Part shown: piece after piece, positions 1 to 64,000 of the stretch
Layout: every line of letters begins with the position of its first letter
Numbering within the stretch: position 1 is the stretch's first letter
NCBI GenBank assembly: GCA_021296325.1
Contig: JAGWAR010000001.1
Location: 86,479 to 150,478, forward strand
Origin: Alphaproteobacteria bacterium
GTDB taxonomy: Bacteria > Pseudomonadota > Alphaproteobacteria > GCA-2746255
DNA length: 64,000 bases
Direction: 5' to 3'
The notes under the pieces: generated by a model
Databases searched by the model: none
What the model saw: the letters and a program-made list of their open reading frames with translations, nothing else
Told to the model about the DNA's origin: nothing
Made by a program: the position numbers and the translations under genes

Positions 1-79
1 CGAGGCCGGCCTCGACCGGGTACAGGTGCGCAACCTCTCCGGCGGCATCGCCGCCATCCATTCGGCCTGGCGCGTGTAA
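1..79 (+). CDS. Rhodanese-like domain protein, C-terminal end (5' truncated by window edge)
   Basis: Only the last 25 codons are present, reading in frame from base 2 to TAA at 77-79. The tail contains NLSGGIAAIHSAW, which resembles the final strand and helix of rhodanese domains (V.NL.GGI.AW). Rhodaneses carry sulfur as an active-site persulfide, but the catalytic loop lies outside the window, so activity cannot be judged. It is followed 111 bases later by coaBC on the same strand. The assignment rests on this short motif alone and is tentative. Confidence 0.5.
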   Translation, partial: EAGLDRVQVRNLSGGIAAIHSAWRV

Positions 80-190
80 AAACGGCGGTGGGAATGGCGG
101 AAAATGGGCCCTTGCCTGCCCCCGCCCCGCCCCATACATTAATAACGGTTTTCTCTCGTAGTTTATCACCCCTGACCCCCGGCGCTCGCC

Positions 191-1399
191 ATGCTCGACG
201 GCAAACGCATCTTGCTCATCATCTCCGGCGGCATCGCCGCCTACAAGACGCTGGACCTCATCCGCCGGCTGAAGGAGCGGGGGGCCACCGTGCGCGCCAT
301 CCTGACGAAAGGCGGCGCCCAGTTCGTGACCCCGCTTTCCGTCGCCGCCTTGAGCGGCGAGAAGGTCTATCAGGACCTCTTCTCGCTGACGGACGAAAGC
401 GAGATGGGGCACATCCGGCTTTCCCGCGAGGCCGACCTCGTTGTCGTCGCCCCGGCCAGCGCGGACCTGCTGGCCCGGATGGCGAGCGGCCTGGCCGACG
501 ATTTGGCGACGACGGCGCTGTTGGCCACCGACAAGCCGGTGCTGATCGCCCCCGCCATGAACGTCGAAATGTGGGCGAACCCCGCCACCCAGGCGAATCT
601 GGCCCTGCTCGAAGCCCGCGGCCTCCTGCGCGTGGGACCCGCCGAGGGCGACCTCGCCTGCGGCGAGACCGGCCCCGGCCGGATGGTGGAAGCGACCGAC
701 CTTTTAAGCGCGATCGAGCGTTTCTTCGAACGCCCGACCCCCCTTCGCGGGCGCCGCGCGCTGGTGACCAGCGGCCCCACCCACGAGCCGATCGATCCCG
801 TGCGCTACCTTTCGAACCGTTCCTCCGGCAAGCAGGGCCATGCGATTGCCGGTGCGCTTGCCCGGCTCGGCGCGGAAACGGTGCTGGTGACCGGTCCGAC
901 CCGTCAGGCCCCGCCGCCGCTGGTGCGCGTGCGCGCCGTGACGACGGCGGAAGAAATGCTTGCCGCCTGCGAGGACGAACTGCCCGTCGAGATCGCCGTC
1001 TGCGCCGCCGCCGTCGCCGATTGGCGGCCGGTGACCCGGCCCAACCAAAAACTCAAGAAGGACGGTGAGCCGCCCATGCTTGAGCTTCAGGAAACACCGG
1101 ACATCCTCGCCCGTTTAAGCGCCGCCGGCCCACGGCGTCCGAAACTGGTCATCGGCTTCGCCGCCGAGACGGAAAGCCTGGTTGCGAACGCCGAAGCCAA
1201 GCGCGCGCGCAAGGAATGCGACTGGATGCTGGCCAACGACGTTTCCGACGACAGCGGCACGCTGGGGGGTGACCTCAACACCATCCACTTCATCTCGCCG
1301 GACGGGATCGAGGACTGGCCGACCCAAAGCAAGGATGCCGTCGCCGACACGCTTGCCGATCTCATCGTCGCCCATTTCCAAGGCGGCGCGGGCGCGTAA
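191..1399 (+). CDS. coaBC: Bifunctional phosphopantothenoylcysteine decarboxylase / phosphopantothenate-cysteine ligase
   Basis: This enzyme carries out two consecutive coenzyme A steps in the cytoplasm: CTP-dependent joining of cysteine to 4'-phosphopantothenate, then FMN-dependent decarboxylation to 4'-phosphopantetheine. The 402-residue length is normal for the fused form. The N-terminal CoaC half (about 1-180) shows the flavoprotein start ISGGIAAYK, the catalytic His in GHIRLSREADLVVVAPASAD, the substrate motif APAMNVEMW and the clamp ACGETGPGRM with its active-site Cys. The CoaB half (about 185-402) has VTSGPTHEPIDPVRYLSNRSSG and the LKKDG lysine loop. ATG at 191 begins the conserved start; no strong Shine-Dalgarno is visible. 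Its TAA shares one base with the next ATG (1399), so the following regulator is probably cotranscribed. Confidence 0.97.
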   Translation: MLDGKRILLIISGGIAAYKTLDLIRRLKERGATVRAILTKGGAQFVTPLSVAALSGEKVYQDLFSLTDESEMGHIRLSREADLVVVAPASADLLARMASGLADDLATTALLATDKPVLIAPAMNVEMWANPATQANLALLEARGLLRVGPAEGDLACGETGPGRMVEATDLLSAIERFFERPTPLRGRRALVTSGPTHEPIDPVRYLSNRSSGKQGHAIAGALARLGAETVLVTGPTRQAPPPLVRVRAVTTAEEMLAACEDELPVEIAVCAAAVADWRPVTRPNQKLKKDGEPPMLELQETPDILARLSAAGPRRPKLVIGFAAETESLVANAEAKRARKECDWMLANDVSDDSGTLGGDLNTIHFISPDGIEDWPTQSKDAVADTLADLIVAHFQGGAGA

Positions 1400-1831
1400 T
1401 GCGGATCTCCAAGAAACTGCTTTTCGCCCTCGAGGCCGTGCTTGACATCGCCTATCATTCCGGCGGCGAGGCCGTGCAATCGAGCGCGATTACGCGACGC
1501 CAGAAAATTCCGAAGCGCTACCTCGAACAGGTCTTGCAGCAATTCGGGCGTGCGCGGTCCCCATGGCGGCTACCGGCTGGCGCGGGAACGCCGGCGCATT
1601 TCGCTGGGCGACATCACGCGCACGGTGCGCGCGCTGGAAACGGCCCAGGACCCCTTGCAGGATTCGTCCGGTTCCGAGCTTGGTCACCGGATCCTGCGGC
1701 CGCTTTGGACCGAGCTTCTGGAGGAGACGATGGGGCGCCTCGACGCGCTTACTATCGAAGACCTGTGCGAGCGGGCGAACACGGCTCACATCCCGCGGGA
1801 GACGGAGGAAAAGGTCGATTTCAGCATTTGA
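1399..1831 (+). pseudogene. Rrf2-family transcriptional regulator, disrupted by a frameshift/short deletion
   Basis: The first half reads in one frame (MRISKKLLFALEAVLDIAYH ... IPKRYLEQVLQQ) and the second in the +1 frame (GVRGPHGGYRLARERRRISL ... KVDFSI, stop at 1829-1831). Both are clear parts of one Rrf2 winged-helix protein. Against IscR, about 7-8 residues between YLEQxxxx and VRGPxGGY are missing, and the frame changes near 1540-1547, consistent with loss of about 20-23 bases. The lost segment is the end of the HTH region before the wing, so a product would not bind DNA normally. The three clustered cysteines of Fe-S Rrf2 proteins (IscR, RirA) are not present, suggesting a CymR-like type. 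Its position directly before cysK fits a cysteine/sulfur regulator. An assembly error cannot be excluded. Confidence 0.8.
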
Positions 1832-1851
1832 TTTCGACCGGGCGACGGCCT

Positions 1852-1869
1852 AAATTACATATGTAATTT
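1852..1869. promoter_or_regulatory. 18-bp perfect palindrome upstream of cysK, candidate operator
   Basis: AAATTACATATGTAATTT is a perfect inverted repeat centred at 1860/1861, in an AT-rich island (about 1850-1900) inside GC-rich DNA. A second, looser repeat TAATT-N6-AATTA follows at 1871-1886. Both lie around the predicted cysK -35 region. Since the broken Rrf2 gene sits immediately upstream, this is a plausible site for that family (which binds AT-rich dyads), but the binder is inferred. Confidence 0.55.
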
Positions 1870-1898
1870 GTAATTATACACAATTAACATAATATAAT
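1868..1898 (+). promoter_or_regulatory. Predicted cysK promoter
   Basis: A perfect TATAAT lies at 1893-1898 and TTGTAA at 1868-1873 (19-bp spacer); an alternative -10 TAATAT at 1890-1895 gives a 16-bp spacer. Either would start transcription about 4-7 bases before the cysK ATG at 1909, so the message would be nearly leaderless. No good Shine-Dalgarno is visible there. Confidence 0.55.
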
Positions 1899-1908
1899 GG
1901 TGAAATAG

Positions 1909-2868
1909 ATGTCCGGGGCGAAACAAGCGGGACGGGGACGAATCTACGAGAACTTCTTGGAGACGATCGGCAACACGCCCCTCGTCCGTATTCCGAAATT
2001 CGCCGAGGCCCATGACTGCCCGGCCGAGCTCGTCTGCAAGCTCGAATTTTTCAATCCGCTTTCTTCCGTCAAGGACCGCATCGGGCTGGCCATGATCGAG
2101 GCGGCGGAAAAAACCGGCAAGGTGAAGCCCGGCTCGATTTTCATCGAACCCACCTCGGGCAATACGGGGATTGCGCTGGCCTTCGTCTGCGCGGCGAAGG
2201 GCTATCGCCTCATTCTCACGATGCCGGAAAGCATGTCGATGGAGCGGCGCAAGATGCTGCAACTGCTTGGCGCGGAATTGGAATTGACGCCAGCGGCGAA
2301 GGGCATGAAAGGCGCCGTCGCCCGCGCCGAGGAATTGCTGGAGCAGACACCGGAGATGGTCATGCTGCAGCAATTCAAGAACGCCGCGAATCCGGACATT
2401 CACCGGCGCACAACGGCGGAGGAAATCTGGAACGATACGGAAGGCAAGGTTGATGCCGTCATCAGCGGCGTCGGCACCGGCGGCACACTGACCGGCGTCG
2501 GCGAGGTGCTGAAAGAACGCAAGCCCGGCCTGCGAATGATCGCCGTCGAGCCAGAGGACAGCCCCGTGCTCAGCGGCGGCGCACCGGGCCCCCACAAGAT
2601 TCAGGGTATCGGTGCCGGCTTCGTGCCGGAAATTCTCGACAACAAGCTGATCGACGAAGTCGTGCGCATCGGCAACGAAACCGCCTTTGCCATGGCCCGC
2701 GAAATCGCCCGCGTCGAAGGCATGCCGGTCGGGATTTCCTCCGGCGCTGCCCTCGGCGCCGCCCTCGAGGTTGGTTCGCGCCCCGAGATGAAAGGCAAGA
2801 TGATCGTCATCGTCATTCCCTCCTTTGCCGAACGCTACCTTTCGACGGCGCTGTTCGAAGGGTTGTAG
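1909..2868 (+). CDS. cysK: Cysteine synthase A (O-acetylserine sulfhydrylase)
   Basis: A PLP enzyme that makes L-cysteine from O-acetylserine and sulfide in the cytoplasm. The 319-residue protein has the family layout: IGNTPLVRI near the N-terminus, the PLP lysine in [11 protein letters not shown], the substrate loop [12 protein letters not shown], the PLP-phosphate loop [10 protein letters not shown], and the C-terminal block [16 protein letters not shown]. The usual G of PSFGERYLST is A here. Start ATG 1909 gives the standard N-terminal length. It follows the damaged Rrf2 gene and an AT-rich palindrome/promoter, and precedes a MoeB-type adenylyltransferase by 26 bases. Together they suggest a small sulfur-assimilation transcription unit. 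Confidence 0.96.
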
Positions 2869-2894
2869 GCAGGAAAGGCGCAGAACCTAAAAGG

Positions 2895-3704
2895 ATGGCC
2901 TTCAACGAAGAGCAGATCCGGCGTTACGCCCGCCACATCATCCTTCCGGAAGTGGGCGCGAAGGGACAGGAGAAGCTCGCCAACGCCAGGGTGCTGGTGG
3001 TCGGCGCCGGCGGCCTTGGCTCGCCGAGCCTGCTTTACCTGACCGCCGCCGGCGTCGGCACGATCGGCGTCATCGATGACGACGTCGTGGATTTAAGCAA
3101 CCTTCAGCGCCAGGTCGTTCACCCGACCAGCCGCATCGGGGTGCCCAAGGTGGAGAGCGCGGCGCTGACCCTTGCCGAGGTGAACCCGAACGTGCGCGTC
3201 ATCCGTCATCACGCGCGCCTCGATGCCGAAAACGCGCTCATGCTTTTCAAGGACTACGACCTGATCGCCGACGGCAGCGACAATTTCCCGACCCGGTTTC
3301 TGGTGAACGACGCCTGCTATTTCGCGCAAAAACCCCTGGTCACGGCGGCCATCCTGCGCTTCGACGGCCAGCTTGCGACCTTCCGCGCCTATGAGGAAGG
3401 CAATCACCCCTGTTACCGCTGCATCTTCCGCGAACCGCCGCCGCCTGGCTCCGTGCCGAACTGTGCGGAGGGCGGCGTGTTCGGCGCCGTCGCCGGTGTC
3501 ATGGGCACGATCCAGGCGACGGAAGTCGTCAAGGAACTGCTTGGCATCGGCCAAAGCCTGGACGGACATATGCTGATCTACGATGGCCTCGAGGGAAGCT
3601 TCCGCAAGATTGCGATCACGCGCGACCGGGCCTGTCCGCTTTGCGGGGAAAACCCGACGATCCACGGGATCGAGGCATCAAGCGAAGCAGCCTGCGCCGG
3701 CTGA
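2895..3704 (+). CDS. moeB: HesA/MoeB/ThiF-family adenylyltransferase (probable molybdopterin-synthase adenylyltransferase)
   Basis: E1-like enzyme that adenylates the C-terminal glycine of a small sulfur-carrier protein (MoaD or ThiS type) using ATP, so that sulfur can be loaded. The 269-residue protein shows the nucleotide-binding Rossmann motif VVGAGGLGSPSLLYL, the acidic turn IDDDVVDLSNLQRQ with the catalytic-type NLQRQ, the DGSDNFPTRFLVND motif, and two CxxC pairs (CYRC near residue 176 and CPLC near 249) that bind structural zinc. It ends in a short Ala/Ser-rich tail with no rhodanese domain. It is downstream of cysK on the same strand, so supply of sulfur for cofactors is a sensible role. 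MoeB versus ThiF cannot be separated by sequence reading alone. Confidence 0.88.
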   Translation: MAFNEEQIRRYARHIILPEVGAKGQEKLANARVLVVGAGGLGSPSLLYLTAAGVGTIGVIDDDVVDLSNLQRQVVHPTSRIGVPKVESAALTLAEVNPNVRVIRHHARLDAENALMLFKDYDLIADGSDNFPTRFLVNDACYFAQKPLVTAAILRFDGQLATFRAYEEGNHPCYRCIFREPPPPGSVPNCAEGGVFGAVAGVMGTIQATEVVKELLGIGQSLDGHMLIYDGLEGSFRKIAITRDRACPLCGENPTIHGIEASSEAACAG

Positions 3705-3717
3705 TCCGAAAACCCGT

Positions 3718-4704
3718 CTAGCTTTCCGTGCCGATGACCCGGTCGGGCGGCGAATGGCCGTCCACGAAGGTCTTGATGTTGATGAGGACCTTCTCCCCCA
3801 TGTCGACCCGGCCTTCCAACGTCGCCGAGGCCATGTGCGGCAGCAGGACGACGTTGTCGAGCTTCAAGAGCTTCGGGTTGACGGCGGGTTCGTGCTCGAA
3901 GACGTCGAGGCCGGCCCCCGCGAGCTGGCCGCGCTCGAGCATCCGGGTGAGCGAGTTTTCGTCCACCACCTCGCCCCGCGACGTGTTCACGATATAAGCC
4001 TCTTCCCGCATCAGTTTCAGCCGCCGGCCCGAAAGCAGGTGATAGGTCGCCGGCGTATGGGGACAGTTGACGGAGATGATGTCCATATGGGCGAGCATCT
4101 GGTCGAGGCTTTCCCAATAGGTGGCGTCGAGCTCGCGTTCTGCCGTTTCCGGCAGCCGGTGGCGATTGTGGTAGTGGATGGAAAGGCCGAAGCCGCGGGC
4201 CCGGCGGGCAACGGCGGAGCCGACCCGACCCATGCCGACGATGCCAAGCCGCTTGCCCCAGATGCGATGGCCGAGCATCCAGGTCGGGCTCCACCCTTCC
4301 CATTTGCCAGACCGCATGATGCGCTCGCCTTCGGCCAGACGGCGCGGCACGGCCAGGATCAGCGCCATCGTCATGTCGGCGGTGTCTTCCGTCAGCACGC
4401 CGGGCGTGTTCGTCACCGTGATTCCGCGCTGGCGGGCCGAACCGAGATCGATATGGTCGACGCCGGCCCCGAAGGAAGCAATCAGCCGCAAATTCGACCC
4501 GGCATGGGCCAGCACGCTGGAATCGATGCGGTCCGTGACGGTCGGGACGAGGACGTCCGCCTTTTCAACCGCCTGGATCAGCTCGGCCCGGCCCAGGGGA
4601 CGGTCGTCAAGGTTCAACTGCGCTTCGAACAGTTCCATCATCCGCGTTTCGATCGGATCCGGAAGCTTTCGGGTCACCACGACCAATGGTTTTTTTGCAG
4701 GCAT
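3718..4704 (-). CDS. D-isomer-specific 2-hydroxyacid dehydrogenase (glyoxylate/hydroxypyruvate reductase-like)
   Basis: A cytoplasmic NAD(P)H-linked 2-ketoacid reductase. The 328-residue protein has the substrate-domain start VVVTRKLPDPIETRM, the dinucleotide-binding GxGxxG as GIVGMGRVGSAVARRA (around residue 150), and the catalytic trio: Arg in NTSRGEVVDE, Glu in FEHEPAVNP, and His in LLPHMASAT. The insert GADHIDLGSARQRGITVTNTP-type segment is typical of GyaR/GhrB-like enzymes that reduce glyoxylate or hydroxypyruvate. It is convergent with moeB (13 bases apart) and divergent from the SH3 protein gene. Exact substrate is not determinable from sequence; the family call is safe. Confidence 0.93.
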   Translation of the reverse strand: MPAKKPLVVVTRKLPDPIETRMMELFEAQLNLDDRPLGRAELIQAVEKADVLVPTVTDRIDSSVLAHAGSNLRLIASFGAGVDHIDLGSARQRGITVTNTPGVLTEDTADMTMALILAVPRRLAEGERIMRSGKWEGWSPTWMLGHRIWGKRLGIVGMGRVGSAVARRARGFGLSIHYHNRHRLPETAERELDATYWESLDQMLAHMDIISVNCPHTPATYHLLSGRRLKLMREEAYIVNTSRGEVVDENSLTRMLERGQLAGAGLDVFEHEPAVNPKLLKLDNVVLLPHMASATLEGRVDMGEKVLINIKTFVDGHSPPDRVIGTES

Positions 4705-4825
4705 GCGTATTTACGCTCCTCGGCTCGGAGCCTCCCATAGCAAGGATATTACAGCCTTGTCCACTGCCTGTCCTCTGCGATACCGCTTTTCGGCAGGCCG
4801 GTTTTTTCCGAACCGGGCGCATCGC

Positions 4826-4853
4826 TTGACCCGACTTCTCGCTCCCTTATCTA
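4826..4853 (+). promoter_or_regulatory. Predicted sigma-70-type promoter for the SH3-domain protein
   Basis: TTGACC (4826-4831), a 16-bp spacer, then TATCTA (4848-4853), ending 41 bases before the ATG at 4895. It is in the divergent gap after the hydroxyacid dehydrogenase start. Spacing and hexamers are good; no experimental support. Confidence 0.5.
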
Positions 4854-4894
4854 ATGGGCACACAGCCACGATCAAGCCCAGGAAAAGCCCCGCC

Positions 4895-5395
4895 ATGCGT
4901 TTTTTTCACCCCGTTCTCGCCGCAAGCCTTGCCGTCGCGTTGGTGGCGTGCACGTTCGGCCAGGCACTGGCGGCAACGGGGTTGCCGCTTCCCAGATACG
5001 TTAGCCTGCGTGCGTCGGAAGTGAACGTGCGCACCGGGCCCGGCGTGCGTTATCCCGTTGACTGGGTGTTTCGCCGCCACGGACTGCCGGTTGAAATCGT
5101 TGCGGAATTCGATACCTGGCGAAAAATCCGGGACGCGGAGGGAACGGAAGGCTGGGTCCACCAGAGCCTGCTTTCCGGTAAGCGGGCCATCTTGGTGACC
5201 GGCGGACTGCGTACGCTTCACCGCAAGCCTTCGAAGGATTCGAAAACGGTGGCGAAAGCGGAAACGAATGTCGTCGGCCGGCTGATCGCCTGCCCCAAGC
5301 AATCCGAATGGTGCCGCGTCAATGTCGGCGCCTACGAGGGCTGGCTCAAGCGAAGCGATTTCTGGGGCGTCTATCCGAACGAAACCGTCGAATAG
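4895..5395 (+). CDS. Exported SH3-domain protein
   Basis: The 166-residue product begins with a signal sequence (MRFFHPVLAASLAVALVAC, then QALA-A). Either signal peptidase I cleaves after QALA, or the LVAC acts as a lipobox (Cys18); the second possibility cannot be excluded. After cleavage two bacterial SH3-like repeats follow: VNVRTGPGVRYPVDWVFRR with a matching GWVHQSLL end, then a second with LRTLHRKPSKDSKTVAK and CRVNVGAYEGWLKRSDFWG. Such domains sit in the periplasm and often bind peptidoglycan or partner proteins. ATG 4895 is chosen because the signal peptide begins there; the reading frame stays open far upstream without coding character. A good promoter precedes it. Partner unknown. 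Confidence 0.88.
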   Translation: MRFFHPVLAASLAVALVACTFGQALAATGLPLPRYVSLRASEVNVRTGPGVRYPVDWVFRRHGLPVEIVAEFDTWRKIRDAEGTEGWVHQSLLSGKRAILVTGGLRTLHRKPSKDSKTVAKAETNVVGRLIACPKQSEWCRVNVGAYEGWLKRSDFWGVYPNETVE

Positions 5396-5412
5396 AAACG
5401 GGAAACGACGTT

Positions 5413-6003
5413 TCAGTCGAAATCCTGCATTAGGGCGGCGTGTACATTGTCCGGGATACTCGCCATGTGCGCGTAACCGTCATGCCGGATTCCGAGGATA
5501 ACTTCCGTTTCCGGATCCCGAAACGCCGCGATCGCCGACGGCGTGAAAGGAAAGTGCAGGAAGTGCACGGAGGAGGCCTTGCCGCCTTCGGTCGATCGTT
5601 CGACGTCAGCTTCGGGGACGGCGCTGATCTTTTCACTGCCGACGTGAAGGGTAACCGCTTTCTCGACACCACCCAGCCTGGCGAGGAAGCGGGCGCGGCG
5701 ATCGGGATTTTCGATTTCGAACATCAAGGTCGCGACGAGTTCGTTTCCCTTCGGAATCAATGGATTATACGCGGCCAGTTCGTCGGCGATCTGGTCCTCG
5801 CCGCCCTTTTCGATGTAGAGCATCTCGTGAACCTGCCACCACATCGTATCGTAATTTTCGAAATAGAACGTCGCGTAAGGACCGACGGAAACCCGCCGGT
5901 TCTTCTTGATCGCCGAGACGTCCTGCCGGCGCTGGTGGCGAATTTTTTCGTACTCTTCAAGCAACAGCACGTCCGCACGGGTGATTTCGTGTTTGCCGGT
6001 CAT
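5413..6003 (-). CDS. DUF3501 family protein
   Basis: A 196-residue protein of unknown function, recognised by the family core FYFENYDTMWWQVHEMLYIE, followed by YNPLIPKGNELVATLMFEI and a C-terminal GKASSVHFLHFPF block. No signal peptide, membrane segment or cysteine is seen, so it is probably cytoplasmic. Start ATG at 6003 overlaps the TGA of the upstream Fe-S protein (ATGA), indicating translational coupling; the longer frame to 6123 lies inside that gene and is rejected. From memory, DUF3501 genes commonly sit with rubrerythrin and this type of CCG-domain Fe-S protein, as here, so a role in the same iron/peroxide-linked electron-transfer module is inferred, not shown. Confidence 0.9.
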   Translation of the reverse strand: MTGKHEITRADVLLLEEYEKIRHQRRQDVSAIKKNRRVSVGPYATFYFENYDTMWWQVHEMLYIEKGGEDQIADELAAYNPLIPKGNELVATLMFEIENPDRRARFLARLGGVEKAVTLHVGSEKISAVPEADVERSTEGGKASSVHFLHFPFTPSAIAAFRDPETEVILGIRHDGYAHMASIPDNVHAALMQDFD

Positions 6004-7346
6004 GGCGCCGACACCCCATAGGCGCGGGCAAAAAGTTCGATCGGATGAAAGGCCCGGTCCGGCACCGTTTCGCCGTCGAGGCGCGCCATGCCTTGCAGGA
6101 TGTGCTGTCCCGCCAGCGGGCATTCTGAAGCGACATGGGTCTTCTTCCCGTTGGCCGCCTGACGGGCGACCGGCTTGCCCACCTTCAGCGCCGTTTCAAA
6201 GTTTTCCTTCATGATGCCCCACGAACCGCCATGGCCGGAGCAACGCTCGATCACCTGAAGGTCGGCTTCGGGGATGAGGCGCAGCATCTCGACCGCCTTC
6301 TGTCCCATGTTCTGGGCCCTGGCGTGGCAGGCAAGGTGCATGGCCACGCCGCCATCGAGGGAAGAAAGCCCTTCCGCCAGGCCTTCCTTCAGCGCGATGT
6401 CGACGACGTATTCCGTGACGTCAAGGGTCGCCTCCGAAAGCCGTTTTACGTCGGCGTCATCGGGCAGAACAAGGGGCCATTCGAATTTCAGCATGAGCGC
6501 ACAGGACGGCATCAGGGCGATCACCGCGTAGCCTTTTTCGATCCAGGGCCGCATTTCGCCCGCGACCTTGCGGGCGCGTTTGGCAACCGAGGCCAGATCG
6601 CCATGTTCGAATTTCGGCATGCCGCAGCAGGTGGGATAGACGATTTCGGTTTCGACCCCGTTCCTCGCCAGCACGGCGCGGGTCGCAAAACCGATCTGGG
6701 GATTGTGGTAATTCCCGTAACAGGTCGCATAAAGCACCGCTTTGCGGCCGAAGGCGGGCGCCTCCCGGTTGACCTCGACCGGGTCGGCGGCAGCGGCCGC
6801 GGCGAAAGTCTTGCCGTGGAATTTGGGAAGGGCCGCTTCACGGTCAACGCCCGTCGCCTTTTCCATCAGGGTGCGCACCGGCTTGTTCTTCGTGTCCATG
6901 GCCCAGTTCGCAAGCGGGGCCATCGGCGCGGCAAGCCTGGCGTTGCGGTCGGTTTCCGTCAGCTCGCGGGCGGCGAGGGGCACCTGCTTTTCCTTCAGTT
7001 CCATCGCCCGGTAGCGCAGCATGAGATGGGGAAAATCGAGATCGAATTCGTGGGGCGGTACGTAGGGGCATTTCGTCATGAAGCACATGTCGCAAAGCGT
7101 GCAGGCATCCGTCACGCGCTTGAAGTCCTTGTCTGACACGTCCTCGAGCTCCCCGGAGGGCGCGGCATCGATTAGGTCGAAGAGACGTGGGAAGCTGTCG
7201 CAAAGGTTGAAGCAACGCCGGCAGCCGTGACAGATGTCGAAGACGCGGCGGCATTCCGCTTCGACCTTGGCCCGGTCCGTAAAGTCCGGGTCCTGCCAGG
7301 CAAGCGGGCGGCGCATCGGGGCGCCCAGGGATCCTTCACCAGCCAT
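6000..7346 (-). CDS. Heterodisulfide reductase/GlpC-like protein with two [4Fe-4S] motifs and CCG domains
   Basis: A 448-residue electron-transfer protein. N-terminal ferredoxin-type motifs are CHGCRRCFNLC (CX2CX2CX3C) and CTLCDMCFMTKCP (CX2CX2CX4CP). The C-terminal half has two CCG-type modules: one ending YPTCCGMPKFEHGD and a second with ACHARAQNMG followed by ERCSGHGGSWG, where the canonical CCG is CSG. GlpC, GlcF and HdrD proteins use these parts to pass electrons between flavoproteins and quinones or thiols. No flavin domain or membrane segment is present, so a partner is needed. It lies between rubrerythrin and DUF3501, with a strong hairpin separating it from rubrerythrin. Supplying electrons to rubrerythrin is plausible but unproven. 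ATG 7346 is the only reasonable start. Confidence 0.9.
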   Translation of the reverse strand: MAGEGSLGAPMRRPLAWQDPDFTDRAKVEAECRRVFDICHGCRRCFNLCDSFPRLFDLIDAAPSGELEDVSDKDFKRVTDACTLCDMCFMTKCPYVPPHEFDLDFPHLMLRYRAMELKEKQVPLAARELTETDRNARLAAPMAPLANWAMDTKNKPVRTLMEKATGVDREAALPKFHGKTFAAAAAADPVEVNREAPAFGRKAVLYATCYGNYHNPQIGFATRAVLARNGVETEIVYPTCCGMPKFEHGDLASVAKRARKVAGEMRPWIEKGYAVIALMPSCALMLKFEWPLVLPDDADVKRLSEATLDVTEYVVDIALKEGLAEGLSSLDGGVAMHLACHARAQNMGQKAVEMLRLIPEADLQVIERCSGHGGSWGIMKENFETALKVGKPVARQAANGKKTHVASECPLAGQHILQGMARLDGETVPDRAFHPIELFARAYGVSAP

Positions 7347-7387
7347 CGTTCCTTGCGTTCCTTGTCCTGCACTTCCTTGAAGGCGCG

Positions 7388-7440
7388 CCCGGAGGCGAAG
7401 GGGATGCGCAAAGGCATCCCCTTCGGAAATGCGCTCCGGG
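7388..7440 (-). other. Strong intercistronic hairpin between rubrerythrin and the Fe-S protein gene
   Basis: A perfect 12-bp stem CGAAGGGGATGC (7396-7407) / GCATCCCCTTCG (7414-7425) with a 6-base loop is nested in an outer 7-bp stem CCCGGAG (7388-7394) / CTCCGGG (7434-7440). No T-run follows on the minus strand, so it is not a classical intrinsic terminator. It could stabilise the upstream rubrerythrin mRNA or be a processing point. Confidence 0.7.
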
Positions 7441-7454
7441 TGGTGCCTTTGGGT

Positions 7455-7877
7455 TTACTGCCCGAGCGTGTCGAGGGCCTTCTGGAAACGCCCCGCGTGG
7501 GATTTCTCGGCCTTCGCCAGGGTCTCGAACCAGTCGGCAATCTCGTCGAAGCCTTCCTCGCGGGCGGATTTCGCCATGCCCGGATACATGTCCGTGTATT
7601 CGTGGGTTTCGCCGGCGATCGCCGCCTTCAGATTGGCATCCGTCTGGCCGATCGGCTCGCCGGTGGCCGGATCGCCGACCTCTTCGAGGAATTCGAGATG
7701 GCCGTGCGCGTGGCCCGTTTCCCCCTCGGCGGTCGAACGAAAGACGGCGGCGACATCGTTGAAACCTTCGACGTCCGCCTTCTGCGCGAAATAAAGGTAA
7801 CGACGGTTTGCCTGGGATTCGCCGGCGAAGGCCGCCTTCAGATTTTCCTCGGTTTTCGTTCCTCTCAGGGATGCCAT
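7455..7877 (-). CDS. Rubrerythrin (erythrin-type, no rubredoxin domain)
   Basis: A 140-residue four-helix-bundle di-iron protein that reduces hydrogen peroxide in the cytoplasm. The ligand pattern is complete: Glu20, Glu53-Thr-Gly-His56, Glu90 (with Glu93 nearby) and Glu124-Lys-Ser-His127. The C-terminal rubredoxin domain of classical rubrerythrins is absent, so electrons must come from another protein; the Fe-S gene downstream is the natural candidate. ATG 7877 has a fine GGAGGA Shine-Dalgarno. The upstream 176 bases carry a promoter overlapping a perfect TTAGAA-N3-TTCTAA palindrome, and irr is the next gene upstream on the same strand. Regulation by iron or peroxide through Irr is therefore likely (inference). 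The leader also contains a small hairpin (GCCGGC repeats, 7934-7949). Confidence 0.95.
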
Positions 7878-7981
7878 GTTTTCCTCCGTCTGGTTTTGGT
7901 CCCGAACTGCGTGGGCCGTTGGACGCGATGCCCGCCGGCGAAGGCCGGCCGGATGCGTTCGGCAAGCCCCGAAATTCTATA

Positions 7982-7996
7982 TTAGAATTATTCTAA
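7982..7996. promoter_or_regulatory. Irr/PerR-type operator palindrome upstream of rubrerythrin
   Basis: TTAGAATTATTCTAA is a perfect TTAGAA-N3-TTCTAA dyad. It contains the core of the iron-control element bound by Irr (TTTAGAA-N3-TTCTAAA) and also fits the 7-1-7 layout of a PerR box (TTATAAT-N-ATTATAA) with one change per half. An overlapping repeat TTCTA-N3-TAGAA is at 7975-7987. The gene directly upstream encodes Irr. Confidence 0.8.
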
Positions 7997-8023
7997 GATA
8001 GAGTCGGAAGGCTGGAAAGTAAA
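7995..8023 (-). promoter_or_regulatory. Predicted rubrerythrin promoter
   Basis: On the minus strand TTTACT (8023-8018), a 17-bp spacer, and TATCTT (8000-7995). The -10 element touches the TTAGAA-N3-TTCTAA dyad, so a bound Irr dimer would cover the -10/+1 region and repress. The leader to the ATG at 7877 would be about 110 bases. Confidence 0.5.
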
Positions 8024-8053
8024 GCTGTTTTTTAGAGAAAAGGCGGCGGAACC

Positions 8054-8476
8054 TTAGTCTTCCAGGTCGGCCAGATGCAGGATCACGTCGACCCGTTTTA
8101 CCGTCTTGCCGGCCGGCGGGTCGGGGAGTCTTGCGATCGCGAGCTGGTCGGCGGGAATGTCCCGAAGCTCGCCGCTGTTTTCACAGAAGAAGTGGTGATG
8201 GTCGCTGATGTTCGTATCGAAATAGGCTCGGCCCGATTCGACGATGACCTCGCGCAGAAGCCCGACCTCGGTGAACTGGTGCAGCGTGTTGTAGACGGTG
8301 GCCAGCGAAACCCGGATGCCGTCGGCAAGCGCCTCGCCATGCAACTGTTCGGCGCGCACGTGCCGATCCGTCCCGTCGAAAAGCAGCTTCGCCAGGGCCA
8401 GACGCTGGCGCGTCGGGCGAAGCCCTGATTCCCTCAGGAGGTCATAGGCGTTTGCATAAGGACGGGTTGCGGCCAT
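8054..8476 (-). CDS. irr: Iron response regulator Irr (Fur superfamily)
   Basis: Irr is an alphaproteobacterial Fur-family regulator that acts under iron limitation and is inactivated or degraded in response to heme. The 140-residue protein has the Irr signature GLRPTRQRLALAKLLF, the recognition helix VSLATVYNTLHQF, and the HHH motif in SDHHHFFCENSGELRDIP, plus the C-terminal KRVDVILHL. The N-terminal GCPWHD-type heme motif of Bradyrhizobium Irr is missing, so any heme response would rest on the HHH site. ATG 8476 has GAGGAAAAAA just upstream. The next gene in the direction of transcription is rubrerythrin, whose promoter carries a matching operator. The irr promoter overlaps an inverted repeat, which may be autoregulatory. 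Confidence 0.95.
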   Translation of the reverse strand: MAATRPYANAYDLLRESGLRPTRQRLALAKLLFDGTDRHVRAEQLHGEALADGIRVSLATVYNTLHQFTEVGLLREVIVESGRAYFDTNISDHHHFFCENSGELRDIPADQLAIARLPDPPAGKTVKRVDVILHLADLED

Positions 8477-8498
8477 TTTTTTCCTCGAACGAGCCCCC

Positions 8499-8528
8499 TA
8501 AATATTTGCATTCTTCAAAAAAATGCAA
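8499..8528 (-). promoter_or_regulatory. Predicted irr promoter with inverted repeat
   Basis: TTGCAT (8528-8523), 18-bp spacer, TATTTA (8504-8499) on the minus strand. The inverted repeat TTGCATT (8506-8512) / AATGCAA (8522-8528), 9 bases apart, spans the -35 and spacer. It does not resemble the TTAGAA operator, so what binds here is unknown. Confidence 0.4.
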
Positions 8529-8570
8529 GCAAAAACATTGCCTTCCGGAGCTTTTTCGAATTCCCCTAAA

Positions 8571-9968
8571 TTAGTCCCCGGTGAGCAGGCGCTCGAACAG
8601 CTCCTGCACCGTCGGGATGTAGCCGTTCGCATAGAAGGGGTCCGTCTTGAAGCGAAAGGCGTTGTGACCGGCGAACATGAGTTCGTTGTCGAGATCGCCC
8701 CCATGGGCGATCGCCTGCAGGGTCTTCTGGATGCAGTAGGACCGGGGATCCGGTTTCTTGCCGGTCGAGCCGGTCTCGTTCTGCGACCAGTTGCTGAAAT
8801 GGCAGGCCGAAAGGCAGCCCATGCAGTTCACCTGATCCAGGCGAATCTGTTTTGCGTTTTCCGGCGTGACGAAGATCAGCGTCGAATCCGGCGTGCGCAT
8901 CGCTTCCGTAAAGCCGGTCGAGACCCAGGCTTCCGCCCGCTGCTTGTCGGTCACGGTCAGGAAGACCGGGCGTTTCCTGGCGCCAATCCCGAAGGCAACC
9001 TGATGCTCGCCAACCGGTTCCACCGTATAGGCGACCTGGCGCTCGGAACGTTCCCGCAGATCCTTCAGGAAGCCGTTGTTGACGCAGGAGGAATAGAAAC
9101 CGGTCGGGCTGAAGCGGTTGAGCCGAACGTCGCCCTCGTCGAGTTGAAGCAGGCGGCGCTTCCATTTCTCCGGGATCGGGCTTTCCTTCGTGAGCAGCGC
9201 CCGGGTGCCGAACTGAAAACAGATCGGCCCCAGTTCCGGGTTGTCGATCCAGTCCTCCCACTCCCGCAGGTACCAGACGCCACCGGCCATGACGATCGGC
9301 GTGTCGTGCAGCCCGAACTCGCGCATCTGCTGGCGCATGGCGAGCACGCGCGGATAGGGGTCCTGGGGCACTTCCGGGTTTTCGCTGTTGCTGAGGCCGT
9401 TGTGGCCGCCGGCACGCCACGGATCTTCGTAGACAACGGCGCCGAGAAACTCGGAAAATTTGTGATAGGCGCGTTTCCACAACGCCCGGAAGGCGCGCGC
9501 CGAGGAAACGATCGGATAGCAATAGACGCGGTAGCGCGCACAGACTTCGGCCAACCGGTACGGCATGCCGGCACCGCAGGTGACGCCATGAATAAGGTCC
9601 CTAGCACCTTCGAGGATGCCCTTGAGTACGGTTTCCGCCGCGCCCATTTCCCAGAGGATGTTGACGTTCAGCCGACCCTGGCCATTCGCCATTTCGTGAG
9701 CGATCTGTGCCTGGCGGATGCCGCCCCGGATGGATTGCTCGATCAGTTCAAGATGGCGTTCGCGGCGATTGCGGCCCCGGTAGACGTAGGGAATGGGCAT
9801 GCCGTCCGCGTCGAAGCTATCGGCGTTGACGCCGGAGAAGGTGCCGATGCCGCCCATGGCGGCCCAAGCGCCCGAGCTTTCGCCGTTCGTGATCGAGATT
9901 CCCTTGCCCCCCTCAACGAGGGGAAGCACCTCTTTTCCCGAAAGGAGAAGGGGGTTCAGAGCCTTCAC
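8571..9968 (-). CDS. Nitronate monooxygenase (2-nitropropane dioxygenase)-like flavoprotein with C-terminal cysteine cluster
   Basis: A 465-residue FMN-binding TIM-barrel protein. Family features are the N-terminal SGAWAAMGGIGTFSG, RLNVNILWEMG, HGVTCGAGMP, GGHNGLSNSE (the HG/GH flavin and active-site region) and IVMAGGVWYLREWEDW / FQFGTRALLTKE for phosphate binding. The enzyme class oxidises nitronates such as propionate-3-nitronate, or acts as an NADH:quinone reductase; substrate is unknown here. Unusually, the C-terminal part contains CMGCLSAC plus a later Cys (C-X2-C-X3-C-X22-C), recalling the [4Fe-4S] site of dienoyl-CoA reductase-type flavoenzymes. GTG 9968 is chosen for its GGGAG Shine-Dalgarno 8 bases upstream. 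It precedes irr by 94 bases on the same strand. Confidence 0.82.
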   Translation of the reverse strand: MKALNPLLLSGKEVLPLVEGGKGISITNGESSGAWAAMGGIGTFSGVNADSFDADGMPIPYVYRGRNRRERHLELIEQSIRGGIRQAQIAHEMANGQGRLNVNILWEMGAAETVLKGILEGARDLIHGVTCGAGMPYRLAEVCARYRVYCYPIVSSARAFRALWKRAYHKFSEFLGAVVYEDPWRAGGHNGLSNSENPEVPQDPYPRVLAMRQQMREFGLHDTPIVMAGGVWYLREWEDWIDNPELGPICFQFGTRALLTKESPIPEKWKRRLLQLDEGDVRLNRFSPTGFYSSCVNNGFLKDLRERSERQVAYTVEPVGEHQVAFGIGARKRPVFLTVTDKQRAEAWVSTGFTEAMRTPDSTLIFVTPENAKQIRLDQVNCMGCLSACHFSNWSQNETGSTGKKPDPRSYCIQKTLQAIAHGGDLDNELMFAGHNAFRFKTDPFYANGYIPTVQELFERLLTGD

Positions 9969-9996
9969 AAGGCATACTCCCGGCCGGTTGATCCAT

Positions 9997-10025
9997 CAAA
10001 GGGATAGCGAATCCCCATCCCTTTG
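9997..10025 (-). other. Hairpin between pnp and the nitronate monooxygenase-like gene
   Basis: Inverted repeat CAAAGGGAT (9997-10005) / ATCCCTTTG (10017-10025) with an 11-base loop, 96 bases past the pnp stop and 28 bases before the GTG of the next gene. There is no T-run, so it is either a weak terminator/3' stabiliser for pnp or a leader structure. Confidence 0.45.
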
Positions 10026-10121
10026 CATATAGGCAAGAAACGGTCGAAAACCAGCCTGCGGGTGGGCAAAAACATCCAGTGATTTCCGATGGTTATGCCC
10101 TCCTTCCGCGAATCGAGGCGG

Positions 10122-12251
10122 CTAGCCCGCCTCGGCCGTCTCCTGCGCCTTCTGCAGGTCCTCGCCGGTTTCCTGATTGACCGCCTTCATGCTCAGCTTC
10201 ACCTTGCCGCGGTCGTCGATGGCGAGCACCTTGACCTTCACCACGTCGCCTTCCTTCACGACGTCCGTCACCTGCGCCACGCGCCGGGGCGCCAGCTCGC
10301 TGATGTGGACAAGGCCGTCGCGGGCCCCCAGAAAATTCACGAAGGCGCCGAAATCGACAACCTTCACGACCTTGCCGGTATAGATCGTACCGATTTCCGG
10401 CTCGGCGACGATGTCCTTGATCCAGGCGATGGCCGCGTCCCCCGCTTCGCTGTTCACCGCGGCGACCTTGATCGTGCCATCGTCTTCGATGTCGACCTTG
10501 GCGCCGGTTGTTTCGCAAATCTCGCGGATGACCTTGCCGCCGGTACCGATCACTTCGCGGATCTTGTCCTTCGGAATCGTCATCACCGTGATGCGGGGCG
10601 CGTGGGTGCTGACCCCTTCGCGGGCCTGGGCAAGGGCTTTCGTCATCTCGTCAAGGATATGCAAACGGCCTTCGTTCGCCTGGGAAAGCGCCGTGCGCAT
10701 GATCTCTTCCGTGATGCCGGTGATCTTGATGTCCATCTGAAGCGCGGTGACACCTTTTTCCGTGCCGGCGACCTTGAAGTCCATGTCACCGAGATGGTCC
10801 TCGTCACCCAGAATGTCGGTGAGCACCGCCACGCCTGACTCTTCCTTGATGAGGCCCATCGCGATGCCGGCGATCGGACGCGGCAACGGAACGCCGGCAT
10901 CCATCAACGCCAACGACGTACCGCACACGGTTGCCATTGATGATGACCCGTTCGACTCGGTAATTTCCGAGACGACCCGGATCGTATAGGGGAAGTCCTC
11001 TTTGCTTGGCATCAGCGCGTGCAGCGCGCGCCAGGCAAGCTTGCCATGCCCGACTTCCCGGCGACCGGTAAAGCCGACGCGGCCCGTCTCACCAACGGAG
11101 AAGGGAGGGAAATTGTAGTGGAGCAGGAAATGCTCGCGGTATTCCCCTTCAAGCGCATCGACGAATTGTTCGTCCTGCCCGGTCCCGAGCGTGACGACGA
11201 CAAGCGCCTGGGTCTCACCACGGGTAAACAAAGCGCTGCCGTGGGAACGCGACAAGAGGCCGACTTCCGCCTGGATCGGACGGACCGTTTTCGTATCCCG
11301 TCCGTCGATCCGTTTTCCCGTCTCCAGGATGGCGTTTCGCACGATCGCCTTTTCCGCCTTCTTGATAGCCGCTGAAACGGCCGTCTCGGCAATTTCCGCC
11401 GCCGCCAGCGTTTCCACGAGGTCCTTGCGAATCTCGCCCAAGCGTTCGGAACGGGCCTGTTTTTCGGTGATGGCGTAGGCTTCCCGAAGGTTCGCCTCGG
11501 CCTTCTCGCGCACGGTGGCGGCAAGCTTCGTCTCGGCCTCGCTTGGCCCTTCCACGGTCCAGGCCGCTTTGCCGCAGGCCTTCGCCATTTCGGTAATCGC
11601 CTCGATCACCGGCTGGAACGCCTGGTGGCCGAACATAACGGCCTCGAGCATGACGTCTTCCGCCAGCTCGCTTGCCTCCGATTCGACCATGAGGACGCCT
11701 TCCTTGGTGCCGGCGACGACCAGGTTGAGATCCGAATTCGCCATTTCATCAAGCTGGGGATTGAGCACGTGGCGGCCGTCGATATAGCCGACCCGCGCCG
11801 CGGCAATGGGTCCCTGAAAGGGAATGCCGGAGATGGCAAGGGCGGCGGAAACGCCGATCATCGAGACGATATCCGGATCGTTCTCGAAATCGTGGCTCAA
11901 CACCGTGCAGATAACCTGCACATCGTTGCGGAAATTGTCCGGAAAAAGCGGCCGGATTGGCCGGTCGATCAGACGGGAAACCAGAATTTCCTTTTCGCTC
12001 GGCCGACCTTCCCGCTTGAAGAAGCCGCCGGGGATCTTTCCCGCTGCATAGGTTTTTTCAATGTAATTTACGGTGAGGGGGAAAAAGTCGATTCCTTCGC
12101 GTGCCTTTTTCTCACCAACGACGGTGCACAATACGGACGTGTCTCCGTAGGTTGCCAGCACCGCTCCATCCGCCTGCCTGCCAATTTTTCCTGATTCCAG
12201 AACAAGCTTTCGATCGCCCCACAGAATTTCCTTACGCGTAACATCAAACAT
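10122..12251 (-). CDS. pnp: Polyribonucleotide nucleotidyltransferase (PNPase)
   Basis: The phosphorolytic 3'-to-5' exoribonuclease of the RNA degradosome; it also adds tails. The 709-residue length is standard. Two RNase PH-like domains flank an all-helical linker: the first holds [10 protein letters not shown] and [21 protein letters not shown], the second [19 protein letters not shown] and phosphate-binding [21 protein letters not shown]. The C-terminal KH domain shows [16 protein letters not shown] and the S1 domain [17 protein letters not shown]. Start MFDVTRKEI at 12251 is preceded by AGAAGGAAG. It follows rpsO after 98 bases, the classical rpsO-pnp arrangement, and ends the rimP operon. 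Confidence 0.98.
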
Positions 12252-12316
12252 TTCGTCTTCCTTCTAACCAACATCCGACGACCCATGTCGCCGGGGCTCC
12301 TTCCATTCGCCCAGCC

Positions 12317-12330
12317 GGGTGAGCCCACCC
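12317..12330 (-). other. Small hairpin in the rpsO-pnp intergenic region
   Basis: GGGTG (12317-12321) / CACCC (12326-12330) with a 4-base loop, between the rpsO stop and pnp start. In E. coli this interval holds a terminator and RNase III site that control pnp; position suggests a similar role, but the stem is short and lacks a T-run. Confidence 0.3.
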
Positions 12331-12349
12331 CTTCCAGGCATTCATACGA

Positions 12350-12619
12350 TTACTTCCTCAACCCAAGCCGCTTGATGAGCTGTTCGTAGCGTTCGCTGTT
12401 CGACTTCTGCAGGTAATCGAGAAGCCGGCGGCGGCGGCCAACCATTTTCAGGAGGCCGCGGCGCGAATGCATATCCTTGTTATGATCTTTCAGATGCTCG
12501 GTCAGGTTTTTGATCCGTTCGCTCAGGATCGCGACCTGCACTTCCGGCGAGCCGGTATCATCCTTCTTCAGGGCATACTCTTTGATGAGGCCCGTCTTCT
12601 TCTCTGATGTAATCGACAT
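12350..12619 (-). CDS. rpsO: Ribosomal protein uS15
   Basis: A primary 16S rRNA binding protein of the small subunit platform. The 89 residues match the family over the whole length: [35 protein letters not shown] and the highly conserved [27 protein letters not shown] end. ATG 12619 follows the truB stop by only 11 bases, so it belongs to the truB-rpsO-pnp part of the operon. Confidence 0.99.
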
Positions 12620-12630
12620 CGTCTATCCCT

Positions 12631-13569
12631 TTACAAATTCAATACCCGCAACGCGCGGAGCGTACCGCCGGCCAGCCGCGCCACCGCGACCGGCCTGCCT
12701 GCCGACATGGCACAAACCACGGCACCCTCCTTCTCGAAGGCGGTGCTACGCTGTGCCTGCCGGTGGTCGTCGCCAAGCAGCATCTGGATGGCTTGTCCGT
12801 GCCGAAGCCGGGCTGCCTGTTCTTCCGTCAAGGCCAGAGCCGGGATGTCGTCCAGCCCGGTCTCAACCGGAAGCAGATGCTTCAAAGCGGGCGCATCATG
12901 CCCGAGAGAGGTCAGATAATCCAGTGAAATTGCCCGATTTTCCGTGAAAGGACCGGCCGCCAGGCGGCGCAGCGCCGCAATACAGCCAGAGGTCCCGAGC
13001 GCCTCGCCAAGGTCGCGCGCCAGGCTCCGCATATAGGTGCCCTTGCCGCAAACGACCTCGAAGGTGGCGTGATCCGGGTCTGGAACGTCGATCAGCGTCA
13101 TGGATGCGACCTCCACCGTGCGCGCCGCCAGCGTCACCACTTCGGCCTTCCGCGCTCGCGCATAGGCCCGCTTGCCGTCGATCTTGATCGCCGAATAGGC
13201 GGGCGGAACCTGTTCGATGCGACCGGTGAAGGTGGGCAGCGCCGCCCGAATCTCGGCCTCCGTCGGCCGGTGGGCGTTTTGCTCGACGAGCCGGCCGTCC
13301 ACGTCGTCGGTTTCGCGCCGTTCGCCCCAACGGACGGAGAAGCGGTAAGTCTTCCGGCCCGCCACCGCGTAGGCCATCGTTTTCGTCGCCTCACCGAACG
13401 CGATCGGCAGCACGCCGGTGGCCAGCGGGTCGAGCGTGCCACCATGGCCCGCCTTCGCCGCATCGAAATGCCTGCGCACGGCGGCGACCGCCTGCGCCGA
13501 CGTCATGCCTTGGGGCTTGTCGAGCACCAGCCAGCCGTGAAGGGGACGGCCCCGGCGTTTACGCGTCAT
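12631..13569 (-). CDS. truB: tRNA pseudouridine(55) synthase TruB
   Basis: Converts uridine 55 in the T-loop of tRNAs to pseudouridine. The 312-residue protein has the KPxGxTS motif LDKPQGMTSAQAV, the catalytic aspartate Asp47 in GHGGTLDPLATGVLPI, the EQVPPAYSAIKIDGKRAYARAR motif and the KGTYMRSLARDLG motif. A C-terminal extension (about 230-312, LPVETGLDDIPAL onward) resembles the TruB C-terminal domain. Start ATG 13569 overlaps the rbfA stop by 11 bases, showing coupling; the frame continues to 13752 inside rbfA but without family similarity. Placed between rbfA and rpsO, as usual. Confidence 0.97.
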   Translation of the reverse strand: MTRKRRGRPLHGWLVLDKPQGMTSAQAVAAVRRHFDAAKAGHGGTLDPLATGVLPIAFGEATKTMAYAVAGRKTYRFSVRWGERRETDDVDGRLVEQNAHRPTEAEIRAALPTFTGRIEQVPPAYSAIKIDGKRAYARARKAEVVTLAARTVEVASMTLIDVPDPDHATFEVVCGKGTYMRSLARDLGEALGTSGCIAALRRLAAGPFTENRAISLDYLTSLGHDAPALKHLLPVETGLDDIPALALTEEQAARLRHGQAIQMLLGDDHRQAQRSTAFEKEGAVVCAMSAGRPVAVARLAGGTLRALRVLNL

Positions 13570-13984
13570 CGGTCTCCCTGGGCTTGGCCGGCGGCACGCC
13601 ATCGGCCAGGTCCTGCGCGACCTCCGGACGGTGAAGCAAGGCCTCGATCCGGGACACCTCCTCGAAGGTGACGTCCGGCCGGAAGGCCAGCGAGGGCAGG
13701 TAGCGCAACCGGACGTGATGGGTAAGCTGGGTGCGGAGATAGGGCGCGGCACGTTCCAGCGCCTCGATCAGGTCGTCCATGCCTTCGCCGCCAAGGGGAG
13801 TTACGAAAACGGTCGCCTTGCGCAGGTCCGGTGCAACCCGGACTTCCGTTACCGTAATGGTCGCACCGGTGAGGACCGGATCGCGAAAGTGGCCGCGTTC
13901 GAAGATGGCGGCAAGGGCGTGGCGCAATTCTTCGCCGACGCGAAGCTGGCGTTGGGAAGGAGCCTTGCCCCGAGAAGATGCCAT
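13559..13984 (-). CDS. rbfA: 30S ribosome-binding factor RbfA
   Basis: Small KH-fold factor that helps mature the 5' end of 16S rRNA and the 30S subunit, important in cold. The 141-residue product carries SQRQLRVGEELRHALAAIFERG at the N-terminus, the central VTEVRVAPDLRKATVFVTPLGG and RTQLTHHVRLRYLPSLAFRPD. The last 25 residues are a charged, proline-containing tail beyond the core fold. ATG 13984 gives the canonical start. Lies between infB (43-base gap) and truB (11-base overlap). Confidence 0.97.
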   Translation of the reverse strand: MASSRGKAPSQRQLRVGEELRHALAAIFERGHFRDPVLTGATITVTEVRVAPDLRKATVFVTPLGGEGMDDLIEALERAAPYLRTQLTHHVRLRYLPSLAFRPDVTFEEVSRIEALLHRPEVAQDLADGVPPAKPRETDDA

Positions 13985-14027
13985 GGCACTGCTTTCGAAT
14001 CGAAACGGTAATGATGAGGAAAGCGGC

Positions 14028-16568
14028 CTACAGCGTCGCCGCGGTCTCTTCGACCTCGAAGCACTCGATCACATCCCCGGCCTGGATGTCCTGATAGTTC
14101 TCGAAGGCCATGCCGCAATCGTTGCCGTCGCGCACTTCCTTCACCTCGTCCTTGAACCGCTTGAGACTGCTTAACTTCCCTTCGTGCACGACAACGCTGT
14201 CGCGCAGAAGCCGAACCCCGGCGCCACGGCGAACCATGCCGTCCGTCACCATGCAGCCCGCCACCTTGCCGACCTTCGAGATGTTGAAGACCTCGCGGAT
14301 CTCGGCGTTGCCGAGATATTTCTCGCGGCGGATCGGCGACAGCATGCCTTCGAGACCGGCCTTCACGTCGTTCGTCACGTCGTAGATGACGGAATAGTAG
14401 CGGATATCGATTTTTTCCCGTTTCGCAAACTCGCGCGCCTGCGGGTTTGCGCGCACGTTAAAGCCGATAATCAGCGCGTTCGACGCTTTCGCCAGGGTCA
14501 CGTCGGATTCGTTGATGCCGCCAACCGCCGTGTGCAGCACGACGACGGACACTTCCTCGCTTTCCGCAGAAAGTTTTTCAAGACTGCCGGCGATGGCTTC
14601 CACCGAACCCTGGACGTCGCCCTTGATAATGACCGGTAGCTCCTTGACGGCGCCGCTCTTGATATCCGAGAGCATCTGCTCAAGCGTGCCGCGCGGTTTT
14701 GCGGCCGTTGCGATCGCGTGTTCGCGGCGAGAACGGTATTCGGCAATCTCGCGCGCCTGTGCCTCGCTGTCGACGACGATAAATTCGTCCCCCGCCATCG
14801 GCACGCCGTTCAACCCAAGGATTTCCGCCGGTTCGGAGGGGCCGACGGCCTCGACCGTCTGGCCCTTGTCGTTGACGAGCGCACGGATACGGCCCCATTC
14901 GCTGCCTGCCACGAAAACGTCGCCGACGTGAAGCGTGCCGCGTTGAATGAGCAACGTGCCGACAGCGCCGCGGCCACGTTCGAGCTTGGCCTCGACGACG
15001 ATGCCTTGCGCCGTGCGATCCGGGTTCGCCTTGAGATCGAGGATTTCCGCCTGCAGCAAGATCGCTTCCTCGAGCTTGTCCAGATTCTGGCCGGCCTTCG
15101 CCGAAACTTCGATGGCAAGCACGTCGCCACCCATCGATTCGACGACAATGTCGTGCTGGAGCAACTCGGTCCGCACCCGATCCGGGTTTGCTTCCGGCTT
15201 GTCCATCTTGTTGATGGCAACGATGACGGGCACGTTTGCCGCCTTGGCGTGATGCACGGCCTCAATGGTCTGCGGCATGATGCCGTCATCGGCGGCCACG
15301 ACCAGCACGACAATGTCCGTTACCTTCGCACCGCGCGAACGCATCGCGGAAAAGGCTTCATGGCCCGGCGTATCCAGGAAGGTGATGCCGTCGCCGTTTT
15401 GCAGGGTTACCCGGTAGGCGCCGATATGCTGGGTGATGCCGCCGGCCTCGCGGCTGACGACGTCGGTCTTGCGAAGCGCGTCCAGCAGCGACGTCTTCCC
15501 GTGGTCGACGTGCCCCATGATCGTCACGACCGGGGCGCGGCGCTTCAGGGAAGCTTCGTCGTCCGGTTCCGTTTTCAGACCGATTTCCACGTCCGCCTCG
15601 CTGACCCGTTTCACCTTGTGACCAAATTCGGCCACGACGAGTTCCGCCGTGTCGGCATCGATCACCTGCGTGATGTTTCCCATCACGCCCATTTTCATGA
15701 GCACCTTGATGACATCGACGCCCCGTTCCGCCATGCGGTTGGAAAGTTCCTGAACCGTGATCGTTTCCGGAATGATGACGTCGCGCACGATCTTGCCGGA
15801 CTCCGTCGCTTCCTGTTCTTCCTTCCGCTTGTCCCGTTCACGGGCGCGACGGACGGAAGCAAGGCTGCGGACACGTTCTTCCTCGTTGAGCGCCTCGTTG
15901 ATCGTAAGCTTGCCGGCCCGGCGACGGGGTTCGGAGCGCCGCACCGGAGGCAGGCGTTTCGCCTCGGGCTTGCGCTTGGTGGTGCTTTCCTTCTCGCGAA
16001 GCCGGGTCGCCGCCGCCGAAAGCGCATCGCTTTCGTCGCCCTCCTCGACCGCGCGGGCCTTCGTCACCTCTTTCTTGCGTCCGGGACGGGCGGCCTTGTC
16101 GCCGGCCGGCGCCTCGGGGGATGCCGGGGACGGTTCGGCCGTCCCGGGCGCGGCCTTCGCGTCCTCCTCGGGCGGGGTTTCCGACACCCCTTCCGGCGTG
16201 GCTTCCTCGATTTCGGCCTCGCCGCCCGCCGCGTCTTCCGACAAGGTTGCCCCCTGCAGGGCGCGGGCGCGGGCCTGGCGCTCCGTTTCCGTGAGCTTGG
16301 CACCGCTGAGGGCGGCCTCTTCCTCCGTCATCTCCGGCGCTTCTTCGCCTTCGGGAAGCTGGGTGACCTCCGTCAAATTGCCCTGGGAATCCTTCGAGAA
16401 GGTCCGCTTCTTGCGCACCTCGACGGTGACCGCCTTCGTGCGGCCATGGGAGAAACTTTGCCGAACCTGGCCGACCTTGACGGTTTTCTTCAGCTCCAAC
16501 CGTCCCGGCCGCCGAAGCGACAATGGCTTCTTCTTTCCCTTTTCTTCCTGCTCGTTCGTTTCCGTCAT
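14028..16568 (-). CDS. infB: Translation initiation factor IF-2
   Basis: GTPase that positions initiator fMet-tRNA on the 30S subunit and promotes subunit joining. At 846 residues it is within the usual range. Residues about 1-230 are a charged, low-complexity region rich in Glu, Lys and Ala preceded by an [20 protein letters not shown] motif typical of alphaproteobacterial IF-2. An IF2-N domain follows ([21 protein letters not shown]). The G domain has [12 protein letters not shown] (G1), [12 protein letters not shown] (G3) and NKMDKPEA (G4), then domains II to IV with the C-terminal [17 protein letters not shown]. It follows nusA after 35 bases with no ylxR gene between, which is unusual. 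Confidence 0.98.
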
Positions 16569-16603
16569 AAGAATCCAGTCGGTTCCGTGGGTTCCGTTGC
16601 CGG

Positions 16604-18199
16604 TTAGGCCGGCTCTTTCTTGGCAGACTCGGCGTTTTCAGCGTCCGCTTCGGGTGCCGCTTCGGCCGCCGCTTCCGATGGGGCTTCTTCGTCCTCGAAC
16701 CAATGGGCGCGCGCCGCCATGATAATCGTGTCGGCGTCGCCTGCCGAAAGTTTCGTATGGCCGACGATATCGCGCAATTCGTCGCTGGCAAGGTCCGCGA
16801 GATCGTCGAGGCTCTTCACCCCTTTCTCGCCAAGCTGAACCAGCATGGCGGGATTCAACCCGTCGAGCGTCGCCACCTCGTCGGCCACGCCAAGTTCCTT
16901 GCGCTGCGTCGTCAACTGTTCGTTCTGGCTGGTGATGTAGTTGCGGGCGCGGTCCCGTAACTCCGTCGCCACGGCTTCGTCGAAGCCCTCGATGCCGGCC
17001 AGATCCTCGGTCGGCACGAAGGCGACTTCCTCGACGGTCGAAAACCCTTCGGTGACCAGCAGATGGGCGATCACCTCGTCGACGTCGAGTACTTCCGCAA
17101 ACATCTGCGAGCGCGCACGAAATTCCTCATTGCGGCGATCCGACTCTTCGGCCTCGGTCAGGATATCGATGTCCCAGCCGGTCAGTTGCGAGGCGAGACG
17201 CACGTTCTGTCCGCGCCGGCCGATGGCGAGACTTAACTGATCGTCCGGAACGACAACCTCGATACGCCGCTGTTCCTCGTCCAGCACGACCTTCGTCACT
17301 TCGGCAGGCGCCATTCCGTTCACGATGAAGGTCGCCGGGTCCGGCGACCAGGAAATAATATCGATTTTTTCGCCTTGAAGCTCGCTGACGACGGCTTGCA
17401 CGCGGCTGCCGCGCATGCCGACGCAAGCGCCGACAGGGTCGATCGTTGCGTCGTTTGAAAGGACGGCGATCTTTGCGCGGCTGCCCGGATCGCGGGCAAC
17501 GGCCTTGATTTCGATGATGCTGTCGTAGATTTCGGGCACTTCCTGGGCAAACAGCTTCGCCATGAATTGCGGGTGGGTGCGCGAGAGAAAAATCTGCGGG
17601 CCGCGCGGCTCCTGGCGAACGTCGTAGATGTAAGCCCGCACCCGATTGCCGTTGTGGAAGACTTCCCTCGGCAGGGTTTCGTCGCGGCGCAGCAGGGCTT
17701 CGGCCCGGCCCAGATCGACGATCAGGTGGTTGCCGAATTCGCTTCGCTTGACGATGCCGTTGACGATCTCGCCGACGCGGTCCTTGTACTCCTGGTATTG
17801 GCGTTCGCGTTCCGCCTCGCGGACCTTCTGGACGATGACCTGTTTGGCGGTCTGGGCGGCGATCCGTCCGAAATCGATCGGCGGCAGGGGTTCCGTCAGA
17901 AACTCGCCAATCTGGGCATCGGGCTGGCGCTTTTGCGCTTCCGCCAGCGTCATCTGGGTAACGTCGTTTTCGATCTCTTCGACCACTTCGATACAGCGCA
18001 TGAGTTCAATCGCGCCGGTTTCGCGGTCGATCGTGGCACGGATGTCGTGTTCGTGGCCGTATTTCGAGCGGCCGGCTTTCTGGATGGCCTGCTCCATCGC
18101 CTCCAACACTTCATCAGGCTGGATGCCTTTGTCCCGAGCGACGCTCTCTGCCATCTGCAGGAGCTCCGGTCTCGGCTCCGTTACCATTTCAAGTTCCAT
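16604..18199 (-). CDS. nusA: Transcription termination/antitermination factor NusA
   Basis: Binds RNA polymerase and nascent RNA to control pausing, termination and antitermination. The 531-residue protein contains the N-terminal polymerase-binding domain, an S1 domain ([24 protein letters not shown] spread over about 130-155), and two KH domains ([15 protein letters not shown] and [19 protein letters not shown]). The C-terminal part has helix-hairpin-helix repeats (around [18 protein letters not shown] and [15 protein letters not shown]) and an acidic Ala/Glu tail. Two ATGs, at 18199 and 18187, are possible; the second gives a better Shine-Dalgarno distance from AAGGG. Next upstream is rimP, 15 bases away. 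Confidence 0.97.
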
Positions 18200-18214
18200 A
18201 CCCTTACTTACGCC

Positions 18215-18712
18215 TCATGATTTTGCCGTTTTCGCAATCAGTTCATCGGTCAGGACGAGTTTGGCACGCCGGACGTCGTTAAAGTCGAGCTCCAGCGTCT
18301 CACCGTCCTGATCGAGCCGTATCCTGTCGTCATCGATGCCGAGCAGCGTTCCCTGAAACCGCCGCCGGCCGTTCATGGCCTCCTTCGTTTCCACCTTGGC
18401 AAGGTGCCCGGAGAACCGGGAAAAATCCTTGCGCCGTGTCAGCGGCCGGTCGATGCCAGGTGAGCTTACCTCCAACTGGTAAGCCCCCTTGATCGGGTCC
18501 TCCACATCAAGCAGGGCCGACACGGTCCGGCTTACCTGGGCACAGTCATCGACCGTCACGTCCTGGCCGTCGATGCGCTCCGTCATCACCTGCAGGGTCG
18601 GCCGGCGGCCGGCGGTAAAAAGCACCCGCACGACTTCGTAGCCCATCGCTTCGAGGGAAGGCGAAATCATCTTCAAAATCGGCTCTTCCAAACTTGTTTT
18701 CGACTCGCCCAT
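18215..18712 (-). CDS. rimP: Ribosome maturation factor RimP
   Basis: Needed for 30S subunit assembly. The 165-residue protein starts MGESKTSLEEPILKMI and contains MGYEVVRVLFTAGRRPTLQV, the core VDDCAQVSRTVSALLD and the signature YQLEVSSPGIDRPLTRRKDF, then a C-terminal SH3-like domain (FQGTLLGIDDDRIRLDQDG). ATG 18712 is chosen because family similarity begins there. An in-frame ATG at 18784 would place an intrinsic terminator stem inside the coding region, so it is rejected as the main start. It is the first gene of the operon and has its own promoter and attenuator. Confidence 0.96.
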   Translation of the reverse strand: MGESKTSLEEPILKMISPSLEAMGYEVVRVLFTAGRRPTLQVMTERIDGQDVTVDDCAQVSRTVSALLDVEDPIKGAYQLEVSSPGIDRPLTRRKDFSRFSGHLAKVETKEAMNGRRRFQGTLLGIDDDRIRLDQDGETLELDFNDVRRAKLVLTDELIAKTAKS

Positions 18713-18740
18713 CGCCGGTTTTTTGCCCGCGCCAGAAAAT

Positions 18741-18766
18741 AAAAAAGCGGGCCACCGGCCCACCCT
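18741..18766 (-). terminator. Intrinsic terminator/attenuator in the rimP leader
   Basis: On the minus strand the RNA folds a GGGCC (18761-18757) / GGCCC (18753-18749) stem with a 3-base loop, extended by neighbouring G/C pairs, followed at once by six U residues (complement of 18741-18746). It lies downstream of the rimP promoter and 28 bases before the rimP ATG, so it attenuates the operon rather than merely ending trmB transcription. Confidence 0.75.
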
Positions 18767-18812
18767 TTTGATCGTCTGAAGCATTTTTCAGGCTTAGGGA
18801 ATTTTTCTTTAA

Positions 18813-18840
18813 AATATAGGGGATTGGCGGGTTTCATCAA
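18813..18840 (-). promoter_or_regulatory. Predicted rimP-nusA-infB operon promoter
   Basis: TTGATG (18840-18835), 16-bp spacer, TATATT (18818-18813) on the minus strand. The -35 overlaps the trmB stop codon. Transcription would start near 18806, giving a leader of about 95 bases that contains the attenuator hairpin. Confidence 0.6.
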
Positions 18841-19568
18841 CCCCTTTTCGCTGGTTTTTCACCCTTTCCCGGCCGCCGTCGAAATCGCAAATAGGCGATT
18901 TTTCTGCCTTCGCGCGTCGCCTTGGCCTCGTAGCGGGTGGCTGGCCAGTCGGCCGGGCGCTCGCGCCAGCCGCCCGGGCCCTTTGCTTCCCAGGCGAAAG
19001 CGGCATGGCCGAGCAGGTGGAAAAGCATCCATCGCAGATAGCCCGCATCGTCGGTGGCAAGCCTGAGTTCGGCCCCTTCCTTCATGACGCGGGCAAGGGC
19101 ATCCAGCGTCTCGGTCGAGACGAAGCGCCGCTTGTGATGCCGTTTCTTCGGCCAGGGGTCCGGAAACAGGATAAAGACGCGGCCCAGGCTTTGCGGCGGT
19201 AACGCCGTCAGCAACGCCCGGGCATCGTCCGGAAAGATGCGGATATTCTGCAAATCCTCCGTTTCGATCGCCCGCAAGAGCGCGGCGATCCCGTTTACGA
19301 AAGGCTCGCATCCCAGAAAGCCGGTCGCGGGATGGCTGGCGGCTTGTTGGGCCAGATGTTCGCCGGCGCCAAATCCGATTTCAAACCAGATGTCGTCCGG
19401 TGGTTTCGGAAAAAGTTTTTTCGGATCCATCGCGCCCTCTTCGCCGGGCAAGGCAATGGCCAGTTCCGGCAACAGGCGTTCGAGCCGGGCCTGCTGGCCC
19501 GCCCGCAGGCGATGGCCATGACGCCTACCATAAAGAAGTCGTTTTTTTTGCGTTTGGCGTTCGGTCAT
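18837..19568 (-). CDS. trmB: tRNA (guanine(46)-N7)-methyltransferase
   Basis: SAM-dependent enzyme making 7-methylguanosine 46 in the tRNA variable loop. The 243-residue protein has an N-terminal basic segment (YGRRHGHRLRAGQQARLE), the SAM-binding motif WFEIGFGAGEHLAQQA, and the family hallmark FILFPDPWPKKRHHKRRFVS with its catalytic Asp. The C-terminal part ends TRYEAKATREGRKIAYLRF, the conserved T.YE.k....G..I....F pattern. Start ATG 19568. It follows metK by 21 bases on the same strand, so methyl-donor synthesis and a SAM-using enzyme are cotranscribed. Confidence 0.96.
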   Translation of the reverse strand: MTERQTQKKRLLYGRRHGHRLRAGQQARLERLLPELAIALPGEEGAMDPKKLFPKPPDDIWFEIGFGAGEHLAQQAASHPATGFLGCEPFVNGIAALLRAIETEDLQNIRIFPDDARALLTALPPQSLGRVFILFPDPWPKKRHHKRRFVSTETLDALARVMKEGAELRLATDDAGYLRWMLFHLLGHAAFAWEAKGPGGWRERPADWPATRYEAKATREGRKIAYLRFRRRPGKGEKPAKRG

Positions 19569-19589
19569 CTCGAACGCAATCCGAAGTGA

Positions 19590-20756
<1,167 letters not shown>

Positions 20757-20921
20757 GCGGTTTTCCTCCCGATCCAAGGACGGTTCCGGCGGGAATCGGA
20801 GGCCACCGCCGGTTGCGACAAGGCGGTTTTGTGGCAGCCTTTCGATAGACCGTCAAGCGGCGTCGGGATGGGTTTGCAGGGCGAGAAAGGATTCCGCCGG
20901 GTGCTGCGCGCGGGCGCGCCT

Positions 20922-21404
20922 TCAGGATTCCCCGGCGTCTTCCTCGTCGGCCAGCGACTGCGTCAGATCGAAAATCCGCTTGCGCAGGGCCGGCGACTTG
21001 ATCCGGTAATAGGCGCGAACCAGCCGAAGCGTTTCCCGCTTTGTCAGGGGATCGCCTTCGAAGGGCGGAGGGGTTTCTTCGTGCAACGCGCCGGCCACGG
21101 CATCGCCGGACGACGCGTAGGTCATGTCATCGAAGAAAAAGGAAACCGGCACGTCGAGCACCTGGCTGAGTTCGTGCAGACGGCTCGCACCGATGCGGTT
21201 GGCGCCACGTTCGTATTTCTGGATCTGTTGGAAGGTAAGCCCGATCGCCTGGGCGAGCTTCTCCTGGCTCATGCCAAGCAACGTGCGGCGCAGGCGAACC
21301 CGGCTTCCGACATGAATGTCGACGGGGTTGGGGCCGTCGCCTTTCGGCCGGCCACGCTTGGCGCTCGCGCCCTTCTTCTGCTTCGCTTCCGCGAGCGCGC
21401 TCAT
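20922..21404 (-). CDS. XRE-family helix-turn-helix regulator
   Basis: A 160-residue DNA-binding protein. After a basic N-terminus (KRGRPKGDGPNPVDIHVGSR) comes a classical Cro/C1 HTH: RLRRTLLGMSQEKLAQAIGL and FQQIQKYERGANRIGASRLH (about residues 40-95). The C-terminal half (LTKRETLRLVRAYYRI ... RIFDLTQSLADEE) is helical and typical of the alphaproteobacterial regulator found beside metK. ATG 21404 is chosen because AGGGAGG lies 6 bases upstream; the TTG at 21434 has nothing. Its own promoter contains a CATAC-N4-GTATG dyad, suggesting autoregulation. Targets are unknown. Confidence 0.9.
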   Translation of the reverse strand: MSALAEAKQKKGASAKRGRPKGDGPNPVDIHVGSRVRLRRTLLGMSQEKLAQAIGLTFQQIQKYERGANRIGASRLHELSQVLDVPVSFFFDDMTYASSGDAVAGALHEETPPPFEGDPLTKRETLRLVRAYYRIKSPALRKRIFDLTQSLADEEDAGES

Positions 21405-21444
21405 CTGCCTCCCTGCCGCGCTGATGGATTGCAACTGACCGTAA

Positions 21445-21465
21445 CATACAACCGTATGATGTCAA
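21445..21465 (-). promoter_or_regulatory. XRE gene promoter -35 and overlapping dyad
   Basis: On the minus strand a perfect TTGACA (-35) at 21465-21460 is followed by CATAC-AACC/GGTT-GTATG (21445-21458), a 5-bp inverted repeat with 4-base spacer lying between the -35 and a weak -10 (TACGGT). This is where an autorepressor of the XRE type would bind. The lnt gene ends just upstream. Confidence 0.45.
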
Positions 21466-21478
21466 TTCGCGAGATTGC

Positions 21479-23086
21479 TCAACCATGCGAGGTGGTGGAC
21501 CAGCCCCAAAGGCGCGCCGTGCCAAGCAGGATCAGGCCCGCGCCAAGCAGGCCGAAAAGGACGCCGTCCCCGAACCGGGCGTAGGGCGGCGGCGCCAGCG
21601 CGCCCGGCAGGGGCCCATCCAGCGCACCCGTTTCACCGAGATCGAGGCGGGCGCGCACCCGGCCATGGGCATCCACGATCGCCGAAATGCCGGTGTTGGC
21701 GGCCCGGACCAATGGCAGTCCCTCCTCGACGGCGCGGAAGCGGGCCGAGGCAAAATGCTGATAGGGACCGGAGCTTTCGCCGAACCAGGCGTCGTTCGTC
21801 ACGTTGAGCAACCAGCCGGGCCGCGTGGTTGCGTCCAGCACCCGGCCCGGAAAAATCACCTCGTAACAGATGAGCGGGCTTGGCGCGGGCAAGCCGGGCA
21901 GCGCCAACGTGCGGGGCCCCGGCCCGCGATGAAAATCGCCGATGCCGGGCACGATCCTGGAAATCGGAAGCCATTTCCGCAAGGGCACGTATTCCCCGAA
22001 GGGCACGAGGTGAAACTTGTCGTAGCCGCCGACGATCTCGCCCTGGTCGTCAAGCACAACGAGGCCGTTCGACGCCGAGCGCGGCGCGTTCGCCTGCGCC
22101 AGGCGCGGGGCGCCGGTCAGCAGCACCCCGCCCGCCGGCACCGCGGCGCGCAGCCGGGCCCGGCGTTTCGCGTCGCCGGCCAGCGCGTAAGGCACGGCCA
22201 TTTCCGGCCAGACGACGATGTTGGCCTTGTCGAAGCCGGGGCCCGTCGTAAGGGACAGGTGACGGGCGAAATGCGCCTCGTGCAGATCGGAACGCCATTT
22301 AAGGGTCTGGGGAATGTTCGCCTGCACGAGCCGCAGCTGCACGCCGGTCTCCTCCGGCGCGCCCGCCCGCTCGAGGCGAAGCGCGCCGCCCCCCCACAGC
22401 AGAAGCAAAAGCCCGATTGTCAGCCCCAGCGGCAGCAGCCGGCCTTTGCTTTGCGGACGGGCCAGAACCACCGGCATCAATGCCGCCAACACCATGAGGA
22501 AACTCAGGCCGTAGCTTCCAACGACGGCGGCCGTCTGCATCATCGCTTCCGAGACGACCCAGCCATGGCCCATGAGCGTCCATGGAAAGCCGGTGAGCAG
22601 GTGGCCGCGCAGCCACTCGAACCCTGTCCAGAGCAGGGCGAACAAAAGCGCGCCCCGCCACCCGTCGCCGCCCAGGAACCGGCCAAGCAGGCGAAAGGCC
22701 AGTACGCAGCCGGCGGGAAAGAGGGCGAGGTAAAGGGCGAGGCCCGGAATGGCGATCGGCACCAGCCAGGCGAAGCGGTCCGCATCGACAAGAAAGGCGT
22801 TCGTGATCCAGTAGACCCCCACCAGGAAATGCCCGAACCCGAAGGCCAGGCCGAGAAGGCAAGCGGTGCGATGGCGCCGCGTCGCGCCGATCAGCCAGAA
22901 GAGGCCCGGAAAGGCCAGAAACAGCAGGGGAGCCCCATGCCAGGGCGGCATCGCGAAAGCCGCCAGAACGCCCAGCAGGAAGGCAAGCAACCAGCGCCGG
23001 CACCCGCCGAGAGCCTCGCAGGCCCGGCGCACCCGCAAGGCCCATCCAAAGGAATCGAATCCGGTGGCCGGCGCCGCCTCACCCAT
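21479..23086 (-). CDS. lnt: Apolipoprotein N-acyltransferase
   Basis: Inner-membrane enzyme that adds the third acyl chain to lipoproteins. The 535-residue protein has about seven or eight N-terminal membrane helices (first around WLLAFLLGVLAAFAMPPWHG) and a periplasmic nitrilase-like domain with the catalytic set: Glu in WPEMAVPYAL, Lys in GYDKFHLVPFGEYVP and Cys in LICYEVIFPG, followed by NVTNDAWFGESSGPYQH. A last membrane helix closes the protein (FGLLGAGLILLGTARLWGW). ATG 23086 overlaps the corC stop by 8 bases. The longer frame to 23311 lies within corC and is not similar to Lnt. Confidence 0.96.
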   Translation of the reverse strand: MGEAAPATGFDSFGWALRVRRACEALGGCRRWLLAFLLGVLAAFAMPPWHGAPLLFLAFPGLFWLIGATRRHRTACLLGLAFGFGHFLVGVYWITNAFLVDADRFAWLVPIAIPGLALYLALFPAGCVLAFRLLGRFLGGDGWRGALLFALLWTGFEWLRGHLLTGFPWTLMGHGWVVSEAMMQTAAVVGSYGLSFLMVLAALMPVVLARPQSKGRLLPLGLTIGLLLLLWGGGALRLERAGAPEETGVQLRLVQANIPQTLKWRSDLHEAHFARHLSLTTGPGFDKANIVVWPEMAVPYALAGDAKRRARLRAAVPAGGVLLTGAPRLAQANAPRSASNGLVVLDDQGEIVGGYDKFHLVPFGEYVPLRKWLPISRIVPGIGDFHRGPGPRTLALPGLPAPSPLICYEVIFPGRVLDATTRPGWLLNVTNDAWFGESSGPYQHFASARFRAVEEGLPLVRAANTGISAIVDAHGRVRARLDLGETGALDGPLPGALAPPPYARFGDGVLFGLLGAGLILLGTARLWGWSTTSHG

Positions 23087-23978
23087 CCGTGGGCGACGCG
23101 GGAAGGTTGCGGGCGCGCATACGGCGAATGCGGCGTCCGTCGGCTTCGAGAATCTCGAATTCGATTCCCGAAGGGTGTCGGATGATTTCGCCGCGGGCGG
23201 GCACGCGGCCAGCAAGGGAGAAAACGAGACCGCCCAGGGTGTCGATGTTCTCGTCCTTGTCGGCAAGCGCGGCAAGCTCGGTGTGCGCTTCAAACGCTTC
23301 GAGCTCAACACGGGCGTCTACCATGAGCGAGCCGTCGTGCAGCGGCACGATCATCGGTGGCGCCTCGACGTCATGTTCGTCTTCGATCTCGCCCACGATT
23401 TCCTCGACGAGATCCTCGATGGTGACCAGCCCATCGACACCGCCATATTCATCAACGACCAGGGCCATGTGGATTCGTGTCGCGCGCATCTGTAGCAAAA
23501 GGTCCAGCACCCGCATCGTGGGCGCCACGAATAGCGCACGGCGAACGATTCGCGAAAGCCGGAACTGTTCTTCCGCGCCCCAGCAGGCCAACACATCCTT
23601 GATGTGCACGATGCCGATCACATCGTCGAGCGAGTCGCGGTAAACCGGAAGCCTGGAATGCGCGTTTCGGCCCATGATGTCGATGACTTCCTTGAGCGAG
23701 GCCCCCGCTTCGACCGCGACGATGTCAACGCGCGGCAGCATGATGTCACTGATGGCAACGTTGCGAAGCTGCAGAACGTTTTCGAGAAGGACGCGTTGAT
23801 CCGGGTCGATCGGCATTCTTGATTCGTCCTGATCAAGAATCAGTTCTTCGATCGGCCGTTCCGCGGCCCGCGCGCGCCGGCCGCGCAGACGATTCCACGC
23901 CCCCCGGAACCAGGTTTCCGTTTCCGGCGATGTGTTTTCCGTCTCGGCCGGCATGTTTTCCTGGGTTTCGGCTGTCAT
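23079..23978 (-). CDS. corC: CorC/TlyC-type CBS-domain protein
   Basis: A 299-residue soluble relative of the CorC/HlyC family, lacking the membrane DUF21 domain. It has two CBS domains (ISDIMLPRVDIVAVEAGASLKEV ... and AHSRLPVYRDSLDDVIGIVHIKDVL, then MRVLDLLLQMRATRIHMALVVDEYGG) and a C-terminal transporter-associated domain (LGGLVFSLAGRVPARGEIIRH). CorC has been linked to magnesium/cobalt efflux; the exact role of the soluble form is unclear. ATG 23978 overlaps the ybeY TGA by 4 bases (ATGA-type), consistent with the ybeY-corC-lnt operon found widely. Confidence 0.93.
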   Translation of the reverse strand: MTAETQENMPAETENTSPETETWFRGAWNRLRGRRARAAERPIEELILDQDESRMPIDPDQRVLLENVLQLRNVAISDIMLPRVDIVAVEAGASLKEVIDIMGRNAHSRLPVYRDSLDDVIGIVHIKDVLACWGAEEQFRLSRIVRRALFVAPTMRVLDLLLQMRATRIHMALVVDEYGGVDGLVTIEDLVEEIVGEIEDEHDVEAPPMIVPLHDGSLMVDARVELEAFEAHTELAALADKDENIDTLGGLVFSLAGRVPARGEIIRHPSGIEFEILEADGRRIRRMRARNLPASPTDG

Positions 23979-24508
23979 CCCGCTTCTCCAGCAACCCGCG
24001 CCTGCGTTTCGGCCGCGTAAGGGTCTGCGATGCCAAGCCGGGCAAGGACGGCGCGCTCGAGCCCTTCCATTTCCTCGGCGGCCTGCGTTTCCCCATGATC
24101 GTAGCCCAAAAGATGCAGGACGCCGTGGACGACGAGGTGGCTCAAATGGTCCGAAAGCGTCTTGCCCTGGGCCTTTGCCTCCGCCGCGGTCGTCTCGAAG
24201 GCAATCACGACGTCCCCCAGCAAAAGCGGGCGGTTCGCATCGCCGGGCCGAAGCGTTTCGCCCGCAAAGGCAAGCACGTTGGTGGCCGCGTCCTGGTCGC
24301 GGTAATCGCGATTAAGCCCGCGCACTTGCGCATCGTCCATCAGGGCAAGGCTAAGCTCGACCGGCCCTTCCGGCAACGCCGCCTGGGCAAGGGCGGTGGT
24401 GGCGGCGCGGCGCGCGACGGCTTTCGCCGAGGGCAGGACCTCCAGCCACCGTTCGTCCAGAACGGCAAGCGCAATGTCGACCGAAAGAGCGGGGACAGCG
24501 TCAGTCAT
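23975..24508 (-). CDS. ybeY: Endoribonuclease YbeY (rRNA maturation factor)
   Basis: Zinc-dependent endoribonuclease involved in 16S rRNA 3'-end processing and ribosome quality control. The 177-residue protein carries the defining motif HLVVHGVLHLLGYDH, in which three histidines bind zinc, preceded by NREYR-like LNRDYRDQDAATNVLAF. Start ATG 24508 overlaps the phoH stop by 8 bases; the longer frame to 24643 lies inside phoH. The N-terminal 25 residues are slightly extended against E. coli YbeY. Confidence 0.96.
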   Translation of the reverse strand: MTDAVPALSVDIALAVLDERWLEVLPSAKAVARRAATTALAQAALPEGPVELSLALMDDAQVRGLNRDYRDQDAATNVLAFAGETLRPGDANRPLLLGDVVIAFETTAAEAKAQGKTLSDHLSHLVVHGVLHLLGYDHGETQAAEEMEGLERAVLARLGIADPYAAETQARVAGEAG

Positions 24509-25526
24509 TGTGGGATTTGTCGTACGGATCGGAAGCCGTATTTTCTTCCTGTTGGTCGCGGGCATCGTAGGCCCGCACGATATCCGATACCAGGGGATGG
24601 CGAACGACGTCGGTATCCGAAAGTTCGACGATGCGCACTCCATCGACGGAGGTAAGAATTTCTAGCGAATCCCGAAGACCGGAACGCACGCCTTTCGGCA
24701 AATCCACCTGGGTCAAATCGCCGGTTACCGTCATGCGGGCGTTCTCGCCAAGGCGCGTCAGCAGCATCTTCATCTGAACGGCGGTCGTGTTCTGCGCTTC
24801 GTCCAGAATGACGAACGCGTTCGAAAGCGTACGCCCGCGCATGAAGGCCAGCGGCGCGATCTCGATCTCGCCGCTGGCAAGCCGGCGGTTCACCTGATCG
24901 AGCGGCATCATGTCGTGCAGCGCCTCGTAAAGTGGGCGCAGGTAAGGGTCGATTTTCTCGCGCAGATCGCCCGGCAGAAACCCCAGGCGTTCGCCCGCTT
25001 CGACGGCGGGACGCGACAGGATGATCCGGTCGACCTGTCCCGTCATCAGCATGGAAGCCGCCATCGCGACGGCAAGATAGGTCTTGCCGCTGCCCGCGGG
25101 GCCAAGGGCGACGACGAGCTCGCTTGCTTGCAACGCCTGGATGTAATGAACCTGGCCGGCCGAGCGGGGCGTGATCAGCCGCTTGCGCGTCGGGATCGCG
25201 TAAGTCTCGAAATCCAATAGTGTCCCTTTTTCCTTCACGTTCACAGCCAGACGCAGCGCCGCGTCCACCTCGCCGGCATCGACGTCCTGTTCCTTTTGCA
25301 GTCGCCGGTAGAGCGCTTCCAAAGCGGCGCGCGCCATGCGGACGTGTTCCGGCGGGCCGGAAATGGCCAGACGATTGCCCCGCGAAACAATGGAGACGCT
25401 GAGCTTCTTTTCGATGCGCGCGAGATGTTCGTCCTGTTTCCCGTAAAGATGGGGAAGCAGACGGTTGTCGTCGAACTGAAGGTAAAGCGGGGCATCCTGT
25501 TTCGTTGTTGGTGCGTTCACACGCAT
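24501..25526 (-). CDS. ybeZ: PhoH-like ATPase (YbeZ)
   Basis: A 341-residue cytoplasmic P-loop ATPase that works with YbeY in RNA metabolism. It has an N-terminal KH-like segment ([20 protein letters not shown]), Walker [14 protein letters not shown], the motif [21 protein letters not shown], Walker [14 protein letters not shown] and the sensor region [23 protein letters not shown] 25526 lies inside the 3' end of miaB (10-base overlap). Despite the family name, there is no Pho box here and phosphate control is not implied. Confidence 0.95.
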
Positions 25527-26920
25527 GGCCGCGTTGCGTCTCCTTTATCCGGTGCCGCCGCAGGGGAGGAGGCGACTTCGCGGCCGGCCAGGCTGTTCGC
25601 ATGGAGCGCCGTGATCACGACCTCGGCCACCTCGCCGATGGCAACGCCTGGCGATTCGACGTGCACGGCCTGCAAATAGGGACTGCGCCCCACCAATTGA
25701 CCCGGATGGCGGCCGGCGGATTCGAAAAGAACCGGCAGGCGGCGGCCGACGGTCGCCGCATTCCAGTCCTGCTTTTGCGCGGTGAGCAGGACCTGAAGCC
25801 TTGCCAGACGTTCTTCTTTTTCCGCCTCGGGCAATTGGTCCTCCATCATGGCGGCCGGCGTGCCGGGGCGCGGGCTGAACTTGAAGGAAAAGGCCTGGGC
25901 GAAGCCCACCTCGCGGACCAGCGCCAGGGTCGCCTCGAAATCGGCTTCCGTTTCGCCCGGAAAGCCGACGATGAAGTCCGAGGAAAGGGCGATGTCCGGG
26001 CGGTGATGGCGCAAGCGCGCCACCCGTTCGAGGTAGTGTTCGACCCGATGGCCGCGGTTCATGCGCTCGAGCACCGCATCGGACCCGGACTGAACGGGCA
26101 GGTGTAAAAACGGCATTAGTTTTGGCTCGCTCCCGTGCAGCGCCAGCAGATCGTCGTCCATGTCGCGGGGATGTGAGGTCGTGTAGCGGATCCGCAACAG
26201 GCCTTCGATCCCTGCCAAAACGTCGATCAGTCCGGCCAGCGTCGCCCGGCCGCCGACCGGGTGTTCGCCGTGATAGGCGTTGACGTTCTGGCCCAGGAGA
26301 GTGATCTCGCGGGCGCCGGCATCAACCAGCCCTTGCGCTTCTTCGAGCACGGCGGAAACCGGCCGCGAGAATTCCGCGCCCCGCGTATAGGGCACGACGC
26401 AGAAGGTGCAGAATTTGTCACAGCCCTCCTGAATGGAAAGAAAGGCGGAAACGGGACTTTCCTTTGAGGCCTGCGGCAGGTAATCGAATTTCGATTCAAC
26501 CGGAAAGTCGGTGTCCAGCACGCCGCCGCCGGCCCGGGTGGCGCGGGCCACCATTTCCGGCAGGCGGTGATAGGCCTGGGGCCCGAAGACGAGATCGACG
26601 TAAGGGGCGCGGCGAAAAATTTCGGCGCCCTCGGCCTGGGCGACGCAGCCGGCGACGGCGAGGATCAGGGTGCGGCCCTCGGTTTCGCGCGTGGCCTTGA
26701 CGCGGCGCAGCCGCCCCAATTCGGAAAACAGCTTCTCGGACGCCTTTTCGCGGATATGGCAGGTGTTCAGGATCACCATGTCGGCGTCTTCCGGCCCGTC
26801 CGCCGCCGCATAGTCGAGCGGCGCCAGAACGTCCGCCATGCGGGCGGAGTCATAGACGTTCATCTGACAACCATAGGTTTTGATGAAAAGCTTCTTTGCC
26901 AACCTATCTGCCCGGCTCAA
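25517..26920 (-). CDS. miaB: tRNA-2-methylthio-N6-dimethylallyladenosine synthase
   Basis: Radical SAM methylthiotransferase that modifies A37 of tRNAs reading UNN codons. In the 467-residue protein the N-terminal UPF0004 domain supplies three cysteines of an auxiliary cluster ([26 protein letters not shown]). The radical SAM motif is [20 protein letters not shown] (CX3CX2C) and a TRAM domain lies at the C-terminus ([19 protein letters not shown]). The start is uncertain: TTG 26920 ([12 protein letters not shown]) or TTG 26902; no ATG is available before the conserved [10 protein letters not shown]. It begins the miaB-phoH-ybeY-corC-lnt overlapping series. Confidence 0.95.
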
Positions 26921-27004
26921 GGACAGGCGCCCTCAAGCCCCCGGTTTTCGGCATCGCTATAGGAAAACATAACCCAAAAAGCACGCGGATTGCGCGAAAA
27001 AGCG

Positions 27005-27841
27005 TCATGGGCGGGCAGGCGCGAGGGTCGTTTGCGCCGGCGTTCCGGCGGTTGCCGGCGGCAATTGTCCGGTGATCGCCGCCGCCACGCCCCGGGCCAC
27101 GATCTGCCCGCAGGCCTCGGCCAATTCCTTGCGCGAGCCATGGGCCTCGACCGTCACCGGGGGGTGAAACGTAACGACGATGGTGACCTTGCCAAGGCCC
27201 GCCATCTCCAGAAAGTGGGGCGCAAGCTCCATGTCGCCATACCAGGCATAGAAGGGCCGGTAGAGGCGGCCCATCGGCACCCCGTTCAGGTGCGTATAGG
27301 CGATCGAGACCGGCTGCACGACCAACGGTTGATCGTCGATCTTTTTTTCGGCCACGCTCAGAAGCGCGCTTTTGAACGGCAGCACCCGGTTGCCATCGTT
27401 GCTGGTTCCCTCCGGGAAAAGCACAAGCCGGTCACCGGTCTTCAGGCGTTCGTGAATCGCATCCCGGTGGTGCGAGGTGCGCGAGGTGCGCCGTTCGATA
27501 AAGACGGTTTCCTGAAGCCGCGCCAGCCGGCCGAAGAACGGCCAGTCCCTGACCTCGGCTTTCGAAATAAAAGAGACGCCCGGAATCAGCGCCGAGAGCA
27601 TCGTGATATCTAGATAAGACGTATGGTTCGAGACGAACAAGGTCGGCCGCTGTTCGGAAATGGCTCCAAGCTGAACGAGACGAAAGCCGAAAATCCAGCA
27701 ACAACTGCGATGATAGAAATAAGGAAGGCGGCGCGCATAGGGACGATGCAGGCGCAGCCCGATCGCCTGCACGGGAATAAGCAGGAACGTCCAACTAACG
27801 TAAATCAGGATGCGGAAGACGGCGAGAAGGCGAGAGCCCAT
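27005..27841 (-). CDS. 1-acyl-sn-glycerol-3-phosphate acyltransferase family protein (possible OlsA)
   Basis: A 278-residue membrane-associated acyltransferase. It has an N-terminal hydrophobic segment (FRILIYVSWTFLLIPVQAIGL), the catalytic NHTSYLDITM (HX4D), the substrate motif FIERRTSRTSHHRDA and the FPEGTSNDGNRVLPFKSALL motif. Such enzymes acylate lysophosphatidate, but the gene directly upstream (5-base gap) encodes an OlsB-like N-acyltransferase, so OlsA activity (lyso-ornithine lipid to ornithine lipid) is the better inference. The C-terminal tail is Pro/Ala-rich. Starts at ATG 27841. Confidence 0.87.
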   Translation of the reverse strand: MGSRLLAVFRILIYVSWTFLLIPVQAIGLRLHRPYARRLPYFYHRSCCWIFGFRLVQLGAISEQRPTLFVSNHTSYLDITMLSALIPGVSFISKAEVRDWPFFGRLARLQETVFIERRTSRTSHHRDAIHERLKTGDRLVLFPEGTSNDGNRVLPFKSALLSVAEKKIDDQPLVVQPVSIAYTHLNGVPMGRLYRPFYAWYGDMELAPHFLEMAGLGKVTIVVTFHPPVTVEAHGSRKELAEACGQIVARGVAAAITGQLPPATAGTPAQTTLAPARP

Positions 27842-27846
27842 GCAAT

Positions 27847-28779
27847 CTACTGCGTCGATTTCTTCACGTCGAAGTGCCGGAAATACTTATCCGGAACAAG
27901 ATCGCGTTTGACGACGACGCAAACGTCCGTCGTATTGAATTGTTCGTCGATGACGGCGCCGTCGCCGACGAAACCGCCAAGGCGTAAATATCCCTTGATC
28001 AGGGTCGGAAGCGAGGCAAGCGCGCGCTTCGTATCCACCTCGTCCAGCGTCTTCATGGGAACGTAGCGATCGGCCAGCGCCTTTGGCCGAATCGCCGGCG
28101 GCGCCAAGTGGTATTTGCGCAGGTAGGTAAGCACTTCGGCGTGTTCTTCCGGATCCGTGCCGATCAGACTGGCACAACCGAACAGCACATCGACGTCGTA
28201 ATATTCTACATAGGCACCGATGCCGCGCCAGAGCAATTCCATCGTCGCCCGGCTGCGGTAGTTCGCATCCACGCAGGAACGGCCCAGCTCCAAAAGCCGG
28301 CCCGGATATTCCATCAGGCGCGAAAGGTCGTATTCACCGGCGGAATAAAAACCGCCGTGCCGGGCCGCCATTTCGCTGCGAATCAGACGGTAGGTGCCGA
28401 CGACGGCGTTCGAAAAATCGTTCCCTTCGACGCGATCGTGATCGATGACCAGCACGTGGTCGCAATCCTCGTCGAAACTGTCGAAGTCCCGCTTTTTGTC
28501 CAGCATTTCCGGGGTGGGATGGGCGTTCAGCTCTTCGTAAAAAACCCGGTAGCGCAACGCTAGCGCCGCGTCGACCTCGCGTTCGTTATGGGCAAGGCGA
28601 ACCTCGAGCGTCTTGCTTCGAACCTTCTGAATGGGATCGATAAAGCCCTTCGGCATGAAGGCGGCGGCGCCAAAACGCTTCCACCCATAAGGCGGGCGCA
28701 TGGCTTTCGCAAATTTCGGAAGCCAGCCGGGCTGCCGGTTGCGAAACTTCTCACGAATTTTTTTCGGCGTGTTCAACAT
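27847..28779 (-). CDS. olsB: OlsB-type GNAT N-acyltransferase (lyso-ornithine lipid synthesis)
   Basis: Predicted to transfer a 3-hydroxyacyl group from acyl carrier protein to the alpha-amino group of ornithine. The 310-residue protein matches the family: LEVRLAHNEREVDAALALRYRVF, the acidic FDSFDEDCDHVLVID, VVGTYRLI, the core LELGRSCVDANYRSRATMELLWRG and FGCASLIGTDPEEHAE. An N-terminal 55-residue basic segment may contact the membrane. ATG 28779 follows fur by 5 bases, so fur-olsB-plsC form one unit. Ornithine lipids replace phospholipids under phosphate limitation in many bacteria; no Pho box is visible here. The donor amino acid is inferred from the family. Confidence 0.85.
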   Translation of the reverse strand: MLNTPKKIREKFRNRQPGWLPKFAKAMRPPYGWKRFGAAAFMPKGFIDPIQKVRSKTLEVRLAHNEREVDAALALRYRVFYEELNAHPTPEMLDKKRDFDSFDEDCDHVLVIDHDRVEGNDFSNAVVGTYRLIRSEMAARHGGFYSAGEYDLSRLMEYPGRLLELGRSCVDANYRSRATMELLWRGIGAYVEYYDVDVLFGCASLIGTDPEEHAEVLTYLRKYHLAPPAIRPKALADRYVPMKTLDEVDTKRALASLPTLIKGYLRLGGFVGDGAVIDEQFNTTDVCVVVKRDLVPDKYFRHFDVKKSTQ

Positions 28780-28784
28780 CCGTT

Positions 28785-29210
28785 TTATTTCTTTGGCTTC
28801 GATTTATTTACAGGCACGCCATAAAGTTCGAGTCGATGTCCGACAAGTTCGTAGCCATGCTTCTTGGCGACTGCTTTTTGGTAATCTTCGATTTCCTTGC
28901 ATTGAAATTCGATGACCTTACCGCTGCGCATATCGATCAAATGGTCGTGGTGTTCTTCCGGAATTTCTTCGTAACGCGCCCGGCCGGTCTTGAAGTCGAG
29001 TCGTTCGATGATATTGGCTTCTTCGAACAGCCGGATCGTGCGATAGACGGTCGCGATGCTGATGTGCTCATCGACTTCGGAGGCGCGCCGGTAAACCGTC
29101 TCGACGTCCGGATGGTCGGTTGAATCGGAAAGCACGCGGGCAACCACCCGACGCTGCTCCGTCATCTTCAAGCCCTTTGCTTCGCAAAGGCGTTCCAAAC
29201 GGGAAGGCAT
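28785..29210 (-). CDS. fur: Ferric uptake regulator family protein Fur
   Basis: Metal-sensing repressor of 141 residues. It has the winged helix with ISIATVYRTIRLFEEANII, and the regulatory metal motif EEHHDHLIDMRSGKVIEF with His/Glu ligands. In alphaproteobacteria this orthologue may sense manganese (Mur) or iron, and iron control is often shared with Irr, which is also in this window. There is no C-terminal CxxC zinc pair, only one Cys (FQCKEI). ATG 29210; a strong promoter precedes it by 45 bases. Downstream olsB and plsC follow with 5-base gaps. Confidence 0.94.
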   Translation of the reverse strand: MPSRLERLCEAKGLKMTEQRRVVARVLSDSTDHPDVETVYRRASEVDEHISIATVYRTIRLFEEANIIERLDFKTGRARYEEIPEEHHDHLIDMRSGKVIEFQCKEIEDYQKAVAKKHGYELVGHRLELYGVPVNKSKPKK

Positions 29211-29254
29211 ATTCCAGCTGGGTGTTGGATGAACGATACCGTTTCCGTTTTTTA

Positions 29255-29283
29255 AGTATAAGGATTTGAAAGCACCCTCACAA
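29255..29283 (-). promoter_or_regulatory. Predicted fur promoter
   Basis: TTGTGA (29283-29278), 17-bp spacer, TATACT (29260-29255) on the minus strand; a near-consensus sigma-70 promoter in the 108-base gap between mucR and fur, with a leader of about 38 bases. No Fur or Irr box is evident. Confidence 0.6.
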
Positions 29284-29318
29284 GTCTGCCCCGAATTGGC
29301 ATAACATAGCTTAAACGT

Positions 29319-29756
29319 TTATTTTTTACGTTTTCGTGAACGCGATCCAAGGCCAATCTTTTTAGCAAGTTTGCTGCGCTGTTCCGCATAGGCGGGCGCA
29401 ACCATCGGATAGTCCGGCGGCAACCGCCAACGGGCGCGATATTCTTCCGGCGTCATGCCATAGGCCGTCTTGAGATGACGCTTCAGCATTTTCAGTTTTT
29501 TCCCGTCCTCCAGGCAGACGATGTAATTCGGGGTCACCGATTTGCGAATGGGGACGGCCGGCTGGGGACGTTTGCGCTCCGGCTTGCCCTTCGGGCCGGC
29601 GCCAATCAGCGAGGCGTAGACGTCGTGAATGAGTTTCGGAAGCTCCTCCACCGCCAGCCGGTTGTTGGCGACATGGGAAACGACGATGTCCGTCGTGAGT
29701 TGCAGCAGCTCGGTCCTGTGCATGCCCGTCGCAGCCGAGGGCGTTTCTTCCGCCAT
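29319..29756 (-). CDS. MucR/Ros-family transcriptional regulator with incomplete zinc finger
   Basis: A 145-residue member of the alphaproteobacterial MucR/Ros family, which control exopolysaccharide, motility and cell-cycle genes by binding AT-rich DNA. The N-terminal oligomerisation region (LLQLTTDIVVSHVANNRLAVEELPKLI) is intact, followed by the finger region VTPNYIVCLEDGKKLKML, RHLKTAYGMTPEEYRARW and LPPDYPMVAPAYAEQRSKLAKKIGLG. The canonical Cys2His2 set is incomplete: the second Cys is Asp (CLED) and the last His is Ala (HLKTA). A CxxD ligand is known in some relatives, but loss of the second His suggests a metal-free fold. GGAGGA precedes ATG 29756. Independent gene before fur. Confidence 0.9.
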   Translation of the reverse strand: MAEETPSAATGMHRTELLQLTTDIVVSHVANNRLAVEELPKLIHDVYASLIGAGPKGKPERKRPQPAVPIRKSVTPNYIVCLEDGKKLKMLKRHLKTAYGMTPEEYRARWRLPPDYPMVAPAYAEQRSKLAKKIGLGSRSRKRKK

Positions 29757-29843
29757 GGGTCCTCCTCTCCCGTCCCGGCAGTCTAGTACAAAACCCCGCC
29801 CTCACGGAATTTTTCAGAACTAACGATTTGAAAAGAAAGGCTT

Positions 29844-30311
29844 TCAGAGGGTCCGGCAGAGCAGGCGAGCGTCGCCGGGCGGCGCGTCCCGGCGCGGGTA
29901 GTAGCCGGGCCTCTGGCCCACCTGCCGGAAGCCGTGGCGGTGGTAAAGCGCGCCGGCCTCCGTGTTCTGGACCGCGACCTCAAGGTAGATCCGTTCCGCC
30001 CCGCGTGCGCCCGCCGCCGCCGCGATCGCCTCTAGGAGCCGGGCGCCAAGGCCCCGGCCGCGCCATTCCGCGGCGACACCCAGCGAAAGGATTTCACATT
30101 CCCCGCCTACCATCCGGCAGAGCGCGAAACCGGCGGGCCGTCCCCCGCCGGCGACGGCAAGCAGGGAGAGGCCGTGGGGGTCGGTAAGAAATTTCGCGAT
30201 CGAGGCCTCCCCCCAGGCGTCCGCGAAACAGGCGGCCTGAAGCGCGGTCACCCCTGGCAGGTCTCCGCCAAGCGCCGGGCGGATGCGAAACGGCGCGGAA
30301 GGCTCAACCAT
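29844..30311 (-). CDS. rimI: Ribosomal-protein-alanine N-acetyltransferase RimI-like
   Basis: A 155-residue GNAT enzyme, family role N-alpha acetylation of ribosomal protein bS18 or similar. Features are the acetyl-CoA binding motif LGVAAEWRGRGLGARLLEAI, the C-terminal block YLEVAVQNTEAGALYHRHGF and the RQVGQRPGYY end. ATG 30311 overlaps the tsaB stop by 8 bases; tsaB-rimI is a common pair. The frame upstream to 30383 lies within tsaB. Confidence 0.92.
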   Translation of the reverse strand: MVEPSAPFRIRPALGGDLPGVTALQAACFADAWGEASIAKFLTDPHGLSLLAVAGGGRPAGFALCRMVGGECEILSLGVAAEWRGRGLGARLLEAIAAAAGARGAERIYLEVAVQNTEAGALYHRHGFRQVGQRPGYYPRRDAPPGDARLLCRTL

Positions 30312-30963
30312 CGGGAAGCCGGGCCTCGGGCGGGCGAAGGTAGATGGGACGCAGGGCGGGCGACGGCTCCCGCGCGGCGGCAAGGCGGGCGATGACCGCG
30401 GCCTCGGGGTGGCCCGGCGCTTCGGACCAGCGCACCGCCCGCGAATTTTGGCCGAAAACCTCGCGCAACAACGACGCCCCGTCGCCGACGATCAGCAGCG
30501 GGCCCTCGCCTTCGAACCGGGCACAGGCCGCCGGCGCCAGTACCTCGCCTTCGGCGAGCGGCGTCAGGGTCGAATCGAAGGCCTGCACGTAGAGATCGCC
30601 CCGCTTCGTATCCAACGCCACCAGCAGCAGCCGGCCTTCCCGTTCCACCGCCGTCACCCCGTGGGCGACGGCCTCGAAGGTGGTGACGCCCACCACCGGC
30701 AAATCGCCGGCAAGCGCCAGGCCGCGCGCCGCGGCCAGCCCAACGCGAAGGCCGGTGAAGGAGCCGGGCCCAAGGGTCGTGGCCAGACGGTCGAGACCGG
30801 CGAAGGACGCGCCCGCCTCGGCCAGCACTTCCTGCACCACGTCCAGCAACACCTCGGCCTGGCCACGCTCCATTTCCCGAAGGCGCGATGCCAGGATTCG
30901 GCCATCCTCAAAAAGGGCGGCCGAACAGGCGCGGGCGGCGGTATCGAAGGCAAGAATCTTCAT
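30304..30963 (-). CDS. tsaB: tRNA threonylcarbamoyladenosine biosynthesis protein TsaB
   Basis: Partner of TsaD in making t6A37 of ANN-decoding tRNAs. The 219-residue protein begins MKILAFDTAARACSAAL, the ASKHA-fold phosphate-1 strand, and carries the signature LATTLGPGSFTGLRVGLAAARGLA. ATG 30963 is the conserved start; the frame continues to 31014 without similarity. It is divergent from the dipeptidase gene across a 116-base gap, which contains a loose dyad AATTTG-N5-CAAATT at 31001-31017. Confidence 0.95.
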   Translation of the reverse strand: MKILAFDTAARACSAALFEDGRILASRLREMERGQAEVLLDVVQEVLAEAGASFAGLDRLATTLGPGSFTGLRVGLAAARGLALAGDLPVVGVTTFEAVAHGVTAVEREGRLLLVALDTKRGDLYVQAFDSTLTPLAEGEVLAPAACARFEGEGPLLIVGDGASLLREVFGQNSRAVRWSEAPGHPEAAVIARLAAAREPSPALRPIYLRPPEARLPDG

Positions 30964-31079
30964 CACCCGGTCCAAACGGTTGTCATCGGATCGCCAGGGA
31001 AATTTGACGGGCAAATTCTAGCCCAAGATCGATCGAAGACTTGTAAAAACCACGCCGAACCCGGCAAGCTGCGGGACGC

Positions 31080-31658
31080 ATGGACGCAAACCCGAAACCG
31101 CCCCTAGTCGAAATCATCCCGGACGATGGCGTCGAACTGGCGCTGGCCTATGCCACGGCGGAAAATTTCACCGGCCGGCCGGTCTATGCCGCGGCGCGCT
31201 GTTATTTGCACCCGGACGCCGCCGCCTGCCTTCGCAATGCCATCGCATTGGCCGAACGCTTCGGTTGTCGCTTCCGAATCTTCGACGGGTTTCGCCCGGC
31301 CGAAGCGCAGCAGATTCTTTGGGATGCCTGCCCGGACCCGGACTTTCTGGCCGATCCGAAGAAGGGGTCGCCCCACTCCCGCGGGGCGGCGGTCGATCTC
31401 ACGCTGCTGGACGCGACGGGCCGGGCGCTCGACATGGGCACACCCTTCGATGCCTTCACGCCGCTTTCCCACCACGGCAACGGGGACGTTTCCCTGGAAG
31501 CGCAGCGCAACCGGCTTTTTCTCCTGGGGCTGATGACGGACGCCGGATGGGATTTCTACCGGAACGAATGGTGGCACTATCAGCTGTTCGACGCGAAACG
31601 CTACCCGCTCCTTCACGATGCCGAGCTTGGCCTCGGCATGCTAGGCTCTCCCGCATGA
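31080..31658 (+). CDS. ddpX: D-alanyl-D-alanine dipeptidase (VanX/DdpX family)
   Basis: A zinc dipeptidase that splits D-Ala-D-Ala. The 192-residue protein has the zinc motif SPHSRGAAVDLTL (SxHxxGxAxD), the EWWH motif in FYRNEWWHYQLF, and the conserved arginine region FDGFRPAEAQQ. No signal peptide is evident, so it acts in the cytoplasm, most likely recycling wall-derived D-Ala-D-Ala for carbon and nitrogen; there are no vanH/vanA genes nearby to suggest glycopeptide resistance. The stop overlaps the next start (ATGA), coupling it to a polysaccharide deacetylase. Confidence 0.94.
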   Translation: MDANPKPPLVEIIPDDGVELALAYATAENFTGRPVYAAARCYLHPDAAACLRNAIALAERFGCRFRIFDGFRPAEAQQILWDACPDPDFLADPKKGSPHSRGAAVDLTLLDATGRALDMGTPFDAFTPLSHHGNGDVSLEAQRNRLFLLGLMTDAGWDFYRNEWWHYQLFDAKRYPLLHDAELGLGMLGSPA

Positions 31659-32683
31659 CCCGTTTGCTTCGCCGCTGTCTCGGTCTTTTGCTGGCCGGCC
31701 TGTACGGATGTTTTTTTGCCGGCGCCGCGCTGGCCGCCGACTCGGCCGTCGTCCTCATCTATCACCGGTTCGGGGAAAGCATTTACCCCTCGACGAATAC
31801 CACGCTCGAACAATTCGAGACGCATCTGCACGAGCTGAAAAGCGGCGGCTATGCCGTGCTGCCCCTGCCCGAAATTCTCAAGTCGCTTCGCGAGGGCAAG
31901 GCGCTTCCGGAACGGACCGTTGCCATTACCATCGATGACGCCTTTCTTTCCGTCTACAAGGAAGCCTGGCCGAGACTGAAGGCGGCCGGCTTCCCCTTGA
32001 CCCTTTTTGTCGCCACCGAAGCCATCGACGAGGGCGGACAGAGTTACATGAGTTGGGACCAGGTGCGGGAGCTGATGCGGGAAGGGGTCACGATCGGAAG
32101 CCAGACGGCAACCCATCTTCACATGCCGCTTGCGGACGAGGAAACGATGCAGGAGGACCTTGCCCATTCGAACGCGCGGTTCCTCGACGAGCTTGGGGCG
32201 GTACCGAAGCTTTTCGCCTACCCTTACGGCGAAGCGAGCCTCAGGGTTCAGGATGCCGTGCGCAAGGCCGGCTTCACGGCCGCCTTCGGCCAGCATTCCG
32301 GCGTCCTGCATGGCGGGGAAGATTTCTTCTACCTGCCGCGCTTCGCCTTCAACGAAACCTTCGGAAACATCGAGCGGCTTCGCCTGGCCGCCGGCGCGCT
32401 GCCCCTGCCGGTGAAGGACGTGACCCCGCGCGACATGCTGATCCAGGACGACAACCCGCCGAATTTCGGTTTCACCGTCGAGGGCAACGTGCCCGATCTG
32501 GACCGGTTGAACTGTTACGCGTCGAACCAGGGCCTGGGCCAGCTCGAGCGGCTTGGCGAGCGCCGGTTCGAGGTGCGCATGACGGAGCCTTTCCCGAAGG
32601 GCCGCGCCCGAATCAACTGCACGCTGCACACGCGGGACGGGCGCTGGCGGTGGTATGGCCGCCAGTTCTACGTCGCCGGATAA
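31655..32683 (+). CDS. Exported polysaccharide deacetylase (NodB homology)
   Basis: A 342-residue product with signal peptide (MTRLLRRCLGLLLAGLYG... AALA-A). The NodB domain (about 30-230) shows VVLIYHRFGE, the catalytic base motif TIDDAFLSVYKEAWP, the zinc-site strand IGSQTATHLHMPL and AYPYGEASLRVQ. The domain layout resembles PgaB/IcaB-type deacetylases that remove acetyl groups from N-acetylhexosamine polymers. A C-terminal beta domain (about 270-342, FTVEGNVPDLDRLNCYA...) ends with an RWRWYGRQFYV strand. ATG 31655 overlaps the dipeptidase stop. The polymer substrate is unknown. In the preferred GSH-like metal motif the position is GSQ, which may alter metal binding. Confidence 0.88.
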   Translation: MTRLLRRCLGLLLAGLYGCFFAGAALAADSAVVLIYHRFGESIYPSTNTTLEQFETHLHELKSGGYAVLPLPEILKSLREGKALPERTVAITIDDAFLSVYKEAWPRLKAAGFPLTLFVATEAIDEGGQSYMSWDQVRELMREGVTIGSQTATHLHMPLADEETMQEDLAHSNARFLDELGAVPKLFAYPYGEASLRVQDAVRKAGFTAAFGQHSGVLHGGEDFFYLPRFAFNETFGNIERLRLAAGALPLPVKDVTPRDMLIQDDNPPNFGFTVEGNVPDLDRLNCYASNQGLGQLERLGERRFEVRMTEPFPKGRARINCTLHTRDGRWRWYGRQFYVAG

Positions 32684-32701
32684 GAAAGAAAATAAACGCG
32701 C

Positions 32702-33685
32702 CTAGGCGCCGCTCTCCGGAAGGCTCGCATAAACGTCACCGGTAAGCCGCGCCCGGTCGAAATGCCGCAGCTTGTTCGACCGGATGAGAGAGCGAAGCGT
32801 CTGGATGTAGGCTTCGCCGCGCTCGGAATAGAAGCGAAGCGTGCCGGCCAGCGTGTAGCCGTTCAGCGGAATGTCGCGGCGGCGCAACGCCTCGCGCTTG
32901 GCGCGAAGTTCCCGATAGGCCAGATGCGTATTCAGGTTGCGCGTATAGGCCCGCACCGAACCGGCGAGGTCGCGGAAGCTTCGCACCGCGACGCGCGATT
33001 CCCCGCCGCGTTCCAGCGGCACCAGCCCCCGATGAAGGCTAAGCGTCCACTGGCCGAAGATGGCGTTCCCTTCCTGGGCGAAACGGGACGTTCCCCAACC
33101 GCTTTCCTCGGCCGCCTGGGCCAAGGCAAGCGACGGCGGAATGACGTCGACCCGGCGCAGCAATTCGGACAAATCGCCTTCCGGGACGCGGTAATAAGCA
33201 TACAGGTCGCGCAGCCAATCCGAATCCTTCGTGGCGAGGCGCACGCCGCGTTGCTTCGCTTCCGTAAGCGCGAGCGCGCGCTTGCGCTGTTCGGCGATCG
33301 TTTCGTTCACGTGCAGGATAAGCGGCAGCACCGTTTGCAGAAAAAGCCGCTTGCGCTCACGCACCCCTTGAATCGCCTCGAGGTCGGAGGGCAACACCGC
33401 CAGGAAAACCCGCGGCACGACGCCTTCCTCGCGCACCCGGTCCAGACGGTAGCCCTGACTGCCGAAGGCCGCGGCGACCGTTTCGGCGTCGGTGAGCCGG
33501 AGGGCGGCCACCGGCCGTTCGAGCGGCGCGTGTTCGAGAAGAGGTGTCACCGGCAGGCTCGTCCGGCCGAGGACGACGCTGCCGACCAAGCCACCGATGG
33601 CGAGGAAAAGGAAGCCAAGGGCGAAGCGCTCAAACCCGATCCGCTGCCCCAAACCGCCGAAGGCCTTGGTGTCGACCCACTGCAT
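32702..33685 (-). CDS. Membrane-anchored glucosaminidase domain protein (Bax-like)
   Basis: A 327-residue protein with an N-terminal membrane helix (FALGFLFLAIGGLVGSVVLG) and a C-terminal glucosaminidase domain (about 190-310): PPSLALAQAAEESGWGTSRF with the catalytic Glu, then FAQEGNAIFGQWTL. This domain cleaves peptidoglycan glycan strands. The start is placed at ATG 33685 (MQWVDTKAFGG) because the frame upstream to a TTG at 33847 is GC-biased without similarity, and an AT-rich likely promoter sits in 33690-33730. It converges on the polysaccharide deacetylase gene, so three consecutive genes act on the cell wall. Confidence 0.88.
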   Translation of the reverse strand: MQWVDTKAFGGLGQRIGFERFALGFLFLAIGGLVGSVVLGRTSLPVTPLLEHAPLERPVAALRLTDAETVAAAFGSQGYRLDRVREEGVVPRVFLAVLPSDLEAIQGVRERKRLFLQTVLPLILHVNETIAEQRKRALALTEAKQRGVRLATKDSDWLRDLYAYYRVPEGDLSELLRRVDVIPPSLALAQAAEESGWGTSRFAQEGNAIFGQWTLSLHRGLVPLERGGESRVAVRSFRDLAGSVRAYTRNLNTHLAYRELRAKREALRRRDIPLNGYTLAGTLRFYSERGEAYIQTLRSLIRSNKLRHFDRARLTGDVYASLPESGA

Positions 33686-33813
33686 ATAGCGGCCTAGCTG
33701 ATTAAACCTACTAGATAGAGCTATGAATCCGCGGGCGGCGTCAAGCCAAAAACGGCCGCGAAGGGCCAGGCGTCGGGCCTGATGGCCGAGCCAGTGGAGG
33801 GAGCGGAAGGGAA

Positions 33814-33831
33814 CCGGCCGCCGGCGGCCGG
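33814..33831 (-). other. Perfect 18-bp GC palindrome downstream of nfu
   Basis: CCGGCCGCCGGCGGCCGG is fully self-complementary and lies 43 bases past the nfu stop codon on the minus strand. It can form a very stable stem but lacks a T-run; it probably ends or protects the nfu transcript. The gap 33686-33874 otherwise holds only the probable bax-like promoter region. Confidence 0.4.
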
Positions 33832-33874
33832 GGAATAGGTGCCTCAATGGATGAATCCTCTTTTGGCCGTTGCC

Positions 33875-34429
33875 TCAGGAAACGGCGCGGACTTCCTGGA
33901 TTTCCGGGATGTAGTGCTTGAGCAGATTCTCGATCCCGTTCTTGAGCGTCGCCGTCGAGCTTGGGCAACCGGAACAGGCCCCATGGAGCTCGAGAAAAAC
34001 GACCCCGTCCTCATAGCCCTGGAAAACGATGTCGCCGCCATCCTGGGCGACGGCCGGGCGCACCCGCGTTTCCAGCAATTCCCGGATCTGGACGACGATT
34101 TCGTCCTCGTCCCCGTCCGGCGCGGCCGAAGCCTTCGACCCGTCCTCGACCAGGACCGGCTCACCGAGCGTGAAGTGCTCCATGATGGCGCCCAGGATTT
34201 CCGGCTTGATCACCTGCCAGTCCCGTTCGTCCGTCTTGCGTACGGTGATGAAGTCAGCGCCCAGGAACACGCCGGCCACGCCCGCAATGGCGAACAGCCG
34301 CTTCGCCAATGGCGAACGCGTTGCCGCTTCGGACGATGCAAAATCGACCGTTCCGGTTTCCATGACCGCCTGACCGGGGATGAATTTCAAAGACGCCGGG
34401 TTCGGCGTCGTCTCGGTCTGAATAAACAG
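33875..34429 (-). CDS. NfuA/Nfu-type Fe-S cluster carrier with CTG start
   Basis: Carries [4Fe-4S] clusters to target proteins. The 184-residue product has the N-terminal Nfu domain FIQTETTPNPASLKFIPGQA and the C-terminal NifU domain with the cluster ligands CSGCPSS (around residue 155). Conserved Nfu proteins start MFIQTETTPNP; the codon at that M position is CTG (34429-34427), with a perfect AAGGAGG 6 bases before it and no ATG, GTG or TTG in frame nearby. The first in-frame standard alternative, TTG 34390, would delete the conserved start. A promoter containing TTTAGA-N8-TCTAAA lies upstream. The gene follows usp on the same strand. Confidence 0.93.
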   Translation of the reverse strand: MFIQTETTPNPASLKFIPGQAVMETGTVDFASSEAATRSPLAKRLFAIAGVAGVFLGADFITVRKTDERDWQVIKPEILGAIMEHFTLGEPVLVEDGSKASAAPDGDEDEIVVQIRELLETRVRPAVAQDGGDIVFQGYEDGVVFLELHGACSGCPSSTATLKNGIENLLKHYIPEIQEVRAVS

Positions 34430-34484
34430 CGCGGACCTCCTTGGCGAGCCAAGCTGTGGTTTTTACGTTTCCTCGTTGGCTGGG

Positions 34485-34512
34485 AATTTAGAAAAAGAAA
34501 TCTAAAATTCAA
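34485..34512 (-). promoter_or_regulatory. Predicted nfu promoter with inverted repeat
   Basis: TTGAAT (34512-34507), 16-bp spacer, TAAATT (34490-34485) on the minus strand. The spacer and -10 overlap the dyad TTTAGA-N8-TCTAAA (34487-34506). The half-sites share TTAGA with the Irr-type operator at 7982 but the spacing differs, so the regulator is uncertain. Confidence 0.5.
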
Positions 34513-34570
34513 GCTTTTGTTTAGGTAATTCTTAAGGTTACCCAGCTAACCATCCGGAAAGGCGTCCTTT

Positions 34571-35065
34571 TTAAGTCAGCAGACGAAGCTGTTCGTCGGT
34601 CAAATCGCCGGGCACGATCGTGATTGGCACCCGAATCTTGCCCGCCAGCTTGTTCACCAGATGGTTGATCAGCGGTCCCGGCCCCTCCGGTCCGGAGGCG
34701 GCGGCGAGCACAAGGATGGAGATGCTGGGCTCCTCCTCGAGGACCTTGACCAGCTCTTCGCTGCGCACCCCTTCCCGCACGAACAGCACCGGCATCTTGC
34801 CGGTCAGCTTGTTCACCTCTTCCGAAAACTGCTTGAGATGTTCCTCCGCCTCGGCACGGGCTTCGTCGCGCATGAGTTCGCCCACCGTCATCCAATGCTG
34901 AAAGTCGGCCGGCTCGAGCACGTAAAGAAGCGAGACGTAACCGCCCGTGCTGTGGGCGCGGTAACAGGCAAAACGGAGCGCCGTGTGCATCTCTTTCGTA
35001 GGGTCGACGACGACAAGAAAACAGCGACCGGACGATTCCTTTGCGCTTTCCTTTCGTTGCGACAT
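34571..35065 (-). CDS. Universal stress protein (UspA family)
   Basis: A 164-residue cytoplasmic protein with the Usp fold: CFLVVVDPTKEMHTALRFACYRA at the N-terminus, SLLYVLEPADF, and a C-terminal LVLAAASGPEGPGPLINHLVNKL leading to IRVPITIVPG. The last block keeps the G-X2-G-X9-G(S/T)-like ATP site only loosely (GPEGPGP), so nucleotide binding is doubtful. It sits between nfu and a TIGR02186/TauE exporter pair, all on the minus strand. Function unknown beyond stress association. Confidence 0.88.
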   Translation of the reverse strand: MSQRKESAKESSGRCFLVVVDPTKEMHTALRFACYRAHSTGGYVSLLYVLEPADFQHWMTVGELMRDEARAEAEEHLKQFSEEVNKLTGKMPVLFVREGVRSEELVKVLEEEPSISILVLAAASGPEGPGPLINHLVNKLAGKIRVPITIVPGDLTDEQLRLLT

Positions 35066-35099
35066 GCGACCTCGTAACCATGAAATGGGGGAAAGGGGG

Positions 35100-35846
35100 T
35101 CAAACCCGGCGGAAGAAGACCCCGGCCAACCATCCTGCCACTAAGGCGAGGAAAATAGCAACGATCCCATATTGCGCCGCATGGGCATGGGCAAAATTGA
35201 AGATGGCCGCCTCGACGCCGGTCTTCTGCACAATGAGCGGCGTCGTCTGGACGCTGACCACCTGTTTCTCCCGCACCAGCAGCACCTTGACGGTGTAGAT
35301 GCCGACCGGCACCGTCGCCGGAAAGTAAAGGCGGGTCTGAAAGAGGCTGTTGCTCATGAAGGCGATCTCGCCGGGCGCCATGCCGTAAAGTTGCTGGGTC
35401 TGCTTCCTGCGGATCAGGGCTTTGCGGAAAAGATCGGCCGCTTCCTTCGTCGATTCCGTTGTCGTTGCCAGCCGCAGATTTTCCGCGCCGATTTCGTTAC
35501 GCACGCGCATTTCGTGGGGCACGATCTCGGCGATTGGCCGGTTCGAAGCGGCGGTGTAGTAGGCCGGCACGTCCTTGAAATGCATGCGGTTCCGATTCAT
35601 CCAGATGCCAGCAACCGATTCCTTTTGCCGCACGATCAGGTTCTGAGCGGGCCCTCGAACGATGACGACGATGTCTCCGGCCCCTTCCGTCGCCCCGAAG
35701 AGCAGAACCTCGGCCCCGGTGAACCCGGTCGTTATCTCAATCAAATGATCCGAAAGGTCCGCCACCAGCGGTTCCGCCCGAACCGGGAACGCGCCAAGCC
35801 AGAGCAGGGTGAGGGCAGCTAGGAAAGGAAGACGCGCCCGGTTCAT
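35100..35846 (-). CDS. TIGR02186 family protein (exported, TauE/SafE-associated)
   Basis: A 248-residue protein with signal peptide (MNRARLPFLAALTLLWLGAFPVRA) and a C-terminal membrane helix (YGIVAIFLALVAGWLAGVFF) ending FRRV, so the body faces the periplasm. Family hallmarks are LIEITTGFTGAEVLLFGAT, VVIVRGPAQNLIVRQKESVAGIWMNR and LYFPATVPVGIYTVKVLLV. Function is unknown. ATG 35846 overlaps the exporter stop (ATGA), so the two are translated together and probably form one complex. A much longer frame upstream runs antisense-free through the exporter gene but is not real. Confidence 0.88.
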   Translation of the reverse strand: MNRARLPFLAALTLLWLGAFPVRAEPLVADLSDHLIEITTGFTGAEVLLFGATEGAGDIVVIVRGPAQNLIVRQKESVAGIWMNRNRMHFKDVPAYYTAASNRPIAEIVPHEMRVRNEIGAENLRLATTTESTKEAADLFRKALIRRKQTQQLYGMAPGEIAFMSNSLFQTRLYFPATVPVGIYTVKVLLVREKQVVSVQTTPLIVQKTGVEAAIFNFAHAHAAQYGIVAIFLALVAGWLAGVFFRRV

Positions 35847-36760
35847 GGCTGCACCAGGCTCAAGGAAAAGACGTCTGCCGGCGTCGCCACCAATTCCCAC
35901 AGCATCCGCGCACAAACGAGAAGAACCAGCAAGGCAAGCAGACTTCTTAATTCGTCTCCCTGCAGCTTGCCGCCGAAGCGCGTGCCAAGCTGGGCACCGA
36001 CGACGCCGCCGACCAGAAGCAGAAGCGCCAGCAGAATATCCACCGTCTGGTTGTGCAGCGCCTGTAGGAACGTCACGTTCGCCGTGACGAAGATGATCTG
36101 GAAAAGCGAGGTGCCGACGACAACGGCGGTCGGCATGCCGATGAGGTAGATCATGACGGGAATCAGGATGAACCCGCCACCGACGCCCATGATGGCGGCA
36201 AGCACGCCGACGAAGAAGCCGGCGCCCAGCGGCAGCAGCGCGCTGATATAGAGTTTCGAGCGGTGAAACCGCATCTTGAAGGGAAGCCCGTGCACCCAGA
36301 GATGCTGATGCAGCTTGCGCCGCGTCGAAGCCTGCCGTCTGCGGCGAAGAACGGCGCGCGCGCTTTCCGCAAACATGAGGCTGCCGATCACGCCCAGGAA
36401 AATGACGTAGGAGATGGCGATGACGAGGTCGATCTGACCCAGGCTGCGAAGGTAGGAAAACAACCACACGCCGACGGTGGAACCGAGCAGGCCGCCGGCG
36501 ACAAGCACGATTCCCATTTTTATATCGATGTTCTTGCGCTGCCAGTGGGCCAGCGCGCCGGAAACCGAGGCGGCGACGATCTGGTTCGCCTCCGTGGCCA
36601 CGGCCACCGCCGGTGGAATGCCGATGAAAATGAGGAACGGCGCCATCAAAAAGCCACCGCCAACGCCAAACAGGCCCGAAAGGAACCCGACAAGCCCCCC
36701 AAGCCCTAAAAGAAGAAAGGCGTCTACCGAAATTTCGGCAATGGGGAGATAAATCTGCAT
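35843..36760 (-). CDS. TauE/SafE (TSUP) family exporter
   Basis: A 305-residue membrane protein with about eight helices and the twofold repeat of the family: GLGGLVGFLSGLFGVGGGFLMAP near residue 18 and VGVLAAIMGVGGGFILIP near 182. TSUP proteins move sulfite, sulfoacetate, taurine-derived or other small organic anions; substrate cannot be set here. A cytoplasmic basic loop (RRRRQASTRRKLHQH) separates the halves. Coupled to the TIGR02186 protein. Starts at ATG 36760. Confidence 0.92.
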   Translation of the reverse strand: MQIYLPIAEISVDAFLLLGLGGLVGFLSGLFGVGGGFLMAPFLIFIGIPPAVAVATEANQIVAASVSGALAHWQRKNIDIKMGIVLVAGGLLGSTVGVWLFSYLRSLGQIDLVIAISYVIFLGVIGSLMFAESARAVLRRRRQASTRRKLHQHLWVHGLPFKMRFHRSKLYISALLPLGAGFFVGVLAAIMGVGGGFILIPVMIYLIGMPTAVVVGTSLFQIIFVTANVTFLQALHNQTVDILLALLLLVGGVVGAQLGTRFGGKLQGDELRSLLALLVLLVCARMLWELVATPADVFSLSLVQP

Positions 36761-36868
36761 GTGGCCTGCATGTTTCGGCCGCCTGGACCGATACGCAGAG
36801 ATAGGCCGAGCGCCACCGCAAGGGCAAGCCTAAATCGCAGATTCGTCAGGAGAAAACGTAACGGCCCG

Positions 36869-37870
36869 TCATTCGCAGCGCAGCAATCCCATGAGGTCGC
36901 GAATCTCGGCCAGGTGCTTCTCGGCGATTGCCGAGGCGCGTTCCGCCCCTTCCTTGAGGACCCCGTCCACCGTCGCGGTGTCCCGCTTCAGCTCCGTCAT
37001 CGCCTCGCCGATCGGCCCCAATGCCTCGACGGCAAGCTCGGTCAGCGCTTCCTTGAAGGCCGAAAACTGGGCGCCGGCGAAGCGGTCCAGCACTGCCTTG
37101 CGGTCGGTCCCGGCCAGCGCTGCATAGATGCCAACGAGATTCGCCGCCTCGGGCCTGCCTTCGAGGCCCTTCACGCTCTCCGGCAGAGGGTCGGCGTCCG
37201 TTTTCGCCTTGCGGACCTTGCGGGCAATCGTGTCGCGGTCGTCCGTGAGGTTGATCCGGGAATTGTCGGAAGAATCGGACTTGCTCATCTTTGCGGTGCC
37301 GTCGCGCAGACTCATGACCCGTGTCGCCTCGCCGAAGATCTGCGGCTCCGGCAGGGGAAAATACTCAACCCCGTACTGGCGGTTGAAGGCGCCGGCGATG
37401 TCGCGGCAAAGCTCGAGATGCTGTTTCTGGTCTTCGCCGACCGGCACGTGAGTCGCCTTGTAGAGCAACACGTCCGCCGCCATCAGCACCGGATAGGCAT
37501 AGAGCCCGAGTCCCGCCTTCTCCTGATGCTTGCCGGCCTTGTCCTTGAACTGGGTCATCCGGTTGAGCCAGCCGAGCGGCGTGAGACACCCCAGCAGCCA
37601 GGCCAGCTCGCTATGCCCGGCCACCGCGCTTTGGTTGAAGATGATGCCGTTTTTGGCGTCGATCCCGGAGGCGAGGAAGGCGGCCGTCACTTCCCGGGTG
37701 TGCGCGGTAAGGGCGGCGGAATCCTGGGGGACCGTCAGCGCGTGCAGGTCGACGATGCAGTAAATGCACTCGAAACGCTCCTGCAGGCCAACCCAGTTCT
37801 TGAGCGCGCCCAGGTAATTTCCAAGGTGCAGATTCCCGGTCGGCTGCACGCCGGAGAAGATGCGTTCCAT
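36869..37870 (-). CDS. trpS: Tryptophanyl-tRNA synthetase
   Basis: Charges tRNA-Trp. The 333-residue class I synthetase has the HIGH-type motif [14 protein letters not shown] and the KMSKS motif [15 protein letters not shown], with the family feature [18 protein letters not shown]. Length is standard. ATG 37870 begins [12 protein letters not shown]. It follows murJ by 45 bases on the minus strand; murJ-trpS adjacency is common in alphaproteobacteria. Confidence 0.98.
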
Positions 37871-37915
37871 GTCTTAAACCCCCGCGGAGCCCTTTCGGGC
37901 GGGCGAAGTCTCCCC

Positions 37916-39481
37916 TCAAGCCTCCGCCTGGTCAAGCGTACTTTTCCTGAAAAGCGTACGCAGATCTTCCTTTTTGAACGCACCGAGAAGATGCGCGAAG
38001 AAAAGGTAGGTCACGCCACCACCGGCGACGAGCAACAGCATGACAAGCCCGCGTTCGACCGTGCTGCCCATCAATGGCGCCTCCAGCAGCCCTGCCACCC
38101 AAAACGCCAGCCCCCCCATGGCAAGAGCGGCCAGCATCATGCGCGGCAGGCGTTTTTTCAGCCGGTCGTCCGGGACGAGATCGCGCCGCCGCCACAACCC
38201 GATCGCCAGCAGGCTGGCGTTGAACCAGGAAGCAATCGCCGTGGCGAGCGCGATGCCCACCTGAGCGAAGGGAATCATCATGGCAACGCTGAAGACGATG
38301 TTGATCACGACGGCAATGCCGGCGATTTTCACCGGCGTCGTCGTATTCTCCCGGGCGAAGAAGCCGGGCGCCAGCACCTTGACCAACACGTAGGCCGGCA
38401 GCCCCACCGTATAGGCCATCAGCGTCAGGGCCGAGGCTTCGGTCTCGGCGGCGCCAAAGGCACCGCGTTCGAACAGCACGCGGATGATCGGCTCGCTCAG
38501 GAGGAAAAGCGCCACCGCCGCCGGCAGGGTCAGGAAAAGGGTGACCTCAATCGCCCGGTTCTGGCTGGCGTTCGCGGCCACTGCGTCACCGCCGCGAATC
38601 TGGCGGGAAAGCAGCGGTAAGAGCGCCGTGCCGACGGCGATGCCAACGACGCCCAAGGGCAATTGGTTCAACCGATCCGCGTAGTAAAGGTAGGAAATCG
38701 CCCCCGTCGGCAGCAACGAGGCAAGGATGATGTCGACGAAGAGATTGATCTGCACAATCCCGGCCCCGACCGCACCGGGCGCCAGCAGGCTCAGGAAACG
38801 CTTTACGTCCGGCGTTAATCGCGGCCGGCGCAGGCGCAGTGGAAAGTGAGTCCGTTTCAGCGCCACCACCAGCCACAGAAATTGCCCGAGACCGGCGATC
38901 GTCACCCCGATCGCCAGCGCGTGCCCGGGCGTTGCCGTGAAATTCACAAGAATCAGCAGGCTTCCGATCAGGGTGAGGTTAAGCAGGATCGGTGTCGCCG
39001 CCACGGCCGCAAACCGGCCGAGCGAATTCAACACGCCGCCCATCAGCGAGACGAGCGAGATGAACAAAAGATACGGGAAGGTAATTCGCGTGAACTGGGT
39101 GGCAAAATCGTAGCGCTCGGGATCGTCCACGAAACCGGGCGCAAGCACATACAAAAGCCACGGCATCGCAATCTCCGCCAGCGCGACGAAGATGGCAAGG
39201 GCAACGAAAAGTACGGCAAGCACTTCTTCTCCGAAACGCTGCGCCGCGTCCTTGCCTTCCTTTTCGAGGAAACCGGCGAACATCGGAACGAAGGCGGCGT
39301 TGAAGGCGCCTTCGGCAAAAAGGCGGCGGAAGAAGTTGGGCAGCTTGAACGCGACGAAGAAGGCGTCGGCGATGGCGCCGGCACCCAGGATCGCGGCAAG
39401 CAGAATGTCCCGGATAAAACCAAGCAGCCGGCTGGTCAGCGTGTAGCCGCCAACGGTAGCGATCGATCGAAGAAGTGCCAT
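37916..39481 (-). CDS. murJ: Lipid II flippase MurJ
   Basis: Flips lipid II across the inner membrane for peptidoglycan synthesis. The 521-residue protein has about 14 membrane helices, beginning MALLRSIATVGGYTLTSRLLGFIRDILLAAILG with the conserved T.(S)R..GF.RD motif, then ADAFFVAFKLPNFFRRLFAEGAFNAAFVPMF, the MurJ signature. ATG 39481 is the family start. Located between glnD and trpS; glnD-murJ-trpS is a familiar alphaproteobacterial order. Confidence 0.97.
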   Translation of the reverse strand: MALLRSIATVGGYTLTSRLLGFIRDILLAAILGAGAIADAFFVAFKLPNFFRRLFAEGAFNAAFVPMFAGFLEKEGKDAAQRFGEEVLAVLFVALAIFVALAEIAMPWLLYVLAPGFVDDPERYDFATQFTRITFPYLLFISLVSLMGGVLNSLGRFAAVAATPILLNLTLIGSLLILVNFTATPGHALAIGVTIAGLGQFLWLVVALKRTHFPLRLRRPRLTPDVKRFLSLLAPGAVGAGIVQINLFVDIILASLLPTGAISYLYYADRLNQLPLGVVGIAVGTALLPLLSRQIRGGDAVAANASQNRAIEVTLFLTLPAAVALFLLSEPIIRVLFERGAFGAAETEASALTLMAYTVGLPAYVLVKVLAPGFFARENTTTPVKIAGIAVVINIVFSVAMMIPFAQVGIALATAIASWFNASLLAIGLWRRRDLVPDDRLKKRLPRMMLAALAMGGLAFWVAGLLEAPLMGSTVERGLVMLLLVAGGGVTYLFFAHLLGAFKKEDLRTLFRKSTLDQAEA

Positions 39482-39534
39482 AGCCTTGATATGTATCGGA
39501 TTTTCCGACCAGTGGAAAGGCGAAGCACCGGCGC

Positions 39535-42291
39535 CTATTCCCCGGCGGCGGCCCGCGCAGGCGGCGGCAGACTTTCCTGTCCCTCAACGGCGTCGAGCAG
39601 GCGTTCCTTGATCTCTTTCAGCTTCGCCCCGTGCTCGATCTTCATGCCGAAAATATCCTTTACATAGAAGACGTCGACGGCGCGTTCGCCATAGGTTGTG
39701 ATGTGGGCGCTGCCAATCTGCAGATGAAGGCTGCTCAGCGCGCGCGTGACATCGTAGAGAAAGCCGGGACGGTCGCGGCCGTTCACCTCGACGACCGTGA
39801 AATTGTGGCTGGCCTTGTTGTCGATGAGCACGCGCGGCGCGACCGTAAAGACCTGGGTGCGGCTTGGCAGGCCCGCATGCCGGGCAAGTTCCTGAACGGG
39901 AAGAATTTCGCCGGCCAGGGTCTCCCGAATCAGCCGGGTCAGCGTTTCGGTCAGCTTCGGCTTGTCGAACGCCTTGCCGCCAATGGATTGCAGCCAGAAC
40001 GTATCGAGCGCCATGCCGTTCTTCATCGTGAAGATTTTAGCGTCCACGATGTTGGCGCCCGCCACCGAAAGTGCGCCGGCCAGCCGCGAGAAAAGACCGG
40101 GATGATCGGCCGTGTAAATCGTCACCTCGGTCACGTCGCGTGCCGCGTCCACGTGGGTCTGGACGGAAAGCGGGGTGGCGTTTTTGTCGGCGTCGTACAT
40201 GAGCCGCGCCTGACGCGTCAGCGTCTCGGCCGGATAGGCCAACCAATAGGCCGCGAAACCGCGATTGCAAAACGCATCGAAATTTTCGTCCGTCCAATCC
40301 GTGAGCTGGGTCCGCAAATCCTTGAGCGCGGCGCCGACGCGCGCCTCCGTCACCTGGGTCATCAAGCCGCCGGACATGACTTCCTCGGCCCGGAAATAAA
40401 GCGCGCGCAGCAACGATGCCTTCCACGCGTTCCAGACGTCGGGACCGACGGCGCGGATGTCGGCGACGGTAAGCAGAAGCAGCAACCGTAACCGTTCCGG
40501 CGACTGCACGATGTCAACGAAGGCCTTGATCGCTTCCGGGTCGTTCGTGTCCCGCTGGAAGGCGGTGCCGCTCATCAGAAGGTGGTAGCGGACGAGCCAG
40601 ACGACGGTTTCCGTTTCCTCTTCCGACAGGTGCAGCCGCCGGCAGACGCGGTCGGCGATTTCGGACCCGACGATGGAGTGGTCCCCCGGCCGGCCCTTGG
40701 CAATGTCATGAAGAAGCACGGCAAGGTAAAGGACGCGCCGGGAAAGCACCTTGTCCACGATTTCGGAGGAAAGGGGCATCGCTTCCAGGTAACGGCCCTG
40801 CTCGATTCCGTGCAGCGTGCCGACCGCGAAGATGGAATGCTCGTCCACCGTGTGCACGTGGTACATGTTGTATTGCATCTGGGCAACGATTCGCCCGAAC
40901 TCCGGAAGCAGACGGCCAAGCACGCCGGCTTCGTTCATGCGCCGAAGGGCGCGTTCGGGGTCTTTCTTCGACGTCAGGATTTCCAGGAAAAGGCGCGAGG
41001 CCTCCTCGCTTTCCCGCATGGCGTGATCGATCCGCTTCAGGTTCTGGGTGATCAGGCGAAGCGCGTATGGGTGCACGTCGAGCTCTTTTTCCTGGGCGAC
41101 GTGGAAAAGCTTGATCATGCAAAGCGGGTCCTTCGCGAAGGCGTCTTCCCTTTCGACGTTGATCCGATTGCCTTCAATGACGAATTCGCCGATGCGCGCC
41201 GGCGATACCCAGGGAAACCGAAAACGCGGGCGGCGTTTTTGCTGGGTTTCCAGATAGGCGCAAAAAATTCGCGTCAGATCGCCGACGTCCTTCGCCACCA
41301 GAAAGTAATGCTTCATGAAGCGTTCGACGCCGCGCACATGTCCCCGGTCGATATAGCCCATCCGGCGGCTGATCTCGGGCTGGACATCGAAGGTGAGGCG
41401 TTCCTCGGCGCGGCCGGCGAGGTAGTGCAGATGATACCGAACGTTCCAGAAAAACCGTAACGCGCGATCGAAACGGGTCGCCTCGTGCGCCGTCAACACG
41501 CCAAGCGGCACCAAGGCATCCGGATCGTCGATCTGATAAACGGCCTTGGCAATCCAGAACAGCGTGTGCAGGTCGCGCAGGCCGCCCTTGCCGTCCTTGA
41601 TGTTCGGCTCCAGCACGTAACGCGAATCGCCAAGGCGGCGGTGACGCGCATCGCGCTCGGCAAGTTTTGCGTCGACGAATTCCGTCGTCGCGGCCGCCAG
41701 CACGTCCTGCAAAAAACGCCCGCGCATTTTCTCGTAAAGCGCCTCGTCACCGGCGATGAAACGGGATTCGAGAATGGCCGTGCGGATTGTCATGTCCGCC
41801 TTTGCAAGACGGATGCAATCGTCGGAAGAGCGCACGGCGTGCCCGACCTTTAAGCCCAGATCCCAGAGCACGTAGAGCATGTATTCGACGACCTGCTCGC
41901 CGAAGGGGGTCTGCTTGTAGGGCAGCACGAACAGCAAATCGAGATCGGATTGGGGCGCGAGCTCGCCGCGCCCATAGCCACCGACGGCGACGATGGCGAG
42001 GTGTTCGGCCGCCGTCGGATTCGAGGCCCGGAACAGCCGGCCCGTCGTGAAGCGATAGAGGGCCTCGAGCAGCACGTCGAGACCCTGGCTGGCCGCCCGG
42101 GCGATGTCGAAGCCGTTCGTGCCGGATTCGAAGCGGCCCCGCAGTTCGGCGTGCATGTCCCCGAGCCGGCCCCGCAATTCGGCAAGCAGGCGGGGACGCA
42201 GCCGCTCGGGGCTTGCGTCTTCTTCATAGAGCGCCTCGAAGGCCGCCTCCAGGGCGGCCGCGCTCAGGACCGGTTCAACCGTCTTTTCCAT
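39535..42291 (-). CDS. glnD: [Protein-PII] uridylyltransferase/uridylyl-removing enzyme
   Basis: Senses glutamine and adds or removes UMP on PII proteins, controlling nitrogen assimilation. The 918-residue protein contains the nucleotidyltransferase motif VGGYGRGELAPQSDLDLLFV (about residue 100), the PII-UTase linker domain, an HD hydrolase domain with VLLHDIAKGRPGDHS, and two C-terminal ACT domains (ITVY-like YTADHPGLFSRLAGALSV and NGRDRPGFLYDVTRALSS). ATG 42291. Upstream is mutS (74-base gap), downstream murJ. Confidence 0.97.
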   Translation of the reverse strand: MEKTVEPVLSAAALEAAFEALYEEDASPERLRPRLLAELRGRLGDMHAELRGRFESGTNGFDIARAASQGLDVLLEALYRFTTGRLFRASNPTAAEHLAIVAVGGYGRGELAPQSDLDLLFVLPYKQTPFGEQVVEYMLYVLWDLGLKVGHAVRSSDDCIRLAKADMTIRTAILESRFIAGDEALYEKMRGRFLQDVLAAATTEFVDAKLAERDARHRRLGDSRYVLEPNIKDGKGGLRDLHTLFWIAKAVYQIDDPDALVPLGVLTAHEATRFDRALRFFWNVRYHLHYLAGRAEERLTFDVQPEISRRMGYIDRGHVRGVERFMKHYFLVAKDVGDLTRIFCAYLETQQKRRPRFRFPWVSPARIGEFVIEGNRINVEREDAFAKDPLCMIKLFHVAQEKELDVHPYALRLITQNLKRIDHAMRESEEASRLFLEILTSKKDPERALRRMNEAGVLGRLLPEFGRIVAQMQYNMYHVHTVDEHSIFAVGTLHGIEQGRYLEAMPLSSEIVDKVLSRRVLYLAVLLHDIAKGRPGDHSIVGSEIADRVCRRLHLSEEETETVVWLVRYHLLMSGTAFQRDTNDPEAIKAFVDIVQSPERLRLLLLLTVADIRAVGPDVWNAWKASLLRALYFRAEEVMSGGLMTQVTEARVGAALKDLRTQLTDWTDENFDAFCNRGFAAYWLAYPAETLTRQARLMYDADKNATPLSVQTHVDAARDVTEVTIYTADHPGLFSRLAGALSVAGANIVDAKIFTMKNGMALDTFWLQSIGGKAFDKPKLTETLTRLIRETLAGEILPVQELARHAGLPSRTQVFTVAPRVLIDNKASHNFTVVEVNGRDRPGFLYDVTRALSSLHLQIGSAHITTYGERAVDVFYVKDIFGMKIEHGAKLKEIKERLLDAVEGQESLPPPARAAAGE

Positions 42292-42364
42292 ATGTCGCTT
42301 CCACGGAGCCTTGCGGACACGGGCTGAAAATGCCCCGTCCTCTTTAAGATAGGTAGGAAACGTC

Positions 42365-45007
42365 CTATTCGTCGAGCGCCGCCTTCAGGCGGTAAAGCAG
42401 CTCCAACGCCGCCTTCGGGCTCAGCTCGTCGGGGCGCACGTCCCGAAGCAGCGTTTCGACGGGCGAGGGTGGCGCGGGTACCGCCGCCGGTTCCTCGGCC
42501 CGAAACAACGGCAGGTCGTCAGCCAGCCGGGTGAGCGCGCTTTTCCCCTCACCCGCCTCGAGGGTCTTGAGAATTTCCTCGGCGCGTCCAACGACCGCCG
42601 CCGGCAGACCGGCCAGCCGGCCCACATGGATGCCGTAGGAACGGTCCGCCGCCCCGGCGCCCACTTCGTGCAGGAAAATGACGTCGTCCTGCCACTCCTT
42701 GATGCGCATCGTATGGCAGGAAAGGTTTTCGAGCTTCGCGGCAAGGCCGGTGAGTTCGTGGTAGTGGGTGGCAAAGAGCGTGCGGGCGCCGTTCACCTCG
42801 TGCAGATGCTCGATCGCCGCCCAGGCGATCGAAAGCCCGTCATAGGTCGCCGTGCCGCGGCCGATCTCATCCAGAATGACCAGGGAACGCGGCCCCGCCT
42901 GATGCAGGATCGCCGCCGTTTCGACCATTTCGACCATGAAGGTCGATCGCCCCCGCGCCAGGTCGTCGGCGGCGCCCACCCGGCTGAACAGCTGGTCGAC
43001 GATGCCAAGACGCGCCGAGCGCGCCGGCACGAAGGCGCCCATCTGGGCAAGCACAACGATCAACGCGTTCTGACGCAGAAAGGTGCTCTTGCCCGCCATG
43101 TTGGGCCCGGTGACCAGCCACAGGCGCTGACCTTCGCCAAGGTTGCAGTCGTTTTCGACGAAGGCGGCCTCGTGATCGCGCTCCAGCGCACGCTCGACGA
43201 CCGGATGGCGGCCGCCCACGACGTCGAAGGCAAGGCCTTCCTCGATCGCCGGGCGCACGTAGCGGCATTGCACGGCAAGCTCGCCGAGCGCGGCGGCGAC
43301 GTCGCATTCGGCCATGGCAGCGGCGGCGGCGGCGATGGCTTCGGCGCGATCGGCCACCTTGGCGACGAGGACATCGAACAGCGCGTTTTCCAGCGCCAGC
43401 GCCCGGTCGGCGGCCTGGCGGATGCGGCCTTCAAGCTCGGAAAGCTCGACCGTCGTGAAACGGGCGGCGTTCGCCATCGTCTGGCGATGCAGAAAGCCGC
43501 TTTCCGGCGCCGTCAGCTTTGCCGCATGGGCCGCCGTCACTTCGATGTAGTAGCCCAGCAAATTGTTGTGGCGGATTTTCAGGGAACCGATTCCGGTTTC
43601 CTTGCCGTAACGGGCCTCGAGGCCGGCGATGAGACGGCGGCTTTCGTCGCGCAGCACGAGCGTCTCGTCGAGTTCCGGCGAATAGCCGGGCGCGATGAAG
43701 CCGCCCTCGCGGACGATGGTGGGCAGCTCCGGCTGCAAGGCCCGCTCAAGCTCGTCCACGAGATCGCCGTGGGAACCAAGGGCGGCCAGCTGATCGGCCA
43801 GGCCGTCCGGCAGCAGGCTTTCGCCGGAAAGGACGTCACGCAGATCCTGGGTAAGCGCCAGCGCATCGCGCACGCCGGCCAGGTCCCTGGGGCTGCCGCG
43901 GCCAAGCGTCAGCCGGGAAAGGGCGCGTTCGAGATCGGGGGAACGCTTGAGAGCCTCGCGCAGGCGTTCGCGGCTTGCCGGAGTTTCGAAAAAGAACTGC
44001 ACCATGTCGAGACGGCGCTCGATCGCCGCAACCCCGGTCAAGGGCGAGGCCAGGCGGACGGCAAGCAGACGGGCGCCGGCCCCCGTCACCGTCCGGTCGA
44101 TCGCATCCAGCAGCGAACCTTTGCGGCCCCCCGCGAAGCTGCGGGCAAGTTCGAGGTTGCGCCGCGTCGCCGCGTCGATCTCGAGCACGGCGTTGACGCG
44201 AAGCCGCCGGGGCGGCGCCAGGCGCGGCAGGCGTCCCTTCTGGGTAAGTTCCACATAATCGATCAACGCGCCGCAGGCGGCCACCTCGGCCCGCGAAAAA
44301 TGACCGAACCCTTCCAGCGAACGCACGCCGAAGACGGCTTCCAGCCGGCGTTTCGCGCTTGTGCTGTCGAACCGCGCCGGGGGCAGCGGCGACAGCACGG
44401 CGGAGGAATCGCCGAGTACCGCGTTCATCTCGGGCCGGTCGAACAGGTGATCGGAAAGCAGCACCTCGCCCGGATCGATGCGGGCCAGCACGGCCGGCAG
44501 CCGCTTTTCCGTTATGGCCTGGACGTGAAAATCGCCCGTCGACATGTCGAGCCAGGCGACGGCCAACTCGTTTTCGGCTTCGGCCAGGGCGGCGAGGAAG
44601 TTGTGGTCCCGCGCATCGAGAAGCGTTTCTTCCGTGAGCGTGCCCTGGGTTACCAGCCGGATGACGTCCCGGCGGACCAGCGCCTTCGACCCCCGCTTTT
44701 TCGCCTCGGCCGGTTCCTCGACCTGCTCGCAGACGGCGACCTTGAAGCCTTTCCGGATCAGCCTGGAAAGGTAGGTGTCCGCCGCGTGGACGGGCACGCC
44801 GCACATCGGGATGTCGTCGCCCCGATGCTTGCCCCGTTTCGTCAGCGTGATGTCCAGTGCCGCCGCCGCCTGCACGGCGTCGTCGAAGAAAAGCTCGTAG
44901 AAATCGCCCATCCGGTAAAAAAGGAGGTAGTCCGGGTGGGCCTCCTTGATCGTCAGATACTGGGCGACCATCGGGGTCGCCGAAGGGATGGATTTCGATT
45001 GGGCCAT
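42365..45007 (-). CDS. mutS: DNA mismatch repair protein MutS
   Basis: Recognises base mismatches and starts repair with MutL. The 880-residue protein shows the mismatch-reading Phe-X-Glu in [14 protein letters not shown] (residue about 42), the clamp and lever domains, Walker [19 protein letters not shown], Walker [17 protein letters not shown], the [11 protein letters not shown] motif and the C-terminal tetramerisation tail [20 protein letters not shown] 45007 is taken as the start; the open frame extends to 45361 without similarity. Divergent from maeB. Confidence 0.97.
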
Positions 45008-45187
45008 GGATGCAGGCGGCTTTCCCACTCCCACCGGTTGGGCAGGTTTCGCGCCGGAAACGGGTAGCGAAGACGCCAAATCTACCACATCCCCCAAGGC
45101 GCAGGCCACGCCGCCGCCGGCATTCGCAAGGCCCCGGTTTCGCACCGGAATTTCGCCGCCCCGCCGGCAGCGGCGCAGCGGTTGGCT

Positions 45188-45216
45188 TTGACGCCACCCG
45201 CCCACATCCCTACGAT
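45188..45216 (+). promoter_or_regulatory. Predicted maeB promoter
   Basis: TTGACG (45188-45193), 17-bp spacer, TACGAT (45211-45216), 62 bases before the maeB ATG, which itself has GAGGAAAG just upstream. This is the only clear signal in the 271-base mutS/maeB divergent gap (45008-45278), the longest gene-free stretch in the window; the rest is GC-rich with nothing recognised. Confidence 0.6.
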
Positions 45217-45278
45217 CACAAAAAACCCGCCGGACCAAAGCGAAAACGGCGGCACGGACAAAGGCCGTTTGAGGAAAG

Positions 45279-47540
45279 ATGACCGACGAAACGAACAAGG
45301 TGACCGACCAGGAGGCCCTGCTTTTCCACGCCAGCGGGCGGCCCGGCAAGATCGAGATCACGCCGACGAAGCCGCTGACGACCCAGCGGGACCTTTCGCT
45401 CGCCTATTCGCCGGGCGTTGCCGTGCCATGCGAGCGAATCGCCGAGGACCCCTCGCTCATCTACGACTACACGGCGAAGGGCAATCTCGTTGCCGTCATC
45501 TCGAATGGCAGCGCCGTGCTCGGCCTCGGCAATCTCGGCGCCGCCGCCTCGAAGCCGGTCATGGAAGGCAAGGCGGTGTTGTTCAAACGTTTCGCCGACG
45601 TCGACAGCATCGACCTTGAAGTTGATACCCAAGACGTCGACGAATTCATCAATTGCGTACGCTTTCTCGGGCCAAGCTTTGGCGGCATCAACCTTGAAGA
45701 CATCCGCGCGCCGGAATGCTTCGTCATCGAGCAGCGCCTGCGCGAGATCATGGACATACCGGTTTTCCACGACGACCAGCACGGCACCGCGATCATTGCC
45801 GCCGCCGGGCTTCTCAACGCGCTGAACCTGACGGGACGCAAGATCGAGGACATCCGGATGGTCGTGAACGGCGCGGGCGCCGCCGGCATCGCCTGCCTGG
45901 AACTCGTCAAGGCGATGGGCGCACAGCCGGAAAACATCATCCTGTGCGACACGAAAGGTGTCATCTACCGTGGACGCGAAGCGGGCATGAACCAGTGGAA
46001 GTCCGCGCACGCCGTCGATACGAAAGCGCGCACGCTGGCCGAGGCAATGAAGGGCGCGGACGTTTTCTTCGGGCTTTCCGTCAAGGGCGCCGTCGATGCC
46101 GACATGGTCGCCAACATGACCGACAAGCCGATCCTTTTCGTGATGGCGAATCCGGATCCGGAAATTTCACCGGAAGAAATTCATGCCGTTCGCAGCGACG
46201 CCATCGTCGCCACCGGACGATCGGATTATCCGAACCAGGTAAACAACGTTCTGGGCTTTCCCTATATCTTCCGTGGCGCCCTCGACGTACGGGCCTCGAC
46301 GATCAACGACGACATGAAGATCGCCGCGGCGCGCGCACTGGCCAGCCTTGCCCGAGAGGACGTGCCCGATGAGGTGGCCGCCGCCTATGCCGGACGGCGC
46401 CTGCAATACGGGCCGAATTACATCATTCCCGCGCCTTTCGACCCCCGCCTCATTTCGGCCGTGCCGGCCGCCGTCGCCGAGGCGGCGATGGAATCGGGCG
46501 TCGCCCGCAAGCCGATCATCGACATGGATGGCTACAGCCGAGAGCTTGCCTCGCGGCTCAACCCGACGACGGCAAGCCTGCAACTCATCTTCGAGCGCGT
46601 CCGGCACAATCCCCGCCGCATCGTCTTTGCCGAGGGCGAGGAGGAAAAGGTGATCCGTGCCGCCATCGCGTTTCGCAACGCCGGTTACGGCACGCCGGTC
46701 CTGATCGGCCGCGACCATCTGATCGCGGAGGCGATGGAACGGCTTGGTTTCGGTGAAGCGAACAACCTTGAAATTCACAACGCCCGGCTAAGCAAGAACA
46801 ACAAGCGTTACACGCAACACGTCTACGAGCGGATGCAACGGGACGGCGTGCTGTACCGGGACTGTCAGCGGATGGTCAATCAGGACCGTAACGTTTTCGC
46901 CGCCTGCATGGTTGCCCTGGGCGAGGCGGACGCCATGGTCACGGGACTGACCCGAAGCTATACCGTTTCCTATAACGAGATCACCCGCGTGCTGGACGCG
47001 AAACCGAATACGCCCGTGTTCGGGCTTTCCGTCGTCGTCGCCGCCCACCGCACCGTCTTTCTTGCCGACACGACCGTTCACGAGAACCCGACGGCGGACA
47101 TGTTGGCGGACATCGCCGTCCAGGCGGCGGAAAGCGCGCGCACATGGGGACACGAGCCGCGGGTGGCGCTGCTTTCGTTTACGAATTTCGGCAACCGCAA
47201 GGCGGACGCAGCAAGTCGCGTGCGCGATGCAGTACGCGCCCTTGACCGGCGCAACGTTGATTTCGAATACGACGGAGAGATGGCACCGGACGTCGCCCTC
47301 AACCCGGAACTTCGGAAGCTCTATCCCTTCTGCCGTCTTTCCGATTCGGCAAACGTGCTTGTCATGCCGGGCTTGGCCAGCGCCAACATCGCATCGAAGC
47401 TGGTCCAGGAGCTTGGCGATCTCACGGTGATCGGACCCATCCTTCTGGGATTGTCCAAGCCGGCCCAGATTGCCCATATGGGCGCCACGGTTTCCGACAT
47501 TGTGAATCTGGCGGCACTGGCCGCGCACGCCGCCGAATAA
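45279..47540 (+). CDS. maeB: NADP-dependent malic enzyme with phosphotransacetylase-like domain
   Basis: Decarboxylates malate to pyruvate with NADP+. The 753-residue protein is the large hybrid type. The malic domain (about 1-420) has [18 protein letters not shown] with the catalytic Tyr, the Lys region [22 protein letters not shown], metal ligands in [11 protein letters not shown], and NAD-binding [17 protein letters not shown]. The C-terminal part (about 430-753) is a phosphotransacetylase-like domain ([32 protein letters not shown]), usually regulatory rather than catalytic. It is followed by phoR after 41 bases. Confidence 0.97.
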
Positions 47541-47581
47541 ACGGGGGCCTGCCGCCCCAAACCGTCTATCAAGAGGACGCC

Positions 47582-48985
47582 ATGCCCGGTGGCCAACCCC
47601 GCACCATTCCAAAACGCTGGTTTTTCCTGTGGGCAGCCGTCGTCGTCCCCGGTGCTGCCGTACTGACCCTTCTGGTCCTGCTGAACCAGCTTGCCATGTG
47701 GCCGGCGATTTTTGGCGGCACGCTTGGAGCCGTTGCGCTTTTCTTTGTCGTGCGTACCTACCTGGCCGATTTCGACACGGTCATCGCCTATATCGGCGAT
47801 CTGGCCCGGGACAAGAAACCGCAAGCGCCGGAGCCGCGCGCGCACAGCGCCGCGGACGAAATTCTGTCCGCGGTCCGGACGCTCAACCGGACCCATGACC
47901 GGCGCACGTCGGAACTCGAAACGCTTGCCGAGGCAAACGTCACCATCCTCGACAGCATTCCGGACCCGCTGCTTCTCCTGAACAGGGTGCGGCAAATTCG
48001 CCAGGCGAATCGCGCGGCGCGAGGGCTTGTGACGGCGAACCCGATCGGCCAGGACCTTGCTTCGGTCATCCGCGATCCGGCCCTGCTTGAAGAAGTCGAT
48101 ATTGCGCTGGAGACCCGCTCGGACCGCGAGGCGTTGTTCACGCTGCCCTATCCGCGTCTGCAGCATTTTCTGGTCCGCATCACTCCGCTTGCAAAAGTAA
48201 CGGCGGACGGCACCGCGTTGATCGTCAGCCTGCACGACCTCACGGCCATGAAACAGCTGGAGCAGACGCGCGTCGATTTCATTGCCAATGTCAGTCACGA
48301 GCTTCGCACGCCCCTGGCCACGCTTGTCGGTTTTATCGAAACCCTTCAGGGGCCCGCAAAGGACGACGCGAAGGCGCGGGCGCATTTTCTGGAAATCATG
48401 GACAGCCAGACGAAACGGATGGTACGGCTGGTGGAAGACCTGCTTTCCCTTTCCCGCATCGAGTTGAGCGAGCACCTGCCGCCGGCGGACACGGTGCCGA
48501 TCGACGCCGTGCTGAAGACGGTGCGCGACATGCTGTCCCTGGAGGCAAAATCCCACGGCATCACGATCGCGCTGGATCTGCCGGAGGACCTGCCGGAGGT
48601 GCCCGGCAGCCGGGACGAATTAACCCAGCTTTTTCAAAATCTTATCGACAACGCCATCAAGTATGGCGGCACCGACACGACGATCCGGATCGAGGCCAGA
48701 CGGGCGGAGCGTTCGGGTGTCGTCGGCCTGCCCGGGCCCGCCCTTTCGGTCCGGGTTCAGGACGAAGGCGAGGGGATCGCGCCGGAGCATCTGGCGCGGC
48801 TGACCGAGCGTTTCTACCGGATTGACCGGGCGCGCTCGCGCGAACTTGGCGGCACCGGTCTCGGCCTGGCGATCGTGAAACATATCGTGAACCGGCACCG
48901 GGGGAGATTGACCATTGAAAGCGCCCTTGGCCGGGGCAGTACCTTTACGGTTTTCCTGCCTCTGGAGGCAGGGCCCGCGTCATAA
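47582..48985 (+). CDS. phoR: Phosphate regulon sensor histidine kinase PhoR
   Basis: Membrane kinase/phosphatase for PhoB that receives the Pst/PhoU signal. The 467-residue protein has two N-terminal membrane helices (FFLWAAVVVPGAAVLTLLVLL and FGGTLGAVALFFVV), a HAMP-like linker, a PAS domain (ILDSIPDPLLLLNRVRQI) and the kinase core: His239 in FIANVSHELRTPLATLVGF, N box LFQNLIDNAIKYG, G1 DEGEGIAPEHL, F box and G2 GGTGLGLAIVKHI. The pstSCAB-phoU-phoB genes follow on the same strand. Its last codons overlap a candidate Pho box. Confidence 0.96.
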   Translation: MPGGQPRTIPKRWFFLWAAVVVPGAAVLTLLVLLNQLAMWPAIFGGTLGAVALFFVVRTYLADFDTVIAYIGDLARDKKPQAPEPRAHSAADEILSAVRTLNRTHDRRTSELETLAEANVTILDSIPDPLLLLNRVRQIRQANRAARGLVTANPIGQDLASVIRDPALLEEVDIALETRSDREALFTLPYPRLQHFLVRITPLAKVTADGTALIVSLHDLTAMKQLEQTRVDFIANVSHELRTPLATLVGFIETLQGPAKDDAKARAHFLEIMDSQTKRMVRLVEDLLSLSRIELSEHLPPADTVPIDAVLKTVRDMLSLEAKSHGITIALDLPEDLPEVPGSRDELTQLFQNLIDNAIKYGGTDTTIRIEARRAERSGVVGLPGPALSVRVQDEGEGIAPEHLARLTERFYRIDRARSRELGGTGLGLAIVKHIVNRHRGRLTIESALGRGSTFTVFLPLEAGPAS

Positions 48986-49005
48986 ATCCGTAATAGAACT
49001 CCGAT
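48977..49005 (+). promoter_or_regulatory. Candidate Pho box upstream of pstS
   Basis: Three heptamers with exact 11-base periodicity: GCGTCAT (48977), CCGTAAT (48988), CTCCGAT (48999). The first two with spacer match 14 of 18 positions of the CTGTCATAWAWCTGTCAT consensus. The site overlaps the phoR stop codon and lies about 75-100 bases before pstS, where PhoB would activate the Pst operon. Confidence 0.5.
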
Positions 49006-49078
49006 ACCCCTTTACGGGTCATGGGTCGGTCCATGGACGACCGGCCATCCCTTCTGCCCAAGCACCAGGAGTTCCAGG

Positions 49079-50113
49079 ATGAGGAAACTGCTTCTCGCTG
49101 CAGCCATCGCAGCCATTGGTATCGGCACGGCTCTCGCGGCCGACACCCGAAACCAGATCCGCATCGTCGGGTCTTCCACCGTTTTCCCGTTTTCCACGGC
49201 CGTCGCCGAGGAATTCGGAAAAACCACGAATTTCAAAACACCCGTCGTCGAAAGCACCGGTTCCGGCGGGGGGTTGAAGCTGTTCTGCGCCGGCATCGGG
49301 CTGGGCCACCCCGATATCACGAACGCCTCCAGGCGAATCAAGGATTCGGAGGTGGCAATCTGCGCGAAGAACGGCGTCAGCAGCATCACGGAAGTAAAGG
49401 TCGGATTTGACGGCATCGTGCTTGCCAATTCGACGAAGGCGAAGCGTTTCGAGCTGACCCGGAAAGCCATCTGGCTGGCCCTTGCCAAGGACGTTCCGGA
49501 CGCTTCCGGCAATTTCATCCCCAACCCCAACAAGACCTGGAAGGACGTGGATGCAAGCCTGCCCGCCGTCAAGATCGAGGTACTGGGACCGCCGCCGACC
49601 TCCGGCACGCGGGATGCCTTCGTCGAGCTTGCGATGGAAGGGGGCTGCAAGGCGTTTCCGGACATCAAGGCCATGAAGAAGACGGACAAGAGCAAGTACA
49701 AGGCCATTTGCCACGCCATCCGTGAGGACGGGGCCTTTATCGACGCCGGTGAAAACGATAATCTGATCGTCCAGAAACTCGAGGCGAATCCGGATGCCCT
49801 TGGCGTCTTCGGGTTCAGCTTCCTCGATCAGAACCGGGACAAGGTCCAAGGCAGCATCGTGGACAAAGTCGAACCAAGCTTCGACAACATCTCCGGCGGT
49901 CAGTATCCGGTTTCGCGCTCCCTTTATTTCTACGTAAAGAATGCGCATGTCGGCGTCGTGCCGGGCATCAAGGAATTCATCGATGCCTTCACGAGCGAGA
50001 CCGCCTGGGGCCCCTATGGGTATCTGGCCGATCGTGGACTCATTCCGTTGCCGGTGGACGAACGGGATAAAATCCGCAGCGCGGCCATGAGCCTGATGCC
50101 CTACGCCAAGTAA
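49079..50113 (+). CDS. pstS: Phosphate ABC transporter substrate-binding protein
   Basis: Periplasmic phosphate-binding protein of 344 residues. Signal peptide MRKLLLAAAIAAIGIGTALA is followed by IRIVGSSTVFPFSTAVAEEF and the phosphate loop ESTGSGGGLKLFCAG, then TSGTRDAF. The mature protein is the PstS type with longer insertions found in alphaproteobacteria. GGAG precedes ATG 49079. First gene of pstSCAB-phoUB. Confidence 0.96.
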   Translation: MRKLLLAAAIAAIGIGTALAADTRNQIRIVGSSTVFPFSTAVAEEFGKTTNFKTPVVESTGSGGGLKLFCAGIGLGHPDITNASRRIKDSEVAICAKNGVSSITEVKVGFDGIVLANSTKAKRFELTRKAIWLALAKDVPDASGNFIPNPNKTWKDVDASLPAVKIEVLGPPPTSGTRDAFVELAMEGGCKAFPDIKAMKKTDKSKYKAICHAIREDGAFIDAGENDNLIVQKLEANPDALGVFGFSFLDQNRDKVQGSIVDKVEPSFDNISGGQYPVSRSLYFYVKNAHVGVVPGIKEFIDAFTSETAWGPYGYLADRGLIPLPVDERDKIRSAAMSLMPYAK

Positions 50114-50168
50114 TCCGGACGCCGGATCGTGAACCCGCCGCTTGAGGCATGCGAGAATTGAGGACGTG

Positions 50169-51542
50169 ATGGCCACCTATCTTTTCATTATTGGCCTTCT
50201 CGTCCTCTCTTCCGCCGCCTTCGCGGCGGGACGGCGACGCGCCTTGGCCGTTGGCGCGAATCGCCGACTGCATTCCCGGCCGATTCATCATGGACTTTAC
50301 GTCGTGCTTTGGTGCGTCGTACCAGCGATCGCCGTTCTGGCACTGGGGTCTTTTTTTGAGCAGCCCCTGCTCGGGTCTTTTCTCGTCGTAACGACGGAGC
50401 CAGCGGTCATTGATCAGCTTGGCGGCCGTGAAATTTTCATCGACAAGGTCTCTGCCCTTGTGAAAAGCGGCCTCGTTTCCCAGGAACCGCAAGAGCCTTT
50501 GCGTCTTGCGGCCCTCCACTATCTGAATCTGCAACAGATCGTCCAGGCAGGCCTTTTCGTGTTTGTGCTTGGCGTGGCCCTCGGCGGACTGGCTTGGGGA
50601 CGCCGCGCGCTCAGCCCCTCTTTCCGGGCCCGCAACCGGGTCGAGGGATTCTTTCAGGGTTTGCTGATTGCGGGTTCGGCAATTTCGATCCTGACGACGA
50701 TCGGTATCGTTCTTTCGATGCTGTTCGAAGCCATCCGATTCTTCCAATTCATTCCCTGGCATGAATTTCTGTTCGGGCTTCAATGGAGTCCGCAGACGGC
50801 GATCCGCGCGGACCAGGTCGGGCAGACCGGCGCCTTCGGCGCGATTCCGGTCTTTGCCGGCACGCTGTTGATCACGTGTCTTGCCATGCTGGTCGCCGTG
50901 CCGGTCGGCCTTTTTTCGGCCGTCTACACGTCGGAATATGCGCCGCCGAAGATACGGGCGACGGTGAAGCCGGTGCTTGAAATTCTGGCCGGTGTGCCAA
51001 CGGTCGTTTACGGCTTCTTCGCGGCGCTGACAGTGGCGCCACTGGTGCGGGATGGTGGCGGCCTGTTTGGACTTGACGTTGCCTCGGAAAGCGCGCTTGC
51101 CGCCGGCCTCGTCATGGGGATCATGATCATCCCCTTCATCTCGTCCCTTTCGGACGACGTCATCAACGCCGTTCCCCAGAGCCTGCGCGACGGTTCCTAT
51201 GCGATGGGGGCGACGCAATCGGAAACGATCCGGCAGGTTGTTTTGCCGGCCGCCCTTCCCGGCATAGTCGGCGCCATCTTGCTGGCCGTTTCGCGCGCCA
51301 TCGGCGAGACGATGATCGTCGTCATGGCGGCGGGTCTGGCTGCAAACCTGACCGCGAATCCCCTTGAGGCGGTGACGACGGTCACCGTGCAGATCGTGAC
51401 GCTTCTGGTCGGCGATCAGGAATTCGACAGCGCGAAGACGCTTGCCGCCTTCGCGCTTGGCATCATGCTTTTCACGATCACGCTTTGCTTGAACGTTCTT
51501 GCCCTTCGCGTTGTCGAAAAATACAGGGAAAAATATGACTGA
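50169..51542 (+). CDS. pstC: Phosphate ABC transporter permease PstC
   Basis: Membrane permease of 457 residues, longer than the 319 of E. coli because of an N-terminal extension with extra hydrophobic segments (LFIIGLLVLSSAAFAAGRR and LYVVLWCVVPAIAVLAL), as in other alphaproteobacterial PstC. The C-terminal core has FFQFIPWHEFLFGLQWSP, IFAGTLL-like segments, VLEILAGVPTVVYGFFAAL and the EAA loop MGATQSETIRQVVLPAALPG. ATG 50169 (with GAGG upstream) is preferred over TTG 50142. The end overlaps pstA by 8 bases. Confidence 0.95.
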   Translation: MATYLFIIGLLVLSSAAFAAGRRRALAVGANRRLHSRPIHHGLYVVLWCVVPAIAVLALGSFFEQPLLGSFLVVTTEPAVIDQLGGREIFIDKVSALVKSGLVSQEPQEPLRLAALHYLNLQQIVQAGLFVFVLGVALGGLAWGRRALSPSFRARNRVEGFFQGLLIAGSAISILTTIGIVLSMLFEAIRFFQFIPWHEFLFGLQWSPQTAIRADQVGQTGAFGAIPVFAGTLLITCLAMLVAVPVGLFSAVYTSEYAPPKIRATVKPVLEILAGVPTVVYGFFAALTVAPLVRDGGGLFGLDVASESALAAGLVMGIMIIPFISSLSDDVINAVPQSLRDGSYAMGATQSETIRQVVLPAALPGIVGAILLAVSRAIGETMIVVMAAGLAANLTANPLEAVTTVTVQIVTLLVGDQEFDSAKTLAAFALGIMLFTITLCLNVLALRVVEKYREKYD

Positions 51543-52824
51543 CGCCGTCATCACGAAGAAAAGGGCAGCGCCTTCGCGCAGCCGCAGCCGCGCAAGGGCG
51601 GAAAAGCGGTTTCGCTTTTACTGTGTCGGCGCCGTCCTGGCTGCCGTGGCGTTTCTGATTTTCCTGCTGACCAGCATTACCTTGAGCGGATACACGGCCC
51701 TCTTGCAGACCCATGTACGCCTTGACGTCACCTATGACGCGGCCGTGATCGAGCGCGGCGGCAACCGGTCGGCCGACGCCCTCATGGGAGCCGACTATGG
51801 CGCTCTTATCCGCCAGAGCCTGATGACAAAATTTCCGAACGTAGAAGGCCGCAAGAATCTGCGCCGCCTGTTCGCCCTGGTAAGCGATCAAGCCCGTTTC
51901 GAGTTGCGCGACCGGATCACGGCCAATCCTGACATCATCGGCAAAACGGAACCGATCTGGCTTACGGCGTCCGGGGACGTCGACATGCTGATGAAGGGCT
52001 ACATGCGCCGCGACGTGCCGGAAGGCGAACGGCGCCTGGACAACCAGCAGATCGGCTGGATCGACCTGCTTTCCTCGGAAGACAGCATCGAAAAAAGGTT
52101 GAACGTCGCCTTTTTCACCCATGCCGATTCCCGTACGCCGGAAGTAGCCGGCATCTGGGGTGCCGTCGTCGGTTCCTTCTATACGATGGTCATAACTCTA
52201 CTGTTCGCCTTCCCGGTCGGGCTCATGACCGGTGTTTACCTGCAGGAATTCGCGACAAAGAACCGCTGGTCGCGGTTGGTCGAGGTCAATATCAACAATC
52301 TGGCGGCCGTGCCGTCCATCGTCTTCGGGCTTCTGGGCCTTGCCGTCTTCCTGAATTTCGGTGGCATGCCGCGTTCGGCCCCGTTGGTGGGCGGGATTAC
52401 GCTGGCGCTGATGACCCTGCCGACGATCATCATCGCGACCCGGGCCTCGTTGCTTGCCATTCCGCCTTCCATTCGCGAGGCGGCCCGTGGCGTTGGCGCC
52501 TCGGAGACCCAGGTCGTGTTGCACCACGTGGTGCCCCTGGCCATGCCGGGCATCTTGACCGGGACGATCATCGGCATGGCTCGGGCGCTCGGCGAGACGG
52601 CGCCGCTGCTCATGATCGGGATGGTCGCCTTCATCGCGGACATACCGCAGAGTTTCACGGATCCGGCAACCGCTCTGCCGGTCCAGATTTTCCTCTGGGC
52701 GGACAGCCCCGAGCGGGCCTTCGTCGAGCGGACGGCGGCGGCCACCTTGGTTTTGCTGGCCTTCCTGATCACCATGAACGGGCTTGCCATCTATATGCGC
52801 AAGCGATTCGAACGCCGCTGGTAG
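51535..52824 (+). CDS. pstA: Phosphate ABC transporter permease PstA
   Basis: Second permease subunit, 429 residues. An N-terminal basic stretch and one membrane helix (FYCVGAVLAAVAFLIFLLTS) lead to the DUF3333 region typical of alphaproteobacterial PstA (about 40-200, DVTYDAAVIERGG...). The core has FYTMVITLLFAFPVGLMTGVYL, NNLAAVPSIVFGLLGLAVFLNF and the EAA loop VGASETQVVLHHVVPLAMPG. ATG 51535 is preceded by AGGGA and lies within the pstC end; the frame upstream belongs to pstC. Confidence 0.95.
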   Translation: MTDAVITKKRAAPSRSRSRARAEKRFRFYCVGAVLAAVAFLIFLLTSITLSGYTALLQTHVRLDVTYDAAVIERGGNRSADALMGADYGALIRQSLMTKFPNVEGRKNLRRLFALVSDQARFELRDRITANPDIIGKTEPIWLTASGDVDMLMKGYMRRDVPEGERRLDNQQIGWIDLLSSEDSIEKRLNVAFFTHADSRTPEVAGIWGAVVGSFYTMVITLLFAFPVGLMTGVYLQEFATKNRWSRLVEVNINNLAAVPSIVFGLLGLAVFLNFGGMPRSAPLVGGITLALMTLPTIIIATRASLLAIPPSIREAARGVGASETQVVLHHVVPLAMPGILTGTIIGMARALGETAPLLMIGMVAFIADIPQSFTDPATALPVQIFLWADSPERAFVERTAAATLVLLAFLITMNGLAIYMRKRFERRW

Positions 52825-52839
52825 GAGAAATCGGGTAAA

Positions 52840-53751
52840 ATGAAAGCCATGGAACGCCAAATCGACGCAAGCAACCAAGAGGCCCCCGAAGCGCGCACCA
52901 CTCGGAAACCGGCAAGGACAATTTCCGTTTCCGTCACGACGAAGGGGAAATCGCCGATGCAAGACGATGAGACGGCGGCAGAGATAACCGCATCTCCTCC
53001 AAAGATGTCGACGCGAAAACTCAATGTCTTTTACGGTGATAAACAGGCATTGACGAACGTCGACCTCGACATCCTGAAGAACGAAGTTACTGCCCTGATC
53101 GGTCCGTCCGGTTGCGGAAAATCAACCTTCCTGCGCTGCCTGAACCGGATGAACGACACGATCGAGAATTGCCGCGTAACGGGCACGGTGGTGCTTGACG
53201 GTCAGGATGTTTACGAAAAAAGTGTCGACGTCGTCGAGCTGCGCGCCGAAATCGGTATGGTTTTCCAAAAACCAAACCCGTTCCCAAAAACAATTTACGA
53301 GAACGTCGCCTACGGCCCGCGCATCCATGGCTTCGTCAAGAACCGGGCCGAGCTGGACGAAATCGTCATGACCTGCCTCGAGCGGGCGGGTCTTCTAGGC
53401 GAAGTACAAGATCGCCTGCATGAGCCCGGCACCAGCCTTTCCGGCGGCCAGCAACAGCGCCTTTGCATCGCCCGTGCGATCGCGGTCAACCCGGAAGTCA
53501 TCCTGATGGACGAACCCTGCTCGGCACTGGACCCGATCGCTACGGCCCGCATCGAGGAATTGATGGACGAACTTCGCCAGAAATACACGATCGTCATCGT
53601 TACCCATTCGATGCAGCAAGCCGCGCGGGTGTCGCAGCACGCCGCCTTCTTCCATCTCGGTGAACTGATCGAGGTGGACGACACCGCGACGCTCTTCACG
53701 AGCCCCCGGGACGAACGGACCCAGGGGTATATCACCGGCCGCTTCGGCTAA
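52840..53751 (+). CDS. pstB: Phosphate ABC transporter ATP-binding protein PstB
   Basis: The ATPase of the Pst importer. It has Walker [20 protein letters not shown], the Q-loop [15 protein letters not shown], signature [15 protein letters not shown], Walker [14 protein letters not shown] and the His switch [12 protein letters not shown]. From ATG 52840 the product is 303 residues with a polar 55-residue extension; internal ATGs at 52957 and 53005 would give shorter, more typical forms (the last at [10 protein letters not shown]). The first is kept because AGGAGA precedes it, but the true start is uncertain. Confidence 0.96.
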
Positions 53752-53777
53752 GCCCCGGCGAAGAAAAGGGAAATCCC

Positions 53778-54509
53778 ATGACTTCGGAACATATCGTCAA
53801 ATCCTACGACGACGAGCTGAGCCGCCTAAACCGCGAAATCGTCGAAATGGGTGGCATGGCGGAAAGCCAGTTGGCCGCATCCATGCGCGCCTTGAACGAG
53901 CAGAACGACGAGCTTGCCGCCAGCATCATCGAAGAAGACGACAAGGTGGACGAGCTTAACTTCGACATCGACCAGTTCGCCGTGCAATTGCTGGCCCTGC
54001 GCCAGCCAATGGCGGAAGATCTTCGCAGTATCGTCGGCGCCCTGAAAACGTCGAGCGATCTGGAGCGAATCGCCGACTATGCCGCCAACGTCGCCAAGCG
54101 TGTTATCGCCATGGACGATTATCCGCCGGCCCGGCTGACCGCCGGCATTCCGCGCATGGCAGTCCTGGTTCAGCCCATGATCAAGGACGTGCTGGACGCC
54201 TATGTGGCGCACGATGCGGAAAAGGCCATGGAAGTCTGGCACCGCGACATTGAAGTCGACGACATGTATATGAGCCTGTTTCGCGAATTCCTGACCTACA
54301 TGATGGAAGACCCGCGGAACATCACACCGTGTACGCATCTTCTTTTCATGGCGAAGAATATCGAACGCATCGGCGACCACGTAACGAACATCGCTGAAAC
54401 AATCTATTTCCTTGTTCATGGCAAACGCATGCGGGAACACCGGCCAAAGATCGACGAAGGAGATTCCGTGGTTACGACCCTCGCCGGCCGTGATAAATTG
54501 AAGGGATGA
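53778..54509 (+). CDS. phoU: Phosphate signalling protein PhoU
   Basis: Links Pst transport to PhoR and keeps the Pho regulon off in high phosphate. The 243-residue protein shows two three-helix repeats, each with the metal-binding E/DXXXD-type motifs: MAESQLAASMRAL, ARRLL-like VQLLALRQPMAEDLRSIVGALKTSSDLERIADYAANV and, in the second repeat, LLFMAKNIERIGDHVTNIAE. ATG 53778 has AAGGGAAA. The end overlaps phoB by 4 bases. Confidence 0.96.
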   Translation: MTSEHIVKSYDDELSRLNREIVEMGGMAESQLAASMRALNEQNDELAASIIEEDDKVDELNFDIDQFAVQLLALRQPMAEDLRSIVGALKTSSDLERIADYAANVAKRVIAMDDYPPARLTAGIPRMAVLVQPMIKDVLDAYVAHDAEKAMEVWHRDIEVDDMYMSLFREFLTYMMEDPRNITPCTHLLFMAKNIERIGDHVTNIAETIYFLVHGKRMREHRPKIDEGDSVVTTLAGRDKLKG

Positions 54510-55204
54510 AACCGCTTCTCCTCATCGTCGAGGATGAAGAAACGCTGGTTACTCTGCTTCGCTACAATCTCGAAGGGGAAGGCTACCGCGTAGCCGTGGC
54601 GAAGAATGGCGAAGACGCGCTTCTTCTCGCCAAGGAAGAAACCCCCGATCTCATCCTGCTGGACTGGATGCTGCCGCTGCTTTCCGGCATCGAGGTTTGC
54701 CGCCGGCTTCGACGCGACAACGCAACCCGGAACGTTCCCATCCTCATCCTGACGGCGAAAGGCGAGGAAGAGGACAAGATCCGCGGCCTCGATACCGGCG
54801 CCGACGATTACGTGACGAAACCCTTCAGCCCGACCGAACTGGTAGCCCGCATCCGGGCGTTGCTTCGCCGCTCGCGTCCGGCGCTTGGCGAGGAGAAACT
54901 CGAGATCGGCGACCTGACGATGGACCTTGCCAGCCATCGTGTCCGCCGGGCCGACCGCGAGATCGTGCTGGCGCCGACGGAATTTCGGCTGCTACGGCAT
55001 TTCCTGGAGCATCCCGGCCGCGTGTTCGACCGCGAACAGCTTCTGAACGCGGTCTGGGGCCAGGACGTCTATGTCGAGCTTCGCACCGTCGACGTGCATA
55101 TCCGCCGGCTTCGCCGCGCGCTCAACACCAATGGCGAAACGGACCTCATCCGGACCGTGCGCGGCGTCGGCTACGCGCTCGAAGAAACGCGCGCTTCTCA
55201 ATAA
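54506..55204 (+). CDS. phoB: Phosphate regulon response regulator PhoB
   Basis: OmpR-family activator of phosphate-starvation genes, 232 residues. The receiver domain has the acidic pocket EDEE (residues 9-12), the phosphorylation site Asp53 in LILLDWMLPL, and the Lys in TKPFSPTELVARI. The winged-helix output domain ends RTVDVHIRRLRRALNTNG and IRTVRGVGYALEE. Coupled to phoU by an ATGA overlap. It converges on ald and shares 7 bases with its 3' end. Confidence 0.97.
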   Translation: MKPLLLIVEDEETLVTLLRYNLEGEGYRVAVAKNGEDALLLAKEETPDLILLDWMLPLLSGIEVCRRLRRDNATRNVPILILTAKGEEEDKIRGLDTGADDYVTKPFSPTELVARIRALLRRSRPALGEEKLEIGDLTMDLASHRVRRADREIVLAPTEFRLLRHFLEHPGRVFDREQLLNAVWGQDVYVELRTVDVHIRRLRRALNTNGETDLIRTVRGVGYALEETRASQ

Positions 55205-56313
55205 ATCGCGGATTCCGGTGGAATGGCCGGAAGGTTCAAGGCTCGGCCTACCGCCTTATGGGTGATCCGGCCCTTGTGGACGTTGAGCCCGTGGAGCAGG
55301 TGTTCATCCTCGGCCATCGCCACCCGATACCCCTTGTCCGCCAGGTCCAACACGAAGGGAAGCGTCGCATTGTTGAGCCCCAGGGCAGAGGTGCGGGCGA
55401 CGGCGGCCGGCATGTTCGTGACGCAGTAATGGACGACGCCGTGGACGGTATAGGTGGGCTCCGCATGGCTGGTCGGCCGGCTGGTCTCGAAACAGCCGCC
55501 CTGATCGATCGCCACGTCCACCAGGACGGAGCCCCGGCGCATTCTTTTCACCATTGTCTCCGTGACGAGTCTCGGCGTTGAGGCTCCCGCCACCAGCACG
55601 GCTCCGACCACCAGGTCGGCGTCCAGCACGTAGGTTTCGATCGAATCGACGGTTGAGAAGATCGTGTTCAGCTGCCCCCCGAACCGCAGGTCGAGGTCGT
55701 TGAGGCGGGGCAGCGACTTGTCGATGACGGTGACCTGGGCATCCATGCCCATCGCCATGCGCGCCGCGTTCGTGCCGACGACGCCGCCGCCCAGGACCAC
55801 GACCTTGGCCGGCGGCACGCCCGGCATGCCGCCCAGCAGCAGGCCGACGCCACCCTGTTCCTTCTCGAGGCAATGGGCGCCGACCTGGACCGCCATCCGG
55901 CCCGCCACTTCGCTCATCGGCGCCAGCAACGGCAAGCCGCCCGCCGCGTCCGTTACCGTTTCATAGGCGATCGCGATGACGCCCGTCTCCATGAGCGATT
56001 TCGCCACCGCCGGTTCCGCCGCCAAGTGCAGATAGGTGAACAGGATCTGGCCGTCGCGCAACCGGGCGAATTCTTCCGGTTGCGGCTCCTTCACCTTGAC
56101 GATCATCTCCGCTTCGCCAAAAACCGCGGCGGCGTCCTTTGCGATCCTGGCGCCGACGGCCTTGTAGTCGGCGTCCTCGAAACCGCTGCCCACCCCGGCA
56201 CCCTTTTCCACCAGCACGTCATGCCCGTGGTGAACGAGTTCGCGCACGCCTCCCGGCACCAGGCCGACGCGATGTTCCTGAACTTTCGTTTCCTTTGGAA
56301 CGCCGATCCGCAA
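55198..56313 (-). CDS. ald: Alanine dehydrogenase
   Basis: NAD-dependent interconversion of L-alanine with pyruvate and ammonia. The 371-residue product from TTG 56313 starts [18 protein letters not shown], the standard start of the family; AAAGGAG lies 8 bases upstream, so the TTG is preferred over the in-frame TTG at 56334. Further motifs: catalytic Lys in [10 protein letters not shown], His in [10 protein letters not shown], the dinucleotide loop [16 protein letters not shown] and [20 protein letters not shown]. It lies just downstream of an AmpG-like transporter, suggesting use of wall-derived alanine. Confidence 0.96.
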
Positions 56314-56337
56314 CGCCTTGTCTCCTTTACGCAACTA

Positions 56338-57618
56338 TCATCCTATCGCCGATCCGGGCTTGCGCCGAATCCAAAGCAACAGGAAAAGACCGGGAAGGGC
56401 AGCGGCCGTGGTCAGCAGGAAGAAGACGACCCAGTCCGTCCGGTCGGCAAGCCAACCCCCCGGTGTCGAAAGCAACGTGCGGCCGAACGACATCAGGGAA
56501 GACAGCAGCGCGTACTGGGTCGCCGTATAGGCAACATGGCAAAGGGACGACAGATAGGCGACGAAGGCCGCCGTCCCCATACCGCCGGACAGGTTTTCGA
56601 AACCGATCGTAACGAACAGCAGGCTTATGTCGTTTCCGACAGCGGCCTGCACCGCGAACATCGCGTTCGAAGCCATTTGCAGGATGCCGGCCACCAGCAG
56701 GCTTTCGAGAATGCCGTAGCGCGCCACCAACATGCCGCCGACAAAGGCGCCGGCGAGCGTGGCGCCCAGGCCGAAGAGCTTGCTGACATTGGCGATTTCG
56801 ACCTTCGAAAAACCGACTTCCAGGTAGAAGGGGTTCGCCATGACGCCGGCGATGGCATCGCCGAATTTATAAAAGACGATGAAGGCCAGGATCACGACCC
56901 ATTGGGGCCGGGCCAGAAAATCCGCGAAGGGGGCAAGGACGGCCTCCCGGAGCCAATTGAGAAGCCTTTGAATTCCCTCGCCTTTCAAGGGTTCCGCCGC
57001 GGGCGCGCGGGGCTCGGGCGAAAACAGGATCGTCACCAGCCCAACCAGCATGAGGGCGGCCATCGCCAGATAGGCCGTCTGCCAATCGAAATAGGAGGCG
57101 AGGTAAAGCGCGCCGGCGCCCGCCACCAGCAACCCCACCCGATAACCGAAGACGAGCGTTGCCGCCCCCGCTCCGTAAAGCCGCTCCTCGAGGATTTCGA
57201 CCCGGTAGGCATCGATGACGATGTCCTGGCTGGCCGAACAGAAAGCGACGAGCAGCGCCCAGACCGCTGTCGCCAGAGGCGCGGTTGCCGGGTCCGCGAA
57301 ACTCAAACCGGCGAGGGCGAGGATCAGGGTGAGTTGGGTGAACACGATCCAGCCCCGGCGCCGGCCAAGCAGGCGCGTGAAGAACGGCACGGGCAGTTTG
57401 TCGATAAGGGGCGCCCACAGAAACTTGAACGCGTAAGGCAGGCCGACCAGCGCGAAAATCCCGATCGCCGTTTTCGTCACGCCGCCTTCCACAAGGCGCA
57501 CGGCCAGGGTCGAGGCGGTCAGAAGCAGCGGCAAGCCGCTTGCGAAACCCAAAAGAAGAAGGCGAAGGACTCGTGGATCCCCGTAAACTTCCGCCGCCTC
57601 AAACAACCGATTCCGCAA
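56338..57618 (-). CDS. AmpG-family muropeptide MFS transporter
   Basis: A 426-residue inner-membrane protein with about 12 helices. AmpG-type features include VLRLLLLGFASGLPLLLTASTL, FKFLWAPLIDKLPVPFF with the acidic D, the RRRGW loop, and FCSASQDIVIDAYRVEIL. AmpG imports anhydromuropeptides for peptidoglycan recycling. The frame opens at GTG 57639, but GAGGAG stands before a TTG at 57618 (MRNRLFEAAEVYG), which I prefer. ald follows by 24 bases. Ortholog status versus another MFS member is not proved; I leave the symbol empty. Confidence 0.87.
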   Translation of the reverse strand: MRNRLFEAAEVYGDPRVLRLLLLGFASGLPLLLTASTLAVRLVEGGVTKTAIGIFALVGLPYAFKFLWAPLIDKLPVPFFTRLLGRRRGWIVFTQLTLILALAGLSFADPATAPLATAVWALLVAFCSASQDIVIDAYRVEILEERLYGAGAATLVFGYRVGLLVAGAGALYLASYFDWQTAYLAMAALMLVGLVTILFSPEPRAPAAEPLKGEGIQRLLNWLREAVLAPFADFLARPQWVVILAFIVFYKFGDAIAGVMANPFYLEVGFSKVEIANVSKLFGLGATLAGAFVGGMLVARYGILESLLVAGILQMASNAMFAVQAAVGNDISLLFVTIGFENLSGGMGTAAFVAYLSSLCHVAYTATQYALLSSLMSFGRTLLSTPGGWLADRTDWVVFFLLTTAAALPGLFLLLWIRRKPGSAIG

Positions 57619-57654
57619 CGCAGGGTCTCCTCGCGTCACAACGCAGAAATGCGC

Positions 57655-58662
57655 CTAGTCGCGCACGCCGGATCCCATGCGCGCATGGATGAGCTCGTCG
57701 AGCGGCGTTTCCGGCCGCGCGCCAAAATGGCTGATGATTTCGGCTGCGCAAATACTGCCGATCCGCCCGCAGGCGGCAAGGTCGTGGTTCCGGGCCAGGC
57801 CAAAAAGAAAGCCGGCCGCAAAAAGATCGCCGGCGCCGGTCGTATCCACCACCGCATCGACCGGCTCGGCATCGATCACGTGCACCTCTTCGCCGGCGAC
57901 GATGACGGAACCTTTCTCGCTTCGGGTCAGGGCGGCCACTTCGCAGCGCCCGCGAATCCGCTGCAGGGCCTGGTCGAACGTCTTCGACTGGTAGAGGGAG
58001 AGAATTTCGATCTCGTTCGCGAACAGGATGTCGACATGGGCTTCGACGAGGTCCTGGAAGGAACGCCGGTGGCGTTCGACGCAGAAGGGATCTGACAGCG
58101 TCAGCGCCACCTTGTTGCCGGCTTCGTGGGCAATCTTCGAGGCCAGCACGAAGGCTTCCTGCGCCGGCGTTTCGTCCCAGAGATACCCCTCGAGATAGGT
58201 AACTTTCGCCCGCCGGATCAGGCCGTGATCGAGGTCGTCGGGACCCAGGCCGACGGAAGCGCCAAGATAGGTTTCCATCGTGCGCTGGGCATCCGGCGTC
58301 ACGAAGATGAGGCAGCGCGCCGTCGGCGGTCCGGCGATGGCGGGCCGGGTCGGAAATTCGACGCGGGCGGTGGAAATGTCATGGTGAAAGATGCCGCCGA
58401 GCTGGTCGTTCCGGACCTTGCCGATATAGCCCGCCGCGCCGCCCAGCCGAGACAGCCCCACCATCGTATTGGCGGCCGAGCCGCCCGAGATCTCGACGGC
58501 GGAACCCATGTTTTCATAGAGAAATTCGGCGCGGGCGGCGTCGATCAGCGTCATCGCGCCTTTCGTCAGCTCAAGGGCGACGAGGTCTTTTTCTTCCGCA
58601 TGGGCAATCACATCGACGATGGCATTGCCGATACCGACGACGTCGAGTGAACTTTCTCCCAT
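57655..58662 (-). CDS. Adenosine kinase (PfkB family)
   Basis: Phosphorylates adenosine to AMP for purine salvage. The 335-residue sugar-kinase fold protein has the N-terminal substrate loop VVGIGNAIVDVIAHA, the GGSAANTMVGLSRLGG motif, and the C-terminal signature DTTGAGDLFAAGFLFGLARN with the catalytic Asp. The alphaproteobacterial adenosine kinase group is the closest fit; a related nucleoside or sugar kinase cannot be fully excluded. Divergent from the EI24-like gene. Confidence 0.9.
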   Translation of the reverse strand: MGESSLDVVGIGNAIVDVIAHAEEKDLVALELTKGAMTLIDAARAEFLYENMGSAVEISGGSAANTMVGLSRLGGAAGYIGKVRNDQLGGIFHHDISTARVEFPTRPAIAGPPTARCLIFVTPDAQRTMETYLGASVGLGPDDLDHGLIRRAKVTYLEGYLWDETPAQEAFVLASKIAHEAGNKVALTLSDPFCVERHRRSFQDLVEAHVDILFANEIEILSLYQSKTFDQALQRIRGRCEVAALTRSEKGSVIVAGEEVHVIDAEPVDAVVDTTGAGDLFAAGFLFGLARNHDLAACGRIGSICAAEIISHFGARPETPLDELIHARMGSGVRD

Positions 58663-58788
58663 GCGCCTTCCTCCGCGTGTCCGATGCGTCGGACCTTAGC
58701 CTTCCGCTTGCGCAACGACAAGGCGCGCTTGCGAGGGGAGGGAACGCCCGGTAAAGGTAGGACGCGGCTTCAACGCACGGGACTTTTC

Positions 58789-59454
58789 ATGATTCACGCC
58801 TTCTTTCGAACCTTAGGCCAGCTTTCCGACCCGGCCTTTCGCGGCCTGCTCATGCGCGGCGTCGGGCTGGCCATCGCGGCCATGGCATGCCTCTGGTTTC
58901 TCGCCTGGATTCTTTTTCGTGCGACAACGGTCTTTGACATCGGCTGGTTGGAGGGCGTGTTCGACATCGGCGGTTTTGCCGCCGTCCTGTTGTTGACGGT
59001 GCTATTGTTTCCAGCCTTCGTCACGCTGAGCCTGAGTTTCTTTTTGGAAGACGTGCTGGCGACGGTCGAGCGTCGCGACTATCCGGATTTGCCGGCGCCA
59101 CGAACCCAGGGATTTACCGAAATCCTGATCACGACGGCGAAATTCACCGGCGCCCTGATCCTGCTTAACCTGCTGGTGCTACCGATCTACCTCTTGCCGA
59201 TCCTGGGCGCCGTGCCGTTCCTCATGGTCAACGGCTACCTTCTGGGCCGCGAATACATGGAACTGGTGGCACCCCGGCGGATGACGGCGAAGGAAGTAAA
59301 AGTCTTTCGGGTGCGACATTGGGGAAGTATCTTCTGGGCCGGCATGACGATTGCGGTCTTTTCCACCATTCCCGGACTGAACCTCGCCGCGCCGGCCCTT
59401 GGGGCGGCGTTGATGCTACATCTGTTCGAACGTCTCCGGGAGAAGGCCGCATGA
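58789..59454 (+). CDS. EI24/CysZ-like integral membrane protein
   Basis: A 221-residue protein with four to five hydrophobic segments (GLAIAAMACLWFLAWILF, FAAVLLLTVLLFPAFVTLSL, FTGALILLNLLVLPIYLLPI and ending GLNLAAPALGAALMLHL) and the family end FW...R.A..FS.IP. CysZ members carry sulfate, but other EI24 proteins have unknown roles. Start ATG 58789 precedes the first conserved segment (MIHAFFRTLGQLSDP); the frame upstream lacks similarity. Its stop overlaps the next start (ATGA), so a small lipoprotein is cotranslated. Confidence 0.85.
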   Translation: MIHAFFRTLGQLSDPAFRGLLMRGVGLAIAAMACLWFLAWILFRATTVFDIGWLEGVFDIGGFAAVLLLTVLLFPAFVTLSLSFFLEDVLATVERRDYPDLPAPRTQGFTEILITTAKFTGALILLNLLVLPIYLLPILGAVPFLMVNGYLLGREYMELVAPRRMTAKEVKVFRVRHWGSIFWAGMTIAVFSTIPGLNLAAPALGAALMLHLFERLREKAA

Positions 59455-59846
59455 ATCGCCGTTCGGTTTTTCTTCTCTGTCTGCTTTGCCTGCTGCCAGC
59501 CGCCCTTGCGGGATGCCAAAAGGGCATGACGCCCGCGGGCGCCCAGGGCAGCACCGCGCCGCCCCCTGCCACCGCGGCGCTGCCGACGCCCGGCGAGCTC
59601 GTCGGCCTCGACAAGGAAGGCGTTCAGGCCCTGCTTGGGGCGCCGCAGCTGATCCGCCGGGACGGCCCGGCCGAGGTCTGGCAGTACACGGCGAACGCCT
59701 GCATCCTGGACCTTTTTCTCTACGAGGCCGGCGGCGCCTACCAGGTTGAATATCTGGAGCTTCGCACCCAGCCCGACGAAAACTTCCCGCAGAAACGCTG
59801 CTACGAACAATTTCGCAAGGATAAGGAAGCCGCCCGTCTAGGTTAG
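59451..59846 (+). CDS. Small predicted lipoprotein, function unknown
   Basis: A 131-residue protein with a lipoprotein signal (MNRRSVFLLCLLCLLPAALAGC; lipobox LAGC, Cys22) and a Pro/Ala-rich linker. The body resembles outer-membrane assembly (BamE/SmpA-like) folds in its LVGLDKEGVQALLGAPQLIRRDGPAEVWQY and CILDLFLYE strands, a pattern (G...V..LLG.P......G....W.Y) used by that fold, but this is a structural guess. It is coupled to the EI24-like gene and overlaps the nth 3' end by 4 bases. Confidence 0.8.
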   Translation: MNRRSVFLLCLLCLLPAALAGCQKGMTPAGAQGSTAPPPATAALPTPGELVGLDKEGVQALLGAPQLIRRDGPAEVWQYTANACILDLFLYEAGGAYQVEYLELRTQPDENFPQKRCYEQFRKDKEAARLG

Positions 59847-60478
59847 GCGGTCGTCTTCGCGTCGTACTCGCAAAACTGGCGGACGACGCAGTTCGGGCAA
59901 TCGGGCTTGCGCGCCTTGCACACATAGCGCCCATGCAGGATGAGCCAGTGATGGGCGTGGCGAAGGTATTTTTTCGGCACGCGCCTTAACAGGGCCTCCT
60001 CGACGGCAAGGGGCGTCTTGCCGGGAGCCAGCCCCGTCCGGTTGCCAAGACGGAAAATATGCGTATCGACGGCGATCGTGGGCTCGCCAAAGGCGATGTT
60101 CAAAACGACGTTTGCCGTTTTTCGTCCCACCCCCGGCAGGCTTTCCAGCGCGGCGCGGTCCCTCGGTACCTTGCCATCGAAACGTTCGATCAGCATCTTG
60201 CTCAAGCTCAGGATGTTCTTTGCCTTCGTGTTGAAAAGGCCGATCGTTCGTACGTGGTTGCGCAGTTTCTTCTCGCCCAGCTTCACCATTTTCTCCGGCG
60301 TGTCGACGGCGGCGAAAAGCGACCGGGTCGCCTTGTTGACGCCCGTGTCGGTGGCCTGGGCGGAAAGCACGACGGCAACGAGCAGGGTATAGGGATTGGT
60401 GTATTCCAGCTCGCCCTTCGGCTTGGGGTTCGCCTTGGCCAGGGCGGCAAAAAACTTTTCGATCTTTGCATTAACCAT
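59843..60478 (-). CDS. nth: Endonuclease III
   Basis: DNA glycosylase/AP lyase that removes oxidised pyrimidines. The 211-residue protein has the helix-hairpin-helix with catalytic Lys in LPGVGRKTANVVLNIAFG, the catalytic Asp in VDTHIFRLGNRTGL and a [4Fe-4S] site CKARKPDCPNCVVRQFC (CX6CX2CX5C). ATG 60478. Divergent from the DUF2244 gene. Confidence 0.97.
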   Translation of the reverse strand: MVNAKIEKFFAALAKANPKPKGELEYTNPYTLLVAVVLSAQATDTGVNKATRSLFAAVDTPEKMVKLGEKKLRNHVRTIGLFNTKAKNILSLSKMLIERFDGKVPRDRAALESLPGVGRKTANVVLNIAFGEPTIAVDTHIFRLGNRTGLAPGKTPLAVEEALLRRVPKKYLRHAHHWLILHGRYVCKARKPDCPNCVVRQFCEYDAKTTA

Positions 60479-60524
60479 CCAGCGAGCCTACCGGCTTACA
60501 AAGCGTGCGAAAAGCCGTTTGGCT

Positions 60525-60552
60525 TTGGCGCGATCAAAAATCCCGCTAGACT
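60525..60552 (+). promoter_or_regulatory. Predicted promoter of the DUF2244 gene (leaderless)
   Basis: TTGGCG (60525-60530), 16-bp spacer, TAGACT (60547-60552). Only 6 bases separate the -10 from the ATG at 60559, so transcription would start on or beside the start codon. No Shine-Dalgarno precedes it. Confidence 0.5.
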
Positions 60553-60558
60553 GTTCGG

Positions 60559-61083
60559 ATGGAGGAAACGCAAGTTGCACGAGACGAGGCAACGGCGCCG
60601 CCCGTCCTCTTCTACGCCGAAATGCGGCCCCATCGCAGTTTAAGTCCGATGGGTTTTTGGATTCTGATGGCTGCCATTGGCGGCATAAGCTTCGTCACCG
60701 GCATGATCTTCCTGATGGCGGGCGCCTGGCCGGTCTTCGGCTTCTTCGGGCTCGACGTTCTACTGATCTATGTTTTTTTCCGCCTGAACTATCGCGAAGC
60801 CCGCGCCTTCGAAGCCTTGACGCTTACCGAAAGGGAGCTACTGCTTCGGAAGGTGAGTCCGAGAGGTAAGGTCAGCTCGCACCGGTTCGAGCCTTACTGG
60901 ATTCGGGTCAAGATCGACGCCCCCACCCAAACGCGGAGCCGGCTGACGCTTTCTTCCCACGGCAAGACGGTCGAGATCGGCGCCTTCCTCACGGAAGATG
61001 AAAAAATCGGTCTCGCTCAGGAAATTCGGAACGCCCTTCGGCGCCAGCGCGAGCACGTCGAGCCCGCCGAAAATCTAATCTAG
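60559..61083 (+). CDS. DUF2244 family membrane protein
   Basis: A 174-residue protein of unknown function. The family pattern is FYAEMRPHRSLSPMGFWILM, two adjacent membrane helices (about 29-70), and a C-terminal cytoplasmic domain with the LTERELLLRKVSPRGK and FEPYWIRVKI strands and FLTEDEKIGLAQEIRNAL end. The predicted promoter leaves no room for a leader. Its 3' end overlaps dapB by 9 bases. Confidence 0.9.
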   Translation: MEETQVARDEATAPPVLFYAEMRPHRSLSPMGFWILMAAIGGISFVTGMIFLMAGAWPVFGFFGLDVLLIYVFFRLNYREARAFEALTLTERELLLRKVSPRGKVSSHRFEPYWIRVKIDAPTQTRSRLTLSSHGKTVEIGAFLTEDEKIGLAQEIRNALRRQREHVEPAENLI

Positions 61084-61830
61084 GCCCAGCACGTCCTGCA
61101 TACCGTAGCGACCGGGAGGCTGGTTCAGCACCCAGCGCGCCGCGTGCACGGCACCGCGCGCAAAAACACTGCGCGAGGTTGCCTCATGGGTGAGGGCAAG
61201 CTGCTCGCCCTCGCCGATGAAGAAGACGCTGTGCTCGCCGGCAAGGTCGCCGGCCCGGATCGCCGTCATGGTGATTTCGTCCCGCTTGCGTCCGCCGGTC
61301 TCGACCGCGTCACGAAGCGCCAGCGCCGTGCCGGAAGGCGCGTCCACCTTGTGACGGTGATGCATTTCGGAAATCGCCACGTCGTAACTGTCGTCGAACA
61401 CGCTGGCCGCCTTTCGAGTCAGCGCCAACAGCAGATTGACGGCAAGGCTCATGTTCGGCGCCTGGACGATGGCGACCGAGGCGGCCGCCTCCGTGATCGC
61501 CTTTGTCTCGGCCGGACCAAGCCCGGTCGTTCCGATGACGATTGGCGTCTTCGTCTCGGCGGCGCGTTTGACATGAGCGGCCGTTGCCGCCGGTAGCGTG
61601 AAGTCGATGACGACGTCTGAGGTTGCAAAAAGGGTGGCCACATCCTGGGTGATGACGACGCCAAGGGGCGACAGCCCGGCTAGCTGGCCGGCGTCCTTGC
61701 CGATCGCCGCGTGGCCGGCCATGTCGGCGGCCCCGGCCAGCGCGATGCCCTGCCCGGCCGCCACCTCGCGGACCAGCATCTGGCCCATGCGCCCGGCGGC
61801 ACCCAGAATACCGATCTTGATCGTCGCCAT
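61075..61830 (-). CDS. dapB: 4-hydroxy-tetrahydrodipicolinate reductase
   Basis: NAD(P)H-dependent step in lysine and diaminopimelate synthesis. The 251-residue protein has the nucleotide-binding IGILGAAGRMGQMLV, TTGLGPAETKAI, the substrate signature EMHHRHKVDAPSGTAL with catalytic His and Lys, and the C-terminal DR-type fold. ATG 61830. Downstream of dnaJ (76-base gap). Confidence 0.97.
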   Translation of the reverse strand: MATIKIGILGAAGRMGQMLVREVAAGQGIALAGAADMAGHAAIGKDAGQLAGLSPLGVVITQDVATLFATSDVVIDFTLPAATAAHVKRAAETKTPIVIGTTGLGPAETKAITEAAASVAIVQAPNMSLAVNLLLALTRKAASVFDDSYDVAISEMHHRHKVDAPSGTALALRDAVETGGRKRDEITMTAIRAGDLAGEHSVFFIGEGEQLALTHEATSRSVFARGAVHAARWVLNQPPGRYGMQDVLGLD

Positions 61831-61906
61831 GACGTCTCTCCACGTGTTCGCTGGGATTTAAGCACAAGGCCCTGGGCGGGCGGAGGAAATTTTCAGACCG
61901 GCGCAG

Positions 61907-63040
61907 CTAGTCGCGAAGGTCGTCCCAGAGTTCCTTCACCTTGTCGAGGAACCCTTCCGAGGCGGGCGACGTCTTCTTCGGGTTTCCGGTTTTTGCGAAT
62001 TCACGCAGCAATTCCTGTTGGTGCTTCGTGAGATTCACCGGGGTCTCGACGGTGGCATCGATGTACATGTCGCCCCGCCCGCCGACGCGAAGGCCGGGCA
62101 TGCCCTTGCCCTTGAGGCGAAACTGCCGGCCCGTCTGGGTGCCGGAAGGGATGGTGACGCGGGCCCGGGTGCCGTCGATTGTCGGCACTTCGATCGCCCC
62201 GCCAAGGGCGGCCGTCGTCATCGGGATCGGCACCTGGCAGGCCAGATGCGGCCCCTGGCGGCGGAAAAAGCGGTGCGGCCGGGTCGAAATGAAGAGGTAA
62301 AGATCGCCGGCCGGCCCGCCGCGCAACCCCGCCTCGCCCTCGCCGGCCAACCGGATGCGCGTGCCGTCCTCGACCCCCGCCGGGATCGTTACGGAGAGCT
62401 TCTTTTCCTTCTGCACCCGCCCGACGCCGTGGCAGGCCGTGCAGGGATCCTCGATGACCCGCCCGACGCCGTGGCAGGCCGGGCAGGTGCGCTCGATCGT
62501 GAAGAAGCCCTGCTGGGCGCGGACCTTGCCGGCGCCGTGGCAGGTCGTGCAGGCAACCGGGCCCTTGCCGGGGGCCGCGCCGCTGCCCTTGCAGGTCGTG
62601 CAGGGCGCAAGCGTTGGTACGCGGATTTCCGCCTGCTTGCCGTGGAAGGCTTCTTCGAGGGTGACTTCGAGATTGTAGCGAAGGTCGGAGCCGCGCCCGG
62701 CACTGCCCCGGCCCGGATCGCCGCGGAAACCGAAATCGCCGAACATTTCGTCGAAGATGTCGGCAAAGCCGGTGAAGTCGCCGGCGCCCGGCCGGCCCGG
62801 ATGGGTACCGCCGGCTTCAAACGCGTCGTGGCCGAAGCGGTCATAGGCCGCGCGCTTTTGCTCGTCCTTCAGGACGTCGTACGCTTCGTTGGCTTCCTTG
62901 AATTTCTGTTCGGCCGATGTGTCGTCCGGATTGCGGTCCGGATGGTGTTGCATCGCCTGTTTTCGATAGGCCTTCTTGATGTCCTCCGCGCTGGCATTAC
63001 GCTGGACACCTAGAATTTCGTAGTAGTCACGTTTAGCCAT
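61907..63040 (-). CDS. dnaJ: Chaperone DnaJ
   Basis: Co-chaperone that stimulates DnaK ATPase and hands over clients. The 377-residue protein has the J domain with HPD ([11 protein letters not shown]), a Gly/Phe-rich linker, four CXXCXGXG zinc repeats ([32 protein letters not shown]) and two C-terminal beta domains. The last two repeats share 25 identical bases (62415-62439 and 62457-62481, 42-base period), a recent-looking local copy. ATG 63040. Preceded by dnaK. Confidence 0.98.
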
Positions 63041-63105
63041 GCGATGGGCTCCGGAGGCGGGAAAACCTTTTCCCTATCGGGGCAAGGTCATTCGGTGACG
63101 ACGCG

Positions 63106-64000
63106 TCATTCTTCCTTTTTTTCTTTTTTGTCGTCGTCGACTTCCTCGAAGTCGGCATCCACGACGGGACCTTCCTCGGTATTTTCCGTTGCTTCCGTCG
63201 GTTCCGTTGCTTCTGCTTCCTGACTTGCCTTGTACATGGCCTCGCCAAGTTTCATGGCGGACTGGGCGAGTTTCTCGACGGCCGAACGAATCGCCTCGGT
63301 ATCCTCGCTATCCTTCACGTCCCGAAGCGCCTGAAGATCTCCCTCGATCTGGCTGCGTTCGGCGTCCGGAACCTTGTCGCCATGTTCCTCCAGATTCTTT
63401 TCCGTCGAATACAGCAGGACTTCCGCCTGGTTTCGCGCTTCGACAAGTTCGCGTCGCTTCTTGTCTTCGTCGGCGTGGCTTTCGGCGTCCTGAACCATTT
63501 CATTGATTTCTTCTTCCGACAATCCGCCGGAGGCCTGGATGTGGATCGCCTGCTCCTTGCCGGTTGCCTTGTCCTTGGCCGAGACGTTGACGATGCCGTT
63601 CGCGTCGATGTCGAAGCGAACCTCGATCTGCGGCACGCCACGCGGCGCCGACGGGATGCCCACCAGGTCAAACTGGCCTAAGAGCTTGTTATCCGAGGCC
63701 ATTTCGCGCTCGCCCTGGAACACGCGAATCGTCACCGCCGTCTGGCTGTCCTCGGCGGTCGAGAACACCTGACTCTTGCGCGTCGGGATCGTCGTGTTGC
63801 GGTCAATCAACCGCGTGAAGACGCCACCCAGGGTTTCGATGCCGAGTGACAGCGGCGTCACGTCCAGCAGCAGTACGTCCTTGACGTCGCCTTGCAGCAC
63901 GCCCGCCTGAATGGCGGCGCCGATGGCAACAACCTCGTCCGGATTGACGCCCTTGTGGGGATCGCGTCCGAAAATCTGTTTTGCGATCTCGACGATCTTT
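63106..64000 (-). CDS. dnaK: Chaperone DnaK, C-terminal part (runs off the window)
   Basis: The last 297 codons of DnaK: the end of the ATPase domain ([21 protein letters not shown]), the linker [19 protein letters not shown], the substrate-binding domain and the helical lid, ending in an acidic tail [17 protein letters not shown]. The 5' end is outside the window. A 65-base gap separates it from dnaJ, in the usual dnaK-dnaJ operon. Confidence 0.98.

Follow-up and report, generated by a model that had tools for sequence, protein, structure and literature searches.

A FabX-like protein filed among the nitronate monooxygenases alternates with FabA in Alphaproteobacteria

Introduction

What is the function of an alphaproteobacterial protein that Pfam files as a nitronate monooxygenase (NMO), that carries a CMGCLSAC motif and whose gene lies next to irr? 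The question arises from a stretch of 64,000 nucleotides (contig JAGWAR010000001.1, positions 86,479 to 150,478), hereafter called the window. A first-pass annotation had proposed a flavin/iron-sulfur enzyme under iron control and had likened its cysteines to those of 2,4-dienoyl-CoA reductase and TMADH; it lacked both the precedent of FabX and the likely function. Most bacteria depend on making unsaturated fatty acids, and in Gram-negative organisms the FabA-FabB pair is the textbook way to do so. FabX of Helicobacter pylori is described in PMC8626469 as an FMN enzyme of the NMO family whose [4Fe-4S] cluster is proven; the same paper places FabK in this family as well, states that FabX requires O2 as electron acceptor and assigns its homologs mostly to microaerophiles and anaerobes.

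Results

The gene and its surroundings

The gene starts with GTG, and a GGGAG stretch ends 8 bases ahead of this codon. Within its own genome the gene has a single match. The window shows, in order, pnp, the FabX-like gene, irr, rubrerythrin, the CCG protein and DUF3501, with these coordinates:

10122..12251, minus strand: pnp (named from reading of the sequence), bordering the slot upstream
8571..9968, minus strand: FabX-like NMO-family gene (P0001), 465 aa, GTG start, stop codon included
8054..8476, minus strand: irr (IrrA), bordering the slot downstream (NF045678, 203.9 bits, cut-off 150)
7455..7877, minus strand: rubrerythrin, conserved neighbourhood (family match)
6000..7346, minus strand: cysteine-rich CCG/GlpC-like protein, conserved neighbourhood (family match)
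5413..6123, minus strand: DUF3501 protein, conserved neighbourhood (family match)

The 465-aa protein matches the Pfam NMO model PF03060 (E 3.9e-9, 36.8 bits, cut-off 28), the match being a partial one that covers positions 136-286 of the 331 in the model. No NCBIfam model covers the family, and no PHROGs phage family matched the protein.

H. pylori FabX is the nearest relative of known structure

When the single protein was searched against PDB sequences, H. pylori FabX was the sole convincing match (E 1.5e-16), and with a 27-row profile FabX reached E 1.3e-26, followed by FabK at 7e-5. An AlphaFold model of the 465-aa protein (pLDDT 85.8, pTM 0.86) gave FabX as the top Foldseek match (E 1.5e-20) and also as the first VIA-align match, with Z 36.2 and 3.0 A over 355 residues of the 366-residue chain (model range 1-464); FabK came second, with Z 29.2. 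A PfaD-type enoyl reductase was considered and rejected, as it gave no NCBIfam match and a VIA-align Z of 24.2 against 36.2 for FabX.

Both 2,4-dienoyl-CoA reductase and TMADH possess a CxxCxxxC-type motif and a flavin and belong to a separate flavoprotein family. The likeness to these enzymes gave way to FabX, which stood first by profile, Foldseek and VIA-align; neither of the two was among the best 50 matches listed for each structure search, and at E <= 0.01 the Pfam and NCBIfam searches returned NMO and a weak FabK match and no family of dienoyl-CoA reductase or TMADH. The OYE-like flavin enzyme XenA appeared at Foldseek rank 46 (E 9e-5). The statement that NMO enzymes hold FMN only likewise meets a published exception, which is FabX itself.

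To locate residues of known role in FabX, 81 family members and 20 shorter relatives were aligned together with those portions of the FabX sequence that the PDB search alignment printed. The elements concerned are:

9447..9500, minus strand: helix region, residues 157-174 with R158, R166 and K170, the counterpart of alpha7, the helix with which FabX binds ACP
9402..9404, minus strand: His189 codon, equivalent by alignment to the catalytic His182 of FabX
8826..9026, minus strand: extra domain that FabX lacks (about residues 315-381), with predicted strands and two helices
8802..8825, minus strand: CMGCLSAC, with Cys382, Cys385 and Cys389, equivalent to FabX C300, C304 and C308 (C308 by spacing)
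8733..8735, minus strand: Cys412 codon, in SYCIQK, equivalent to FabX C320 in GYCIAD

The roles of the FMN ligands, catalytic histidine, ACP-binding residues and cluster cysteines of FabX are those given in PMC8626469. The side-chain ligands of FMN N99, E175 and Q240 correspond to N103, E181 and Q252, each present in 81/81 members, and T243 to T255 (80/81), while the catalytic H182 corresponds to H189 (81/81). Of the residues that bind ACP, K152 and R160 are represented by R158 (80/81) and R166 (81/81), and R164 by K170, a position that is lysine in 64 members and arginine in 17 and is thus basic in all 81. C300, C304 and C320 aligned directly with C382, C385 and C412; C308, which fell outside the printed FabX sequence, is matched to C389 by its equal spacing from C304/C385, there being no other cysteine in that stretch. 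Counting against identity with FabX, T130, N131 and Y277 are replaced by Y137, R138 and F291 in the window protein, so that the ACP-chink residues T130/N131 of FabX are absent here, and both groups of short relatives differ at these positions too. Overall identity to FabX is 21-26%, which is under the limit of >50% applied to homologs in PMC8626469.

The four cysteines are invariant

Both the reading frame and the spacing C382-X2-C385-X3-C389-X22-C412 are exactly as first annotated. A scan of contigs from named genomes confirmed 447 relatives, from which the best 80 of 447 were kept (66-73% identity). In the window protein and these best 80 of 447, C131, C382, C385, C389 and C412 are invariant and C143, C150, C250 and C295 variable. 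After relatives from further genomes had been added, conservation among homologs, the check proposed for the cysteine set, held throughout: C382, C385, C389 and C412 were found in 135/135 distinct full-length sequences, as were C131 and H189. Because it is invariant across relatives, the four-cysteine set is not a product of chance. The alignment with the cluster ligands of FabX (PMC8626469) lends good support to the original suggestion of a flavin/[4Fe-4S] enzyme, which is probably right.

C131 (9576-9578), in TCGAGMP, is an extra invariant cysteine (135/135) at a position occupied by threonine in FabX and mostly by serine or methionine in the short groups.

The family and FabA exclude each other

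The FabX-like family and FabA were each searched at E <= 1e-20 in 192 genomes of Alphaproteobacteria. The family was found in 104/192 and FabA in 73/192 (70 over the cut-off); no genome had both and 15 had neither. The Fisher p of 2e-38 for this exclusion is overstated, since the genomes are related and the counts are not independent. In 14 control genomes, the FabA search matched E. coli and Caulobacter alone. FabB at E <= 1e-170 occurred in 70 of the 192 genomes, in every case with FabA and never with the FabX-like family. Across 397 genomes of the phylum, 90 carried the full-length family, 40 the short relatives and 237 a FabA over cut-off, the last overlapping with neither. Two overlaps exist under the FabA cut-off and count against strict exclusion, one genome with the full-length gene and a FabA-like match of 3.9e-21 (G235) and one with a short relative and a match of 2.2e-23 (G199).

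No FabA was found in the genome of the window itself, which is 91.7% complete, its sole match to the FabA model scoring 22.8 bits against a cut-off of 238; nor was an FA_desaturase (PF00487) found there at E <= 1e-5. The same genome has a FabF over cut-off and, away from the slot, a FabI-like gene (437.6 bits, cut-off 446). Two genomes of the same genus, each 99% complete, possess the family, and FabA was not found in them. An FA_desaturase match (PF00487, E <= 1e-5) was present in 45/104 family-bearing genomes and absent from 59/104. The FabX-like gene is retained in eight genomes of 0.8-1.2 Mb, the copy in one being partial and cut by the end of its contig; such retention is expected of a housekeeping enzyme. 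A member was also found in named strains of Azospirillum and Gluconacetobacter, in a scan for the FabX-like gene alone.

Among the 15/192 genomes with neither FabA nor the family (G019, G047, G057, G068 and others), two gave a desaturase match.

A shared slot and exchange within a genus

The FabX-like gene fills a slot that in other Alphaproteobacteria is given to fabA-fabB: the arrangement is pnp-[FabX-like gene]-irr in the window and pnp-[(fabI)-fabB-fabA]-irr in FabA genomes, with the opposite orientation relative to irr. Among the best 80 of 447 loci, considering those with enough flank, 39/71 have pnp no more than 1.5 kb upstream and 44/70 have irr within 800 bp downstream; the two occur together in only 15/63, a point against the FabX-type reading. 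On the other side of the comparison, 20 of the 73 fabA genomes were inspected, a chosen and not a random set in which two contigs were short. Fourteen of them have irr divergent from fabA and no more than 0.7 kb away, one more has it at 1.5 kb, and in five it was not seen; pnp was on the opposite side together with irr in six. Two further loci were viewed (L113 and L114), and irr was present in L114. Loci L170 and L180 have fabA-fabB between irr and pnp with no fabI seen, and L176 has fabA-fabB plus a FabI-like gene; in both L170 and L176 the FabB protein exceeds the FabB cut-off.

Both states also occur among close relatives. Family f79 is mixed, with the FabX-like gene in G078 and FabA in G171. 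In genus g195, FabA was found in 5/60 genomes, four of them over the cut-off and the fifth a fragment from a genome 75% complete, while in two others (G381, G540) the family is present and no FabA is over the cut-off. The flanks in g195 agree, reading PBP1A, prfB, methyltransferase, X and then a convergent hydroxyacid dehydrogenase, where prfB is over its cut-off and the other three names were confirmed by Pfam. X is the FabX-like gene in 2/2 genomes inspected and fabA-fabB-fabI in 4/4 (G467, G615, G590, G565; loci L189-L191 and L202-L204 for the whole alternation). G467 has FabA and is not among the 130 phylum-wide matches to the family, all of which were listed; absence of the family refers to the whole genome for G467 and to the locus alone for G615, G590 and G565. 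At L189, FabA is over its cut-off, FabB scored 624.6 bits against 630 and FabI 384 against 452. This exchange at one site within a genus amounts to a natural replacement experiment and a ready-made genetic test.

Of the six g195 loci compared, that of G467 alone has additional ORFs between prfB and the methyltransferase: one encodes a caspase-like (Peptidase_C14) protein, and two more accompany it (L189:7883-8728).

irr and palindromes

Iron control of the gene had been proposed from its position next to irr. That proposal is not supported: in fabA genomes irr borders the slot as well and its neighbour is no redox enzyme; as irr is present whichever enzyme fills the slot, its adjacency carries little information on regulation of the FabX-like gene. 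The window was scanned with an ICE consensus motif, giving three matches against 0.79 expected, and no ICE-like palindrome lay in the upstream gap of the FabX-like gene. One palindrome, ATTAGAATTATTCTAAG (7981-7997, two mismatches), lies between irr and rubrerythrin, upstream of the latter, and would be in keeping with rubrerythrin being controlled by Irr. Upstream of irr there is a weaker palindrome (8554-8570).

Extra domain, short relatives and phylogeny

A segment of about 65 residues (315-381) is placed between the barrel and the cysteines and is missing from FabX and from both short groups. In the full AlphaFold model it contains blocks with pLDDT of 91-97, and in 22 sequences it has 13 invariant columns besides C382. 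Folded alone, the domain gave no hit to a solved structure at E <= 0.001, the best Foldseek match having E 1.6, and no Pfam family was found up to E 10.

The short relatives, from other families of the phylum, form two groups of 9 and 11 sequences, whose open frames span 370-414 aa and 390-452 aa respectively, and retain the positions aligned with C300, C304 and C320 in 9/9 and 11/11. Judged from size and genomes, the 11 sequences of group B may be the UfaA lineage. A tree of 60 rows, 39 of them from the full-length family, split this family from the short groups and FabX with 100% SH-aLRT; it was made by a quick method, with midpoint root and with FabX on a very long branch that drew a program warning. 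Members from outside the Alphaproteobacteria nest among alphaproteobacterial ones, with support of only 86-88.

Outside the Alphaproteobacteria, families f152 and f171 (G195, G198, G263 and others; loci L118-L141 in part, L194, L195) carry the full-length gene with matches of E about 1e-235 to 1e-259, which may reflect either transfer or ancestry. L194 fell outside the de-duplicated set and so is not in the tree. At L195, pnp lies 1.5 kb downstream of the full-length gene, the reverse of the window arrangement.

Discussion

Site conservation, the fold match, the exclusion of FabA and the exchange at the same locus are direct observations. Exclusion of FabA, together with exchange for fabA-fabB(-fabI) at the same locus, points to a role in unsaturated fatty acid synthesis. 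Based on sequence and model, we consider it very likely that the protein is a FabX-type acyl-ACP enzyme that contains FMN and a [4Fe-4S] cluster bound by C382, C385, C389 and C412 and that forms the cis double bond without FabA. By analogy with FabX we infer the presence of FMN and the cluster, the substrate, the direction of the reaction and the electron acceptor, which is O2 in FabX. The enzyme is most likely one that forms unsaturated fatty acids from acyl-ACP, probably as a dehydrogenase/isomerase, and we lean, if not strongly, towards FabX's own dehydrogenase chemistry. Under such a mechanism, a medium-chain saturated acyl-ACP (decanoyl-ACP by analogy with FabX) would dock on the basic helix, His189 and FMN would take two hydrogens from C2/C3, and the cluster would store one electron; the trans-2 product would be converted to cis-3, which FabF would then elongate.

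A variant within the same pathway is possible, if doubtful: the enzyme might be a redox-neutral isomerase acting on trans-2-acyl-ACP from FabZ to give cis-3, or the extra domain might serve as docking site for an electron acceptor that is not O2. Such a variant would suit the extra domain, which FabX lacks and which keeps 13 invariant columns in 22 sequences; FabX needs O2 (PMC8626469), yet its gonococcal relative works anaerobically (PMC11300592). Set against this, the active-site residues match those of FabX, a dehydrogenase; no partner gene was found, and the domain by itself resembled no solved structure at E <= 0.001. FabZ with isomerase activity, resembling FabN, may be another source of unsaturated fatty acids.

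The remaining explanations are far less probable than the FabX-type reading. A FabK-type enoyl-ACP reductase would account for exchange with a fabI-containing cassette, such as those of g195 and L176, and FabK is the next nearest fold; but a FabI-like gene exists elsewhere in the window's genome, the slots of L170 and L180 hold fabA and fabB with no fabI seen, TIGR03151 scored 21.2 bits against a cut-off of 453.1, and the [4Fe-4S] domain occupies the position of the NAD(P)H motif of FabK (PMC8626469), all of which makes such a reductase very improbable. We give similarly little credence to the idea that FabA exclusion merely mirrors shared ancestry of large clades differing in many genes. Genomes of one family are indeed mostly alike in state, but both states are found inside f79 and inside g195, where the exchange is at the same site. 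Least probable of all is a true nitronate monooxygenase that detoxifies nitronate and bears a non-catalytic cysteine cluster: its Pfam assignment speaks for it, but the model is matched in part only (136-286 of 331), the nearest structure is FabX and no nitronate monooxygenase, and nitronate detoxification leaves both the FabA exclusion and the fabA-fabB-fabI exchange unaccounted for.

UfaA of Neisseria gonorrhoeae (NGO1024) is reportedly the subject of Isabella and Clark 2011, whose title is said to state the absence of FabA. In PMC4549310 and PMC11300592, UfaA is cited as a FabX homolog essential for anaerobic unsaturated fatty acid synthesis, and the latter source gives its acceptor as unknown. 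Our literature search returned papers on FabX and UfaA and no alphaproteobacterial enzyme; the lineage may be mentioned in Isabella and Clark 2011 or in Bi et al. 2016. For Zymomonas, PMC10823705, a study that used anaerobic cultures, reports that vaccenic acid makes up 79.6% of the membrane fatty acids when the medium is minimal; a term search of a second paper, PMC12502597, found neither FabA nor nitronate monooxygenase named.

If the FabX-type reading is correct, an iron-sulfur flavoenzyme replaces FabA in more than half of the sampled alphaproteobacterial genomes (104/192), and the FabX kind would be widened greatly beyond the microaerophiles and anaerobes in which PMC8626469 mostly places it. 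More speculatively, and with clearly less conviction, the family could represent a third, chemically distinct class of [4Fe-4S] desaturating isomerase, old and perhaps ancestral in the Alphaproteobacteria, that would work with or without oxygen, either because electrons leave through the extra domain to some partner that is not O2 or because the reaction is redox-neutral, and that would have been swapped repeatedly with fabA-fabB at the same sites.

Among known systems, FabA-FabB, the classical anaerobic route, occupies the same slot in related genomes and is proposed to yield the same product, cis-3-acyl-ACP, but the proteins are unrelated to the FabX-like enzyme and use dehydratase/isomerase chemistry with no flavin or cluster. 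FabK shares the NMO fold, FMN and catalytic histidine and differs in having no cluster, an NAD(P)H motif in its stead and the opposite reaction (PMC8626469). The short relatives of group B are without the extra domain and fall in another clade than the full-length family. With FabX (HP0773; PDB 7E1Q, 9LT5) the window protein has in common the NMO fold, the FMN ligands, the catalytic histidine, the basic ACP-binding helix, the four cluster cysteines and occurrence without FabA. It departs from FabX in length (465 aa vs 363 aa), in cysteine spacing (X2-X3-X22 vs X3-X3-X11), in the additional domain of about 65 residues, in C131 where FabX has threonine, and in its separate clade (100% SH-aLRT). 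Cumulatively, the protein is FabX-like in site and role, and distinct from FabX in clade, cysteine spacing and extra domain.
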